Shown: piece after piece, positions 1 through 64,000 of the stretch
Layout: every line of letters begins with the position of its first letter
Numbering within the stretch: position 1 is the first letter of the stretch
The notes under the pieces: generated by a model
What the model was told of the DNA's origin: nothing
The model's database searches: none
Seen by the model: the letters and a program-made list of their open reading frames with translations, nothing else
Position numbers and translations under genes: made by a program
From: Dioszegia crocea
Taxonomy: Eukaryota > Basidiomycota > Tremellomycetes > Tremellales > Bulleribasidiaceae
Length of the DNA: 64,000 bases
Direction of reading: 5' to 3'
NCBI GenBank assembly: GCA_001600615.1
Contig: BCKK01000007.1
Coordinates: 340,431-404,430 of the forward strand

Positions 1-96
1 CAGTCAGTCAGTCAGTCAGTCAGTCAGTCAGTCAGTCAGTCAGTCAGTCAGTCAGTCAGTCAGTCAGTCAGTCAGTCAGTCAGTCAGTCAGTCAGT
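1..96. repeat. (CAGT)24 tetranucleotide microsatellite
   Basis: Twenty-four perfect CAGT units run from the first base, then the repeat decays. It lies just downstream of the ARV1 stop codon. The array may extend beyond the window edge, so its true length is unknown. Confidence 0.97.
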
Positions 97-155
97 CAAT
101 ACGTCTCACCTCAGATACCATAATGATGATGCAAACCTCCAAAACCGATCCAGCC

Positions 156-1137
156 TCACATAATCAGAGATCCTACACCTGCCGCCGCCGCCCACCCAGC
201 CAATACAATCCCAGTAGTCTCCCACGGCTTCGTAGGCAGAACAACCCTTAGTCCAAACCCAGCTGACATGCCTCCCAATAGCCGCGTTCCAGCCCATATC
301 CGATCGGTCGTGCTCCAAGTCTGCAGCAGAGCTTGTAGGGCGGTAATGAGGTCGGGTGGAGCGTGGGCGACAAGGTATGATGGGAGCTGATGGGCGTGTC
401 CAGTACTTGAGGGGGCCTTGTACCAGATCGAGAGGAGGAGATGGAGGAGAAGTGGGAGTATAGATGTGTATAGGAGAGTGAGGGGTATAAGGATCGGTCT
501 ACTTTGTCAACTGGAAAAACAGCGATCAACCTGAATCTGACGTACCTAAAGTCCTCTCTTCGTCCATCCACCCTAACATCCCCCGTATCCCTTCCTCCGG
601 CACCTTTGATAGGCCACCATCTCCTCCAGCGCAAAACTCCAAGCGCCAGACATGTCGTCGTAGCGTACTGCGCCAGCATCTCCAGGGCAACCCCACTAGC
701 CAACACCGCCATCCGCTCCAAGCTTATACCAGAGCTGATCCTGACAAGCGTCTCGGCACCTAAAGTGACCAAGACCAGCCGGATCAGATCCTCTCGCAAG
801 ATCGTCTCTCTAGCATCATGCTGAGGATCAACAAGCTCGAGCTCGGCCTTGGTAGCGCTCGCCTTTGCCGTTGCGGTCGCGGTCGCGTCGAGAGGCCGAG
901 TTCCTCTGTTGTATAGCAAATGTAGGAATACGCGCGGTTTGAGTAAGATCAGATCTAGAATGAGGAGCAGAGGCGGATGTTCAATCAGAGGATCGAGAAA
1001 GGCTGAACATCTTGCCTTGGGGTTAGCGACATTGATGGGGTTAGACTTACGCAGACGTTCAAGCGGATGTTAGACTTCGTGCGGTATGTCGTGTGTAGGT
1101 ATTCGGCTCGATGGGCGCAGGTTGTACATACTGGCAT
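156..1137 (-). CDS. ARV1: ARV1-family lipid/sterol homeostasis protein
   Basis: ARV1 proteins are ER membrane proteins needed for sterol distribution and GPI/sphingolipid homeostasis. Three exons (1051-1137, 546-1015, 156-498) join in frame to 299 residues. The start is the Met of MPVCTTC, because the family begins with a zinc-binding CxxC a few residues in. The second CxxC (CARC) is formed across intron 1 (35 nt), followed by the hallmark stretch DPLIEHPPLLLILDLILLKP and the Arv1 motif FLHLLYNR. Intron 2 is 47 nt with GTACGT and TAG ends. The C-terminal half holds several hydrophobic segments (PILIPLTLLYTSILPLLLHL and later GIVLAGWAAAAGVGSLIM), as expected for the multi-pass family. An in-frame upstream ATG at 1185 is possible but would displace the zinc motif. 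Confidence 0.9.
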
Positions 1138-1895
1138 ACTGTACTGTGGATCTACACTGGCGACATGGCTGTATAAGGCTGTCAATTGACGATCGACAAA
1201 GGCGGAGCGCTTGAGCGAGCGCTTATTGAGAGGAATTTGGCTTTCCGACGGAAAGGAGTTGTTTGTTGCCCGATGTGGAGATAAACCATGGCATTCCTCA
1301 GGTTTCCTAACCCCACTCTCGCCATCATACTCACCGTCTCACTCATAAGCATGCCCCTCGACATGTTAGGCCGCGACAGTGTCTGCCCTAAGCTGATACG
1401 CCCGACTCTAACCCCTTCATTTGATCAGAAAGGTCCATCAGAAACCGTCAATCATCGACCAATCCTGACGCGTTTCAAACCTCAAACACCTCTCTTGGAG
1501 ACCCATGAGACGCGCTCAAAACGCAAATCAAATATTGGAACGCCCCCCTTCGATATCTCCTGATGGAGTTGATGGGTTGAAAGGCCAAGGGATGACTCAG
1601 GAGGTCGAAAGGATGTCGAAATTGCCCCGTGTTTCGACGGCCTGGATGGGCGTTTGTGACGCGTTGGAGCATTAGGTACAGGTACTTGGCGCGGAGATTC
1701 CCTTTTTCCCCTGGCATATCAGAACTGACGCTCTCTTCATCAGTGGCAGATATAAGCTAGGCAGTCCCGGAGGAGTTCAATCTTTCCCCACAGTCTAATC
1801 AATCTACTGTACCGAGGATTAGATCGCGGCTAAAGCTGGACTTGGTCACTTAACCTTTTCGAACTCTTCGGCTCAGCAGTGCTCACTTACTCAGA
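1138..1895. promoter_or_regulatory. Divergent intergenic region, ARV1 / ricin-B-like gene
   Basis: This is 758 bp between two divergent start codons. Short open frames on both strands (for example 1288-1563 plus) have no splice support, signal or family resemblance. I see only promoter and leader sequence here. Confidence 0.5.
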
Positions 1896-2837
1896 ATGAT
1901 GCTCTCTTTAGCTCTTCTTAGCTCTCTCGTCCCGCTCGCTCTCGGTATCGCAGCACCGATCAAGCCCACTGAGTCGGCTACTATCAGACTTCCCGAGATC
2001 CCATTCAAAGAGTCCAATAGAGCAACCCCTCTGCCCGCTGGATCTGCGACTAGGCGTATCCACCGTAAGTCTCTCGCTCTTCCAACCGAGTGAGATCCTG
2101 ATATTCGTAGCTATCGGTCGCGACGACCTTTGCGTCACTGTTCAAGGTGGAGAATTGACCGTGGGCGCTGAAGCCGGAATGTAAGTATCTAGACCTTGCG
2201 TCAGCGGCTGGACATAGCTAATCCCCCAGTGCATACTGTGAGAAACAAGGAGTGAAAGCCGACTGGCAACTTTGGGACGTCCAGGCCGCCCAGACTACCG
2301 ATAAGAAAGGAGGCCAAATCAAAATCGTCGAGTCAAAATCCAATCCCCCAACGACTTTCTGTCTGGGTATTGGGAATGACACCCAGCCAGGCTCTCGACC
2401 TAGGCTTGAGACTTGCCTCGATAACTCTGTGGCTTTGGCGCAAGGACAGGCTTGGGGCGTGACGACGGATACTCTCAGAAACCTTAGGTCGGATTGTCAA
2501 GCTGGCGACAGTCACACGGAAGAGTGTGAGTTTCTTCATCTTGAGCTTACAGCTGGCCAGGGATCTGGCTGATATATTAGGTAACCTTTGTTTCGATATC
2601 CGAAGGGCGTCACCGGTGTTTGAAGGGAAAACTTGGTCTTCTGTCAAAGATCTTCAAGTTTGGACGTGCGCAAAGACTACCGAGATCAATGAGCAGCAGG
2701 TGAGTCATCCTCCAAGTTGAACATAAGGGCGCTGACTGACTATCCAGAAATGGAGTCTCATGGATCCTAAAGGCCTCTTATCCGGATCCACACCCGATGA
2801 GCGATCCATCCGAGCTCGCGGACAAGGGCAGGTGTGA
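1896..2837 (+). CDS. Secreted ricin-B/CBM13-like protein
   Basis: Five exons can be joined in frame. The protein starts with a signal peptide (MMLSLALLSSLVPLALG then IAAP). The rest resembles a beta-trefoil ricin-B lectin: TFCLGIGND, RLETCLDN, LCFDIRRA and the closing LQVWTCAKTTEINEQQKWSL, where QVWTC plus QxKW is the usual trefoil repeat ending. Such domains bind carbohydrate and here would act outside the cell or at the wall. The introns are about 46-55 nt with canonical ends; the last one (gctgactgactatccag) shows the local branch-site style. The protein ends 29 residues after the KWSL motif. The lectin assignment rests on pattern only; sugar-binding residues were not checked. The length (about 230 residues) fits one trefoil plus the signal peptide. 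Confidence 0.7.
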
Positions 2838-3310
2838 GACTCAGCGAGGCGTGTCTAGACGAATTCCAAGCCCTTATGCTATTGTTCTGAAAATATGCAC
2901 CGCCCCCGTCTCTGTTTGGCAATGCATATGTACAGATTCATCACGCAAGCCTGAGATCTGAGAGCGCACCTCAATGCGACACTCAAACAATGTCATGGTG
3001 CACTCGCCACGTGTCTCATCCACTCAGTCTTGGCATCTTTAGCGTCCCGAACTCAATAACTCACTTTGCTTCGCTGCACTGCTTTCATTCTCGCCTTTCG
3101 CCATATCAGCTGACCTGAAGCTGGCTAGTCTGATGATACATGCTAAGAGTATGCGGTAGGCTCAAACAACCTTCGAGGTCGATAGCCCGAAACCATGCCG
3201 CACAGCCTCTACAGCCCTCCGAGGGCATATAACGAAACCCGCGCCCCTTCTTTAAACAGATATCCCTGACACACTCTGTCACTCGCTTACCACTTCGAAC
3301 CAAACACAAC
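2838..3310. promoter_or_regulatory. Intergenic region upstream of LURP-one-like gene
   Basis: A 473 bp stretch between tandem plus-strand genes. It presumably holds the first gene's 3' UTR and the second gene's promoter. No RNA gene or repeat was seen. Confidence 0.5.
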
Positions 3311-4328
3311 ATGACCTCACTCAGTCAATTACAATACCGTCGCTCGTCAACGGATCCCTCCTCGTCTCTGAGTCGGACGCCTCGGTCGAACAGCGGGTAT
3401 GAGCCGCTATCGTCAGACCAGCAATCAATCGATGACTCCGCCAGCACCGACGACGATGACGCCTACTTCGATAAGCTTGAAGACAGTCCGCTGAATGCCT
3501 TATCTTTACCGGACCCAGTGGGCGCCTTCCCAGACTATTACGTCAAGGGTGAAGCGGTGACTCTGGCCTTGAAATCAGATTCGGGCTTGAACAAGGTGGG
3601 CCATCTGATCATTGCAACAACATGCACAATCATCTGTCTAGAGCTGACTCGAACAGAAGAAATGGACTATAAGAGATGAAGGGCGGGACGAGGTGGTTTT
3701 CAAAGCCAAGGGAGGTCGAACGACCATTTCCGAGAAGGGTGAGTCTTCTGTTGATGGTCAAGGTCATGAGCTGATCGACTAGTCTTTATCGACAGTAACG
3801 GCCGGAATGTGTGTGTGCTGAAGCGCCATAAGCCGGCTTTGTTTGGGGATTATTATCTCGAGGATATGGACGGACGACTGCTTATGGAGTTTCAAAAGCG
3901 TGAGTCCACTGACCTGTCTCGCCCACAAATACACTTTGCCACGTACACTGTGAGACTCGAAGCTAATCATAACAGCTGGCAAGGTGCTTGGAAAGATCAT
4001 CACTGCCTCATTCACAGACCGGCTATCCGGTACGACAAAGGGACTGCGCATAGTCGCCCGATGGCTCAAAGGCCGTGGCATCATCACTCTTGACGGAATG
4101 TTTGTGGCTTCCATAGGCAGGGCGGAAGATACACCCATGTTGAGTCTTACACCGACTGTAGGTCCGACCACACTTTCAGCTTCGAAGCGCTTCATCGCTG
4201 ATTTGCCGTAGTACAAGTTGGTCGTTCCGGAGGGTCTGGACATGGCGTTGATGGCTGTTGTGGGGACTGTATTTGCGTGTTGGGCGAAGGAGTATAATGA
4301 CACAGTTCTGCATGGGGCGAATATGTAG
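3311..4328 (+). CDS. LURP-one-related / tubby-C-like domain protein
   Basis: Five exons read in frame. After a Ser/Asp-rich N-terminus of about 75 residues (RRSSTDPSSSLSRTPRS, STDDDDAYFD) comes a LOR-type beta-barrel: ALKSDSGLNKWTIRDEGRDE, then VVFKAKGGRTTISEK, DSNGRNVCVLKRHK, GDYYLEDMDGRLLMEFQ, and LGKIITASFTDRLSG. The fold ends with the buried hydrophobic helix LDMALMAVVGTVFACWAKEY that is typical of the LURP/tubby/scramblase superfamily. The function of fungal members is unknown; membrane or phosphoinositide association is a family-level inference. Intron 4 uses GTAGGT as donor (after SLTPT) to keep phase 0 into YKLVVPEG. An ATG-to-stop plus-strand reading without introns would break after the first exon. 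Confidence 0.75.
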
Positions 4329-4728
4329 GGGGTCAGTCTGTCCGTCGCCGCGTAGAGCGACAGAGGACAAATGGTGGGCTTGAATCTGTGTATTGGTACC
4401 TTATCTGTATGTTGTCACACCTTGGTTGCACCTAACAAATGGAAAAGCCTTTGGAAATCAGATGATCATGCATCTAGCGACGTCCAGTCCTCGATCCAAG
4501 CATCAACCTGCCGCCATACCATAACGATACTGCAATGACAAAGATCTAAGGAATGCTGGCTATGACGCATGACGACATTGTTACGCAAGCGACCTGATTG
4601 GCCGAAATGGTCAAAAAGCTTGTCCACCTCTGTCCACCTGGAGAAGAAGAGCACAAGCACCCAGATTCCACTTCGAAACATTCACACTCGTACTCTTCTT
4701 CCCAACTAAGACCCCAAATCAAGTCAGA
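4329..4728. promoter_or_regulatory. Intergenic region, tandem plus-strand genes
   Basis: 400 bp with no supported gene. The last 30 bp before the next ATG are pyrimidine- and A-rich, as expected for a leader. Confidence 0.45.
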
Positions 4729-5361
4729 ATGGCCACTTCAACCTACCCGACCTTCGCCAAGCAAGACCCCATGACGCAAATGATTGCGCACTCATCCCTA
4801 AAGGTCGCCCAAGTGGGCGCCATGATCTTCCCACCGGCCTACCTCGTCTCTTCCCTCATCCTACGTCGGGGAACAGGTTTCTCCGTCAGAGGTCTACTAC
4901 GAACGGCGAACCTGAGCGTGCTGGGTGGAGGTGTTGTAGGGGGAGCGGCGGCTTATCTCAGGTTGATGAATGCCACACCTGCAGCGATTGAGGATAGAAC
5001 TTTCCGCTTGGTACGACTTGTCGTCTACCCGTAGGGATAACAGAGCTAATGTGTAGGCACACAATCCCTCTCAAGTCCAAGCAGACGATTATTCACTCAT
5101 TGGTGCTTCTCTAGCCGCAGTGATCGTACCAGCCATCTTCCTGAAACGGGCACCCCTCGTTAGTCTCGCAACGGGCGGTGCGAGTATTGGATTGGGTATA
5201 GGATCTTGGACTCATATAGTGGGGAGATTCTCTCAAGGGAAAGATGTCAGGCCGGAGGGAATGGTATGTTTTGCCAATGGATAGGTCGACCAAGTAGGAG
5301 CAACAAGCTGATGTAGCAGGTTGGAGAAATACCAGTGATTGGCGGGAACGACAAGAAGTGA
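4729..5361 (+). CDS. Small multi-pass membrane protein, uncharacterised
   Basis: Three exons give about 175 residues. Hydrophobic segments are visible at VAQVGAMIFPPAYLVSSLIL, LSVLGGGVVGGAAAYLRL, IGASLAAVIVPAIFL and LVSLATGGASIGLGIG, separated by short charged loops. The soluble start (MATSTYPTFAKQDPMTQMI) has no signal peptide. The pattern resembles a conserved fungal family of unknown function of about 150-180 residues, possibly mitochondrial or ER, but I cannot name it with confidence. Intron 1 begins GTACGA after FRL and ends TAG; intron 2 ends with agctgatgtagcag. The C-terminus is GGNDKK, a KK-ending tail that could act as an ER-retrieval-like signal (inference). Confidence 0.7.
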
Positions 5362-5663
5362 TTCAATCCAAATATAGGAGCTTGTACCATACACGATATT
5401 ATAATACCACACCTTGGGTTCAGCCAAGCGCATCTCAATCTTGAGCGGGCAGTGGTGTGTTGGTGAGCTGGTCTGAGCTGACACAGGGCTTCTCTGGATA
5501 GCTGATCGTTCGGCCCTTCCACAAACTCACTGTCCGAATGGCCGCACGGCTCCTCACGCGCTCACGCTCAGCACCCAGCCATCAGCGCTTCCACGACTCA
5601 ATCTCGCTCGTTGTCGGCTCCGAGCTAGGTTGAGATCCGAATAGCACATTCAGGGACATCGAG

Positions 5664-5703
<40 letters not shown>

Positions 5704-6220
5704 AGGGGAAAGGACAACCCGTCCGTGCGGCAACCCCCCTCGCATCCTTTGCCTTCCTTATCGACGCGTCGGGCGACGCGCCAAACCTTATCACCTGTTC
5801 CCTTTTGTCCCTCATCTGACACCGCACTTCGGCCTCACCTCTACACAGCTGCTGACGCACCCCTTCGGCACCGAGCACAGCATGTTCTAGACGTCCCCGA
5901 CTCGATCGACAGACACAGACAAGGACAAGGTGACACGACTCGTGCAGGCACACAGGATTCGCCACCCGGGCCGGCCTATAAAGCCTCGAGTCTCTTACCG
6001 GAATTCTTTCCTTCGCCTTCCCTCATCTTCCATACCTCAATCTCTTGCCACTCAATCTACGACACCACTCTAACCGGCACATTCCTCCCACATCCTTACA
6101 CTCCACCCTATTCTAATCACCTCCCGCACTCTCCACCCACTCGAGACCATTCAGCCCAATCATTGTCCCTCCACGCCTGTCTACACCCTCCCCACACGGC
6201 GTCCTCGTAAACTAACCAAG
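5362..6220. other. Long pyrimidine-rich leader/intergenic region
   Basis: 859 bp without a convincing gene. Both strands carry open frames because the sequence is C/T-rich (5725-6210 plus ends 10 bp before the next ATG), but they look compositional. A long 5' leader for the downstream gene, possibly with an upstream ORF, is the simplest reading. Confidence 0.4.
5665..5696. repeat. (CA)16 dinucleotide repeat
   Basis: A perfect CA run followed by an imperfect AACACACA tail, lying in the leader region of the gene at 6221. Confidence 0.95.
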
Positions 6221-7796
6221 ATGGCGATGCCGTATAACCTCTGGCAGCAGCCACATGGTCAGAACCAGCACGCACAGGCTCAGGCGCAGATGGGACAAAT
6301 GGGCATGGGGATGGGAAATGGGATGGGGATGGGGATGGGGATGCAGATACCTACGTGGCAGCATCAAATGCCAGTGCACAATCAAGGCTATGCCATCCCG
6401 TCTCTTGTTCCTTCAGTCTCGTACGTCTCTTCCACCCTCTCCAGTTCCTCGCTAACTCTCAGCCCCATGGTCGTCAACCCCACCCAAGCCATCCGGGACT
6501 ACGCCGAGCACGTAATCTCAGGCGACAGGCGAGCAATGTGTTCCGACCAGGACAAGCGAAACCTGGAAGAGTGGGCCAAGAATGACGAATACCGCAAAGC
6601 CATCATCGCCGTCGTCAAAGACCGCCTCGATCTACCTTGGCCATACAACTACAAAGCTCTGGATATCCTCTCGTGTATGCCCGTCGGGGAAATGGCGGCT
6701 CTTTTGGACAAGGTGACGAAATTGTTTGAATCGGCAGCGACGGTGGAGGGTGTTCAGCATTTGAAGGCGATGGCAAAAGGGATTGTAGAGAAGGGGAAGA
6801 AGGAGAAGGATAGGGTGGAAGAGGAAGAAGGAAAGAAGAGGATGGCGGCAGTTGCGGAGATGTGGGGTGGGTTATGGGCTAATCAGCCTAATCCGGGTGC
6901 GCAATACGCGACTCAGCAGGCTGGATGGGGAGGTTGGCCTTATCCTTATCGGCAGATGCCTCCGGGTGTGGCGGCTCCCGGAGCTATGGGAGCAGGGGCG
7001 GAATGGCACGGCAAAGCACCGGAAGGCTGGACTCCGTGGGTTCTTGATCCTGTTCCGATGCATCATGGCGGGATGGCGTTCTGTCAGGGGTTTCCGAGGC
7101 AGTAGGCGGTGTTGAACGGAGAGGAGATATTGGAGATCGGAAGGGCGCATAGTGTGTTTAGAACCGAAATGGAAAGAGACCAAAAGCTGACCATAGTGGA
7201 CCCTATGGCTCTGACCCTACATACGCCGCTCCCTTCGCTTATTTTCCATTCAAATTACCACCCAAATTCGGACCTCCTCGCGAACCTACTCCTCCCCCAC
7301 CCCCACAACCACCGACATACATGTACCCATCCTATACACTGCCCTACTCGCCTTATCCATCCGGTCACCCTTTCCCTTACTCCCGCTTCTCCTGATGCGC
7401 CAATCTCCATCAATCACAATGCCCCATCTACAATCAACAACAATCTACTCGGTTCACTTCCAATCACACTCTCTCTGTGTATACCGTAACATGGCTGCAG
7501 ATCCAAAATAACCCCTATCCCCCAAATCTACCCCTTCTCTCGCGCAGGATATTACGCCCTCACCAGCCCGACTGAAGCTCGGATACCAGAAAAGCCAAAA
7601 ACATGGGTTAGTGTGGGGTTGACGCCAAAGTAAGCTCAATACTGCTAGCAGGTAGGGGTAAGAGCTGACCCTCAGATACGACGCGACGGCAAGTAGGAGT
7701 ATACCGGTTGATCTGAATGCGGTTTGGATTGAGGCGGCGGCGGCGCATGCGGCCAAGGGGAATGGATGGGCGAATATGTCTGGAGGGGTCATGTGA
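6221..7796 (+). CDS. Unrecognised Gln/Met/Gly- and Pro/Tyr-rich protein
   Basis: Exon 1 (6221 to about 7101) is open for 294 residues. It has a Q-rich start, a (GM)n stretch (MGMGMGNGMGMGMGMQ), a folded-looking middle (TQAIRDYAEHVISGDRRAM, LEEWAKNDEYRKAIIAVVKD, YKALDILSCMPVGEMAALLD) and a charged helix (EKGKKEKDRVEEEEGKKRM). The reading then continues after an intron ending agctgaccatag (7195) into a Pro/Tyr-rich part, and a last piece (GYYALTSPTEARIPEKPK, then an intron, then DATASRSIPVDLNAVW) stopping at 7796. The start and the final splice are clear; the donor near 7101 and the splicing between 7400 and 7550 are uncertain. I do not recognise the family. A nuclear or RNA-related low-complexity protein is only a guess. 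Confidence 0.55.
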
Positions 7797-8010
7797 GCTG
7801 GAGTTGCCAAGGGCGAGAGGGGTTTAGTATATCTGAAGTCTATCTGGAAAGAATCAAGTTGTGACCATAACGATGAGCTATGATGTATATTTGCGATTGT
7901 ACAGTCATGCCACGCGTCAATGAGAAACCATTCCTCATCAATCCAGGTCACCCCTCGCCTCGGTCACCCATACCTTTTCATAGTACTGTTGCATACATTC
8001 CTCCTTGCGC

Positions 8011-8848
8011 CTACTCGAGCGACTCGCCAGGAACACCATGCGCCGCTTTACGCTTATACGTCGCCTGATCCCTTAGCCATCGCCTATAAGTGCTAAGCGA
8101 TGTGATCTGACCATTAGCATTCCCATCTCCACATCCTCTTGGCTAACAGCCAAAGAGACATACCTTCTCTCCGTAATAATCAGGCGGCAAGTTATTAACG
8201 CTCTGAAAGCGCGGATCGACACGATTCCGCTTAATGTGCTCAAACAGTTCTCGATCCATTATTTCGAGTGGAGAGGGTTTACCGCGTGAGTACGCAGGGT
8301 GAGTGAGGGAGAAGAGGGTTGAGCCGAGGGTGGGCCCGATGAGGTAGCCGAAGACTAGGCGTCAGCTTGGAGTTGGAGCAGCGGGGTGGGTACTCACTCA
8401 TACAGCCTAGTCTGGGTATTTTAGCACTTTAGTATAAATAATGAGAGAGAACTACTTACGTTGCTCCACCATATATCACCCTGTAGCATCAGCTATACTC
8501 TCGGATATTCCCAAGGGAGATCATAGCTCACAGTGGCTCTAGACCCATGATCAACTCCGTAGGATCCGCCTCTAATCCCGCGAAATAACCTCCGCCAACA
8601 AATAGTCCAGCAGCAGTAGTGGGTATACTAGTCAATGTCGACCATAGTCGCCTTCGTCTGCGCAAAGCCAGGTAGGATGGCCATGTCAGAGGTAGCGCAC
8701 CGGGAGTTGCCGAGGGTGGGATTGGGGTTGAGGTTGAGGTCGAGGTGGATGATTGTCGAGCTAGGAAAAGAGCGGAAGTCGGCCCTGGTACCAAAGGGCG
8801 GAAGGAAGCGGCTCCAGACAGCAAGGAGGTAGCTAGACGGCGGGACAT
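8011..8848 (-). CDS. PAM17: PAM17, presequence translocase-associated motor subunit
   Basis: Pam17 is an inner-membrane protein that helps couple the TIM23 channel to the mtHsp70 import motor. The N-terminus is an Arg/Ser-rich mitochondrial presequence (MSRRLATSLLSGAASFRPL). The family core follows: LTWPSYLALRRRRRLW, SIPTTAAGLFVGGGYFAG, DPTELIMGLEP, then YGGATLGCMIFGYLIGPTLG, formed across small introns, with a second hydrophobic helix, and a C-terminal SVNNLPPDYYGEK and YRRWLRDQATYKRK. Five exons are needed; the exon coding only VIYGGA is about 20 nt long. Splice ends are canonical and the frame is kept through the conserved GCMIFGYLIGP segment, which makes the structure secure. Its promoter is shared with the divergent F-box gene (231 bp). 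Confidence 0.92.
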
Positions 8849-9079
8849 TCTGATAGAGATACCTTGGATAGTAGTATGGATAGATGGATGAGTTTTGGCT
8901 CTGTCCGCCAGTGTCGATGATGCATAGATCGCGTGACGTGGGATATTCCCGAGCCAAAATCACAAAGGTGCCCCGGAACTTTCGTCGTCACGGCTATGGC
9001 CACCCGGTGGAGGCGAGGCTTCCGCGGGCATCGAGCATATCTACACTTCCATCTCACCCCTTCTGACAATAGAGTAAGG

Positions 9080-11560
9080 ATGAGCCAGCGTCCAGCGAAC
9101 GGAGAAGATGCCGCTAAGGATCATACCTTGTCCAACATACCGAATATGCCCCGTCAGGATCCCGACGTCGACCAGACATCGACCCAGCCCCGACTCCGAT
9201 TTATGGATCTCCCCAGCGAGATTCACAGTCAGATAGCGACGTATGTCCCACCTTACCGTAATCGGAGATTCATACTGAGAGTACTAGCTACCTGACACTA
9301 TCCGAAATCATCCCGTTCCTATCCCTCAACACCGCCCTCTTGGCCCTCACACGCTCCCATCTCTCCCCCTTCCCATCTCTCATTCGCGCCAGTCTTGATC
9401 GGGGTTCTCCCTACCCACCAATCTTGTCCAAACTCCCCTCGTTAACTCTGGTACAGCCAGACGAAGACGGGACGTTATTTCTTGATGTGCTCGTAAGGGC
9501 TCGGCCGAGGTGGATCTTGGAGCGGCTGGAATTGGGACGGTGGACTGAGGCGATTTGGAAAGAGGCCTTTGAACGACGGTTCTTGCCTAGTTGGAAGAGG
9601 TACAGATTACAGGGAGATTCATGGCGGGCTGTGTTTCTGAGGTGAGTCTTCATGGCACTGCAATCGGTCAAGCTGAACAAGGTAGGATTTTGGGGAGGTT
9701 GGAACATCGGAATATGGGCTGTACGCACGATGAATCATGGACAGTAAGTCCATACCGCATCCTCGCATTCACACTGAGCTGAATATGGCGAAGCGATTCA
9801 TAACGTTAAACCGGAATGGCTCAGCTTCAATCAACCGTATCTATTCCCGCCAATTCGACCCTTATCAGATATACGACGAACTCAAGCATCAAAACAACTT
9901 TGCGTCAGAGCCTACCACCGTGCGCGTTGTGGTTCACTTACAGGACCTACGGGTGATTGTGCTGGGTGTCTTATATCGACACCCGAGCCTGTTTGTTAAT
10001 CAGAACGCACATGATCTGCTACATCCGCCACTACTGCGAGAATTTGAGGAAATGGCGGAGCCTGACTTGGCCACGGTGGTATCTGCGGACACTATGCGTA
10101 AAGCACCAGCTTCCGTGGGCGGGGACGATATTGCCGGGCCATCGCGAAAGAGCCAAGCCAATGGGAGCGGCTCCGGGACAGCAGGGACAGCCTCCGCCAG
10201 TCCCTCTGCAGCCAATAACGAAATCTATTACCCCCTCGTTCGTTCCCTCTCACCCTCCGGACCACAAAATACGACATATGGTCTATCTGAGACTTCCCAA
10301 CCTACACCTTCAGGACGCCGAGCCACATTCTCTTCCCTCCTCTCTCCATCCTTACTCAAAACCCGCCGCCCATCCTCTCAGAACGTAAATCCACCCATGG
10401 CGCCCTACCCTACTATCCCCCGTCCGGCCGCTGCACCGACACCAGACTCACAATCTTCCAAAGGTCGATTCGCAGGTGCTCGACTCACCCTCACTCGATC
10501 GAGAGAAAGCGATGATGGGTCTAAGTCCCGCAAGTGGAATTTGGGCTCAGGAAGGCGGCACAGTGGTGAAGAACGAAGATCAGGAACTGTTATTCCTGCC
10601 TCGGCGTTGTTTTCTGAGAATCCATACGGGCCGGGAAATGTGGGGAATGGTGATGATGGCGAAGGAGGAGGCTCGAGTCGGGAACAGGGAGGTAGGATCA
10701 TCCGTGCTTCTGCGTTATTCTCAGATTATCCACCTTCTTCACCCATTTCTCAGCCTTCATCATCCATCGTCCCGGGTCCTTCTATCCTATCGAACCCTAT
10801 CCCGATCCCTACTTCTGCTAGCGCCAGTGGGGCAACATCGGTATTGGCGACTCCAATCGAGGTCAATCCTCCTCAACCCGAGCTTGTCATATCGGCAAAT
10901 AACCATCCGGCAATCCCACGTCCGTCCGCATCAGCAAGTATGATGATGTCCAGACGACAATTACCCTACGCACCAATGCGTAAACCCCAACCTGCCCCTT
11001 CGCACCGTTTATACCCTAACCACACGCCTTCCATCCCCCCGGTATCTTCCTCGGCCGATATAGATTCCGATCCCAATTCCAACCTCTTTGACAGGCGCCC
11101 AACGCATTCTGTGGTAGAGGATGATTATGCTGGGAACTTATGGGCGTCAAGGAGGGGAACAGACGAAGATCCGGATGGTCAAGATGGAGAGGGGCAAGAA
11201 TGGAGTGCGAGGGAAAGGTTTGTAGAATGGGATGAAGAGTTGGGAAGTAGGAGACGATGGGTTGGCCCGATGTTGTAAGTCCAGTCTATCTTCTCTTGAG
11301 GCTTTATGTCAATGGCTGACACCGGTAGAATTATGGCTCAACTCCACCCGCAACATCACCCTCGCGCTCAACCGCCCGGTGTAGACCCGAGCTCACCTAC
11401 CGAAGGCCCCGATCCTGACTTGGGACCTAAAGGGATGTATGCAAGTCTAGGGTTTGAGGATTTGGAGGCCATCATGGGATGGGTGGAACTTCGGGGTGGG
11501 GGTGCTTATGTGTCTGATCCAAGGAGGGGCGGGATGGGATTTGAGCCTGATGGGACGTGA
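9080..11560 (+). CDS. F-box domain protein with long disordered tail
   Basis: An F-box-like motif lies near the N-terminus, across intron 1: LRFMDLPSEIHSQIATYLTL followed by SEIIPFLSLNTALLAL. This suggests a substrate adaptor of an SCF ubiquitin ligase. Then comes an about 250-residue region with Trp/Leu-rich helices (DVLVRARPRWILERLELGRW, IWKEAFERRFLPSWKRY). The large exon up to 11278 encodes a Ser/Pro-rich disordered stretch with repeats of an E/I-rxSALFS type phrase (TVIPASALFSENPYG, RIIRASALFSDYPP). The last exon (after an intron ending gctgacaccggtag) begins IMAQLHPQHHPRAQ and ends at 11560. The five-exon model is continuous. The start at 9080 is the first ATG after the divergent promoter. 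The substrate cannot be inferred. Confidence 0.75.
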
Positions 11561-11780
11561 GACTTAAGGGCGAAGATAAGATCCCGGGGGAGGTGGAGTT
11601 ATGAGGGATGGGGCAGAGTGGAGAGAATGGAGCGAGTCTCATCGGATATCACATTTAACATGCAAAATACACCACTCGCCTCCGCTTCTTTCCAGCAAGG
11701 GATCTTACTTGCTGCAGTGGTAGAGATAGCGTCATGATGACCAATACCATTTCATCCTATAACACAAGGCGCTAAGTATA

Positions 11781-14700
11781 CTACACCAGGGGCCATATCC
11801 AATACTCCCACTTCCCCTCTGAGTTTTCAAACCTAGACACAAGCTCACTTCCTCGCCTCGTCATCCCGATCCTCCCGGGGACTGCCCGTTTTTCATTCTT
11901 CTCCGGTGTGGCAGGAGAGGATGATAGATGGAGGTATGTTGCGCACTTCGCGACATAGCCTTTGATCTGGTCGATCCAGCTAGAATTCCCCGTTCCAGTG
12001 ACAGAAGAAGAATCACGCCCCTGTCCAATAGATGGCGAAACACCACTCCCATCCTGATCCACCACTTCAGCTCCAACCAGTCTCATCGGTCCAGTCTCTG
12101 CGCCGCCTTTGGACCCAGGCGTAAAGACCCCCGGAGCAGGTTCAGCTTTCAAGACTGTTCCTATCGCAGCAGTTCCGGACCCGCCTGGTTTCTCAGTATT
12201 GGCGGGCTGAACCTCTACTTTGTTCTCCAGAGCTACCATATTGACCGCCGCTGCAGGCGCGGGGGCGGGCGCTGGGTCGCAATCATATTCCGACTCTGGA
12301 GCTGGGGGAGGGACGACGGGAGGGTTGACAACAGGCGGGGTCGCAACTGGAGGTGTGGCGATAGGGGGTTTGACAACTGGAGATTTGGTCGTGGGGGGTT
12401 TGACAATCGGAGAAGTGGTCGTAGGGGGTTTGACGACCGGGGAGGTGGTGGCCGGAAGTTTATTACCTAGAAGAACTACTCCAGTGCCTCCCGGAGGAGC
12501 GCCGACCGGGGAAGCAGCGGAGAATGCCGGGACGGCTGGGGTAGCTGGAGGCTTGACCGCTGGGGAAGTGACAGCTGGGTTAGGCTTGAGCGAAGCAGAA
12601 GGCACAGGTGTAAAGGTCACAAAGCCAGTAGCGGACGTGAAAGTTGGTGTGGCTTTGTCGACAGTAGGGGGTTTATCGACTGGCTTGTCTACCGCCGGTT
12701 TGCCCATTGGAGGTTTATCAGCCTCGGGGGATGAAGGAGCAGGTGTGGACACCGGGGGAGGGTTGACGGGTGATGTAGGCCCGTTGGCTGGTTTGTCGAC
12801 CTTGACGATTGCAGGTTTACCAGCTGGGGGTTTACCGATTGGGCCAGAATTAGCGGAAGGTGCAGATGATGGAGGGGTACCGATCGGTGCAGTCCCTTGC
12901 CCTCCATTAGGCGGGACATCCTCCTCGCCGGAGCAATCCTGATCCTCAGGACCTTCCCCATGTCCGCCACTCTGACCACGTCCGCCCGATCCGGCCTCAT
13001 CTCCACCATCACAGTCATCTTCTTCTTCTTCTTCTCCATGTCCCCCGCTCTCTTGTTTCTTGCCCCCTTTACCGCCCTTGCTCTTACCCTCTTTACCGCC
13101 TTGATCGCCATGGCCACTTTGACCGCCTCCTGGACGTTGGGCACTCTTTTCCTCTTTCCCCTCCTCATCCTCACCACCACCACAATCGTCCTCCTCGCTC
13201 TCTCCACCTGGCGCATGTGCAGCCCCACCAGGCATCCCACCTTGAACCTCCTTCTCCTCCTCCCCATCCCAGTCCCCGTCTCCACCATCGCAGTCCTCTT
13301 CAACCGCCTTCAGCCCCTCTTTCACTTCATCGCTCCCTTTCTCCCCCGACCCATCGTCCTTCTCAATAGCCACAACCCCCGCCTTCGCGGAGTCACCACC
13401 CTCATCGTCCTTAGGCTTCGGAGCAGCATTCAGACTCGTCCCTATCGATCCCTCCTTATCTGTCCTTCCCGGGCGCACAGTCGATTCCGCAGTACTAGGG
13501 ACAGACGGTCCTCCCTCCGACTCCGGGATTCCATCCCATTCACCTTCCTGAATACCCTGCTCGGTTCCTCCAGGCGTATTTCCGGCCTTTTCAGGTATAT
13601 CAGAGTCGGATTCCTCGCCGCAGTCCGAGTTGCCGTCATTGGGCGGAGGTACAGCCTCCAAGACTGATCCTAGGGATGCCTTCCTCTCCGCTGCTACCGA
13701 CGCCAGGTCGGATTTGCCGCTTGCTGGACCGCCCTCAGATGTCGGTATTCCATCCCATTCACCTTCCTGGAGCCCCTGAGCAGGTTCTTCCATCCCGCTT
13801 CCATTCGACTGAGGATCATCAATGACCTTAGCTAGGACATGCCCGGGACCTGAAACCACAGGGCTGGGCACAGGGTTGAGGGGAGTGACCGCCGCCAGTA
13901 CTGCGCCGCCAGGCATCGCCGTTACCTCAGGCGGAGCTTGGAAAGGGACAGAAAGACCCCCAGTCGCGGTGAATGGCTGGGGTGTAGAAAGTGGGGATGT
14001 AATTTGGAGCATGGGGAACCCGGCGCTGAATACTGGGAAGGTCGTCACGGCTGGTACAGGAGGGACGACCGAGGAAGGGGGAGGTGGAGGTGGAGGGGTG
14101 GGAGTTGAAATTGGAGGAGTGACGGGTTTGGGCCTTTCAAGTGAGATGGTAGGTCGGGGTTTCTCAGCATTGGGAGTTCCGGGTGGGTCCGGTGTAGTGG
14201 TTGGCTCAATAGCTACGATCGGGGTGGATTTCGATGTTGTAGTTGTCGAGTCTGTCGTTGGGGTGGGCTTCATTGTAGGAGGGGTTTTGGTAGTCTGTAA
14301 ATTCAGCATTGTTCATATGGTACTTCAAGGGGAGAACTTACTACAGGGACTTGAGGGGTGATCCTGGACTTTGTAGTCTCCGGTGTGAATGTAGGAGAAG
14401 TAGGCGTAACAGGCTGACGTACAGACCGAGTCGTGATTGGCCTCACAGCGGACGGCATAGTCTCCACCACGGGCTCAGTCCTCGTAGTCACAGATACCAT
14501 CTCCGTGGTCTCCTTCGTCGTTGGACGAGGACGAGGAGGGGGGTTCAGGCGCGTAGGGGTAGGTTCGACAGCAGGGGCAGTGGGTTTGACCACCTCCGTG
14601 GCGTCGATAGCAGTAACGAGATTTCGTGTAGTGGATGATGTATCAGGCTCTAGAGCGACGATTGGAGTGACAGATTCGGCCGATGTAGGGCGTGGTACGA

Positions 14701-16246
14701 AAGTCGGGGTCTTGATGGCTTCGGAAGAGGTAAAGGGGTCGTCGGCGACAGTGGGGATAAGTCTGAGACGTGTAGTTGATGTGGATGGAATAGTAGGGGA
14801 TACCTCGGGCGTGAAGGTGGAAGTGGGTCTAGGTCGAGTTGTAGTCACTCTGGACCGGGTGGTAGTTTGCTCAATAGCAACGATTGGCTCAACCTTCGTC
14901 GAGCTGGGAAGGGAGACACGGGTAGTCTTGGGTTGGACTAAGGTAGTCTCCTCCTCAGTCTCGCTGGAGGTGGAGGTAAATGTAGAGATCGGTTCAATCT
15001 CGGAAATAGTCGTAGATTTAAATCGACGAGTGGTGGTTGGCTCAATAGCGACGATTGGCTCAATCTTCGTCGGGCTGGGAAGAGGTGTGCGTGTAGTTTT
15101 GGGCCGGACTACGATAGGCCGATCGTCCTCAGTCTCGCTGGAGGTGGAGGAGGTGGTGGTACTTGGATCAATGTGGGAAGTAGTCGCAGATTTAGATCGA
15201 CGAGTGGTGGTAGGCTCGACAGCTACTGGAACGGCGGGCGACGTGGGTGTTGTAGAGTCGGAAGGTGTTGTCGTAGACGAGATGAGGTCTTTATTCGTAG
15301 TATCAACCGTCTTAGTCTCAGCCGTCTCGGTAGAGACAACATCTGAAGGCTCAACGGCATGAGTCAACGTCGTCATTGGGGTAGGTTTCGGTTTCTCCGT
15401 AACGGAAGATACCGTCATGTCCGCCTTCGTGTCCGCCTCCGTTTCGACTGCTACGACAGGTACGACAGGTTTGTCCGAGGTTGATGTTGGGGTCGGCGCA
15501 GGAGCGGGTGGAAGAGGTGTGGAAGGTGTAACAGTGATGATTTCCGTCTTTGTCTCGAGCTTGGTTTCAACCTTGGTCTCAATTGCGACAACCTGTGCGA
15601 CCGATTTAGGGGGATCGGGTTTGGGCTCTACTGGCGCAGGAGCAGGCACAGGCGCTGTAGCAGCCTTAGGACCCCCACCCGTCTGAAGTGGGAAAGCCTT
15701 GGACCAAGCTGCGTCACCCGCTGGCGAAGAGCTAGGATCGGGCAACGTCAGGCCTGACGGTAAGAAGGCATTCTGACCACTGATCTCATCAGCCAAGATC
15801 TCCAATAACCGCCGTAGAGGGGAAGGAAAGACATACCAAGACAAAGGTTCCCATGTTGTAGTATCAAGTAACAAACCTGCCGTCCCCACATCCCAAATCC
15901 TCCCTTCGGCACCTTTCCATTCCAAAGATCGGCCCTCAAGGTATCCAGCTTGAGCAGGACTCATACTTAATGCACAACCTGGAGTGGCACCGTTGAAATT
16001 TGCGTATATGACCATGGAGGATGCCTGGCCGCTACCACTGGAAGATAAGGGCCAGTCGAGTGTGGTTGATGAGCCTGGACAGATTGGGCGGCCGGTCGTG
16101 TATGTGTTGCCGGTTGAAGAGTCGATTTGGGCGATTACGATGCATGATGTTGGTGAGAGAAGGGTTATGCGGCCTGCGGAGAGGACTGGGGAGATGAGGA
16201 GAGAGAGGAGGAGGGAGAGGATGAGGGTGGGCGTGGGGGAGGGCAT
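11781..16246 (-). CDS. Giant secreted Thr/Pro-rich mucin-like protein
   Basis: Two exons (14342-16246 and 11781-14294) join across a 47-nt intron to about 1,470 residues. A signal peptide (TLILSLLLSLLISPVLSAG) is followed by an about 160-residue folded domain (LLSPTSCIVIAQIDSSTG, GQASSMVIYANFNGATPG, TWEPLSWYVFPSPLRRLLEI). Then come about 450 residues of Thr/Ser/Pro repeats with recurring VAIEPTTTRR-type units, a Gly/Asp/Glu-rich region with six single cysteines each next to Asp, another Pro-rich stretch (VVKPPTTTSP repeats), and a basic C-terminus with a possible amphipathic helix (SWIDQIKGYVAKCATYLHL). No GPI signal is visible. The composition predicts heavy O-glycosylation and a cell-wall or extracellular location. 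I know of no named family for the N-terminal domain. Internal duplication (GEWDGIPxSEGGP twice) is clear. Confidence 0.85.
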
Positions 16247-17098
16247 TGTGCGTGGGTGTGTAGAGGGGGGAAGGGGGAAGGGGTTCGATAAACCTGTTAT
16301 CGATGCGAGTGAAAGTTGTAGAGAGTGTGAGTGTCGTAGTGCTCGTCACGTCTAAAAAGGGACAGGAATGTGGAGAAGGAAGAGCAAACGAGGGGGAGGG
16401 AAGAAACAGGATGAGGTGGAAAGATGAAGGAAAGAAGATAGGACAGGGGGGGAATGAGAAGTGCTCCCACCCTTAATGACCCCCTCCGTATTCACATCTT
16501 ACCGCTTCCTTCAGACTAGTAACCCCTTAACATCTCTTACCCCTTATTTTTTCGCTGACAACAAAGCTAGCGAGAATCAGAAGGCGCTTTCGTCCAAAGG
16601 ATATTCCCCTTAAATCGCCGTCCTACGGAAGGCTGAGAATAGATCCATCAGTATGTGAGTGTTTCTTGATTGACCTCGGACGAAATTTGGCGGAAGGGGA
16701 CCTAGGCCCTTTGCCCTATGGAGGATCTGCTTACTTTACTTACTTTGTCCCGGGATGTATAGACAAGTCAGCTATACAGTTAAATAAATTTGGCTGTACT
16801 GGGTGGGAAAGCGGGACAAGCGTGGGAAAGTGCGGCTTCCCGGCTAAGTCCGAAGCGGTGGTCCATGGCCAGGGCAAGCTCCAGGGTGTAAGCGGGGTGA
16901 CCAAGACCTTATCATAGTCAGACTAAGAGATACATCGCCTTAGTACGCCATACAACCCCCAAGCAGCTCCAGAGAACCACAACGGCCAGTCTGCATCACA
17001 AGTCGAAGCGCCAAAGTGCCCTCATTTTGCGCTAGGCTTCAACTCGAACCTAACCCTCCCATTCCCGCCCCCAATCATAACTTGCCACCCACCCCACA
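16247..17098. promoter_or_regulatory. Divergent intergenic region, mucin-like gene / Yippee
   Basis: 852 bp between two divergent starts. Purine-rich on the plus strand near 16250-16460. An open frame at 16666-16917 has no further support. No RNA gene seen. Confidence 0.5.
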
Positions 17099-17877
17099 AT
17101 GGGCAGACAATACAGGATTTACCTAGCGGGAGAGACGGTCTTTGTGTGTAGGCAATGTGGGAATCATCTAGCAGTGGGAGAAGGGGTATTGTCAAAGGTG
17201 CGTATTGCGTGCGACTGTTGAGCGGCGGAAGGGAAGAGTTGTGAGACATGGGAGGGTTGTAAGGCTGTTGTTGAGTTGGGGTATTGAGATACGATTCACG
17301 CTTTGCTCACTGTATCTACCTGAGAGTCTCGCGCTAACTCTTCAGGCTTTCCACGGTCAACATGGTCGAGCTATCCTAGTACACCACGCCGTAAACGTTT
17401 ACTGTGGCGAATCAGCCGAAAGGAGCATGTCAACAGGTCAACATACGGTTCGGGATGTATATTGCAGGGTATGCCATACGGTCCTTGGGTGGAAATATGT
17501 AAGTTCTGGCATTTGGCTTGGGTCTTCTCAAGCTTCTATAAGCCTAATACTTCCCCCTTGGCATCCACCAGTATCTTCCGACTGCCCATGACTCTTCCCG
17601 ACCTAAGTGACCCAAAGCTAATATGCAGGAATTCGCATATGAAGCCGACCAAAAATACAAAGAAGGCCGATACATACTCGAAAGAGAATTAATCACCGAG
17701 CGACCGGAAGGCAAAAGGGATATCCATCCTAGGATCGAAGAGGTTGTAGTCTCTCCACCGCCTGAGACTAACGGTACAACGACCACGGCGAACACCACTA
17801 GTACTGCGCCTAGTCGGACGGGTCCCGGTACGACGGATCGTCGACGTTCTTCAGCTTTCGCTGCGAGGAACGGGTGA
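17099..17877 (+). CDS. Yippee-like zinc-binding protein (YPEL/MOH1 type)
   Basis: Three exons (17099-17197, 17346-17498, 17629-17877) give 166 residues. The Yippee domain is clear: CRQCGNHLAVGEGVLSKAF, then HGQHGRAILVHHAVNVYCG, and VRDVYCRVCHTVLGWKYEFA with the two CxxC pairs that form the zinc knuckle, followed by YKEGRYILERELI. The family is highly conserved, related in fold to cereblon/Mss4. In fungi it is linked to stationary-phase survival and GID-type ubiquitin ligase context (family knowledge). The Thr/Ser-rich tail of about 50 residues after the domain is extra. The introns (148 and 130 nt) are long for this window. It converges on the weak minus-strand frame at 17908. Confidence 0.93.
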
Positions 17878-18559
17878 TGATCCATACGGATTATCCACCA
17901 GCAAGGCTTATGTCCTTCGAGCCACATCCTGGGACCTCAGCCCCGCATTTCCCCTTTTCGAAACTGCTCCGCCCCCCCCCCCCCCCCTTACCGTATCATC
18001 GTTGTACACCGCAACTCCCACTTTGACCCCCTTCCACTCCCACCCCACTTGTTGATACCATACACCCACACTTTCTGTATCACCCCTTTTCCACATCTTT
18101 GTAGTCTTATCCCTTTCCTTGTATTCAACCCCTTTGCGTGACATGTATAAGGTATATTTCGTCCTGAGCTCAATGATGAGCACAGCTGATATCGCAGATT
18201 ACCTCGCTACTCTTTGCCCCGCGTGATTGGAGCCAGTGTACAGTACAAGATCAAGAAAGCAGAAATTGATCCATTCTCTCAGCTCGCTGTGATCTCGGCT
18301 TCAGATCCGACCTGACTCATCCCCACGTCCATCTTCAACTCAAGATACTGGGCAGCTGCGAACTTTCCAGAACCTACTGTAGACTCGGGCGGAGTTGTAC
18401 TTCTTACTTGCATATCAGATACACATGTCTCCTACGGATATCAACACGTCCCTTCCTACTTTTGTATATACAGATCGATGCTCGCTTCCCTCCCTCCCTG
18501 CTCCACTCCCTCTCACTCCCTTCCCCAACTCCTAATCCCCCTACCTGCCCTACCCATGC
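17878..18559. other. Intergenic region with C16 homopolymer
   Basis: 682 bp between convergent genes. It holds a run of 16 C residues (17972-17987), where sequencing or assembly slippage is likely, and a weak minus-strand open frame (listed separately). Nothing else was supported. Confidence 0.4.
17908..18183 (-). CDS. Weak open frame, possibly a 3' exon
   Basis: A 91-codon frame whose first two thirds look protein-like (LRTKYTLYMSRKGVEYKERD, VGVWYQQVGWEWKGVKVGVA) before it enters a poly-Gly stretch made by the C16 run. A possible upstream intron (GTAATC ... ATTGAG) would make it a 3' exon of a minus-strand gene. A frameshift in the homopolymer would truncate the real product. No family was recognised. 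It may not be a gene. Confidence 0.25.
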   Translation of the reverse strand: MLIIELRTKYTLYMSRKGVEYKERDKTTKMWKRGDTESVGVWYQQVGWEWKGVKVGVAVYNDDTVRGGGGGGAVSKRGNAGLRSQDVARRT

Positions 18560-19803
18560 CTATTCCTTATCGCTCAACCCGCCAATACTACCTCTCGACC
18601 TACTCCTCGACAACTCGAGCCCATTCGGTCCTACAATCTGGGCATAATGACCCCTCTTGGGATTATTCTGACGCTTTTCAAGGTGTTTCTTAACTTTCCT
18701 CTCGGGCCTTTTTTCATCAGCTTCATCCCTCCCTGTCCGCGCATAGACATACCGGACCACAATGACTGGAACGGGAGAGTGAGATACTGCGTATCGCGAG
18801 ATTGAGCCCATTCCGGGGGCTGAACCATCAGCGTTTGTCACCTCATCTACGTGAGTGTACCTACCTCCAAGTGCTCGACCGAACGACTGAAGTCTCGATC
18901 GACTACCTCTGGTGCCTACTATCAAAGCTGGACATTAGCTTGGGTCATCGTATAGCTGAATAGGAACAACTTACAATCTGGGCGATACAACGCAATCATC
19001 TTGAGCAGCATATCGGGTACTGGACCCGCTACCATCTCCACTATGACCGAGATCTGATCCGTCAGCTCTGTTATAGGATAAGACAGGCCCAAAGACGCAC
19101 TTTCCGATTCTCAGCCTCATCATTCTTTTCCAGCATATTACGCAGAATCTCGTGCGCCTCTTCCCTAAATTCATTCAATGCGGTAGGGTCATGTCGTTCT
19201 GACCATCAGCCCAATCTCTCCTTGGTGACCAAAACACTCACCACCCTCATCCAACTCCAACACCCTGATAGCCACCACCTCATCCCCATCTTCAACCAAT
19301 TCACTCATCAACCATTCCAGTGCATCCTCTCCGGACTCATCAGGCGACACAGCCACAGCAAACACCCGAGTATTCCTTGATCGCTTATACCCATCCGATT
19401 TCGCCTGACACGTGAATGCAAAGAGCGTATCGGGTCCAGCCTCAAATGCCTCAAATCCAACTTTCCGTCTATACCTCCCTTCACCCGCAGAACCCTGAGT
19501 ACTTGTCCGGGGAAACCCGGGACTGCCTCCGGGTTGATGCACCGCACTGTGGATTTCATGTGGTGACAATGCGCTATTCCGACGAGAGTGCGTAGTGGTG
19601 TTTATGCTCATGGCGCCAGTGAGGGCACTGAATGTGTTACTGGAGTTACTGCGGTCTGGGGTGGGCGGTGTTTGGATTGAAATGTGAGATGTATCTCTCG
19701 ATCCAACTGGAGATGGGTTGGAGAGGGTTGGTAAGTCGGTTCCTGTGGATGATGAGGGTCCTTGGGAAGATGCAGATGTGCGAAGGGATGGTCGAAGGGA
19801 CAT
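18560..19803 (-). CDS. Universal stress protein (USP) domain protein
   Basis: Six exons read in frame. A Ser/Thr-rich, likely phosphorylated N-terminus of about 130 residues (SSSTGTDLPTLSNPSPVGSR) precedes a complete USP alpha/beta domain: RVFAVAVSPDESGEDALEWL, EDGDEVVAIRVLE, ISVIVEMVAGPVPDMLLKMI, LIVGTRGSRSRLQSFGRALG, GSISRYAVSHSPVPVIVVRP. The last motif set (G-x2-G-x9-G[ST] style) is the ATP-binding type of USP. The C-terminal tail is basic. Fungal proteins of this architecture are widespread, cytosolic and poorly characterised; a role in stress signalling is inference. The start at MSLRPSLRTSASS was chosen because upstream in-frame sequence is not protein-like. It diverges from the mannosyltransferase gene with 382 bp between starts. 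Confidence 0.85.
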
Positions 19804-20185
19804 GGTGCGTCGATGCGATGACTGATGAATTACGAGAATGTAAGGGGACCGGGCACGGTTTGTCTTGGCACAGCGGTGTCGCCGAGCTTGTATCACAAAA
19901 GGTTGAAGGCGAGATAGGGCGAAAGGCGCTGCTCAGCTGTCTGAGAATGCGTATAGCTCCAAGCTGCAGTGTATAGATGCAGAGATGATACAAGGTAAGT
20001 ATGTAGGTGAGGTATACGACCGGACTGATCGGATCCTACGCCAAGGGCGGGGCGCCGAGGAGAAGTGATAACGACGAAGGAAAATACCACGTCACGCGTG
20101 TTGCTCCTCGACCTCCACCCCCGCGCCCGCTCCTCTCCAAAAGTCACATCTAGCTCATTGTATACTGCCCAGCCTAATAGCTGCC
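19804..20185. promoter_or_regulatory. Divergent promoter, USP gene / mannosyltransferase
   Basis: 382 bp between divergent start codons. Open frames on both strands are short and unsupported. Confidence 0.5.
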
Positions 20186-21968
20186 ATGCCCTCAGCTCTA
20201 CTCCAGGCCGCACGGAATCGCCCCGTCCTATCCCTCACCCTCCTCTTCACCACCCTCCTCCTACTCACAGGCCTCCACCGCCCCCCACCCACCTCCCACA
20301 CATTCCAATTCCCAGGCCTACTCCCCTCCCATCTCAACACCGACACGTTCTCATCCGCCAATGCCGTCCATAAATCCCCACATCTGCGACGCGAGCAAGA
20401 ACGTCGTTATGCCCATTTACGAAAACCTCACATACCAGCCTCAGACCGTATACATCCAAACGTCACGGGTAAATATCTCTTTACTACCTTGACGAGAAAT
20501 ATCGAATCTCAACTTCCCGATTTACTCAATACAATCATTGTCCTCGTTTCATTCTTAGGTGCCGAACATGTCAGGTTTAGTATATACGAAGGACCCTCTT
20601 CAGACGATACACCCAACATTATTCGAGATACGCTTATACCCCTGTTGAAACGGATGGGTGTACCGGATGATGATGTGGTGATACGTTTAAATCAACCCGA
20701 TATTGATTTTAATACAGTCAATAGGATACAGGCGTTGGCGGTATTGAGGAATGAGGCTTTGCAGCCATTATGGAAAAAGAAGGCGTGGGGGGAGAGTACG
20801 GTGGCGGTTGTGTTCTTCAATGACATTTATTTGCGCGCGAGGGATGTGTTGGAATTGCTGCATCAGCATACGAAGGCGGGGGATAAGGCAGGGCTGGAGA
20901 CGGCCATGACGACGGGTTTGGATTGGTTTAGGAAACATCCGGAACATTACTATGATGTCTGGGCGGCAAGAACGGTGAGTCTACGGCCTCATAGAGGGTT
21001 GGAGCTGATTCTCCAGATGGATGGCGACCTCTTTTACCCAATAAACGAACCTTACTGGACACCCTCTGACGAATTTCTCACCTCCCATCCTAAATCCAAA
21101 GACGCCTACGACCACCTTCGACCCTTCCAGGCATTCTCATCTTGGGCCGGAATGGCAGTTATCGCTGCGACTCCCTTCCTACCGCCGCACAGTCTAAGAT
21201 TTAGGAGGTCAAATCCGCATGTTAAGGAAGAGTGCGCAGGGTCAGAGTGCGAGATGATGTGTAGGGATATGTGGAGTATTGGCTGGGGGAGAATACAGGT
21301 CGTGCCGAGTGTGCAGGTGAGTTGAGGTTAGGTCTGATTTGGGTGTGAATGCGGATGCCGAGGTCATGAGACGTGAGGGTCTGACTAATGGGATGCACGA
21401 TATGGAGGAGAGGATGAACGTTGAAATTTGGTCTGGAGCTCTGGACGTTCCACCTGGGGTTCTGGCTATCGAGTTTGTGCCGCACGCGTCTCGGTGTCTG
21501 AGCGAGGGCCTGGTTCTAGAGCTGCGACGAAGTATTGGGAGAGGACGATGGGTACTGGTTCTAGTGGAAATTGGAGAGTTCGAATGTGGACTCACGGAAT
21601 CAGCGATCCGAGACTGGGTCTTTGAGCTTGATCTAGAAATCACACCGGGTCTATGATATCTCTGAGAATCTGTGCTGATGCATCAGGTGGCATATGACCG
21701 AGACGTCGCTCGAGATATTGTCGAGACATTACCGGCGCAAATGAAGGATCTAAATTTCTTCGAGGAGACTCCAAATGAATGGGACGACCATATCATAAAT
21801 TGGACTACAGAGTGAGTTGCGATCTGGACTTTTCGCCCAGTATCGAGCTGACGGTCCAGTCCACCGAGCCAGGTCAAATGTCATCCTTGGCCTGAAAAAG
21901 CTGGGCTGGATGGTAATGTTTGGGAGTCTGTAGAGTGGGGACCACCTTTTGTTGGGTATGGGCAATGA
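20186..21968 (+). CDS. CAP59/CMT1-family alpha-1,3-mannosyltransferase
   Basis: Family members are Golgi type II glycosyltransferases; in Cryptococcus they include CMT1 and the capsule proteins CAP59/CAP60. Three exons (20186-21316, 21687-21811, 21860-21968) give 454 residues. The N-terminus has a short cytosolic part and a signal anchor (LSLTLLFTTLLLLTGL). The catalytic domain shows GKYLFTTLTRNIESQLPDLL, FSIYEGPSSDDTPNI, NRIQALAVLRNEALQPL, VVFFNDIYLRARDVLELLHQ, AFSSWAGMAVIAATPF, FRRSNPHVKEECAGSECEMM and CRDMWSIGWGRIQVVPSVQ. The end VKCHPWPEKAG is also family-like. Intron 1 is 370 nt, far longer than most introns here. Which member it is (capsule, wall or glycolipid) cannot be told from the sequence. 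Confidence 0.9.
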
Positions 21969-22134
21969 ATTTGGAGACGGGATGTGTTGTCAACAGATTG
22001 GTATCCAAGAGGGTATACTGCATACACTGACGACATCTCTCCTCGATACTGCGACTCTGCCTAATCTCGACTTTCACTACGCTATGATACGCACTGATCT
22101 AACGGTGGCGCGGTTCTCTTCGCTAAACGCTCCG

Positions 22135-23554
22135 CTACGTGGGCTTCGCCTTGCAGGAGAAAGTGACCTCCTTGGCAGAATCGGTAGTAACTGGAACATG
22201 ACCGTCCCCAGCCACCGCTTGAATCACAAATATCGCATCAGCCTTCTGCGGCTGACTCGATACGCGTCTGTTCACTGTGCACTGATAGTATCAGCATGAA
22301 GCCAGGCCAATATACACCCTCGAAGCCAAACCGTCGACGACTCACAATTTCTGTGGTGACCGTACCAACTACGCCAACTGCGACGCCGACGGTATACTCA
22401 ATCTCCCATACGATAGGTGGAGGGGATTTGGTGCCCTCTGCCTGGAGTCCGAGTCCTGCCTGGCCTTTGATGTAGGTCCCTCCCATGGGCGTGTCCTTGT
22501 AAGACATGGGGCTACCTGATTCACCGGTGGTACTGTCGTAACCTACAAAATTCTTGACGGTTACACCAGGACCCAAGACGAGGTAAACGGCAGGTAAAAC
22601 CGTAGGTTTGTCATCCACGCACTCAAACGACATATGCTGCACGTTGTCAATATCCAAAGTGCCGCGTACCAATGATCTGGTTGGCCAATGGTAGAAGAGG
22701 AAGGTATTGATGTTGATCTTTTGCTTCACGGCATCTTTCAAGGAGACTGTGCACTGCAAAGTCAGGAACAGCACAATTGTTACCGAAACTCCAAGGAATT
22801 GCCTACTTACGATAGTGTTTATGGTGGTCTTTGCCTGCGTCACATAGAAGGCTTCCCAAACAAAATTAGAGTCGGTGCCGAGCCCGATTTGCGCCCTGTG
22901 CGTAATGGCCTCGCTTGCCTTGAAGGGTGCAACTGCCATATTGTTCTGACTGACTGGGTCGTAGGCTTTGAAATTCTTAATTGTGAGCCCCTCACCAAGA
23001 TACACATTCATGAGTGGCAGGCTTGTCGAGGAAGCGGTCGCTGTAGAAGTACTCGCACTGATCGATGTACTTGACGCTGTAGCTGTTGATGTGGAAGGCG
23101 CAGCTCGAGGAGGGACGACGGCAGAGACCGGCTCGCACTTGACGCTAATCTCACCCAACGGAACCATGACCCAGGGGGCGATCGTGCCATCAGCTCCGCC
23201 GGTGAAGCTCAAAAAGACGTCGGCCTGTTGCGGGGCGTTACCGGCACGTCTACTTGCTGTGCACTGTACCATCAGCGCCGTTAAGATTTCCGTAGATTCG
23301 CTTGCTGAGGTACAGCGCTCAGGTAAAGAACTCACGCTGCTGTACGACTTTTGACTGTTCGCATCCCTGTAGGTTATGTGCCAGCTATAGGTAGCGGTAT
23401 TGCTCGGCCACTGACCAAGTCCGAGCTGCGACTTGAAGTTGTAAGTAGTGCCTGCCAATTTGTACTCTGCTGAAGGGAGAAGCTTATGGCTAGCTAAGTC
23501 ATATTCTTCAAAGTTATTGATTGTAACACCTGTGCCGGGGTACGCACGAATCAA
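22135..23554 (-). repeat. Three protein-level module repeats in protein A
   Basis: Module 1 about 23129-23554, module 2 about 22610-23014, module 3 22135 to about 22591. They are diverged in sequence but share the opening GVTIxNF motif, the intron position and the two flanking cysteines. Confidence 0.75.
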
Positions 23555-24226
23555 GGGAGGGTTATTTGCTGTGAGAGGAATCGGTGCATCTGTATCGGCA
23601 CCGCTTTCCGAGCCTGTTGACTTGCCCGTGTCCGATGCACCTGAAGCGGCTCCGGTGGGTGTTCCAGCGGCGGCAGTCGCGGCTGAGCTCGGTATTGTGG
23701 CGGCAGGTGTAGTTTTGGCTTTGGAGGGCGTAGTCGCGCCGGCTGTGACTGGGGTCGCTGGCGAAAGTTTGGAGGACGGTGTTACAGAGGGTGTGAAAGC
23801 GGTCACGGCCGGGACACTCTGGTCAGGTGTGGGAGTACTGAGATCAGAAGTGTCATCGCTGGTGTTGTCGGACGTGTCACCCCCAGCTGCAGTGTGCGGT
23901 CCGGGTGCAGTGATTAGTGTAGGTTCAGCTCCTCCTGCCGCTGGAGTCTTGACTGGCGTCTGAATCGGGGTGGCTTTGTTGATGGAAGTTGGAGTCGCCG
24001 GGGTAGTAGCTATATTATCAGCTCTGATTCTTCCGAGTCAGATCGACATTCTTCGACTTCGCAAGTTTCTAGTCCACTCACTGATAGGCCGCGCCGCGTC
24101 AACCCATCGGGTATTAAAGACCGTCACAGTGATATCCCCCGCCGCGGTGCCATCCTCGTTCACCCGTACCGCTAACGCGGCAACGAGGTGGAGCCAAGCG
24201 AGAGCTGTAGTAGATTTGAGTAGCAT
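22135..24226 (-). CDS. Secreted three-module protein A (unrecognised module)
   Basis: A signal peptide (LKSTTALAWLHLVAALAVRV) is followed by a short segment, an intron, and an about 170-residue Ser/Thr/Pro/Ala linker. Three copies of a roughly 120-residue module follow. Each opens with a hydrophobic strand and GxGVTIxNFxxYD (YPGTGVTINNFEEYD, LGEGLTIKNFKAYD, LGPGVTVKNFVGYD). Next comes a GLG plus aromatic strand, then a phase-0 intron, then CT[AV]S/N and a closing strand ending in Cys (ISVKCEP, MSFECVDD, VTFSCKA). Introns are at 23264-23335, 22754-22810 and 22282-22345. A beta-sandwich with one conserved disulfide per module is likely (inference). The stop (ACG TAG) is 167 bp from the convergent mannosyltransferase stop. 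I do not recognise the family. Confidence 0.8.
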
Positions 24227-24951
24227 CTGATTGATGAGTAAACTAGTGTCGATTGCTCTCTCGCAAATGGGTCAGTCTTGAAATATAGGCAATGTTGGGA
24301 TTTCTGATCAGCCCATCCTGGCTCTTAGCGCGTTCCTCGTACGATTCAGCAGAATTTGCCCTGACCTACCCCTGCAAATTCACCCCTTAGCCCTTGGAAC
24401 GGCAATGTGTCCTTTGATTCTCTCCGTGATACAATACAGCTCACATGGGTACATTCTGCATCCTTTCGGACTTTGATCCGCAGGATCCTTCACACTGTTA
24501 GACATAGCTGCTGAAACGCTTTCGCCCCGGGATACGTCTGAGTCCTGGGATCGATCAGCAAGGGCTGAAATCTGGATAGCGCTACTCACATAATTCTCTG
24601 AATCCTAAATCGGACGTGCATATTGCAATAAATCGCAGGGTTGCCCGTAAAGCATGAGACTATGATCATTTTCTGCAGAGGGTTAGGGTCAGCATGGCAC
24701 GGACTATGGAGCAGAGACACTCGCCACGAGTAGCAATTGATAGCAGATCTGATGCGATCAGATTTGTCTGAACTGAGATCGGAATGCCCAGGTCTCCAAA
24801 GACGGCTCAGATTTGTGTAAAGGCTGAGCTTTTGAGCTTGGCTACACGTAGCATGATTAGTCTCAATGGCCGAAGGCGAGATATCAGCGTTACAGAGTAC
24901 ATGGTATGACACAAATAGAGGACACTCAGATCAGATAGTATAGAGAAACGA
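24227..24951. other. Intergenic region between module genes A and B
   Basis: 725 bp holding the promoter of A and the 3' UTR of B. Two overlapping minus-strand frames (24380-24589, 24586-24912) are weak and show no module similarity. I see no third module copy here. Confidence 0.45.
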
Positions 24952-25952
24952 CTACACAGCGGGGAAAGCAGAGCTTTGCAACCTCGAAGTAAACTCGTTA
25001 GACGGATGGTAGGAGACAGTACGATCGGGTTTAAACTTGAGACTAACGTCGATCTTTTGCTGGCGCCCAGCCTCCAGATTAGTCAATCGTATCTATGTGA
25101 GCGTCAGCACATGCATCGACGTAACGGCCGCAAACTGTCGGTCTTAGGGGTAGTAAGACGGATATATGACTCACGTAACCTCCCGTATTCAAATCGCCAC
25201 CTGCGAAAATGACTTGCAGATCGATAGGCCCTTCATTGACCTGGCCATCCGGCCCGGGCCCAAATCCGAGGATCGTCATGTAGGTCGGGCTGGTTCCATC
25301 GACTGGTCCGGAGAATGAGGTGACGCTACCGAGGGTATTGGTGCTCGGGAAGAATGGTCGGATATTGCCGATGGTCACGCCGCGTTCGGGCATTATATAG
25401 ATCAGCGGGTAGATTTTAGTGATAGGGGAGGCCGCGGCTGAGTTGGACGATGTTGCCGTCGCTGTTGCAGTTACAGCGGGGACAGCTTGCGGAGCGGAGC
25501 AGTCGACGAGGATCTCGCCCTGCGGGGATATGATGACATCTTCGGGCGTAAAGTGTAAATTGACATCGACCTTCGATTGGGCATTGCGGTCGCGCATGTT
25601 TACTGTACACTTTATGGGTCAGCTTACTGCTAATCCGAACTAAATACCATAATGACATGGATGAAGAAAGGGGTCATAAAAGTCCTTCATGCTCATGTAG
25701 ACACTGAAAACTCACGACTCTTGTACTAGCGGTGCCACCATTGCCGGCAGGATAGCTGACTGTCCAGACGAAAGGCCAAACATTGACAACGTTTGTCGGC
25801 GCATTTGCCGTTCCTAGAGTTGTAATGTAGGATGGACCCGCAGGATCGGCTGATTTCGCAAATGAGGTAGTTGTCCCAAATGAGTTGTTGGAAGGGAAGA
25901 ATGGACGGATATTGGCGATTGAGATGCCCGTGTCTGGGTAGATATAGATAAG
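24952..25952 (-). repeat. Two protein-level module repeats in protein B
   Basis: Module 1 about 25490-25952, module 2 about 24952-25405. Both contain the NIRPFFPS core and the same intron position as the modules in protein A. Confidence 0.75.
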
Positions 25953-26425
25953 AGGCAGAGCAGCGGTCGATGACGGATCAGTGACGGACGTTGACGATGA
26001 TGCCGGTGTTGTCACAGGCGTCGTTGCTGCAGTGGTCGTGGGAATGGGCGGAGGAGTGTTCTGGGCGGGAACGATGACATTTGTAGTGGTAGGTGTGACT
26101 ACTGGTGTAGAAACCAATGTCGTTCCGGGTTCCAACGCGATTGCAGGGGTTGTCTGTCCAGCAGGGCCAGGAGCATTTGGGTTGATTGCAAGTGGATTCC
26201 CCGTCGGAGGCGTGATTGATGGCAGAGGTATGCCTGTATGCGTCAGATATCGATTCTGCGCAACGGAAAAATCGACCCACAAGATGTAGCGGTCGCCGTG
26301 ACGGTCACTGTCGTAGTGACGGTCATGGTTATCGCGGGGACTGGATTGCCATCGTTGGGACCTCGTATAGTCAATCCAGCGACGAGATGAAGTAAGCCGA
26401 TGATACTGGCGGATTTGACGAACAT
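24952..26425 (-). CDS. Secreted two-module protein B, paralogue of A
   Basis: A signal peptide (FVKSASIIGLLHLVAGLTIR) resembles that of the downstream neighbour A. A Val/Thr stretch (ITMTVTTTVTVTATATS), an intron and a Thr/Pro linker follow. Two modules come next, opening LIYIYPDTGISIANIRPFFP and LIYIMPERGVTIGNIRPFFP. Each is cut by a phase-0 intron (25610-25715 and 25093-25174). The first resumes with CTVNMRDRNAQSKVDV and ends ILVDCSAP; the second resumes with IRLTNLEAGRQQKIDV and has lost both cysteines. The two modules are closer to each other than to those of A, so they probably duplicated within this gene. The last exon runs to a TAG at 24952-24954. Secretion is predicted; the function is unknown. 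Tandem orientation with A suggests an ancestral gene duplication. Confidence 0.8.
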
Positions 26426-26941
26426 CTCTGGCTAGCAGCTATTGCTTATAACGGTTTATGTCTTTGATCTAGAAGTTAGGTAGCAAAGATATACTCGCGA
26501 GTCGGCTTTGACTCTTGCCACCACACCGCTGAGACCTGCAGCCAGCTGGATCACCATCAAGATTACCTCGTTACCCCTTGAAATCGAATCCTCCTTTGAT
26601 TTCTCCCTTGGATAGCTCCTGCGCCCTGGATGATGGCCACCATCCTTTGTGCAGACTAGCCGTCACCCCTGAAAATGGTCAGATACATTCATGAAACCCC
26701 TTGTGGACACGGAGTGGTTTCGACTGTGAATCATCAGTCAACATCGGTACACCCGTGTTCTGCTTGCGTTAGGGGGTCTAAGGTCAAAGGCATCAGTGAC
26801 TGCATTTCTGATGTATGGATATGCGAATGACTACAGTGCTGAAGCATATTCAGCTAACATTCTCCGTGCAGGAAAGAGCAAATTTACCTCGTCTCTACAT
26901 ATCCATTTACTTCTTCTTCATTTGCGATCTCTTCCCTTGCC
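26426..26941. promoter_or_regulatory. Promoter of module gene B and RSM27 3' region
   Basis: 516 bp between tandem minus-strand genes. No gene supported. Confidence 0.45.
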
Positions 26942-27481
26942 CTAACTCATCAGCACAATCCCAGACATATATCTCAACCAAGACTCACCCTTCTTAGGTG
27001 GACCTCGTCCCATCTCCTTATTCAGCGCGACCTCCTCTCTCCTCGTTCGTTCCTTCGCATCATCAAGCCATCCCGCTCCCTTTATCCGCTCAACCTCGAC
27101 GAATCCAGGCTCAACAATCTGAGATCGACCCAGCATCAACCCCTTATTCGCCCATCTCACCCCTTGGGCCTCTGGTCCCGGTGTGGCAGAGTACGCATCC
27201 CTTTGTCCACTTGACGCAGCATCGATCACTGAATTCTTGTATGCGCTCGCCCCTTCTCCTCTCCATCCGCCATAAGGATTCCAGGGGACCAAGGCGTTCA
27301 GTGTCCGCAATGAGGGCATTCGGGGATAGTATTGGATCGCCGAAGGCCCCACTAGTCGGCGCTTTAGGTATTTGGCACCTGTACGCTGACCTGTGGGATT
27401 GTGTGCCGTGTGGAAGATTTGTGAGCGGAGAGAGGAGAGGATAGTGCGGACATCGGCGGGAGGGGAGGGGCGGGGAGGCAT
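26942..27481 (-). CDS. RSM27: Mitochondrial small-subunit ribosomal protein mS33 (RSM27)
   Basis: A single exon of 179 codons. The mS33 signature is at the N-terminus: TILSSLRSQIFHTAHNPTGQ, RTGAKYLKRRLVGPS and IQYYPRMPSLRTLN. This part binds in the head of the mitochondrial small subunit. The family core is about 100 residues; the extra C-terminal region (VRWANKGLMLGRSQIVEPGF, ERTRREEVALNKEMGRG) is a usual fungal extension. The start MPPRPSPPADV was preferred over an ATG 27 codons upstream because family members start close to the SLRSQIF helix. Confidence 0.85.
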   Translation of the reverse strand: MPPRPSPPADVRTILSSLRSQIFHTAHNPTGQRTGAKYLKRRLVGPSAIQYYPRMPSLRTLNALVPWNPYGGWRGEGASAYKNSVIDAASSGQRDAYSATPGPEAQGVRWANKGLMLGRSQIVEPGFVEVERIKGAGWLDDAKERTRREEVALNKEMGRGPPKKGESWLRYMSGIVLMS

Positions 27482-27915
27482 AGTGAGAGGAGGATCTAGC
27501 GGAAGATGGGTCGATTGATCTGGGTGATTCAAATTGGCGAATCTGGACAGCGGGATTTCCAAGCTAGTACTGTGCTGAGAATCAGTCTGAGTGGCGTAGA
27601 TGCTATGCGATATCGGTCAGATGTATGGGTGTATCTCAAGCAAAAGTTGGGTTCAATGGTTTCAAGTCTGGATTGCCACGTGGCTGGTTAAACATAATTC
27701 AATTTACCTGTCTTGTGTACGGGAATTTACGGCGTTATAGAAATCCCAGTCTAGCAATTTCAGACTTTGGCCTCCGTGGAACCGAAGCCATGATGTACAA
27801 CCATGCATCGAGCTGATTGATACGCCATCAAATAGGAGACTACGATGTCCCCTGGAGATAGCAAAAATCTCTATATCGCGACGAACAAAGTCCACCAGAA
27901 GCCACGCCATCCCGC
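27482..27915. promoter_or_regulatory. RSM27 promoter / WTAP-like gene 3' region
   Basis: 434 bp between tandem minus-strand genes; short plus-strand frames are unsupported. Confidence 0.45.
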
Positions 27916-29247
27916 TCATCTCCTCCGCTTAACATCCCGGTCATCTCTAGGACCTTTCGGCGGCTCTTTCCCACTATCCCTATTCCTGTCTCTTTCTCTT
28001 TCTCTCTCTCGATCCCTATCGCGATCACCATCTCGATGTCTGCCCCCTCGCCTATCTGAAGATCCTGCTCCAGGCAAGATCGACCCCTGACTGGCAGTAG
28101 GCGAAAGCAGCATTTCAGTCTTTACAGAGTCTGATGTCCGTTCTCTCTCTCTTGGTTTGGCAGGGAGTAGTCCGCGTGGAGGTGCCCATGCCGATGAGGC
28201 GGGATTGAGAGCGACGGAGGGTGTTTTGGTGTGTGATGGACGGTGTGAGCTGGTTTGGGTGGATTTGGCAGTTTGCAGTTCAGCTCGAAGAGATTGGATG
28301 GTTGATAGATGATGTGTGAGATCAGAGCTGGGAACGTCAGCGCGGGCGACTAATTCGTCGCCAGGTGACTCACTCTAGGGATTGTATGACAGCTTTCGAT
28401 TCTGCTATAGTCAGCTCTGCAGTAGTCCCACACACCAGACCACGCACCATCTAAAGCCTTCTGCCATTCCTCTAGCATCCCACTCTGACCTCCCGCCTCA
28501 AGAACCATCGCTCCTAGCTCCTCGTTCTCCTGCATAACCGCCTTGACTCTTTGGATGACTTTCTCCAAATCCACACCTTGCACCCTCTCCCCATTGGCCG
28601 CGATATGATCATCGACAATAGACGCCTGATCCAGGGAGGAAATGACAGGACTGGCTATATGGGCCGTACCGCTCCTTGACGGTCCAGCGGTCATTGGCGA
28701 CAATGCAGAAGGGTATGGCTGCCCGAGGAAGGTGTAGCGCAGAGCCGCATTATCTCTGCTTAAGTCTGCGATATGCCGTCGAAGGACATCAAGGGTGGGT
28801 AAGAGTTCGTGTGGGATAGTCACTGCGGCGGATGTGGGAGCGGTATCTGATGGAGGGATGGCGGATTGGGAGGTATATTGCTTTGCGCGTAGCTCGTTCA
28901 ATTCCGTCTGCATTGTGAGCCGTTATACCGATACAGGCAGGGATGGACATACTAAGATTGTCTCCCGCTCAGCCTCCAGTTCCATGACTCGTCGACCCAG
29001 TCGAAGCTCATTTACCGAGGGTACTTTTGAAAGGTCCACTTTGGGTCTTTTAGTTGTCATCTGAAAGTCAGCTTGGGTCTTCGCGTGCTCCAGCTCGGAT
29101 TCGGGGCAATTCATGAGGATAACATCTAGCTCACACTTTCGACTGTACAGTCAGCTCTATCCATCTGACCTGGCTGGAAGAAGAACTTAAGAACTCACCT
29201 ACACGCTCCTCTCCCAGCAGATCATCAAAATCTACATCGTCGTCCAT
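27916..29247 (-). CDS. WTAP/Mum2-like coiled-coil protein (putative m6A-writer subunit)
   Basis: A short acidic first exon (MDDDVDFDDLLGEER) is followed by exons encoding a long coiled coil: LRLGRRVMELEAERETIL, TELNELRAKQYTSQ, LPTLDVLRRHIADLSRDNAA and VDLEKVIQRVKAVMQENEEL, then GAMVLEAGG. The QENEELG phrase and its position after coiled coil resemble WTAP/Fl(2)d/Mum2, the scaffold of the mRNA m6A methyltransferase complex. The C-terminus is a disordered Arg/Asp/Glu-rich tail (RDRDRERERERDRNRDSG) ending VKRRR, fitting a nuclear RNA-associated protein. The assignment is moderate; another coiled-coil splicing factor is possible. The splicing after exon 1 is ambiguous: either one long intron or two introns around a 6-nt exon. 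It shares a 357 bp divergent promoter with TRM44. Confidence 0.6.
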
Positions 29248-29604
29248 ATTCGTTATCGTCAAAGCGTGATTTCGATTGTGGCAGTGTCGTGTCGTGAGGA
29301 TAAGTCCAGCAGCGCGGGGGCGAATGTGGACCAGATGTGATCGATTTTCTTCTCCCGCAGGGACTCGTTCTCCTGCACTTATAGCAGTGCGACTCGTCCT
29401 TGATCGCCCCTCGGCCGTTTATCGAAGAGCTGGAAACAGGACAGTATATGGAGGAATGCGGAGCGATGTAGGGGGCTCGACAATGTCTAGTTTCCTTGGC
29501 GCTTCCGACGGAAAGCTCTTGAAGCAAATCTCAAAATCTTGCCTATCGCATCTGCTCATTTCCTACAACTTACAGCTTCAGCCAAGAGCAGGGCTAGAGC
29601 CAAG
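29248..29604. promoter_or_regulatory. Divergent promoter, WTAP-like / TRM44
   Basis: 357 bp between start codons of two RNA-modification-type genes; no other content recognised. Confidence 0.5.
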
Positions 29605-31813
29605 ATGGTCCCTCCCCGATCTCAACTCTCCGCCTTAGCTTCAGCAGGCGCAACAGCCCCTACTCCGCCCTTCCGCCCCACCCCTTCCGACCCATCTCCT
29701 TCAACGTCCACCTCAAATTGGATACCTCTCTTATCGTCACCATGTCACTTCCCCCGCTCTATATTCCTCTCGACACTGAAAGATCTCTGCCTACACCCCG
29801 AACGCAACTCATCGCTCATTCTCCGGGCAGATGCACTCCCTCCGCGATCTATAACACCCGACGACACACCCGAAGGTTTCAGTGCGATTGAAGAAGTCCG
29901 AGTGAGACTCATGCCCCGCCAGCCTAATCGAGATGGGCGATTAACACAGCGATGTCTCTTCTTCCGTGCGGAAGGTGATCCAGAGTCTGGTCAGGCCGAA
30001 CGAGGGATCGTATTGTACCTACCGGAAGTGAAGGACAAAGAGGAGGTGCCATTTTATTATCCGCCCGTAAGGGGAATAAGATACATGTGGGAGGCTGTTG
30101 AGCCAGATTTGGACGTAGCGCTGGAAGATCTGGATTTGGGGGACGAGGGAGAGACAAAGGAGGATCAGGCCGATGGTCCAGTGACACCACCCGTAGTTGG
30201 GAGAATAACAATCGCCTACCTACCTTGGCCTGATGATCCGCCCGAAGCATCGACTCCACCCATCCTACAAGCTCCGCCGATATCTTTGTCCCCAACCCGA
30301 GTTCTCCCAAAGCGTCGCTCACCACTCTCTGCCCCGCCAATGTCTGTAAATGCAGATGGAGACGTCACAAATGTCGATCCTACAGGAATCAACACCCGAC
30401 CGGTCGCTCCGGCAGCGACAGTCATCAACCCTCTTCCCCCACTTACATCCTTGGAAAGTCACAATAAGGCTACAGAGAGGATAACGAGGATAGCTCGAGT
30501 GTTACTTGAGACCGTGTACAAGCATGGATTTGGGCATATGGTCGGGTATAAGAAACGGGTTCATCATGATGTGAGCTAGTTGGCTTATCGAGTGTTGCTG
30601 ATGGTTTTAGGTAATTGTGCCAAGGGACTCTTTCCAGGATCTGTACCTCGTTCTTAAAGATCGTCATCGGCATTTAGACTCCCGGGCGCCTAAGCCCGGA
30701 AGTACTAGCACCAAGATTGAAGATGTCAAACGGCATGTGTTCAAGGTATGTCTTGCTCACACTCCTCGTCCAGAAGAAGCCAACAATGAAGGATGGTGGC
30801 TTACCAGACGACCCTCATCTGCCCATTTCTCACTCTTCACACTTATCCTCACATCACACAAACTCACTGGTCGATCTTTCCGAATGGGGCGAACAGGACG
30901 TTGCGATTGCTGCTTTCCTCATGTTGTTGTGGAAAGAGGAGTATCCTCCGAGGGAGATTGAAGAAAGTGGAGCAGGCGAAGAGTGGGATAAGTGGGGAAG
31001 ACCACCTGGAGGATTCGTCGATTTGGGCTGTGTAAGTTGGACCTTAGGTTCAGATGAAAGAGTGCTGATGATCAGGGTAATGGACTCTTAGTACACATCC
31101 TTACGGCTGAAGGATACGCTGGGAAAGGCTTCGAATTGCGTAAAAGGCGAACATGGCCTGCATACCCTCCAGAGACACAGGCGAACCTCATTGAACTACC
31201 TATAAATTTCCCATCTTGGTTTCCGGCTACCCTTGACCAGTGGGAGAAGGGGGAGTGGGAAGGAAGAGAAGGATGTCCAATAAAAGAAGGGACATTCATC
31301 ATTGGGAATCATGCTGATGAGATCACTGTATGTTTCCAGTCTTATATCGTGATCGTGCTGATATCTCAGCCCTGGATACCTCTGCTTTCACTTCTCCCAT
31401 CCTCACCATCCTCTTTCTTATCACTCCCATGCTGCGCCCATACCCTCGATGCACCCTTCACCCCAGCGACATTCTCCCCGCCGCCCCATGATCATTTACC
31501 GCCCGATGGGCTAGACGCAGGGCTCGAGGCTGGCCAAAGTCGGTATAAGGCGTATCTCATGTGGCTGGGTTGGGTGGGTGTGAAGTGTGGTTGGGAGTGG
31601 GAGAAGGAAGGGTTGAGAGTGCCGTCTACGAGAGGATGGGGCATTGTGGGTGAGTCAACCTGGTATGTGTTGAGCTGACAGTCAGGACGAAAGCGGTGGG
31701 CTACGACGCCGGAGGAATTGCGAGAATGTAGGGAATGGGCTTTGGGGCAGGTTGAGGAAGTGCGGACGAGGGGTGCGTTCAAGGTTAGGGTGAAGGAGGG
31801 GAATGAACATTAG
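29605..31813 (+). CDS. TRM44: tRNA (uracil-2'-O-)-methyltransferase TRM44
   Basis: TRM44 makes 2'-O-methyluridine at position 44 of tRNA-Ser in the cytoplasm. Six or seven exons read in frame. The N-terminal half has PRSIFLSTLKDLCLHPERNS, GIVLYLPEVKDKEEVPFYYP and a helix ERITRIARVLLETVYKHGFG, then VIVPRDSFQDLYLVLKDRH. The SAM-binding signature follows: DLSEWGEQDVAIAAFLMLLW, GFVDLGCGNGLLVHILTAEG, YAGKGFELRKRRTWPAYPPE and FIIGNHADEIT. The C-terminal part (PWIPLLSLLP, CCAHTLDAPF, WLGWVGVKCGWEWEKEGLRV) is also family-like. The intron at 30746-30773 is only 28 nt. The start MVPPRSQLS was chosen; an in-frame ATG lies 22 codons upstream at 29539. Confidence 0.93.
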
Positions 31814-31967
31814 ACTTTGCTAGACGGCGTAAATAATCTATAATAGACTAGATTCCCAAGATGAGATGTGCTTGTTCTCCCAGTCAGCGCTGGGCGCTGG
31901 AGACCAATACCTAAAGTGCATCTACTCAACACTACTCTATCCCAGATCTAGATACCTACAGATCTAC

Positions 31968-34900
31968 CTAGTACACCTCGAGGACATACCTCTCCTCCTC
32001 CTTGAGCTCCTCAATAAACTCTTCCGCCTTCTTCCTCTCCATTCCCTTCTCCTGCACCAAACTACCTACGAGCGCCTCGTACACATCGGGTACGGGCCAA
32101 GTAGGACCACAGAGGTAGAAGTAGGCCGCCTCATCTCCTTGGCCAGACATGAGATCCGCCAACAATTTCTTATCCTCATTCATCTTGTGTTGGATATACA
32201 CCTTATCCTTTCCATCTCGAGAGAACGCCAGGCCAGCATGCGCAATGACGCCCGAGGCAATGTATGCCTCGATTTCTTCTCCGTATAGGTATTCTTGGCT
32301 TCTGTATCGGGATCCAAAGTAATAGAGGAGTGGACCGACTTCGACGCCCTGACTTCGTTGCCATGCCCGGTGTTGCATGAAAGCGCGGAAGGGTGCGGCT
32401 CCGGTACCGAGACCGGCCATGATGATGGGTTGTTTATCCGAAGGAGGGAGTTTCATCACGGATGGTTTGATCGATACGGTGACTTGAGAACCTGGGGCGA
32501 GGGCTGCAAGGTATCGCGTACATTGACCATATCGTGGTGAGCCTGTAAGTCAGCGTGATCCTTCCCTGTGTAAGGCAAGACATACCGGTAGAGCTCAACC
32601 AGTCGACGGTAACAATCAACAACTCGACCTTGTCCCCTACGGCCTTCTGACTACTGGCAATAGAGTAGTGCCTAGGTTTAATCTCAGGAATCAACCCGAC
32701 GAGCTCTTCGATCCCAGGACGCGCCGTCCTGAACCTAAACAGCACATCCGCAAAGGTGACCGTCTCCTTCTCCGCCATCTTCTTAAACAGCTCAGCACCT
32801 TCAGGCGCCGAGATGAATTTAAGCGTCATGGCGTCTGACTTCTTGGTGGCTAGCTTGGCCAATGAGGCGTAGAAGGCCTTTCCGGGTCGACCGAACAGAT
32901 CAATGTTCTGCTGGAGGAGTTGGAAGATGGTTCGAGTTTCCATCGTTCCGGCTTTAAGAGGGTTGGGGAATGAAACAAGCGCATCGGGTTCAAGACCGTA
33001 CCACGAGCAAAAGTTTAGAACTTCCTCGGTATCGTTCCAACCGTGAATACCAATCGCCTCTCCGATCTCGTATTTCAACCCGGTGCCCGTAGAGTCAAGC
33101 TCGAGGTGGAAGACATTACGGTCGTAGGCTTGGGGAGTAAGTCGGCGGTTCTCGGTGACGGTAACGAGGAAAGTTTCGTCTGCTTGTGAGGGGCGTAGGG
33201 TAGAGATGGTAGGTGTAGGATCAGAGGAAGGGTCGACGGCAAATGCCTCGCGGAATAGCAAGTGACGAGCTGCTAATTCCTTGGTGACGAGTTTGGGAGT
33301 TTCGTCAATGTTAAGATCAATCACGCCGTCCTGGCCAGCGAGCGCATCCCATTCCCATTCCGGCTTGACCTTGTCAACCTTGCCTTCTTCAAGCTCGGGC
33401 ACAGACCACTCGCGCGCTACGAGCTCGCCTAGGCCCGCTTGGGCATCCTCAATGTCCTCCCGGCCGACTTCGCCAGTGTAGAAGGCGTCGAGAACCTTGC
33501 GTACACCCTGGGGCAAAACCTGCTTGCCCGTGTAGAGCAAGAGGAATGCAGCGGCCTCTTTAATGGGGAGAGTAGGAGACGCGGGGTCAAGATCAAGGAG
33601 GAAGACCCGGATGTTTTTGGACTGGATAGTCTGAATCTCGGTACGTGAGAGTTTGACGGCAACTTCCTCCTCCTGCCACGGCAACTCGAGGACGAGGATA
33701 CCGCCGGGGACGAGGGTAGAGAGGACGTCGGTGGCCTTGAGGACGTTGGCGTCGGACACCCAGACGACCTGGGACTGGGCCGACTGTGTGAGGGGGGCAG
33801 GTGTGGAGCCTGAGGGTGAAAGGGAGAGGACGGATTTGACACCTCGGGCGGCGGACGAGCCGTAGGCTGCCAATCGGGCCTGAAGGGAGGGGCTCGAGAG
33901 GAAGAGGTGGGAGAGGAGCTGGGGGAGAGGGGAGGTGGGTGCGGTGTAGAAGGAGATGGTCTTGCTTTCGGCTACTGGAGCCGGAGTGGGGGTAGCGGAA
34001 GCAACGACAGACTTGACGGTAGGGTAAGTCTGGGCGCTGGAGCCGGACGCAGAGTAGAGAGCGGAGAGGACGACGGCTTTGAGTGCGTCCGCGTCGGATT
34101 TGATACCCGCTACGACAGAGACGGTCTTGCCGGCAAGGGCAGCGGCAAGGGCGTCAGGGGATGGCGCGAGGGAGTTGAGAGTGATGACACCGCCGGACAT
34201 CGACTGGGCGTAAGCACCAGCGGGAACAATGGTGATTTCCTTTGCCTCGCCATTCAGGATAGAGAACCCAATCTCGGATACCGAGGGAGAGGGGAAAGTG
34301 TAGCTCGTGACTTCACGTCCGGTGTATGTCGATTCAACAACGTGAATGACTTTACCGCCCGAAGCGTAGATCTTGGCGGCATTCTCGACGGCGTCAGCAC
34401 CGGAGAAGACGACGTTCCACCCCTCGATGGCAGTGAGGGATTTCACGAGACCGGCAGAAAAGAGGGTATCCTGCAGATCGAGCGAGTCGGAGGGGGCCGT
34501 AGTGGCAATGTGGATCACTACGTCTTCGCCCTTGATGGAGCCGAGAGAAGGGATGAGGTTGGGGAGGGTAGTGGTCGTAGCGAAAACGCTAAGTTTTCCA
34601 CTGGACCGGGCGGTATAACCGGCCAATTCCATACCGGCGCCCAAACGGTTTTGGACGGCGTAAACCTTGTCCGATCCCCAACCGACGGCCTTGGAGCCAA
34701 AGCCTACTTGGACTGCATCGTCGTATACCCAAACAGCGGCAGACTGCTGGACTGCCAAAGCCTCAATGACCTCGATCGCCGATCCGAATACGGTCGACCC
34801 GGCCTTGGTAGAAGGGGAGGGAGCGGACGAAGCGAGAAGCTCGAGGTAGTACTGGCTGTCATTGGGGGAAAGCCGGGAGGAAGGGAGAGAGGCATCGACG

Positions 34901-35091
34901 AGGGAAGCGGCGATGTGAGCGGATGATGATTTCGACCCGACCTCAGATACAGCAGTGCTGCTGGTGGAGTAAGGGGTGGAGGATCCGTCTAGGGAGATGG
35001 AGTTGTTTTTGCCGATCGCGGCGACCTGGGAGTTTTTGGCTGTTTGGAATTCGCCCGATGTGAGCTCGGCGGCAAGGACTGTGGGTGCCAT
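31968..35091 (-). CDS. MET10: Sulfite reductase (NADPH) flavoprotein alpha subunit
   Basis: Two exons (32586-35091 and 31968-32542) give 1,026 residues, close to the usual length of fungal MET10. It transfers electrons from NADPH via FAD in assimilatory sulfate reduction, feeding cysteine and methionine synthesis in the cytosol. The N-terminal about 600 residues are the pyruvate-ferredoxin-oxidoreductase-like part (VWVYDDAVQVGFGSKAVGWG, YAQSMSGGVITLNSLAP). The FAD/NADPH reductase half is clear: YDRNVFHLELDSTGTGLKYE, IGEAIGIHGWND, PRHYSIASS, SPRYGQCTRYL, IIMAGLGTGAAPFRAFMQHR, PLLYYFGSRYRSQEYLYGEE, AYFYLCGPTWPVPDVYEAL and a final RYVLEVY. The start at MAPTVLAAEL is the more likely one; an upstream in-frame ATG at 35241 would add an unrelated 50 residues. 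Confidence 0.96.
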
Positions 35092-35599
35092 GGTGGCTTG
35101 TGTGTGGGGTGGGATAGAGAGGAGGATGGAGGATGATATCGATGCTGAGTGATGCTGAAAAAAGTGGTCGCGTATGGCGTGATTCTGGTTCGGAAAAGAC
35201 GGTAAAGGCCGGCCCGGAATGATCCGACTTACGGCATCCACGCCCGTCCAATCCTGTATTACCTGTACTGCTGTCCAATCCCTTCATCACCTCCTATTAG
35301 GCCGGCGAGGTTTGGACGGATTGGCACGAGCTTACTTCCCGTCGGGCCCAGCCAGGATCAGGCCGGCATGATATCTGCGTCGCCCCGCTGTATAGCGTGG
35401 TATCAGCTCTTCGAAATAGAGGCAGAAATGCAGTTTCAGAGTGTACCGACGCCGCATCGGCTTCATCATTCTGGCCTGCATTATTGTAACGAGTCCGTTG
35501 ACAGCTCTTGCGCAGCTGAAGTGTCTCGTTGATAAGGTGGCAAGGATTGACGCATACGTTCTTGAGCTCATAATCTATCAAGTAGTGCATGTGGGCAAC
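35092..35599. promoter_or_regulatory. MET10 promoter / MDH1 3' region
   Basis: 508 bp between tandem minus-strand genes. A 97-codon minus-strand frame (35297-35590) is not convincing and overlaps the likely MDH1 3' UTR. Confidence 0.45.
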
Positions 35600-36961
35600 T
35601 AAGCATTGACAAACTGCTCTCCCTTCTCGATGTTCTTCTTCAACCTATACATCAGCTCAATCCTTGCGACCCACAGAACAGACTCACTCAGGCAGGCAAG
35701 CCTTCATCAGCTCCTCCTCTTCGGCCGAGAGCGATCCGACGGGGTGGATCTTCTTGACACCGTCGGGACCAAGCTCGACGTTGGAGGCAAAGTACGACAC
35801 GCCCTGGTCCTTGTAAAGCGGGGACTGAACAAAGGTGGGCTCAATGACGCCGGACTCGCCGTTCATGGCTCGGATGAGCGAGTTGGTGAATCGTGCGCCG
35901 GCTAGAGTGTCAGCGAGGCCGTGTGTGGGAGAGATGGGACCTACCGAAACCCATAGAAAGGGTAGCAGAGCCGGTACCGGCCTTAGCCTGAACAACCTCG
36001 TCACCACCGAACTGGATCCGCTTGACGAGGTCCTTGTAGGCCTGGCCCGAGACATCCTTGCCCTGGCTGGTCTGGCTGAGGAGGGGAATGATCGTGACGC
36101 CAGAGTGACCACCGACAACGGTGACCTTGACATCTTTGGGGTCGGCGGATTTGATCTCGCCGAGGAATCGGGAAGCACGAACGACATCCAGAGTGGTGAC
36201 ACCGAAGATTCTACATTTTAGCCTGGAATCACAAGAAAACCTACCGCTTCTCGTCAAAGACACCCTTCTGCTTGTAGACTTCAGCAAAGATGGGGACGGT
36301 CGAGTTGACGGGGTTGGCAATGATGAGAATGTGAGCCTTGGGGCAGTGCTCAGCGCAGGCCTCAGCGAGCGTCTTGACGATCGACGCGTTGGTGTTCTGA
36401 ATGTCAGCTGGGTGTTTGACATGACCAGTATTCCCAGGAACTGACGAAGAGATCATCACGGCTGCATATGTCAGCAAACCGCTCGTACATTCCAAGTCAG
36501 GCTTCACTCACGTCATCCCGGGCTTTCGGGGGACACCAGCGGGAATCACGACAATCTCAGCACCCTTCAACGCCGCTCCAATGCTGCCAGTCAGCCATGC
36601 CCTTTCGCCGCTTACTCACTCGTCCTTCTCGAACCCCTTGACTTCAGAGTGGGTGTTGACGTGGGAGATATCGGCCGCAACTCCGGGAGCGCCTCGGACA
36701 TCGTACAGAGACAACGAAGAGATAAGGGGGTCGGTCTTGAGCAGCAAAGACATGGGCTGACCAATACCACCTGGCGTATTAGCTTGGGCTCTGATTCATC
36801 TTGAGATTCCCAACATCGGCATACTTCCGATGGGGATATCCCAGATCGAACCAAAACATACCGGCAGCTCCGAGGACGGCGACTTTGCGCTCTGCCCGAG
36901 CGGAAGTAGCGAAACCTCGAGCGAGGACGCGGGAGGAGCGAATGACGGACTGTGAGAACAT
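35600..36961 (-). CDS. MDH1: Mitochondrial malate dehydrogenase
   Basis: MDH converts malate and NAD+ to oxaloacetate in the matrix. About eight exons join in frame. A presequence ([20 protein letters not shown]) leads into the Rossmann NAD site [19 protein letters not shown] (the GxxGxxG is split by intron 1). Next are [35 protein letters not shown] with RDDLF (substrate-binding loop), [37 protein letters not shown], and [17 protein letters not shown] with the catalytic His in GGHSG. The C-terminus [39 protein letters not shown] and ELMKACLPE plus [13 protein letters not shown] is typical. The exon coding RDDLF is only about 16 nt. Presequence plus sequence type point to the mitochondrial rather than the peroxisomal isozyme. 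Confidence 0.97.
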
Positions 36962-37167
36962 CTTTTGAGTAGTAGATGGGGGGATAAAAGGTGAAGGATA
37001 GATGTCTGGTGGACGGCTAAAGTTCGGCCGGACCCGGGATTCCTCAAAGTTCCTTTCGCCGCGAGTGGCTGGTTGGGTGTGGCACTTGTTCTCTGTGCCT
37101 ATGTAGAGGAGGGAGACAGGTGCGATGCTCTAAACAACCATGTACAATCTATATTCTATGGCCAAAA

Positions 37168-37767
37168 CTAAGCTACGACCTTCTTGTACATATGTATACT
37201 CTCCCAATGATCCGTATCCCTCTGTATAAGTGTCCAGCCCATCTTCGCCCATAGCTCTTCCGCGCCCGTCAAGAATGGCTGAGTGTGTAGATACAGCACT
37301 TTGACTTCATCCTTCACCGCTTCAACCTCCATGGCATGGATAAGACGTTGAGCTAGCCTCTGACCCCGACATTCGGGGGAGATGAAAAGCCGAACGACCT
37401 CCACAGTCTTTTCGCCTGGCCAGACGAGTTCGGGAGTGAGGACGCCAGCGGCGTTGAGGTGTCGATGGATATAGGGTCTGTAGGCTAGGATACCGACTAT
37501 GGAGCCTTGGTCGGCGGAATTTGGGGAAGAGGGAGAGTTGGAAGTGGGTAAAGAGGAATCCCTCGCGATGAGGAAACAACCCTCGGCGGATGGTCCGGCC
37601 GGAGTGGTACAGTAGACCTCTTCAAAGTTGCGTAGATCGGCAGGGATGGCAGCAGGGTCGAGCGCCCGAGGAGCAAAGAGGAGGTTGTACGCTGCTAGAG
37701 CGTAGTTGTAGACATCGGGCGAAAGGGAGGTAGCGCGGGTGATGGAGATAGTGGATGAGGCGGACAT
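37168..37767 (-). CDS. GNAT-family N-acetyltransferase
   Basis: A single exon of 199 residues. The acetyl-CoA binding motif A is VVRLFISPECRGQRLAQRLI followed by HAMEVEAVK, with the R-G-x-x-[LIVM]A pattern. Motif B is VLYLHTQPFLTGAEELWAKM followed by GWTLI, and the end is HWESIHMYKKVV. The upstream part has VGILAYRPYIHRHLNA, one of the central strands. The substrate is unknown; small-molecule acetylation is as likely as protein acetylation. The start at MSASSTISITRA was chosen; the frame stays open for 64 more codons upstream to an ATG at 37959, which would add a non-conserved extension. Confidence 0.82.
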   Translation of the reverse strand: MSASSTISITRATSLSPDVYNYALAAYNLLFAPRALDPAAIPADLRNFEEVYCTTPAGPSAEGCFLIARDSSLPTSNSPSSPNSADQGSIVGILAYRPYIHRHLNAAGVLTPELVWPGEKTVEVVRLFISPECRGQRLAQRLIHAMEVEAVKDEVKVLYLHTQPFLTGAEELWAKMGWTLIQRDTDHWESIHMYKKVVA

Positions 37768-38143
37768 GTTTGGGGACGTTTGATTACAGGTGGGATGGAT
37801 GCGGTCTGCGGTGCTATGTGTAATAGCAAGATCAGCAAGGTCAGTCTTGTACTCTAGAATCGACCTGTGCATATGATTGAAGCCATACATCGCAGTGGCC
37901 ATATCCAGATATAGATAGATAAGGGATTCTCGGCCGAATTTACGCGCCGCTTCACGCAAGAGAGGACCTGTGCAGTTGCGCCTATCTCTCGTGGTATATA
38001 TCGAAAGCTCATCACAGTCTGGTAGCTACTTCTCTCATACGCTCCCTGATCAAGAGACCTAGATGACCGATGCGCGATCAATCAATACGGAACGCTGCAT
38101 GTTCATACAAATCTTCCCCATCGACACTAAACCTACATCCTAC
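37768..38143. promoter_or_regulatory. GNAT promoter / SDH2 3' region
   Basis: 376 bp between tandem minus-strand genes. It includes the in-frame upstream extension of the GNAT frame (to 37959); nothing else was seen. Confidence 0.4.
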
Positions 38144-39551
38144 TCTACTCAGTAGCAAGCTCGTACTTCATCTTCTGGATAGCAAGTGCGGGGTTCAGAC
38201 CCTTAGGGCAAGTCTTGGAGCACTGACATATCAGCACGGAAACTTTCGGCGGAGAGGTATCCGATCCTCAGTTCAATCGAAGACTTACGTTGAAAATGGT
38301 GTGGCATCGGTAGAGAGACATGGTGTTTTGCATCTTTTCCTTTCTTTGCGCACCGTAAGAATCCTAAAATATCAGCAATTTCATAAAGGGTGGATCGCAG
38401 GACTTACTCGTGAATCCGCCATCCATCTGTAGGCCTGCATGAGGACTGCAGGACCGAGGTAGGTGTCCTGGTTCCACCAGTACTGCGGGGTCAGCGACTG
38501 ACTAAAGAATCGATTCGGCAGAAGAGGTCAAGAGGATAGATGCAAAAGTGGTAGACACGTACCGATGGGCAAGAAGTCGAACAGCATGCACACAGAATAC
38601 ACTCGTACATCCCATCCAGCTTCTTCCGGTCTTCCTGAGTCTGCAAGAACTCGCCCTGGGCAGGAGGGTTGTCATTCTTCAAGAATGGCTCGATTGACTT
38701 GTACTGCTTGTAGAAGTTGGTCATGTCGGGTACAAGGTCCTTGACAATGTACACTGGTGAGTTAGCGGGGTTCGCAAGTGTCAAGCGGCAAGACCACGTC
38801 ACGATGATCCGAGTCATGGTCAAGAGCTGTGGATAAAGTTGGAAAGCAAGACTTACTGTGTGGCAAAGGGTAAATCTTGCTGGCGGTGCTAGTCGATTTA
38901 GGGATTCGGCATAGACACGCCAAAGTGTTGACACCGTCAATGTTCATAGCGCATGATCCGCAAATACCCTCTCTGCACGATCGGCGGAAAGTCAATGTTG
39001 GGTCGATCTCGTTTTTGATTTTGATCTAACTAGTTAGCAAATGTATCAAACAGTGATGCGATTCCCCATTCAGATCTAAGGCGACACCTAACGCCCGCCG
39101 ATCTGGTCGTCCGGTCATCGCGGACACAGCGCCACACGAGCAACAGCCGCACGCGCCCTCCAATATATCCAACCCCTCTTCGCCGGATCGTCCAGATGGC
39201 ATAAAACTTACCAAAGCATCCAACATCATCGGTCCACACGATGCAAGGTCAACATGGTAACTCTGCAATTTAGGCTTCTCAGCGGGCTGATCGGGGTTCT
39301 ATGACATCAGCAAATGCACCTATATTTCCCGTCGCTTGACTGACCCATCGATAGATTTTGAACTCCTTCATCTGCGAGGCCTTGCCTGCCGATGGTGCAG
39401 GTGCATCCTCTGTAGGCTGAGCAAATCGGGCAGCGGATGAGGACGAAAATGCGCGAGCGGCAAGGGCGATGGCGGGGCGGGGAAGGGTGGATGTTGATGC
39501 GGTGCCTAGGGCAGCGACTGATCGTAGGGCTGATGCTGATGGTCTGAACAT
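38144..39551 (-). CDS. SDH2: Succinate dehydrogenase iron-sulfur subunit
   Basis: SDH2 carries the three Fe-S clusters of respiratory complex II, passing electrons from FAD to ubiquinone at the inner mitochondrial membrane. About six exons are visible. A presequence ([20 protein letters not shown]) precedes [20 protein letters not shown] and [20 protein letters not shown]. The [2Fe-2S] site is [19 protein letters not shown] plus NTLACLCRI. The [4Fe-4S]/[3Fe-4S] sites are [37 protein letters not shown] and [16 protein letters not shown]. Mid-protein [20 protein letters not shown] is standard. One intron (about 182 nt, ending acattgctaactag-like sequence on the coding strand) lies between MMLDAL and IKIKNEID. 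Confidence 0.97.
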
Positions 39552-39832
39552 TGTTGTATGGATGTATAGAATGAACGTATAGATGGAGATAGTTTGGTCG
39601 ATCCTTGTGCTCGATCTGAATTCGAGACTTGCCTTAACGGGTGGAATCGGAGTGGAGCTTCGGAGATTCCCGCTCGACCAATCATAGCCTTCCTTTTGCT
39701 AAACCGGGAAATGACTTCAATAGTCTAACCGGTCTACAAACTGTCAAGCATTACTCTACGGCCGGTGGCGATACATGCACTGGCAAATACGACGCATCGA
39801 CAGAGTGATGTCAACAAATATAAAGGGTAGAT

Positions 39833-42299
39833 CTATGAAGCCATGACGACATCCTTCTCCAGCTCGGGCGTCTAAGGATCAGCTCCGATCTTGCTGACCG
39901 AAAATGCTTAACTCACCTTGGGCGCATCAGGATCCTCCTCTTTGGCCTCAGTGTCAACTTCCATACCCCCATTTGCCTCTCCATTTTCCTTAGCCCCCGT
40001 CCCATTCTCCTTGGGCGCAGAGTCCTCCACCATCTCTTTCGTCACCACTCCATCATCCTCCGTCTCCGTTGTGGCGCGCGCGGTAGATCGGACGGTTGTA
40101 TCCAAGCCATTCTTCAAGGATGCAACAAGTCGATGCAGATCGCGCTTTTCGTTCACGGAGATGAAGTGGCGGAGATTCGTATGTGATGCTAGACGCAGAC
40201 CGCGCCATGTATTCTTTATCCGAAGCTGTATGTCAGCTAGGTCAAGTTGGTAAAAACAATGGACGTACCTCATCAAACGCCGCTTGATCCTCTGCCGACG
40301 GTTCTCTCCCCATGGCTTTATCATCCTCCATACCCTCCTCCATCGACTTCAACTCCTCATCGAGTCCTTCAACAGTCGTCGATCTGCCCATCAGCATCTA
40401 CTACTAACCGCCCGGATAAGACTCACCGCTTCCACCCCTTGAGCTGATCAATATTCTCAAACCCATTCCGCCACAACGCAGTCAACGGTCTTGACCCGAG
40501 CTTATGTGGAAATCGCACGGGCGGCCGACAATGCTTCTTCCACCCCTCTGCAGCTTGAGTCGCCGAATCATCGTCCAGCGGCAAAACATCAAAGACCGAC
40601 TCGGGACAACCGTCATTTTTCCATTGAGCCTGGGGATTAGCAACAGTCACATCGCATCGCCAACTCACATAATGCGTCTCCTTCTTGATAACACTCATGA
40701 CGGTATTCTGAAACGTCCGCCCGTCCCTCCCCATCTTTCGCAATTCATCCTGGATAATCCCAATCTTTTTCCGTACCCACTCTTGATCTTCCGTCCCAAC
40801 CACAAAAGTCTTGGGAACGCCACCTGTAAATGCCTGCTTCGCCGCTGATCCAGGCGTAAGATTCAACAGAAATTGAAAGAGGATGAAATACTGTACGAGC
40901 ATTTGACGCCGGAAAGACGGGTCGGCCAACTCGTGCGATAATAGACGTCGTCCAGTGAGGTATCGGGGGTGGAAGAAGGGGGTTTCTTTGGTGGGACCAG
41001 TGGTTTCCGGTAGGTCTCTTTTGCGCTTTCGGGATGTTGGGGATTGGGATATGGGCGCTGAGCCACTGCTCGAAGATTCGACGCCTGCTGTCGCCTTCTC
41101 CTTCTGCGTCTCTTCGAATAGCTTTGGGAGGACGAAATCGGTTTTGGCTTTGAATTGCTCGAAGGGTGTGGTAGGGGGTGTACCTGTCGGTGGACCGTCG
41201 AGCGAAGGGGGGTTGGAGAAGTAGTGCTGGAGTGACCATAGGGTAGAGTAGAAGTCAGGCTCGGCTGTAATGTCAGAAAAAGTCAAATGGGAAAGGCAGT
41301 AGACTTACCCTCTTTCTTAAGTTCAGCCTTCTTGTCCTCCTTATCTCCCTCTTTCCCATCACTCATCTCCACGTCTCCCGTCTCCGTCTCCGCCTTGGCC
41401 TCCACCTCCACATCATCCTCCTCCCACGTCGTCCGAATATCACTATAATCCCCCCTCATATTAACCGCACTCTTATCCGCCACACTAATCACGCTTCCTG
41501 CAAATTGATGTATTCGGCCTCTGAACACCAGATCTTCCGGCGTACGCGGTAAGAATCTCAAGAATGAATTGAGTATGCGCAAGAGTGGCAGTGCCTTGCC
41601 TCTGGACGCTGGCATATCCTACCCTATCAGCTTGACCAGACACTTTACGAAACATAGGAAGTACCTTTGTAAATCGTTTAGATCTCGTTTCGATGTATCC
41701 CCATAGATCTCTCCAGATCTCCACAGATAGCAATTCCACCAATTCTTCCAGTAGAGGAATGAACAACGCCCCAGGTTCCAGTGTGACTGCTTCTACGAAA
41801 TCAGCATAGCCATAGGGGCAAAAGATTGGGCATACCTGGTGCGCTGGCGTAGACCACTTCGGACAGCGTGAGAATGACATCTAATCTCAGGCTGAAGGCA
41901 GCTAGGAACGCCTCTCGTTCAGACGCATCATCCTCTCCAGGCTCGGGCAGCTGGCCATTAGCGCATACCGAGGGCCTCAGATTGATCACTCACAGTGCCA
42001 TCCATTAAAGGCGAAACGACCACTTCTCTGCCTACCAGCTCAAGCACCGCCCGGATCATCTCGAGCCTTTTCTCATTGACCGAAGCCGCCTTGGAAGATT
42101 CGCCTTGGCCATTGGCCGAAGTCGCAGCTGTTACCGAAGAAGAAGCTGCATTAGGCTGCAAGGGATTGCAGAATTGCCATATCGATTCGACATTTGACGA
42201 CAAATCTTTCGCTGAGCCCTGATCCGATTTTGAAGTGCTTGATGAGGCAATCAAGCTGTTGAGCTGAGATAACAGCTCGGTGTGGAGCGTGCTGCTCAT
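39833..42299 (-). CDS. HPR1: THO complex subunit 1 (THOC1/HPR1 family)
   Basis: THO couples transcription elongation to mRNP assembly and export. Ten or so exons read on. Recognisable THOC1 stretches are EPGALFIPLLEELVELLSVE, ASRGKALPLLRILNSFLRFL followed by PRTPEDLVFRGRIHQFAGSV (family hallmark RLSRxxNTxFCGRIxxFLA), DFYSTLWSLQHYFSNPPSL, FHPRYLTGRRLLSHELADPS with FRRQMLVQYFILFQFLLN, DVLPLDDDSATQAAEGWKKH and WRNGFENIDQLKGWKR. The C-terminus is acidic and disordered (VDTEAKEEDPDAP). It shares a 145 bp divergent promoter with SNRNP27. The start MSSTLHTELLSQLNSL was chosen over two upstream in-frame ATGs because it lies in the divergent promoter spacing expected. Confidence 0.88.
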
Positions 42300-42444
42300 G
42301 ATGTTACAGAGTACAGGGATGTATAGGTCGAATGTGAGATGGTATGGCTTGACAGATGTCATTTTGGCTTGGGAAATTACTTCCGTTGGACGAACCTCAT
42401 GCATTGTGCGAATGTTATAGAGGGCCTTTATACATCTTTGCACT
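42300..42444. promoter_or_regulatory. Compact bidirectional promoter, THO1 / SNRNP27
   Basis: Only 145 bp separate the two divergent start codons, so both 5' leaders and the core promoter must fit here. No TATA-like element is obvious. Confidence 0.6.
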
Positions 42445-43717
42445 ATGTCAGGACGAGCCGCTTCTGGATATCAAGGGTCGGATAGCGGGTACAGAGATCG
42501 GCCATCGAGGGATAGAGAGGACAGGTATGAGAGGAGAGATAGGGACGAGCGGTATGATCGAGACAGTGGGAAGGATAGGCGGTATGCCAGTGGAGGCGGC
42601 GGAGGAGGGGATAGGTATGGGGGAAGGGAGAGAAGTAGGAGTAGGAGTAGGAGTAGGAGTCCGAAGCGGAGTGCAGGTGGTGGACGGTATGATGATCGAG
42701 GTGAGCTCCAAATCCACGCCGACCATCGCCAGTATAGCAGCGTTGACATTACAGAGACGAGACACAGAGACCATGGGGAGCGAGATCAATATCGAGGCGA
42801 TTCGCGTAGACGAGACGATACAGAAACAAGATCATCTCGACGAGACCTAGACTCTCCTCAGCCTTCAGCTACAGGTTCAGCCAGCAGGGCTGGATCAAAT
42901 CGACCACCCGCAAATGAAGATACCAGGCCATCTCGTCGGGTTCCAGACTTAGATCCTGATTCTCCTCGAGGTGCCCGAGGCGGATCATCTACCCGCGACG
43001 CTCCTGTTGCTGTTCCCTTCTCGCGCGGACCGCCGGCTGGGCCATCAGGGCATCAGGGCCAGGGGTCGAGGTATGATGCTCCGCTGCCTAATGGGCCTCG
43101 GGGCGGGGGNGGGGGATTCCAGGGCGGAGGAGGATATCAGGGAGGAGGACGAGGAGGGTATGGAGGTGGAGGTGGTCGAGGAGGGTACGGCGGTCCGAAT
43201 GGCCCTGGTGGCGGAGGAGGGGGTTATGGATATCAAGGGAATGGAGGTGGGCCTAATGGGGATTATGACAGACCGTTGGATCGTCGTGCGATTGAAGAGG
43301 GCCGAAGAAAGAGAGAACAGGAACGTGCGGCTGCTCTAGAAGAGGCTAGACGACAGGCTGGTGAGTTCGCCGATTCACGATCATTTCTGCGGATGATACA
43401 TGCATAGGAGCTGACACTTTGTAGAAGAGGGAGATCTTCCTACTGAGCCTATACCAGAAGCCAAAACTGGAGAAGAAGAAGATGAGGAAGAGGGGATGGA
43501 TCCCGCTATGGCGGCCATGATGGGCTTTGGAGGATTTACAACTACAAAAGTGAGTATCTGTCGTTGATGACCAAGTGAGCTCTGAGCTGATGTACAGAAT
43601 AAACCTGTCGCGGATCAAGTTGTAGAGGGTAAAGCGCAGGTGTTTAAAGAACGGACGTGGAGGCAGTATATGAACCGACGGGGCGGTTTCAACAGGCCTT
43701 TGGAGAAGATGAAGTGA
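42445..43717 (+). CDS. SNRNP27: U4/U6.U5 tri-snRNP 27 kDa protein (SNRNP27 family)
   Basis: Four exons. The N-terminus is rich in Arg, Asp and Ser (RDREDRYERRDRDERYDRD, SRSRSRSRSPKRS), followed by a disordered Gly-rich region. The identifying C-terminus, spread over the last exons, is MDPAMAAMMGFGGFTTTK then WRQYMNRRGGFNRPLEKMK, the SNRNP27 domain that contacts the pre-B spliceosome near the U6 ACAGA helix. The family is usually about 150-160 residues; the Gly-rich expansion (about 43100-43260) makes this one longer. The sequence has one undetermined base (N, at 43110) inside that Gly-rich run, changing at most one residue. Introns have GTGAGC/GTGAGT donors. Confidence 0.9.
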
Positions 43718-44113
43718 GGAACAGAGATGGGATCTATGTATTTGTCTTCATGATATGATCTTCCTTCGCTACCCAATACTGATACTACTCCACCATCACT
43801 CCTTACTAACACTGCCATGCACCGACATCACCTCAATCATTGCCGCGTGCTGCGCCAAGCAGCACACTCAGTGCTGACTCAGCCAGGGTACCGCTCATAC
43901 CAAGACCACCCCTTACAAATCTCCGAACACCTTTCAAGTCCCAGTCCGCTCATCCTTTGACACCAGCTCCGCGTGTTATCCAGGTCGAACTTGAAACTGA
44001 GTCATACACCCTGGACCTTTGCGCTTTCATCAGCATCAACCCGCGAATACACTGGTCGACTACCTTGGCCAATACTAATCTCAAATACTGAACTTCATAC
44101 AACACCGACGGAC
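43718..44113. promoter_or_regulatory. Intergenic region upstream of membrane protein gene
   Basis: 396 bp. An upstream in-frame extension of the next gene (ATG at 43973) exists but lacks a signal peptide. No other content seen. Confidence 0.4.
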
Positions 44114-44605
44114 ATGTCTGCCAATCACATCGCGCTCCCCCTAGTGTTGAGCACGACCATGACGACCGTGACAACATCTCAAAGACATCCTGCCGCCACA
44201 TCAACCGCCGCTGTAGGTATAGGCACCGCGCCATGGCATAACTCGCTCAGCACTCGTAAGTCTGCGAACATCTTGATCCTGTGGACACGTCCATACATGA
44301 ACTATCGTACACTGAATTTTTCACCCCGGTACATTGCTAAACGTCTACGCTGCTGACACCATTCAGAAGCCCTAGTAGGCATAATTATGGCCGGGGTGGT
44401 CGTTGTAATCGTGCTCCTAGTGGCCATTGTATGGTTGGTGGTGGCTCGGATCAAAAGGCGACGTCGTAGAGCGTGGAGCAAGCAGGAGGTGTTGGAAGGG
44501 GAAGAGAGGGACGAGGGGGCGGACAAGCTCATCCAGTCGGGAAGTTCACAGACTGCCATTCTACATGGGCAGCCAGAAGTGGACGGGAGGGTCAGTCACA
44601 AATGA
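44114..44605 (+). CDS. Small single-pass membrane protein, unrecognised
   Basis: Two exons give about 125 residues. A Ser/Thr-rich ectodomain of about 47 residues (LVLSTTMTTVTTSQRHPAAT) has no obvious classical signal peptide. After an intron (GTAAGT ... gctgctgacaccattcag) comes a strong transmembrane helix (IIMAGVVVVIVLLVAIVWLV) with a stop-transfer basic cluster (RIKRRRRRAWSKQ) and an acidic/polar tail. The architecture (S/T-rich outside, TM, basic-then-acidic cytosolic tail) resembles small WSC/mucin-type sensors or fungal 'SKG6-like' single-pass proteins, but no domain is recognised. Orientation follows from the positive-inside rule. Confidence 0.6.
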
Positions 44606-45061
44606 TGTCGTGGTCAATGCTGGGCGGGTTGCGCGGCGGCTCAACATTGAATAATATTTTATCAGTGTGTCAGCGTATGGTTTCGGAACGCGTCGCAGCT
44701 GCCAAAACATCGACTAGTACCACATTATACCCATACATTACATATTAGGTGCAATCAAAATTTCGAAAGTCCTTCAAGGTACCACTTCCAGATATTCACA
44801 ACTTCCTGCTTCCTGTCATCCCTGCTTCCTGGCATCACTGCGGCCGTCCCCCCTCTCGACTCAGTTCCGGTCATCTTCATCACAGTCACGGCTGGGATGT
44901 CGCAAGCCTGGTCAAGTGTATCGTCATCCAGGCTGACCTCCTTGTTCCTGTAAATATTAGCTTATTTTCCTGACGAACGATAACGCTAAGGGGAATTCAA
45001 AAACTCACATCTGGTTCCAGATACAGCTATCCACCCCGCCATCCGTCACTCACACTCTGCA
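44606..45061. other. 3' region of two convergent genes with unexplained open exon
   Basis: 456 bp. On the minus strand an intron-like sequence (GTGAGT ... gctaatatttacag) precedes an in-frame stretch (DDDTLDQACDIPAVTVMKMT ... WYLEGLSKF) with no start codon. It may be a 3' UTR exon of the transcription factor gene or a missed last exon. Confidence 0.35.
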
Positions 45062-48000
45062 CTATTGCACTTCCGGCTGAGAATTCGCAAATTTGGTCAA
45101 GATGTAATTCAAGAATTGAGTTTCGTCATCCGCACTGAGTTCGCTCGGAGCCCTACAGTCGTAAGCTTAAACTCCAGCCAAACCAAGAGCTAAGTAAGAT
45201 AGTAAAGCTCACCCTTCTTCAGTCTGAGGTAACGCAAACGGATTGAAACCCCCAGCCACAGGTCCATTATCGAGATCCAAGCCCAGATTCGTGAAATCGA
45301 ATTGATCCATGATTTGTCCAAATTGAGGTCCACCCTGACCCTGACCTTGACCATTCCCCATCCCACCTCCAGACCCGGATCCCTGGTTGAGGTTGTTCGC
45401 AGCGAAGAATTGCTCCAGTGTCGTTCCTGCAAATGGGTCTGGCCCCGAACCGAGATTCAGCGATTGATTCTGGTTCTGCGGCGAAGAGAGGGGGAGAAGG
45501 TGTTGGTACGGGGAGAGCTGGTATGACCCGTTCGAATTGTTAGTGAGGGATTCGAGGTTGAAGTTGGGATGCTGCTGGGGTTGCATAGGGTGCAGAATCG
45601 GTTGGTTATTGGGGGAGTGGAAGATGCTTTCGGGTGAAGGATCGTAACTGTGCGCAGACCCAGGTCGGACCATTTCACCTCCGGTCCCAGCGGTCGTCAT
45701 GTTGAAATCGGGAGACCAGTTGGACGACGACGGTTGAGGCTGGCCCCGCTTGGTCGGTGGGGGCTGTAGAGGCCTGGGCCCATCTCGGCGCTGACCAGCC
45801 ATGTTGAAGGGTTGAATGACGTCTAGTCCAGGCATGGAAGGTGGTTTGTATCCCCACGGACTGGAAACCATCCCTCCCGATCCGTTCCTCTGAACCGATT
45901 GCTCTTGCACCTCCCTAGCTGCTTGCTGCCTTAGCTGCCGCCGTTCTTCCTCTGCGGCTCGACGACCCGATCGTGTCTTTGCTAAGCCTAGCAAAAGGTC
46001 CACTGGGGTCTCCTTTGTGGACGACGAAGCTGATGTAGAGTTTGGCGCAATGTTGGTTTTAGCAGTGAGAAACTCGACAATGGCCAGTTCTTCCTTGACT
46101 AGGGGTTCGGATATTTTGCCGCTGGCATCGGGTGCGCGACCACTGACGACGTTGAGTAGTCGTCTCAGTTTGTCCGCTTGGGCAGATTCAGGATCGACTA
46201 TTGTCAGCTGGGCAAAGGGGTCACTCACGTTTTATTGTAACTCCCAGAACCATGTACGAATTCAACACCCTATATCCTCCAGAATTCACAATCAAATTGC
46301 CCTTCTCCATGATGAACGATCGCCTACTGAGCAAATCTGCAGTCGCAGACTCAATCGCTGCGTCTTTGGAATACGCATAACGCGCATCTTGGGGTTTCCG
46401 GCGAAGGAGGTAGGGTCGATTGAGGGTGATTCGGGTGTAGAACCATTCGCAAGCGAGCAGATGACGCTGGACGAAGAGGTATGAGTGGTCTTTGTCAAAT
46501 TGAAGGTCGGGCTTTGACATTTTGAAGAATGGGGGGAGGGTCTCGCGCCAAGCCAAAAGTTCTTTGTCAAGTTCGAGTACGGTTTGATAGTCCGGCAGTT
46601 GGATCGCAAAGGTGTGATATGCTATGCGGCCCATGATTTCTGCCAATTTGTGCCTGTCATCAGCAAAGACAAAACAAGACTTACCTCAAGATGACATAGG
46701 TGTAAACTGTGGGTACCGTCAGGGGATGTCCGGCGGGATCAAAGTCGCCCTCTAATTCCTCATCCTCCAAGTTGGCCGGCATTCGAGTATCGGTATGTGC
46801 GTCTGAGATACTGGCAGGGCGACCGACGAGTAGCGATATAGTCCGGTCAAGATGATACAGCATCGCCCATGCTCGACGACGAATCTCGACATCTCGTTTA
46901 TCGGTAATGTTTAAGATGGAACCGTCGCGGTAGAGCCCGAGCTGGAACGCCGTGGTGAGTGGGGTAGAGCCTTCTGCGGGACGACGCGTGAGAAGCCTGT
47001 CGTCAGCGGGTACAAAGTAGGACTTACATGTAGCGCGAAGCTAACAGGCCTGCGAAGAGGACGTCGAGATTGTCTCTTTGCAGAGCTTTGGCGTACTCCA
47101 ACGAGGACCTCGCCGAACCGTAAAATCTCCTAGACCACGCTGCTTGGTCTGCAGTGGGCACGAGCTCATTCGGAGCTGACAGCGCTGTGATTGCAAGCTG
47201 GGGTCAGTACGGATAGACCCAAGACTCACGACTATGAACAGGAGAGGTAGCCAGCGCAGGGTATCCCCGTCGACTTTGGGATTGCTCGGATTCTTCCCAA
47301 TGGAGTCAAAGAACACCTCGTACCGCTTGAGGAAAGACGGCTTGTCAATTTTGTATCTCGTCCAACTATCATCAGCAGAGTTCAGCTTCACACTCACTCT
47401 ATGTCTTTGAAGTATAGATCCACGAGACCGTCTGCCATTCGCCGTCCGGGAACACCGGCAATCAGCCACTCCAGATGACTCTTGCTTATCCCGCTTTCCT
47501 TAAGCGTCGTCAAGACATCTTGCAGATCCGTATTATCCTCCAGGACGAGATTGATCAATCTCCCTTCGCTTAATCCCCAGCCATACCCCGATCGCCCGGT
47601 GGAATTGGTGTAAGCCTGACCAGTGGGGAATTGTCCAGACGGTGGAGGCTTAAGCGGCATTTGCTTTTCCTTTGCTTCAGAAGCTGATGCAGGGTGGAAC
47701 ATGTCATCTCCTGAGCCTTGGAGGAGAGCTGAGAGGTCGGCGGGGGATGATGGTTGTGCGTTTGTCGAGTCGCCTGGGGGTAGTGAAGAAACCAGCCGAC
47801 TGAGGAGACTTTCAATTGAGGAGAGACGAGATTGTACATCAGCCCTGAAGTCAGCGAGCACCAATATGGACATACGTTGACGGATCCTCAGCACCATTGA
47901 GGAACGGTCGGCATAATTGCGGAACGCGCCTGGCCACACATTGGCTACATGGCTCTTTTCGGTCGCATTTCTGCTTTCGTCGATGACATTCGACGCAGGA

Positions 48001-48246
48001 GAAATGCACGCGGGTCCGTTTGGACTCTCTTTCGCGATTAAGACGCGATGACACAGACTGATTATCGTCGTCTGCATCAGTGTGGTCTGCGCCGATTGAG
48101 GCAAGGCGGTCAACCGAGGGTCGAGGCGATGTCGCTTTCCGCTTTTTCGCTGGGGTTGCGGAGGAGCCTGATGCGGCGATGGAGGCTAGGGTTGACGGGC
48201 CTGCGACAGCAGGCTTGGGCGGTAGAGGGGCCGGGTCTTGCGGCAT
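45062..48246 (-). CDS. Zn2Cys6 fungal transcription factor
   Basis: A Gal4-type zinc cluster lies near residue 80: CVECHRRKQKCDRKEPCSQC followed by VARRVPQLC, i.e. Cx2Cx6Cx5Cx2Cx8C, preceded by a basic segment (ESKRTRVHF). After Ser-rich linkers, the middle holds the fungal-specific transcription-factor regulatory domain (YTNSTGRSGYGWGLSEGRLI, LSVIWEM-like helices around MLYHLDRTISLLVGRPASIS, WFYTRITLNRPYLLRRKP, FIMEKGNLIVNSGGYRVLNS). The C-terminus is Gln/Asn/Pro-rich (NNQPILHPMQPQQHPNFN), consistent with an activation domain, and ends FANSQPEVQ. About ten exons are needed, with short introns. Targets are unknown. The nearest relatives of this architecture regulate carbon or lipid metabolism, but that is not demonstrable here. 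Confidence 0.9.
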
Positions 48247-48399
48247 GGTGCTATGGGTGATTGACAAATGTAACGACTGCATGCGGCCAATGTTGTTGCG
48301 GGGACCTTTTAGCTTCCGCCGGAAAGAAAGTTCCCCCACTCAGGAGAAGCGGGGTTCCCCGCCTGCACCAGGAGGGTGGGGAAGTGCAGCAGAAAGGCT

Positions 48400-49662
48400 T
48401 CATGCCACGACAGATTCACGAAGTTTGCATCCACTGAGACCCAAGAAACAGCCCTTCCTACCTAAAAGAATGTCCTGATACCAAATCGAAAATTCCTCGT
48501 CCAGACCCATTCGGCAATCCCCATCATCCAAATAGTAACCCTCCTGGCAGGCCATGGCAATGCACACGCCTCGTTCGCACGTACTACCGCCGAGTGAAGT
48601 GCCCACCATACTGGTACAGCTTTACCATCAGCAACAAACGTGTGAACGCAAGACTAAACCCACTCTGTTCCTCGAACATCAGAGGACGACCCGTAGAGAC
48701 CATACGCGCAGCCCCCGCAAGATTCGAGCTCATTTGCGGTATCAACACACTGCGATGGTCAGCATTGCGCCCCTGACATCACTTACCTCATAGCCGTGAT
48801 CATCTCCGGCCTGCACCCTACAAGCGCTGAGGCCCGCCGGGCAGTACTCCATGTCACCGCCTTGACCCAGCCGCCGCCTCTGCCTCTCCTCCGCTTGGCG
48901 CATGTTCCTCCGCGCCAGTCCCGACGCTTGGGCGGCTGCAGGGTCGTGAGAAAAGGAAAAGAACTGCCCAGCTGTACATGACGGGCTTCTACCGGGTCCG
49001 AATTGAAAGTTGTACGGGGGGGCGTCATTGACGCAGTAGCATTGGAAGGTGTCGGCGGTGGTGTCGAACACGACGCTGGCAGTTAAGAAGGTACGACATT
49101 GCTGGAAGCAGTCTGGGATCGTGGACACCGTGGTAAAGGTGGAAGCGTTTGGGGGTTTCGTGCAGAACAGCTCCCCGAAGGTGGTGGTTCGTTTGACATA
49201 CTGCCGGTCAGTTTGAGAGGCGACCGGTTCACGAGGCCGCCCCGCGGCCGACACGCTCACGCACTGTGCGACTAGGAGGCGATGGCTCACTTTGACGTCT
49301 CCCATGTCACACGTTCCATCAAAATTCGAAGCACCTTTGATATCCGTGGCCTTGAGCTCGTTCGGAAAGCAGGTACACTCTATCGCCACATTTTGTCGTG
49401 ATTCGTTTTGAAGATACTTCACCCCGACATATTCGGTAGGGCAGTAGTCCAGTCAGTCAGCCATAGGTATACACACAGATCTTGTCCGAATAAAAGCGGC
49501 GAGAGAGGAAACACGCACAAAGCAGACATCTCCATTATCCTGCGGACCACCGCCCGGTATGACAGGAAGGCTGCTGTATGGAATAACCGTGGATTGATAG
49601 TTCGCCGCGTTGGCCCAGGTGGCGGCCGTCGTTGAAGAGATACAAGCGAGATTGTTTCCCAT
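48400..49662 (-). CDS. CPL1-domain Cys-rich protein (capsule-related family)
   Basis: The C-terminal half has the CPL1-type pattern: YCPAGLSACRV, then after an intron CVDTANELESCGGCAYGLYG, GTDMVGTSLGGSTCERGVCI and AMACQEGYYLDDGDC. This matches the family's CP..C..C / ELESCGGC / GxD / C..G.C...C..GY order. In Cryptococcus neoformans the secreted Cpl1 belongs here. Upstream lies a WSC-like Cys region (TIPDCFQQCRTFLTASVVFD, TFQCYCVNDAPPYNF) and a first part ECTCFPNELKATDIKG. The start MGNNLACISSTTAATWANAA shows no convincing signal peptide, so a 5' exon may be missing or secretion may be unconventional. About five exons. Many conserved Cys suggest an extracellular disulfide-bonded protein. Confidence 0.75.
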
Positions 49663-50075
49663 GGTGTGGTGAGATTGAGCGATTGATTAGAGGTGGGTCG
49701 GGGGGGAAATGAAGTCAGTGCGGTCATGTTGTGCTGTATATAGCTTTGCTGATGTTTTTTGTGTTGACCTCCGGAGCTTTAGTCACAGTCATTTGCGCCC
49801 GGCGTGCAGAGTCGTGCGCACTAAGCACCATCACAAGGGACATATGCCAATCCATATGCCCTGACCGACAGACCTCTCCTTGGTGAATTTCGGGTCCGAA
49901 CGCGTCAAAGATCGCCCTGCCGTACAGAACTACATAATTCCCACTTCGGGCAATTCAGAGCTGTGGGGTAAGTGCGGGGTAGAGGCTAGTGCTTGCCAAC
50001 GTAGGCAATGTCTGGCGTTTGTCAAGCGTTTGTCCATGCAAGATCGAGAGGGATTGTTAATTTCCCCTACTCACA
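49663..50075. promoter_or_regulatory. Divergent region, CPL1-like / MDR gene
   Basis: 413 bp between divergent starts. A missing first exon of the CPL1-like gene, with a signal peptide, could lie here, but I could not find one with good splice signals. Confidence 0.4.
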
Positions 50076-51408
50076 ATGTCTAACAGTAAAGGATGGCAGT
50101 ACACGACTCGAGGTCGACTCAGCAAGACCATTAAGCAGGCGACGAATTCGATCCCCGAGGCACAATCTGACGAGGTTGTGGTCCAGATCAAAGCTGCTGC
50201 TCTCAATCCAGTGGAGAATCAGATGTGTGTCTGGGCAAATGGAACATGCTGACAATAGTGCGCAGTCCCCCGACCTTTTACTCAAGGTGATAGGTGCCCG
50301 CCTATGGGAACGCCCTTCGTGCCATGCTGGGACTTTTCAGGTGTGATTCACGCTGTGGGTGAGGGTGTGACGGAATACAAAGCAGGCGATGAGGTGTTTG
50401 GTGTCGTGTTGAATATGAATGGTGCGCACAGCTGCAGCAAGGCTGATGATAGGCAACGGCTCTTTACAAGAATATGTCGCCATCCCCTCTTCGTCGCCCT
50501 TCACCATCAAGCCGGCTTCGCTATCGTGGACCGACGCGGCTGCGCTGCCTCTTGCGTACGGCACGGTCTTTACTGCTTTGATCAACTATGGTCGATTAGC
50601 ATTCAACCCGCATCCGGCCGAAGTGGGTCGCAGGAGCGTCTTGATCCTGGGCGGAAGCAGTGGAACTGGAAGCGTCGGCATTCAACTGGCAAAGAAGATG
50701 GGGCTGAAGGTTGTCACTACGTGTAGTGGGAGGAATGTCGATCTGGTCAAAAAGCTCGGGGCGGACGAGGTGAGCTAGAACCAGGGCAGAGCTGATTCCA
50801 GGTCATTGACTATACGTCGGATCATGTAGCGGAGAAAGCGCTACACTCGCAATATGCCCCATACGCCGTCGTGCTCGATTGTGTAGGTGGAAAGGACCTC
50901 ATCCCGCATCTTGACCATCTGATACTGGACGATCCTGTAGCTCCTCACTTGGGGATATACGTGACTATTGTCGGGGATAGTGAGTATGCACTCGACAAAG
51001 CTGATGGCAGAAACCGACCGGGACGCGATGGGCGGGGCGACCACCAATGTGAGTGCACGATTGACTCTGCTGACCCCAGGCGTACTACCCGTCTCAAGCT
51101 ATTAGGCAATTCCGAGGTTCACTCAATGACGTCCTGCCATCTTGGTTGCCGTTCCGTTCGACCATCGCCAATAAGCGGTATGCGTGCATCATGTTCAGCC
51201 CGAGTAAAAAGATGTACGACACGATTGTGGATTTTATGAAGAGTGCGAAGGAGGTTCAGGTCGACTCTGTCTTTGACTTCAGGGTGAGTTGGTGTTTCAT
51301 GATGGAGTTGGGCCACGCAGGGGCTAATGGCAGGATGCACCCAAAGCCTTTGAGAAGTTGGAAAGCGGCAGAGCCAGAGGGAAGATTGTCGTATCTGTCA
51401 GCGAGTAG
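50076..51408 (+). CDS. MDR-superfamily quinone-oxidoreductase-like protein
   Basis: Six or so exons. The GroES-like half shows VVVQIKAAALNPVENQM, PFVPCWDFSGVIHAVGEGV, YKAGDEVFGVVLNMN, and GSLQEYVAIPSSSPFTIKPA. The Rossmann half shows LSWTDAAALPLAYGTVFTAL, VLILGGSSGTGSVGIQLAKK with GLKVVTTCSGRN, and LVKKLGADEVIDYTSDH, then VVLDCVGGKDLI. The C-terminus is FSPSKKMYDTIVDFMKSAKE and FEKLESGRARGKIVVSVSE. No catalytic-zinc ligands are seen, so it is of the zinc-independent NADPH reductase class (YIM1/RTN4IP1-like). The usual PFxPGxDxSG has Cys in place of Gly. Introns are 31-41 nt. The substrate is unknown. Confidence 0.85.
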
Positions 51409-51627
51409 ATTTGAGATACTGTCTATGTGGTATGGGTCGATAGCTCTGGTCTCTGTCCTCCTACGTCTACGCTACTCTCTGTGTGTCAAGACTCAGACGC
51501 ACAGCCAAGTCACCCCGCCACAATCGCCACCCACAAGACAGCATTCCTCGATTACGTACCACGCACGTGACCTCCAGCGCGTCAATCTCGATCGACCTTA
51601 TTCTTGATTTCTCATCCATCTGTACAA

Positions 51628-53342
51628 ATGCTGCTCTCCCAACTTCTGATTCGGCTCGGTCTTTCCACAGCTGTGCTGGGATTCCAATCTTTAGATAGTA
51701 GGCGAGCGAAAAATGTTCTAGAATCGAAGCGCGAGGGGTATTGCTCGGTTAGTCATCACTTTTGCCGTGCTAACTTTAGCCCTCTGGTCCGATAGAATCG
51801 ACGCACTGTCTATATGAAACGGTCGAATCGCTCAATGCGGAGCTTTATCCTGCTCTTAACCGACTAGTCAAATATCCTTTCTTCCGCCATTACAAAGTGG
51901 ATCTCTTTCGGGAGTGCCCATTCTGGCGCGAAAATGGATTTTGCATGAATCGCGATTGTGGCGTCATGGCGGCAGATGAGGCGGATATACCGGAAAAGTG
52001 GAGAGCCAAGGCTTTGGGTGAACTGCGGACAGGGGTGAGTTCTAGCAAGGCAAAGCTGACGTCAGGATGAATCTAGCTGTTACTTCAAGGAGCAGGACTT
52101 TTGTTATATCGAGGATGATACGACGCAGGGTGAGTCCGAATTCGACCAAGCTGATGTAGATGGGGAATACATTGATCTTTCGCTAAACCCGGAACGATTC
52201 ACGGGTTACGCTGGTGACTCGGCGCATCAGGTTTGGCGGGCGATATATCAGGAGAACTGCTTTGGTCTTTCTGAAGCGGGTACTGCGCCAACCCAGGGAT
52301 TCAGCAAACTCAGCGAGGGGTTTGGTACGGAGATGGTGAGACAGGATGAGGAGTGCGAGGAGAAGAGGGTGTACTATCGGATCATATCAGGTGAGTTTAA
52401 CCATGACTTTGCTGATCAGGCCTCCACGCATCGATCTCAATACACATCTGCCAGGAGTATCTCGACCAGGCCACTGGCGAGTGGTCGCCAAATCTACAAT
52501 GTTTCGTCTCTCGTCTGGGCGCACATCCGGAGCGACTCTCAAATGTCTACTTCAATGCTGTACTTCTACTGCGAGCCGTAGCCCGAGCTGCGCCGTATCT
52601 GGAGCAGTACGACATAGCCGTCGCGCCGACGACGAAAGCGGTAACGGACCGAATTCAGGATCTGAGGAAAGGCGATGCGGAGGCGAAGGATTCTTTGGCA
52701 AAGGTCATCAGCCTCGCGAATGGTAATGGCGTTGAGCGCGGCTTTGACGAGGCGGAGTTCTTCCGAGGAAATGACGCTATAGTAAGTTCTGACCCGACCA
52801 GTGCTGACTCAGATACTCAAAGAGCAATTCAAGAATCACTTCCGGAACGTATCGCGCATTATGGATTGCGTCGGGTGTGACAAGTGTCGCCTGTGGGGGA
52901 AGCTTCAGGTATCGGGTCTTGGGACGGCGTTGAAGATTTTGTTTGAGCTTGACGAGAAGGCTTTGGAGTGAGTGCAGTCACGGCGCCGCTGACGGTAGTC
53001 CCAAAGTCAACCCCGACCTGCTGCAGCGATCCGAGGTGGTAGCTCTTTTCAACACCCTGCATCGCACTAGCGAATCCCTAGCGGCAGTCGAGCAGTTCAG
53101 GCAAATCTACAAGGAGACTCAAGATGCAGCAAAGGCAAAGAAGCGGATAGAGAAACCAAAGGTGAGTCAAGGCACGGCAGCGCTGACCCTAGCCAAAACC
53201 ATCCCTCACCACTATGGGGATTCTTTTTTCAGCCCTAGAGGGATTCAGGCGGAGCTGCAGGGGATGCTTGGAGATGTGTTGGCGGACACTATCGAGAGGA
53301 CAAGCGAGCGTGCTGAAGGTTGTGCGGAGAATAGAACTGTAG
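51628..53342 (+). CDS. ERO1: ER thiol oxidase ERO1
   Basis: ERO1 reoxidises protein disulfide isomerase with FAD and O2 in the ER lumen. About seven exons with introns of 29-40 nt. A signal sequence ([20 protein letters not shown]) is followed by [20 protein letters not shown] (outer cysteines), [34 protein letters not shown] (shuttle cysteines), [59 protein letters not shown] and the active-site/FAD region [20 protein letters not shown] with [15 protein letters not shown]. The C-terminal exon ([15 protein letters not shown]...) is not conserved. Intron 1 has an unusual GTTAGT donor and is 32 nt. The tail is unlike the membrane-binding tail of yeast Ero1. Confidence 0.96.
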
Positions 53343-53480
53343 ATACCACGTGTTTGACGCGTCACGCTAGGCACGCGTTGTTGACTTTTCCAGCCTAGCC
53401 TTAAAGTTCACGTCGCCTTTGTTGACATCTTTCATCTATACATCCACACACACTCTTTACACACACGCTACACGCACAGA

Positions 53481-54165
53481 ATGATCTTCGCTCTCCTCTC
53501 TCTTCTTACCGTCGCCGCCGCGATCAGGGTCACCTCTCCCACTTCCGGGTCGGTGTGGGACAGCAGTACCTCCTCGCAGACCATCAGCTGGGAGGCAGTC
53601 AGCTCTGACCCCAACAGCTTTGTGATTCAGCTCGTGAACCAGGTATGTCTCTTGTACAAGTCGCGCTGATTTCAGGCCGGCTTCCTCCCCAACTCCCCCG
53701 TGACCATCTCCAACAGCCAATCTAGCCAGACCGGTACTCAATCCGCTACCATCACCTACCCCGGCGGTACCTGGCCCGTCGGCACCGCGTTCCAGATCAA
53801 CCTCGTCACGTCTACTGCTGGTAATCAGGCCATCCTCGCGCAATCTCCCCAATTCAACATCTCCAACACCGGTGCTGCGGCCCAAACCTCCAGCGGTGTT
53901 TCCCCCATGACCCTGTCCCAGAGCGCGACAACGAGCTTTGCCCCCGTCTCTCCTCCTTCCTCCACCGGCGTGACTGTGACCAGCACCACTGCGGGTGATG
54001 CCAGCGGCGGTATTCCCAATGCTGTAAGTTGTGCCTTCTTCGTCTAGATCTGCGCTGACAAACAGGCCACCAGCTCCCGCGCTGCCGCAACCGACAAGGC
54101 GTCTCCCTCCGCTTTGATCTCCCTCCTCCTGACCGGTGCCGCTTTCTTCGGTGTCTTTGCCTAGT
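53481..54165 (+). CDS. Kre9/Knh1-like Ser/Thr-rich GPI-anchored protein
   Basis: Three exons give about 200 residues. A signal peptide (MIFALLSLLTVAAAIRV) leads into a Kre9/Knh1 N-terminal type beta-domain: TSPTSGSVWDSSTSSQTISW, FVIQLVNQAGFLPNSPVTIS, ITYPGGTWPVGTAFQINLVT, ILAQSPQFNIS. A Ser/Thr-rich stalk follows and the protein ends with a hydrophobic GPI-addition signal (SALISLLLTGAAFFGVFA) after a small-residue omega region (SSRAAATDKAS). Family members are cell-wall or plasma-membrane proteins, some involved in beta-1,6-glucan assembly. It lies 138 bp downstream of ERO1 on the same strand. It is a strongly supported secreted surface protein; its exact role is unknown. Confidence 0.85.
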
Positions 54166-54482
54166 GCATGCATCTTTATTCGTCTCTGCGATGTCCCATT
54201 GTTAGGCACTCCATTGTGAACGCGTAGAGACGCGACCCGTGATTTCCGAAGCGCAGTCCATCTCCCAGCTCGGCAGTTTCCCGTTCCACGTACATGGTTT
54301 GTAGGACACCTTGTCACTCTCGGACTGTGGACTCGTTTTGATCAGCTTGTCCATTCGTAGCTCTTTAGGTCCAGTTTCCGAAGGCCACCTGTACCTACCT
54401 GTACCTAGGCACGGTCAGCATTCCTTGCTGTCCTCCCTTCCCCTCGCACAGACGTTTCAGACTCCTCCATAAACCATACATC
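54166..54482. promoter_or_regulatory. Intergenic region upstream of LYS5
   Basis: 317 bp with no supported gene; contains a direct GTACCTACCT repeat (near 54391-54410) of no known meaning. Confidence 0.4.
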
Positions 54483-55300
54483 ATGAAATTGCTCGCCTTC
54501 CGCTTGCCAGATGATGAGATACCCTTAGAAGTAAGCTACGCCCTCATCTCAGCTGATACAGGACTACGAAGCCCTCTTGAACGTTCTCGACGCGTCCGAA
54601 CGGCCACGCGTCCAGCGATTCCGAATTGCCGAGGATCGCCTTAGTGGGTTGACTTCACGCTCGAACTGACAACAGGGTCTCTAATCGCCCGTATCGCAGT
54701 ATACTACTACCTCATCACGCAGGGTGTGCTCTCACGGACCGAAAAACCGACATTTCGCTCAGGCCCGAAGGGGAAACCATACCTCGTTAGCCCAAAATTG
54801 GATCTCGGCTTCAATGTCTCGCACGAGGGCAAGTGGGTGATATTGGGTATTGGAGAGGGAGAGGTAGGGGTAGATGTGATGGATCCGCCTCCAGATCCAG
54901 AGGTCATCAAGGAGGCTTTGATACCACAAGTGAGTCAACTTGGGGCGCAGCTAAATAGATGACAATCTCGGAACGTCAAACTCTGGCCGTGCCCCTCACG
55001 CCTCAACAGCTTAGATGGACATTGACGACATTGTGGACTTTGAAGGAGGGATATACCAAGGCTGTTGGAGAGGGTGTGGGGTTCGGTCTGGAGCGCATCA
55101 ATGTGGTGTTTGACGGATTGGAGGTGGTGCGGGTAGAGGTTGACGGACGAGACATAGGGGATGATGGGTGGAAGTGGCGACTGGGCCGGATCGGCGAGGG
55201 GATGGAAGCGGGCTATGCGGTCTATTGGAAAGATACAGAATGGACAGGGGTAGAAATCGTAGAATGGGCACAACTAGTCTCAACCTTTGATAGCTTATAA
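54483..55300 (+). CDS. LYS5: 4'-phosphopantetheinyl transferase (LYS5/AASDHPPT type)
   Basis: This Sfp-type enzyme moves phosphopantetheine from CoA to carrier domains, including alpha-aminoadipate reductase for lysine synthesis, in the cytosol. Four exons. Motifs: EALLNVLDASERPRVQRFRI then RSLIARIAVYYYLITQ (helix before the core), GPKGKPYLVSPKLDLGFNVS followed by HEGKWVILG (FNVSH), VGVDVMDPP (Mg-binding GxD) and LWTLKEGYTKAVGEGVGFGL (W-x3-KEx2-KA, catalytic). The introns are 30-33 nt. Fungi often have a single such enzyme serving lysine, NRPS and PKS carriers. Its stop lies only 6 bp from the convergent DDB1 stop, so the transcripts must overlap. Confidence 0.93.
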
Positions 55301-55306
55301 TATACA

Positions 55307-58300
55307 CTAGTGAAGTCCAGCGACAGCTTCCAGCATCCTCGCCACGTCTCCTTGGTCCGCCCGCTCATTCCCACCCTTGCCCACTTTCTGCACCCGCTCA
55401 TGCACATTCGATCCGGCCAACAGCTTATCCCTCTCTTCAGACTCTAGGAAAGTTTGTACACTGATTTAGCCTCGTCGCGACCGAAACTCACAAGTCACCA
55501 TCGACAAAACCGGCAGTTTCCCGCTTGATCAATTCCGATCCACCCCTTCTCCACTCCTTCCACTCTATACCGGGACCCTTAGTTAAACGCGCCATATTTC
55601 GCTGGAGATCATCCAACGTCCTAGCTGCGGATGGGGTAAGTTCACCAATCATCCCCAAGCGACCGTCGACAGTGGCAAAGATGAGGTCTGGAGCGATGAT
55701 ATCTGGGGCAGATGAGGGAGGGGCGAGGGATCCAGGTCGGAATCGGACGACATCTTCGTGTAGGCCGAACGAAGCTGCTGATTCTATCTCTTCGTTGAAT
55801 CGGAATGTGAGGAGGTTAGAGTGGCCCTGGAGTCAGCGCGGTCACGGTTATACTCACATCAGAGATAACTACGCCGCTGCCCATATCCTTGACTCCCTCC
55901 ATGCCTAGCACACAGTGCGTGGCCATATCCCTCTGATCACCAAATATGTTCCCGCTCCCTTCGTCCACATCCAGTACAAACACACTGCGCATACCATCCC
56001 CAACAACGAGTCGATCTTCGGGATGAGCAGAGGTCCTGTGGGCGACGCTGAGGTGTTGGGCTATGAAGGTGGACGAGAATGAGGAGAGTTCGACGAGAGT
56101 TGCAATCGGGCCTGGAGTAAGGCGGTTGATGGAGATCTAATCAGCAACGTTTGGGATTGACTCACTCGACTCGCAGCAGCGACAGCTAGGAAGCCATGTA
56201 TGACTTTCAAATCGTGCACTGGCCCAACCGTCTTCAACAGCGTGATGATGGTCATCTCCTTGTCGACCTCGATAATCAACACTCTGCCTTCTCGAGCAGT
56301 CACGCGGTATTCGTTGTCCAGAACTGCATCTTCAAATTCGGCGTCGGCGGAGAATACGGCTGTGCCCACCGCGAGGTAGGGTCGACCGAGTAGCAATACC
56401 GGTTGGAGGCAGGTCACGATTTCTCGCTGGAGCAGGGGAATGGAGGAGAGTTCTATATCAGCTTCGTCGTCAAAACGCTCACCTATCATTGACGTTGGAT
56501 CTCTCAGCTCCAAACTTCCCGCCTGGTATATCTCCCCCGTGACATCGCTCATTGACCTCGTTACACATCCAACAGCTAGCACACCTTCCAGATACGCAAG
56601 CTTCGTTGCAGACTTTTCTTTGAGATCGAGCGTTTGTACCGAGAGCTTCTTGAGCGAGTTTATTTTGGTGACGACAAGGCCGGTGGATGTAGCCAGAACA
56701 AGTGCTTGGCCCTGGGGTGAACGAATAGATGTCGCCGCGGTGATGTCCTGTCTCAGCTCAGTCAAATTGAGACTCACTTTTCTAGAAACGGACGAAACGT
56801 CCACCCTGTCCTTTGCTCCAAAGATCACACTCATCCGTTCTGTTAGGCCCACAGCGAGGATCTGTTCATCTCCCTCCCAGCCTTCCACAGGGTGCAATTC
56901 CAAAGGGCGCGTACCCAAACTCGAGACCTTCCTGGATTTGACATCTGCCCCGGCAATGTCGTAGACGACCAGTGAACCATCGCTCAATCCCGCCAGAAGC
57001 TTTGAGTTGAAGGAGAGCGATTTCGCGTAGAAGCCTTCGGATATGGTGGTCGGTGTGGATAGGTCGGTCAAGGAGTAGATTAAGATTTCGTTGGTCCATG
57101 TGCCAATCGCAAGGGTGGTGGAGTTTACAGCTACCGAAACAGCCGAGACGGGGATGGATCTACATCAGCACGATCGACCAAGAGCTCACCTCTCATGCGT
57201 GATATCCTTTGACACCGTCAAAACCGCCACTTCGTCCGCCTTGGCTACGACGACTTTTCCACCACAAGTCGCCCCCGCCACTACGCCTGACGCCGGCCAA
57301 GTTGCAACTTTGTTCCCGTTCACAACGTCAGACCACACCTCCACTCCATTCTCCCGCACCGTAATGAGCAAATCTCCAACCATAGCAGCGGCGAGGGTGG
57401 GCGCTGAGGCGAGCTGGGCGCAAAGAGCGGTCTCCTCTACCGGATCCAGCGTGATCAAAGCTGTAGATGACGATGTGGACAGCAGGATGCGCTCCCCTAG
57501 CGTCCACATCTTTTGGACATCAATCACACCTTCAATGTTGACAGTCTCCTCCATTCCCACTCCGCTTCGAACGACCCGTAGTGAATTGCTTGTTGACGAT
57601 CCAGAAGCAACAACGAGATGAGACTACATCAGCTTGCCCAGAGCTAGACTCACCACTGCCCCGCTCTCATCCTCCACCACTGCGAAATCTTTGACTGGCG
57701 CCAGATTCATCCACCTCTCCAGTATCTCCACCTTTCCCTCTATCTCATCCACTGAAGGTTCACCATCTCGACGTTTGCCCTTCCTCACATCTGAAGTTTG
57801 GTGTAGTTGGACCAATTGCGAATCGCCCGTGCTTGAAGTGAGAAAGACACAATTCGGCGAAAGAGAAGTGAGGGATGACGGTGGGGAGGTCTAATCAGCC
57901 AGGTCGCGAATCAACTCACCAAGCCTAGGTCGAGTTTGTGCACGCGTGCGGACTCCAATATACCCTGACCGTACTCCCACCCTATCGCCGTGGATCGCCC
58001 GCAGTCATCTCCGATCAGAACACTCGCTCCGCGCTGATCACTCCGCAACACCGTCGCACTACATCAGCAAAGCCTTAAGGCAACTCACGCTAGAATCGTC
58101 CCAAATCCCTGCCTAACCCGCCAGACCGGCCTCATTTCCCACTTCTCATCCGGCTTGCTGGTACTTGACTTTCGCCGCTTTCCCTGACCTCCTCCAATCA
58201 TTTCCGTCTGCGGAGACCGCTTTGCTGATGCTCTGGGACTGGTGGCTGGACCAGAAGCAACCGAAGATCGGCGTCGCGCGGGTTGAGCAACAAGGTTGAT

Positions 58301-59223
58301 TGAGTAGAGTACAGAGTACTCATCGCCCATTACCAGAGCCATCCGGTTTGCTCCAGGGATAGCCAACACACGTCTGGCGGCAGGACACGAAAAAGCGACA
58401 TCGCCAAAGTCCGTCTCTGTGTCGACTTTCTCCCCGTCGGGCGAGACCACATCGACTGGGCTGGACATGTCGGTGAAAGCCCGTGATGCGAGATGGCGAG
58501 TTTGGAGTTGAAGGTTTTGTCCCGGTGTCAAGTAGAGGAAGGCGAGAAGGGGTCCGGAGGGTAGAGCCTCTGGTAAGAACGTAACAGATAGAAGGTTGTG
58601 TTCTCGGATACTGTCGTCAGTGGGCCCAGACTGCAACTTACTTGATGTTGAAGTTTTCTTTAAAGACAAGTTTCCCATCGGCTGAGGTGCTCTTCCGTCT
58701 CCCCTTCTCCTTCTCCACCTCCATCTCTACGCAGCTTAGCACGCCCACCCAGAGCGAAACTAAAGCGGTGAAGTCGTGCGCAATGACAGAAGTGAAGAAT
58801 TCGGCCCGTCGCAGTGAAGGAGTTGGAGGGATCAGATCCAAAGATGAGGTGACCACGAGCGTATCGGTGAATGTGAGCAGGAGGAGGCGTGCGGAGGGAG
58901 GTGAGAGAAGGACAAGGATGTGCGGTCGAGCGCCCTGATTGTTAGCTTAATTCTGATGGGACTGACCCACTTTAACCTGTACCACCTCTAGACAAATCAC
59001 ATTCCCCCACACCTGCATAGACCCCTTCTGTACCAGCCCAGAACTCTCCACATCCCATACCTCCACTCGATCGGGTTTGGCAATGATGAGCGATTGCGAG
59101 TTGGGACTGGTGAAACCAGGGATGAGCTTTGAATCGAGGACGGAAGTTGGTTGTAACGCCTGCCTGTTAGCAACCGTCTCATCATAGCCTGTGATAGCAA
59201 CTTACCGATGCGATATACAACAT
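55307..59223 (-). CDS. DDB1: DDB1, cullin-4 ligase beta-propeller adaptor
   Basis: DDB1 links CUL4 to WD-repeat receptors in DNA-damage and chromatin ubiquitination. About 12 exons, roughly 1,100 residues. The N-terminus (MLYIASALQPTSVLDSKLIP, SLIIAKPDRVEVWDVESSGL) matches the propeller A start 'AxxPTxVxxxxxGxFTxPxxxxLxxAK'. The C-terminal CPSF-A part has LPLLQREIVTCLQPV-type sequence, then YLAVGTAVFSADAEFEDAV, REGRVLIIEVDKE, LLKTVGPVHDLKVIHGFLAV, VVGDGMRSVFVLDVDEG and the diagnostic RETAGFVDGDL followed by ETFL-type helix. A basic, Ser-rich insert (ARRRSSVASGPATSPRAS, GGGQGKRRKSSTSKP) sits in the second propeller and is not usual. CPSF160 and SF3B3 are related alternatives, but length and the FVDGDL end favour DDB1. 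Confidence 0.85.
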
Positions 59224-59576
59224 TTTGCCTTGCTTGGGGTGTGGTATAGATCATCGAGGTGAGCCTATGTAGCGGCAAGCGATGATGTCGCGTCTGTCGG
59301 CGATCTCCGACGCACAGTGGAGGCCGGTGGAGGTGGTCCGGAAGGAGCCTGAGCTGTTGAAGACCGTCAGTGTGAGAACTGGTGTGCGCAGTATGGCAGA
59401 TGGTCCTGCAAAGCGGCAGCGCATTGGGAAGGACTGTCATTCGCATCTCACCAAGACAGACTACAAAGTGATGCATCACCACTGATCGATCCGCGCCGGA
59501 CTGACTGCCTGTCGGCGTACCCTCTCACCATCCAGCAAAGCTTCATTTCAGACCAGTCAGCTACCTAAGCCTTTGA

Positions 59577-60533
59577 TTAGACCCTGACAGGCTTGCTCTT
59601 GGATCGCTCCGTTCCCCCTCGATTCCGGGACTTTGCGCCTGCGCCAGCAGTGACACTGTTTCCATTCCCCTCCGACGTATTCGCAGACTGCCTTCCTTTC
59701 CCAGCCTTCCTCGCCCGACGGTTCGCATCGCGATGCGTCTTCAGATCATTTGAAAAGTTTGCAACATGCCTCATGTATCTCTTAAAGTCGTCGTGGGTTG
59801 TCTTCTCGTCGAAAGTGCCCTTTTCCAAACCGCTTCTGACATCGTTGACGGCATTTGAGAGGCTGATGTTGGGTTTGTGAGAAGGCTGACTGGTGTCTCC
59901 GGTCAGCTCAGTGTATATTGATTGACAACGTCTGGCGTCACCGCCGAGAGTGCTGAAAGACATTGTACCTTTCGGGGCATTCCACGGGGCCGTCCCGTTT
60001 TCTGGATCGAACGTGATGCTCCCGAGATGGGTGTACAAGGTATTGATCGCGCTGGCTAAGGAGGCAGTGGTTGCGGGGGTTCTGGGACGGGAGGATTGCC
60101 CTGACTTTGAGGTTTTGGTAGTCGAACGTGACAAATTGCTGCTATGAGAGCGGGAGGTGGGAGGGGTAGATCGTGCAGTGGAACGTGTATCTACAGATGT
60201 TCGAGATCGACTCGGGGCAGCTGATTGGGATCGGGCAGAGTACGCCGTGTCGCGAGATTTTGACCTCGAACGGCCTGAGCGTGTGGTGGTGGGAAGTGTC
60301 GGTACTGATTGGGAGCGGGAGGTGCGAGAGCTTTGCGAGATTGTGGGGTCACCGCGTGAACTTCCAGGCCTTGAGCGGCTGACAGTCGGGGCGGTGGATA
60401 TTGACATTGGCCGTGGCTTGTTGAAATGGAGGCAGGGTCTTTGTTGAAGTATTGGATATTGGTGTGGGTGATTGAATTGTAGAGAAGGGAACTGAGCACC
60501 GATAGTGTACGGCTTATATACCCTACCGGGCAC
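59577..60533 (-). CDS. Ser/Arg/Thr-rich protein of unknown function
   Basis: A single exon of up to 318 residues. A better start may be the internal Met at 60407 (MSISTAPTVSRSRPGSSRG), since the 42 upstream residues are not conserved-looking. The first half is disordered with dense SRS/TRS motifs (SRTSRSQSVPTLPTTTRSGR). The second half looks folded: ASLASAINTLYTHLGSITFD, GTMSFSTLGGDARRCQSIYT, SLSNAVNDVRSGLEKGTFDE and DDFKRYMRHVANFSNDLKTH. A basic tail (RKAGKGRQSANTS, ERSKSKPVRV) suggests nucleic-acid or nuclear location. I do not recognise a family. Confidence 0.6.
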   Translation of the reverse strand: MPGRVYKPYTIGAQFPSLQFNHPHQYPILQQRPCLHFNKPRPMSISTAPTVSRSRPGSSRGDPTISQSSRTSRSQSVPTLPTTTRSGRSRSKSRDTAYSARSQSAAPSRSRTSVDTRSTARSTPPTSRSHSSNLSRSTTKTSKSGQSSRPRTPATTASLASAINTLYTHLGSITFDPENGTAPWNAPKGTMSFSTLGGDARRCQSIYTELTGDTSQPSHKPNISLSNAVNDVRSGLEKGTFDEKTTHDDFKRYMRHVANFSNDLKTHRDANRRARKAGKGRQSANTSEGNGNSVTAGAGAKSRNRGGTERSKSKPVRV

Positions 60534-60987
60534 CTGACACCTTCCAAGCTGTGCAAAACATCAAAGGAGGCAACACAAAGGTCGCTGGCGGTAGTGCATT
60601 CCAGCACTTGCTGACGGTACCCTGGAATGCACCGCAAGTTACTGGGAGTTTGTCATGTCTTGGGTCTGGCATCATCTGATAGCCTGACACCGCCGCCGTG
60701 TTCTAGATCCTAGAGCCCTTTGTCAGCGCCAAAAGACAACCCGGCGGGTCTCACGCGTAAGTGGCGCATCGAACACCGCCAGCAATTTGCCACCCATCCT
60801 CGCCGACACAAAAATGGAAGCCCACAGTCGGTAAGGCTTGCCACGCATGAGTGAATGGTGTCTATGCCTGGGTCTATGCCTGGGCTACACGATAGACTGA
60901 TCAAACTCACACGGGGCCCAAGGAATGAGTGCACCACTCCAGGCCCCGTCGGCGGGACCAAGTCCAAAAAATTTGAACTCGTGTTTC
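60534..60987. other. Intergenic region before tRNA gene
   Basis: 454 bp; includes a short tandem GTCTATGCCTGG pair near 60860-60885. No gene supported. Confidence 0.4.
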
Positions 60988-61075
60988 TGCCTCCTACCCG
61001 AATCGAACGGGTGATCTTGTCATTGATCCTATCGAAGAATACTAGTGACATGCTGTACCACTAAGCCAAGGAGGC
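60988..61075 (-). tRNA. tRNA-Thr (anticodon AGT) with 16-nt intron
   Basis: Read on the minus strand, the acceptor stem GCCTCCT pairs with AGGAGGC (discriminator A). D-arm GCTTAGTGGTACAGC, anticodon stem TGTCA/TGACA, loop CTAGTA|A with anticodon AGT, variable loop AGATC, and T-arm ACCCG-TTCGATT-CGGGT are all present. A 16-nt insertion sits one base 3' of the anticodon, the canonical place for eukaryotic tRNA introns. The mature length is 72 nt. Confidence 0.93.
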
Positions 61076-62527
61076 TGTTTGGTGATGTTAGACGGTCCCA
61101 GACATGTTATATAAACACCCACAGGACCAAATTTGAGGTCGGTAGGGCCAAAACTGCAAAATCGCGGCGGAGTTGGGCCGCTGCTATGCCAAGCATCCAG
61201 TGCATCCTATCACCTTCTTATCATGATAGACCCCGTCTAGCCGGGCCACAGTCCCGATGTTTGACGTCAAGAATTGGATCATGCGTCGACAAAATTGAAA
61301 AAGTGCGTCTGGTCGCAAAAAATCCCCTGGCGCTCCTTCCTTCGGCCAAACGTCCCATTCCTCCGAACGCTGGCGTCAACACTAAGCACGGGGGGCTATG
61401 CTCGAAGCACAGCTCATGAACGCTGGATCTGCGAGCTTCGTACTCGTACACGCCAAGCAAAAGGCGGCCTCAGTGGCGGTGGCAAAGTCGGAAGATCTGC
61501 AAACCGCTCCAACACCTACATCCCAATCCACCTATCCCATTCCAATCTCTACGCAGGCCTGCGTCAGCAGATGACATCTATCTACACCGAGCTGCCTACC
61601 AATTTACCTTCGTTGATAACCCAAACTAGGCGAGCTCAGTTTCGTGGGACAGGATTCGACGGGCGGGGAGGGGGAAAGGAAGAACGGAGTAAGTGCCTTA
61701 CAGCACGCACGACGAATAGGGATTCGGTGCGAAGCTGCGCGACAGGCGTAGAGACGAGGAGGAAACCGCGCGATCGTAAGAAGGGGTGAAATCATGGAAA
61801 TAAGGAATCATTGCTTTATCGCCTATGAGAGGTAAGTGATACTCAAGCACCTTCTGGTAGCCCGGCTGATTGATAGGGGAGCAAAGCGCAATACACCCAC
61901 ACTTTCACTTGAATCGCAGTCCCGGCCCAGCCATCACCGTCGAATGTACCCCTACCTCGCCGCTAAACTCGAGAGCTCATCATCACACCAATTCTTTTGC
62001 CTCCTTCCTCTGACGATTATACCCCCATTTCCATCCTCGACATTATGATCTTGCTTTGCTCTGACGTCCTCCGAATCTGAGCCACAACATTTTCATCGGC
62101 TCGTTGGGAGGAGCCAAAGATTCCGTTCTTGATTTTACCGAGACAGTTGTGATCGGCGGGAATGTACATGCGGGGAGAAGTTGTCAGGGGTATGGAGTAG
62201 GGTGTGGTGCTTGGGGGAAGAGGGAAAGGGAGAGAAGTCCCTTATGTCGTCACACTCCTTGTTCAGCAGGACATTGAATCTTCGCACATTTTCACCGCCC
62301 TGATGACTGGCTCCATGTTGAACATCACCGTCAACCCTGCGGCCAAGGCCACAAGCGGGACACCACCTCCGCCTTTCGACTCTATCGCCCGGTACCTCCT
62401 TCTCCGAGAACTGAGCCCCAATGGTTCCAACCGCGGGTCGACAACCATCCGAATGCTCGATCCGGTTCGCAGTGGCTATACGGACCAGACTACCGCCAGA
62501 TGGTATGAGCGAGGGCTTGTGCGGTGA
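61076..62527. other. Unresolved region without a convincing gene
   Basis: About 1.45 kb. Long plus-strand frames (61274-61789 and 62204-62527) lack recognisable motifs. The second (YVVTLLVQQDIESSHIFTAL, FDSIARYLLLRELSPNGSN) looks somewhat protein-like and its stop directly abuts the ATG at 62528, but no splice model was convincing. Confidence 0.35.
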
Positions 62528-63180
62528 ATGAGCGATAGTCGCAGTAATCACACCCGGCAGGGGGTTGATCGCAACGGAGACCGGCTGTTACAGGGACTAG
62601 TGACAGGGTCCCGGGTGACTGCGCGGCAATGTAGAATCCACGGTATGGAGCCGTGGTATTGCCAAGGTACGTGCATAGTGTGCTCTATTGGCTGACTCTG
62701 TAGATATGGACCTTCTCCTCCTCACGTCGACCGTTCGGACACCACTCGGCGACATCAGGCTCAGCTCTGCAATGCTGAAGTGTCCCGGATGTAAGAAGGG
62801 GGACGTGGGCGGGGTGACATCGGCAGACGGCACGAATGCTGTGAAAGCTCGGGATCACTGTGGCCCGGTCCTGGCCTTCGACAGCTTCCCTCGCCCGGGC
62901 CGACTTCAAGCGATACGTCGAGGACCCTGCAAGGACTTGAGGGCTGAAATGGTCATATTGAGGGGTCTTATTGTTGACCGGACAAGGTGAGTCTACACTA
63001 TAGTATACGAATTGCAAAGCTAACAGCAAGCGTCCCTTCCCTCTTCGGGCCTTTGACATCATCCGATCTCTCTGCCGTAGCGGACGCTCCTACTGGTATC
63101 GCTTTCCAGCAAGAAGCCTACGCTGCGGGGGAAGCGGCGTTCAGCACGATGGGTCGATGGGAAGAGCGAGGCAGAGGTAG
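62528..63180 (+). CDS. Hypothetical three-exon protein (uncertain)
   Basis: Exons 62528-62666, 62704-62986 and 63027-63180 join in frame to 191 residues. The introns are 37 and 40 nt with GTACGT/TAG and GTGAGT/CAG ends and local-style branch sites (ggctgactctgtag, gctaacag). The product has a CPGCKK knuckle-like pair and basic segments (RRGPCKDLRAEMVILRG), but no recognised domain. The splice signals are good, yet exon 3 overlaps an equally plausible minus-strand frame, so only one of the two is likely real. Confidence 0.32.
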
Positions 63181-63850
63181 GCACGGCCGGCAAGGGACCG
63201 TTTGGAGCAGGATTGGGATGACCCCAGTTTTTAGAGACAACACTGGGTTCCAGCGGGTAGCCCTCGGTAGGACCAAGCTGCTGGAGATCACCCAGATCGA
63301 GCGTTGACTCGGGGGAAGGTGGCACAGGCGAGTGCAGGAAAGGAGGAGGAGGAGGAAGGATATGGACGGGATGAGCGTACGACGCTGGCGAAGGCGGAAT
63401 GGGCGTAGATACGGGCAAGGATGAGCCTGATGCCAGCTGAGGTTCCGACTGGGTAGCAGGAAGACATTTGAAAACCTGAAAAAACTCCCATTTTTCCTGT
63501 ATCTCCTTGGTCCACCATGGGAGAGATTGAGGGTTAAAGGGGAGGATACGAGGAAGAGAAGGAAAGGGATGGCCGCCAAGCTGATGGTGCAATGGGTTGA
63601 AGAGGGTGTTATGAGTAATGTGTATGTCTAGCCCCTGTTTCAAGGTGGCAGAATTTAGCGCTTGTTGGTACAGGGGAAGGTGAGGGTTCGGCCCATTTGG
63701 CAAAGGCGAGGAGAAGGTGGCGGCGGGGCCTCGGTGCTTCTGTTCGCGCGCTCGACCTATGTTGCGCGGCGGAGACTGAGTGTTCTCGTCGTGTGTAGAG
63801 TGGGAGACAAGATGTGTTGGAGAATTCGATGAGGTCTATGGGTTCAACAA
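63059..63850 (-). CDS. Proline-rich protein, 5' end unresolved
   Basis: A minus-strand frame stays open from an AG acceptor-like site near 63842 to a stop at 63059, about 260 codons. It contains protein-like text: QSPPRNIGRAREQKHRGPA, TFSSPLPNGPNPHLPLYQQA, NSATLKQGLDIHITHNTLFN, LPRILPFNPQSLPWWTKEIQ and EKWEFFQVFKCLP, then a Pro-rich tail (VHILPPPPPFLHSPVPP). The start codon must lie in an upstream exon near or beyond the window end. No family is recognised. It overlaps exon 3 of the weak plus-strand model; I favour this strand because of the coherent composition. Confidence 0.4.
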
Positions 63851-64000
63851 TGAGCACACATGACGTGAGTCCTTGAGTCAGCCGTCAGTCTACGCTGACA
63901 AATAGCGGCTAATGATGCTCGTACATAAACCGAAGCCCGAGGATAAAAAAGGTGACGCAGGCGGAATGTATGAGTGACTGGGCTCTGCTATCGAATTTAG
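63851..64000. other. Window edge, unresolved
   Basis: Contains intron-like signals on the plus strand (GTGAGT ... ctacgctgacaaatag, 63864-63905) and possible 5' sequence of the minus-strand proline-rich gene. The window ends here. Confidence 0.3.

Follow-up and report, generated by a model that had tools for sequence, protein, structure and literature searches.

Splice models built from the sequence placed two minus-strand, intron-containing genes, g1 and g2, at positions 22135-26425 of the window, i.e. of the whole stretch of 64,000 nucleotides that was analysed. The predicted genes comprise the following features, all on the minus strand.

24952..26425, minus strand: g1, predicted by a splice model from sequence, 412 aa, two modules
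26425-26281, 26233-25716, 25609-25175 and 25092-24952, minus strand: the four exons of g1, stop codon included
26366..26425, minus strand: signal-peptide-like start of g1, first 20 residues, hydropathy peak 2.53 (9-residue mean)
25959..26365, minus strand: Ser/Thr/Pro-rich linker of g1, Ser+Thr 34%, Pro 19%, containing intron 26280-26234
25484..25958, minus strand: g1 module 1, halves 25958-25716 and 25609-25484, separated by the conserved phase-0 intron
24955..25411, minus strand: g1 module 2, halves 25411-25175 and 25092-24955, lacking both module cysteines
22135..24226, minus strand: g2, predicted by a splice model from sequence, 608 aa, three modules
24226-24082, 24009-23336, 23263-22811, 22753-22346 and 22281-22135, minus strand: the five exons of g2, stop codon included
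24167..24226, minus strand: signal-peptide-like start of g2, first 20 residues, hydropathy peak 2.44
23561..24166, minus strand: Ser/Thr/Pro-rich linker of g2, Ser+Thr 32%, Pro 13%, containing intron 24081-24010
23117..23560, minus strand: g2 module 1, halves 23560-23336 and 23263-23117
22604..23020, minus strand: g2 module 2, halves 23020-22811 and 22753-22604
22138..22597, minus strand: g2 module 3, halves 22597-22346 and 22281-22138, top score with module 2 of the third gene (g3, below)

This arrangement of two adjacent genes, each with a signal-peptide-like start, a Ser/Thr/Pro linker and two (g1) or three (g2) copies of a module, had been proposed in a preliminary description and was confirmed by the splice models and the hydropathy profiles.

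A genome search with g2 matched g1 and a site outside the window at position 431317 of contig C7, where a third gene was predicted.

Contig C7, 430550-431731, 64 kb away and outside the window: g3, predicted, 358 residues, two modules

The start, linker and intron layout of g3 were of the same kind as in g1 and g2, and the top-scoring partner of its last module was module 3 of g2 (z 29.3). Used as single queries, g1, g3 and the g2 tail each recovered two of the three genes, and a consensus query recovered all three; in none of the genome searches with g1, g2, g3, the g2 tail and the consensus was a further credible family member found. Since the genome search scores only the best candidates, three genes should be read as a minimum. 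When the window and 200 kb around it were searched with a profile, only the same genes were returned, together with matches of E 0.88 or worse; the weak matches in the window (E 2.4 and 3.5) and in the flanks (at least 0.88) were taken as chance, as was a match on contig C4 (E 0.0658), which lies on the opposite strand to a long open frame that by eye is GTPase-like, of the translation-factor type. In one scan of contigs of prokaryote genomes with g2 module 3, 34 pattern matches came up, none of them a relative.

By hydropathy, an early lysine followed by a hydrophobic stretch was seen at the start of all three genes. The linkers, with edges set by us, measure 118 residues in g1 and 174 residues in g2, and the share of Ser+Thr in the linkers of g1-g3 is 31-34%. 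No GPI-like hydrophobic tail was seen by hydropathy at the C-terminus of g1 or g2 (peaks of 0.86 and 0.97 within the last 30 residues), so that free secretion would fit these two proteins as well as a place at the surface. At the C-terminus of g3, hydropathy reached 2.13 in a short stretch, followed by a polar end.

The modules of g1 and g2 span 119-132 residues each and are 19-38% identical over the 10 pairs, the modules of g1 and those of g2 being 19-31% identical to each other. In a test with 500 shuffles, the score of nine of the ten pairs was reached by 0/500 and that of the tenth by 2/500, establishing the proposed repeat of about 120 residues as homologous. All six cysteines of g2 fall within the modules, two per module at aligned places. 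Of the three cysteines of g1, two lie in module 1 and the third in the linker, module 2 having none; in g3, the linker also carries one, with four more in module 1 and three in module 2. The conserved pair is thus kept in six of the seven modules, and both its members are absent from the last module of g1, where their loss had been described. Retention of the pair in six modules and its joint loss in one suggests that the two cysteines form a disulfide. The extra cysteines in the g3 modules, together with the linker cysteine of g1 and g3, were counted against a view of one disulfide per module.

Comparison of g2 module 3 with g3 module 2 revealed 49, 51 and 83 differences at first, second and third codon positions, respectively, over 122 positions. 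Such a distribution points to constraint on the protein, third positions being close to saturation. For the two g1 modules (58, 52 and 75 differences over 125 positions), the pattern is weaker. In a tree of the seven modules, one of the four inner forks, joining g1 module 1 with g1 module 2 (95/93), was supported; for this reason, the duplication history of the modules is left unclaimed.

All seven modules are interrupted at one aligned place by a phase-0 intron, which in six of them lies directly before the first conserved cysteine and in g1 module 2 before an isoleucine at the same place. The first intron of each gene lies in the linker and is in phase 1. The ten predicted introns of g1-g3 measure 34-106 bases and all have GT...AG ends; a branch-point-like CTRAY is found 7-11 bases ahead of the acceptor end in each, compared with a background of 578 of the 8414 AG sites of the window having one within the last 25 bases. 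In five of the seven modules, the length of the intron is not divisible by three, so that in-frame joining of the halves of these modules needs splicing. The other two, introns 23335-23264 (72 nt) and 22810-22754 (57 nt) of g2, contain no stop codon and have lengths divisible by three, and could therefore be retained in frame.

Upstream of g1 and g2, a common element was identified.

26574..26600, minus strand: upstream element of g1, ATCAAAGGA, 12 bases, AAGGGG
24390..24418, minus strand: upstream element of g2, ATCAAAGGA, 14 bases, AAGGGC

The word ATCAAAGGA occurs on the coding strand upstream of all three genes, at -175 (g1), -192 (g2) and -95 (g3). A 9-letter word common to three 300-base stretches was obtained in 2/2000 Markov sets and in 5/2000 random triples from the window, figures that apply to a word chosen after the sequences had been seen. 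The narrow composite pattern (ATCAAAGGA, 10-16 bases, (A/C)AGGG(G/C)) has four sites in the 20.57-Mb genome, three of them at g1-g3 and the fourth on contig C5; as the pattern was made from the sites of g1-g3, it necessarily recovers them, and the information lies only in how rare it is. A looser form has 21 sites, including the three at g1-g3. With coding third positions near saturation, the keeping of an upstream word suggests that g1-g3 share regulation through it. We conclude that the family consists of at least three genes with seven modules, a conserved exon layout and a common upstream word.

For recognition of the module, all seven copies were searched against Pfam (E up to 10, HMMER filters on), and nothing scored above the curated cut-offs. 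Single sub-threshold tails, each covering one module or half of one, were IL2RB_N1 (0.085), Cep192_D6 (0.11), DUF2963 (0.18), DUF7618 (0.19) and ICAM_N (0.2). NCBIfam, a library made for bacteria and archaea, gave 0 families at E <= 1 with the seven modules. A profile search of the PDB with five modules returned 0 matches at E <= 10. With seven modules, three SAKe chains, which we take to be designed repeat proteins, were matched over the whole chain (2.2e-10, 1.7e-5 and 4.1e-4) with 0 stretches passing alone; these were judged an artefact of summed weak matches to repeats, and the tails DSCAM (0.91) and Sso1 (1.7) were taken as chance.

Among 5.8 billion proteins searched with the portions of g1 and g2 that hold the modules, none was found at E <= 1; one run comprised 3745 candidates and the other 7994, the latter being those sharing most words with the query. 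As a control, the neighbouring CMT1-like protein recovered 47 proteins from the same database, including relatives from Tremella, Vanrija, Naganishia, Saitozyma, Cryptococcus, Cutaneotrichosporon and Kockovaella; the best named CMT1 relative was 46% identical (Tremella mesenterica), and the best overall 65% over 67% of the query. This implies that the database covers Tremellomycetes and that it lacks an identical protein of the host. Judged from these CMT1 relatives, the host fungus is itself probably a Tremellomycete. Because the protein search needs shared five-residue words, distant relatives may be missed. Among the literature matches listed, titles and abstract starts described no such module. 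The claim that no described domain has this pattern agrees with these results, as there was no accepted match in Pfam, NCBIfam or the PDB and, for g1 and g2, none in the protein database. At the sensitivity of these searches, the module stands as unrecognised.

Two structures were predicted, both built on unspliced sequence and each carrying an intron-encoded insert. In the alignment of the first model, part of the row for the second half of g1 module 2 was misplaced, and this row was left out of a later alignment. The assigned elements were strands, at low confidence, the first model having six strands and one three-residue helix; pLDDT was 48.0 and 44.8 and pTM 0.37 and 0.36. When the first model was submitted to a fold search, 108 matches reached E <= 10 and none of them E <= 0.001. 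With models of this confidence, the compact beta fold anticipated in the preliminary description was not substantiated, and both a beta fold and the disulfide remain inferences.

The low-confidence strands, the single cysteine pair and the class of some weak Pfam tails resemble those of immunoglobulin-like or fibronectin-III-like domains, and it is a serious, if tentative, alternative that the module belongs, after strong divergence, to such a known beta-sandwich superfamily, which would be compatible with our preferred interpretation. Three of the five weak Pfam tails (Cep192_D6 0.11, IL2RB_N1 0.085 and ICAM_N 0.2) are presumably of this class, and the DSCAM chain (0.91) in the PDB profile search and the six strands of the first model point the same way. 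Against it, all of these tails are non-significant and lie on one module or half each, the other two (DUF7618 0.19 and DUF2963 0.18) belong to families of unknown function, and no match to the first model in the fold search reached E <= 0.001. The modules, for which no match of this class was significant, also differ in that their tryptophan, where present, precedes both cysteines, unlike the classical immunoglobulin pattern with a tryptophan between the two cysteines. If the beta-sandwich assignment is true, the sequence family would be new and its fold already known.

The genes on either side are outside the family.

20072..21325, plus strand: CMT1-like mannosyltransferase, one long open frame, PF11735 (3.1e-51)
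26945..27616, minus strand: mitochondrial ribosomal protein, open frame, PF08293 MRP-S33 (2e-16)

The position of g1 and g2 next to a capsule-type mannosyltransferase had been taken to suggest a cell-surface or matrix role. In a protein database search, the named relatives of this neighbour were mostly CMT1, and the six PF11735 matches of the genome were grouped by us into four loci. In C. neoformans, capsule formation was unaffected by CMT1 deletion, and an O-glycan difference was not apparent in the cmt1 mutant (data not shown in that paper), according to PMC9765558. With a CMT1-like neighbour, a CMT1 deletion without effect on the capsule and a ribosomal-protein gene on the opposite side, adjacency says little about the function of g1 and g2, and inferring function from the neighbour was rejected as weak. 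The CMT1/CAP59 mannosyltransferases (PF11735) are a glycosyltransferase family to which the modules have no match; only the neighbourhood, through the gene at 20072-21325 (plus strand), is in common.

Among known secreted proteins, Ser/Thr-rich fungal mannoproteins and wall proteins form a general class that g1 and g2 resemble in their signal-peptide-like start and long Ser/Thr/Pro-rich stretch. They differ from it in lacking a GPI-like tail by hydropathy and in carrying repeats of an unrecognised module where a known catalytic or binding domain would stand. Kre9/KNH proteins are secreted fungal proteins combining a small beta domain with Ser/Thr-rich parts; the genome has two matches to their family, PF10342, one of them within the window, whereas PF10342 was absent from the Pfam matches of the seven modules (E up to 10, HMMER filters on). 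Small lineage-specific orphan secreted families are frequent in fungi.

The best reading of these data is a small, diverged family, perhaps restricted to one lineage, of secreted matrix proteins that may be O-mannosylated, a surface or matrix role for g1 and g2 being plausible. Our overall explanation, to which we assign a probability of roughly 0.4, is an exported modular family in which each module would fold into a small all-beta domain with a single closing disulfide. The linker would be O-mannosylated in the secretory pathway and act as a stiff spacer, and the protein would either be released or be retained by non-covalent contacts in the wall or the polysaccharide matrix. Its tandem modules might bind a glycan or surface partner by avidity, and g1-g3 would be switched on together through the shared upstream element. 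A stronger version, in which the modules form a new domain family with a fold of its own, confined to one Tremellomycete lineage, and the co-regulated trio binds a lineage-specific surface polysaccharide or partner through disulfide-closed modules, appears unlikely.

Slightly less than even odds are given to the view that this is an ordinary family of fast-evolving secreted proteins, one that many Tremellomycetes possess and that the protein search missed for want of exact five-residue words. The host is distant from the database entries, as the 46% identity of the best named CMT1 relative indicates, and with g1 and g2 modules 19-31% identical, relatives could share few words; moreover, the protein searches covered g1 and g2, and the second of them scored only the 7994 candidates sharing most words. 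Still, 3745 and 7994 candidates yielded zero matches at E <= 1, which speaks against such a distribution. Decay or lack of expression of the genes, to which the loss of both cysteines in g1 module 2 might point, is highly improbable given the open frames, the GT...AG ends and branch-point-like word of all ten introns, and the coding pattern of change between g2 module 3 and g3 module 2.

Rather than matrix proteins, the family might comprise secreted interaction proteins for mating or contact with another organism, which we consider doubtful. The strong divergence between tandem copies would fit, and the shared upstream word contains CAAAGG, the core, according to PMC3248468, of the pheromone response element ACAAAGGGA of smuts. 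However, CAAAGG is absent from either strand of the 951 bases that surround and precede the best STE3 match, and the 1001 bases at a second, weaker STE3 match hold three; ATCAAAGGA is absent from both stretches, and the contigs that carry the two matches are C2 and C11 rather than C7. Since the stretch at the better STE3 match lacks CAAAGG, a link to mating is not claimed.

The finding alone settles no open question. If the interpretation as an exported modular matrix family holds, it would be a starting point for a secreted module family missed by present libraries, one whose repeat unit is clear, whose exon layout serves as a marker, and whose shared promoter word makes co-regulation testable.

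A third member of the family formed by the adjacent window genes g1 and g2, which encode secreted-type proteins with repeated modules of about 120 residues, was located in the host genome (assembly G000) outside the window:

Contig C7, 430550-431731 (2551-3732 of stretch L004): g3

This gene encodes two modules, and its introns, of 34, 34 and 37 bases, lie at places identical to those of g1 and g2. The genome further contains two STE3-type receptor loci, on contigs C2 and C11:

C2 1194583-1195543: three matches
C11 287550-288634: three matches

Other features of the window were:

53535-53861, plus strand: match to PF10342 (Kre9/KNH family) at E 1.1e-7
14306-16345, minus strand: open frame with signal-peptide-like start and very long Ser/Thr/Pro-rich tail
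48745-49452, minus strand: cysteine-rich open frame

The PF10342 match scores above the cut-off; it was read across introns and contains one stop. Neither open frame gave a Pfam match at E <= 0.001, and that at 14306-16345 was absent from the matches of the module profile search.

Two introns of g2 are free of stops and have lengths divisible by three:

23264-23335, minus strand
22754-22810, minus strand

An open frame of 599 residues therefore reads through both, and longer g2 isoforms could arise, judging from the sequence, if either intron stays unspliced.
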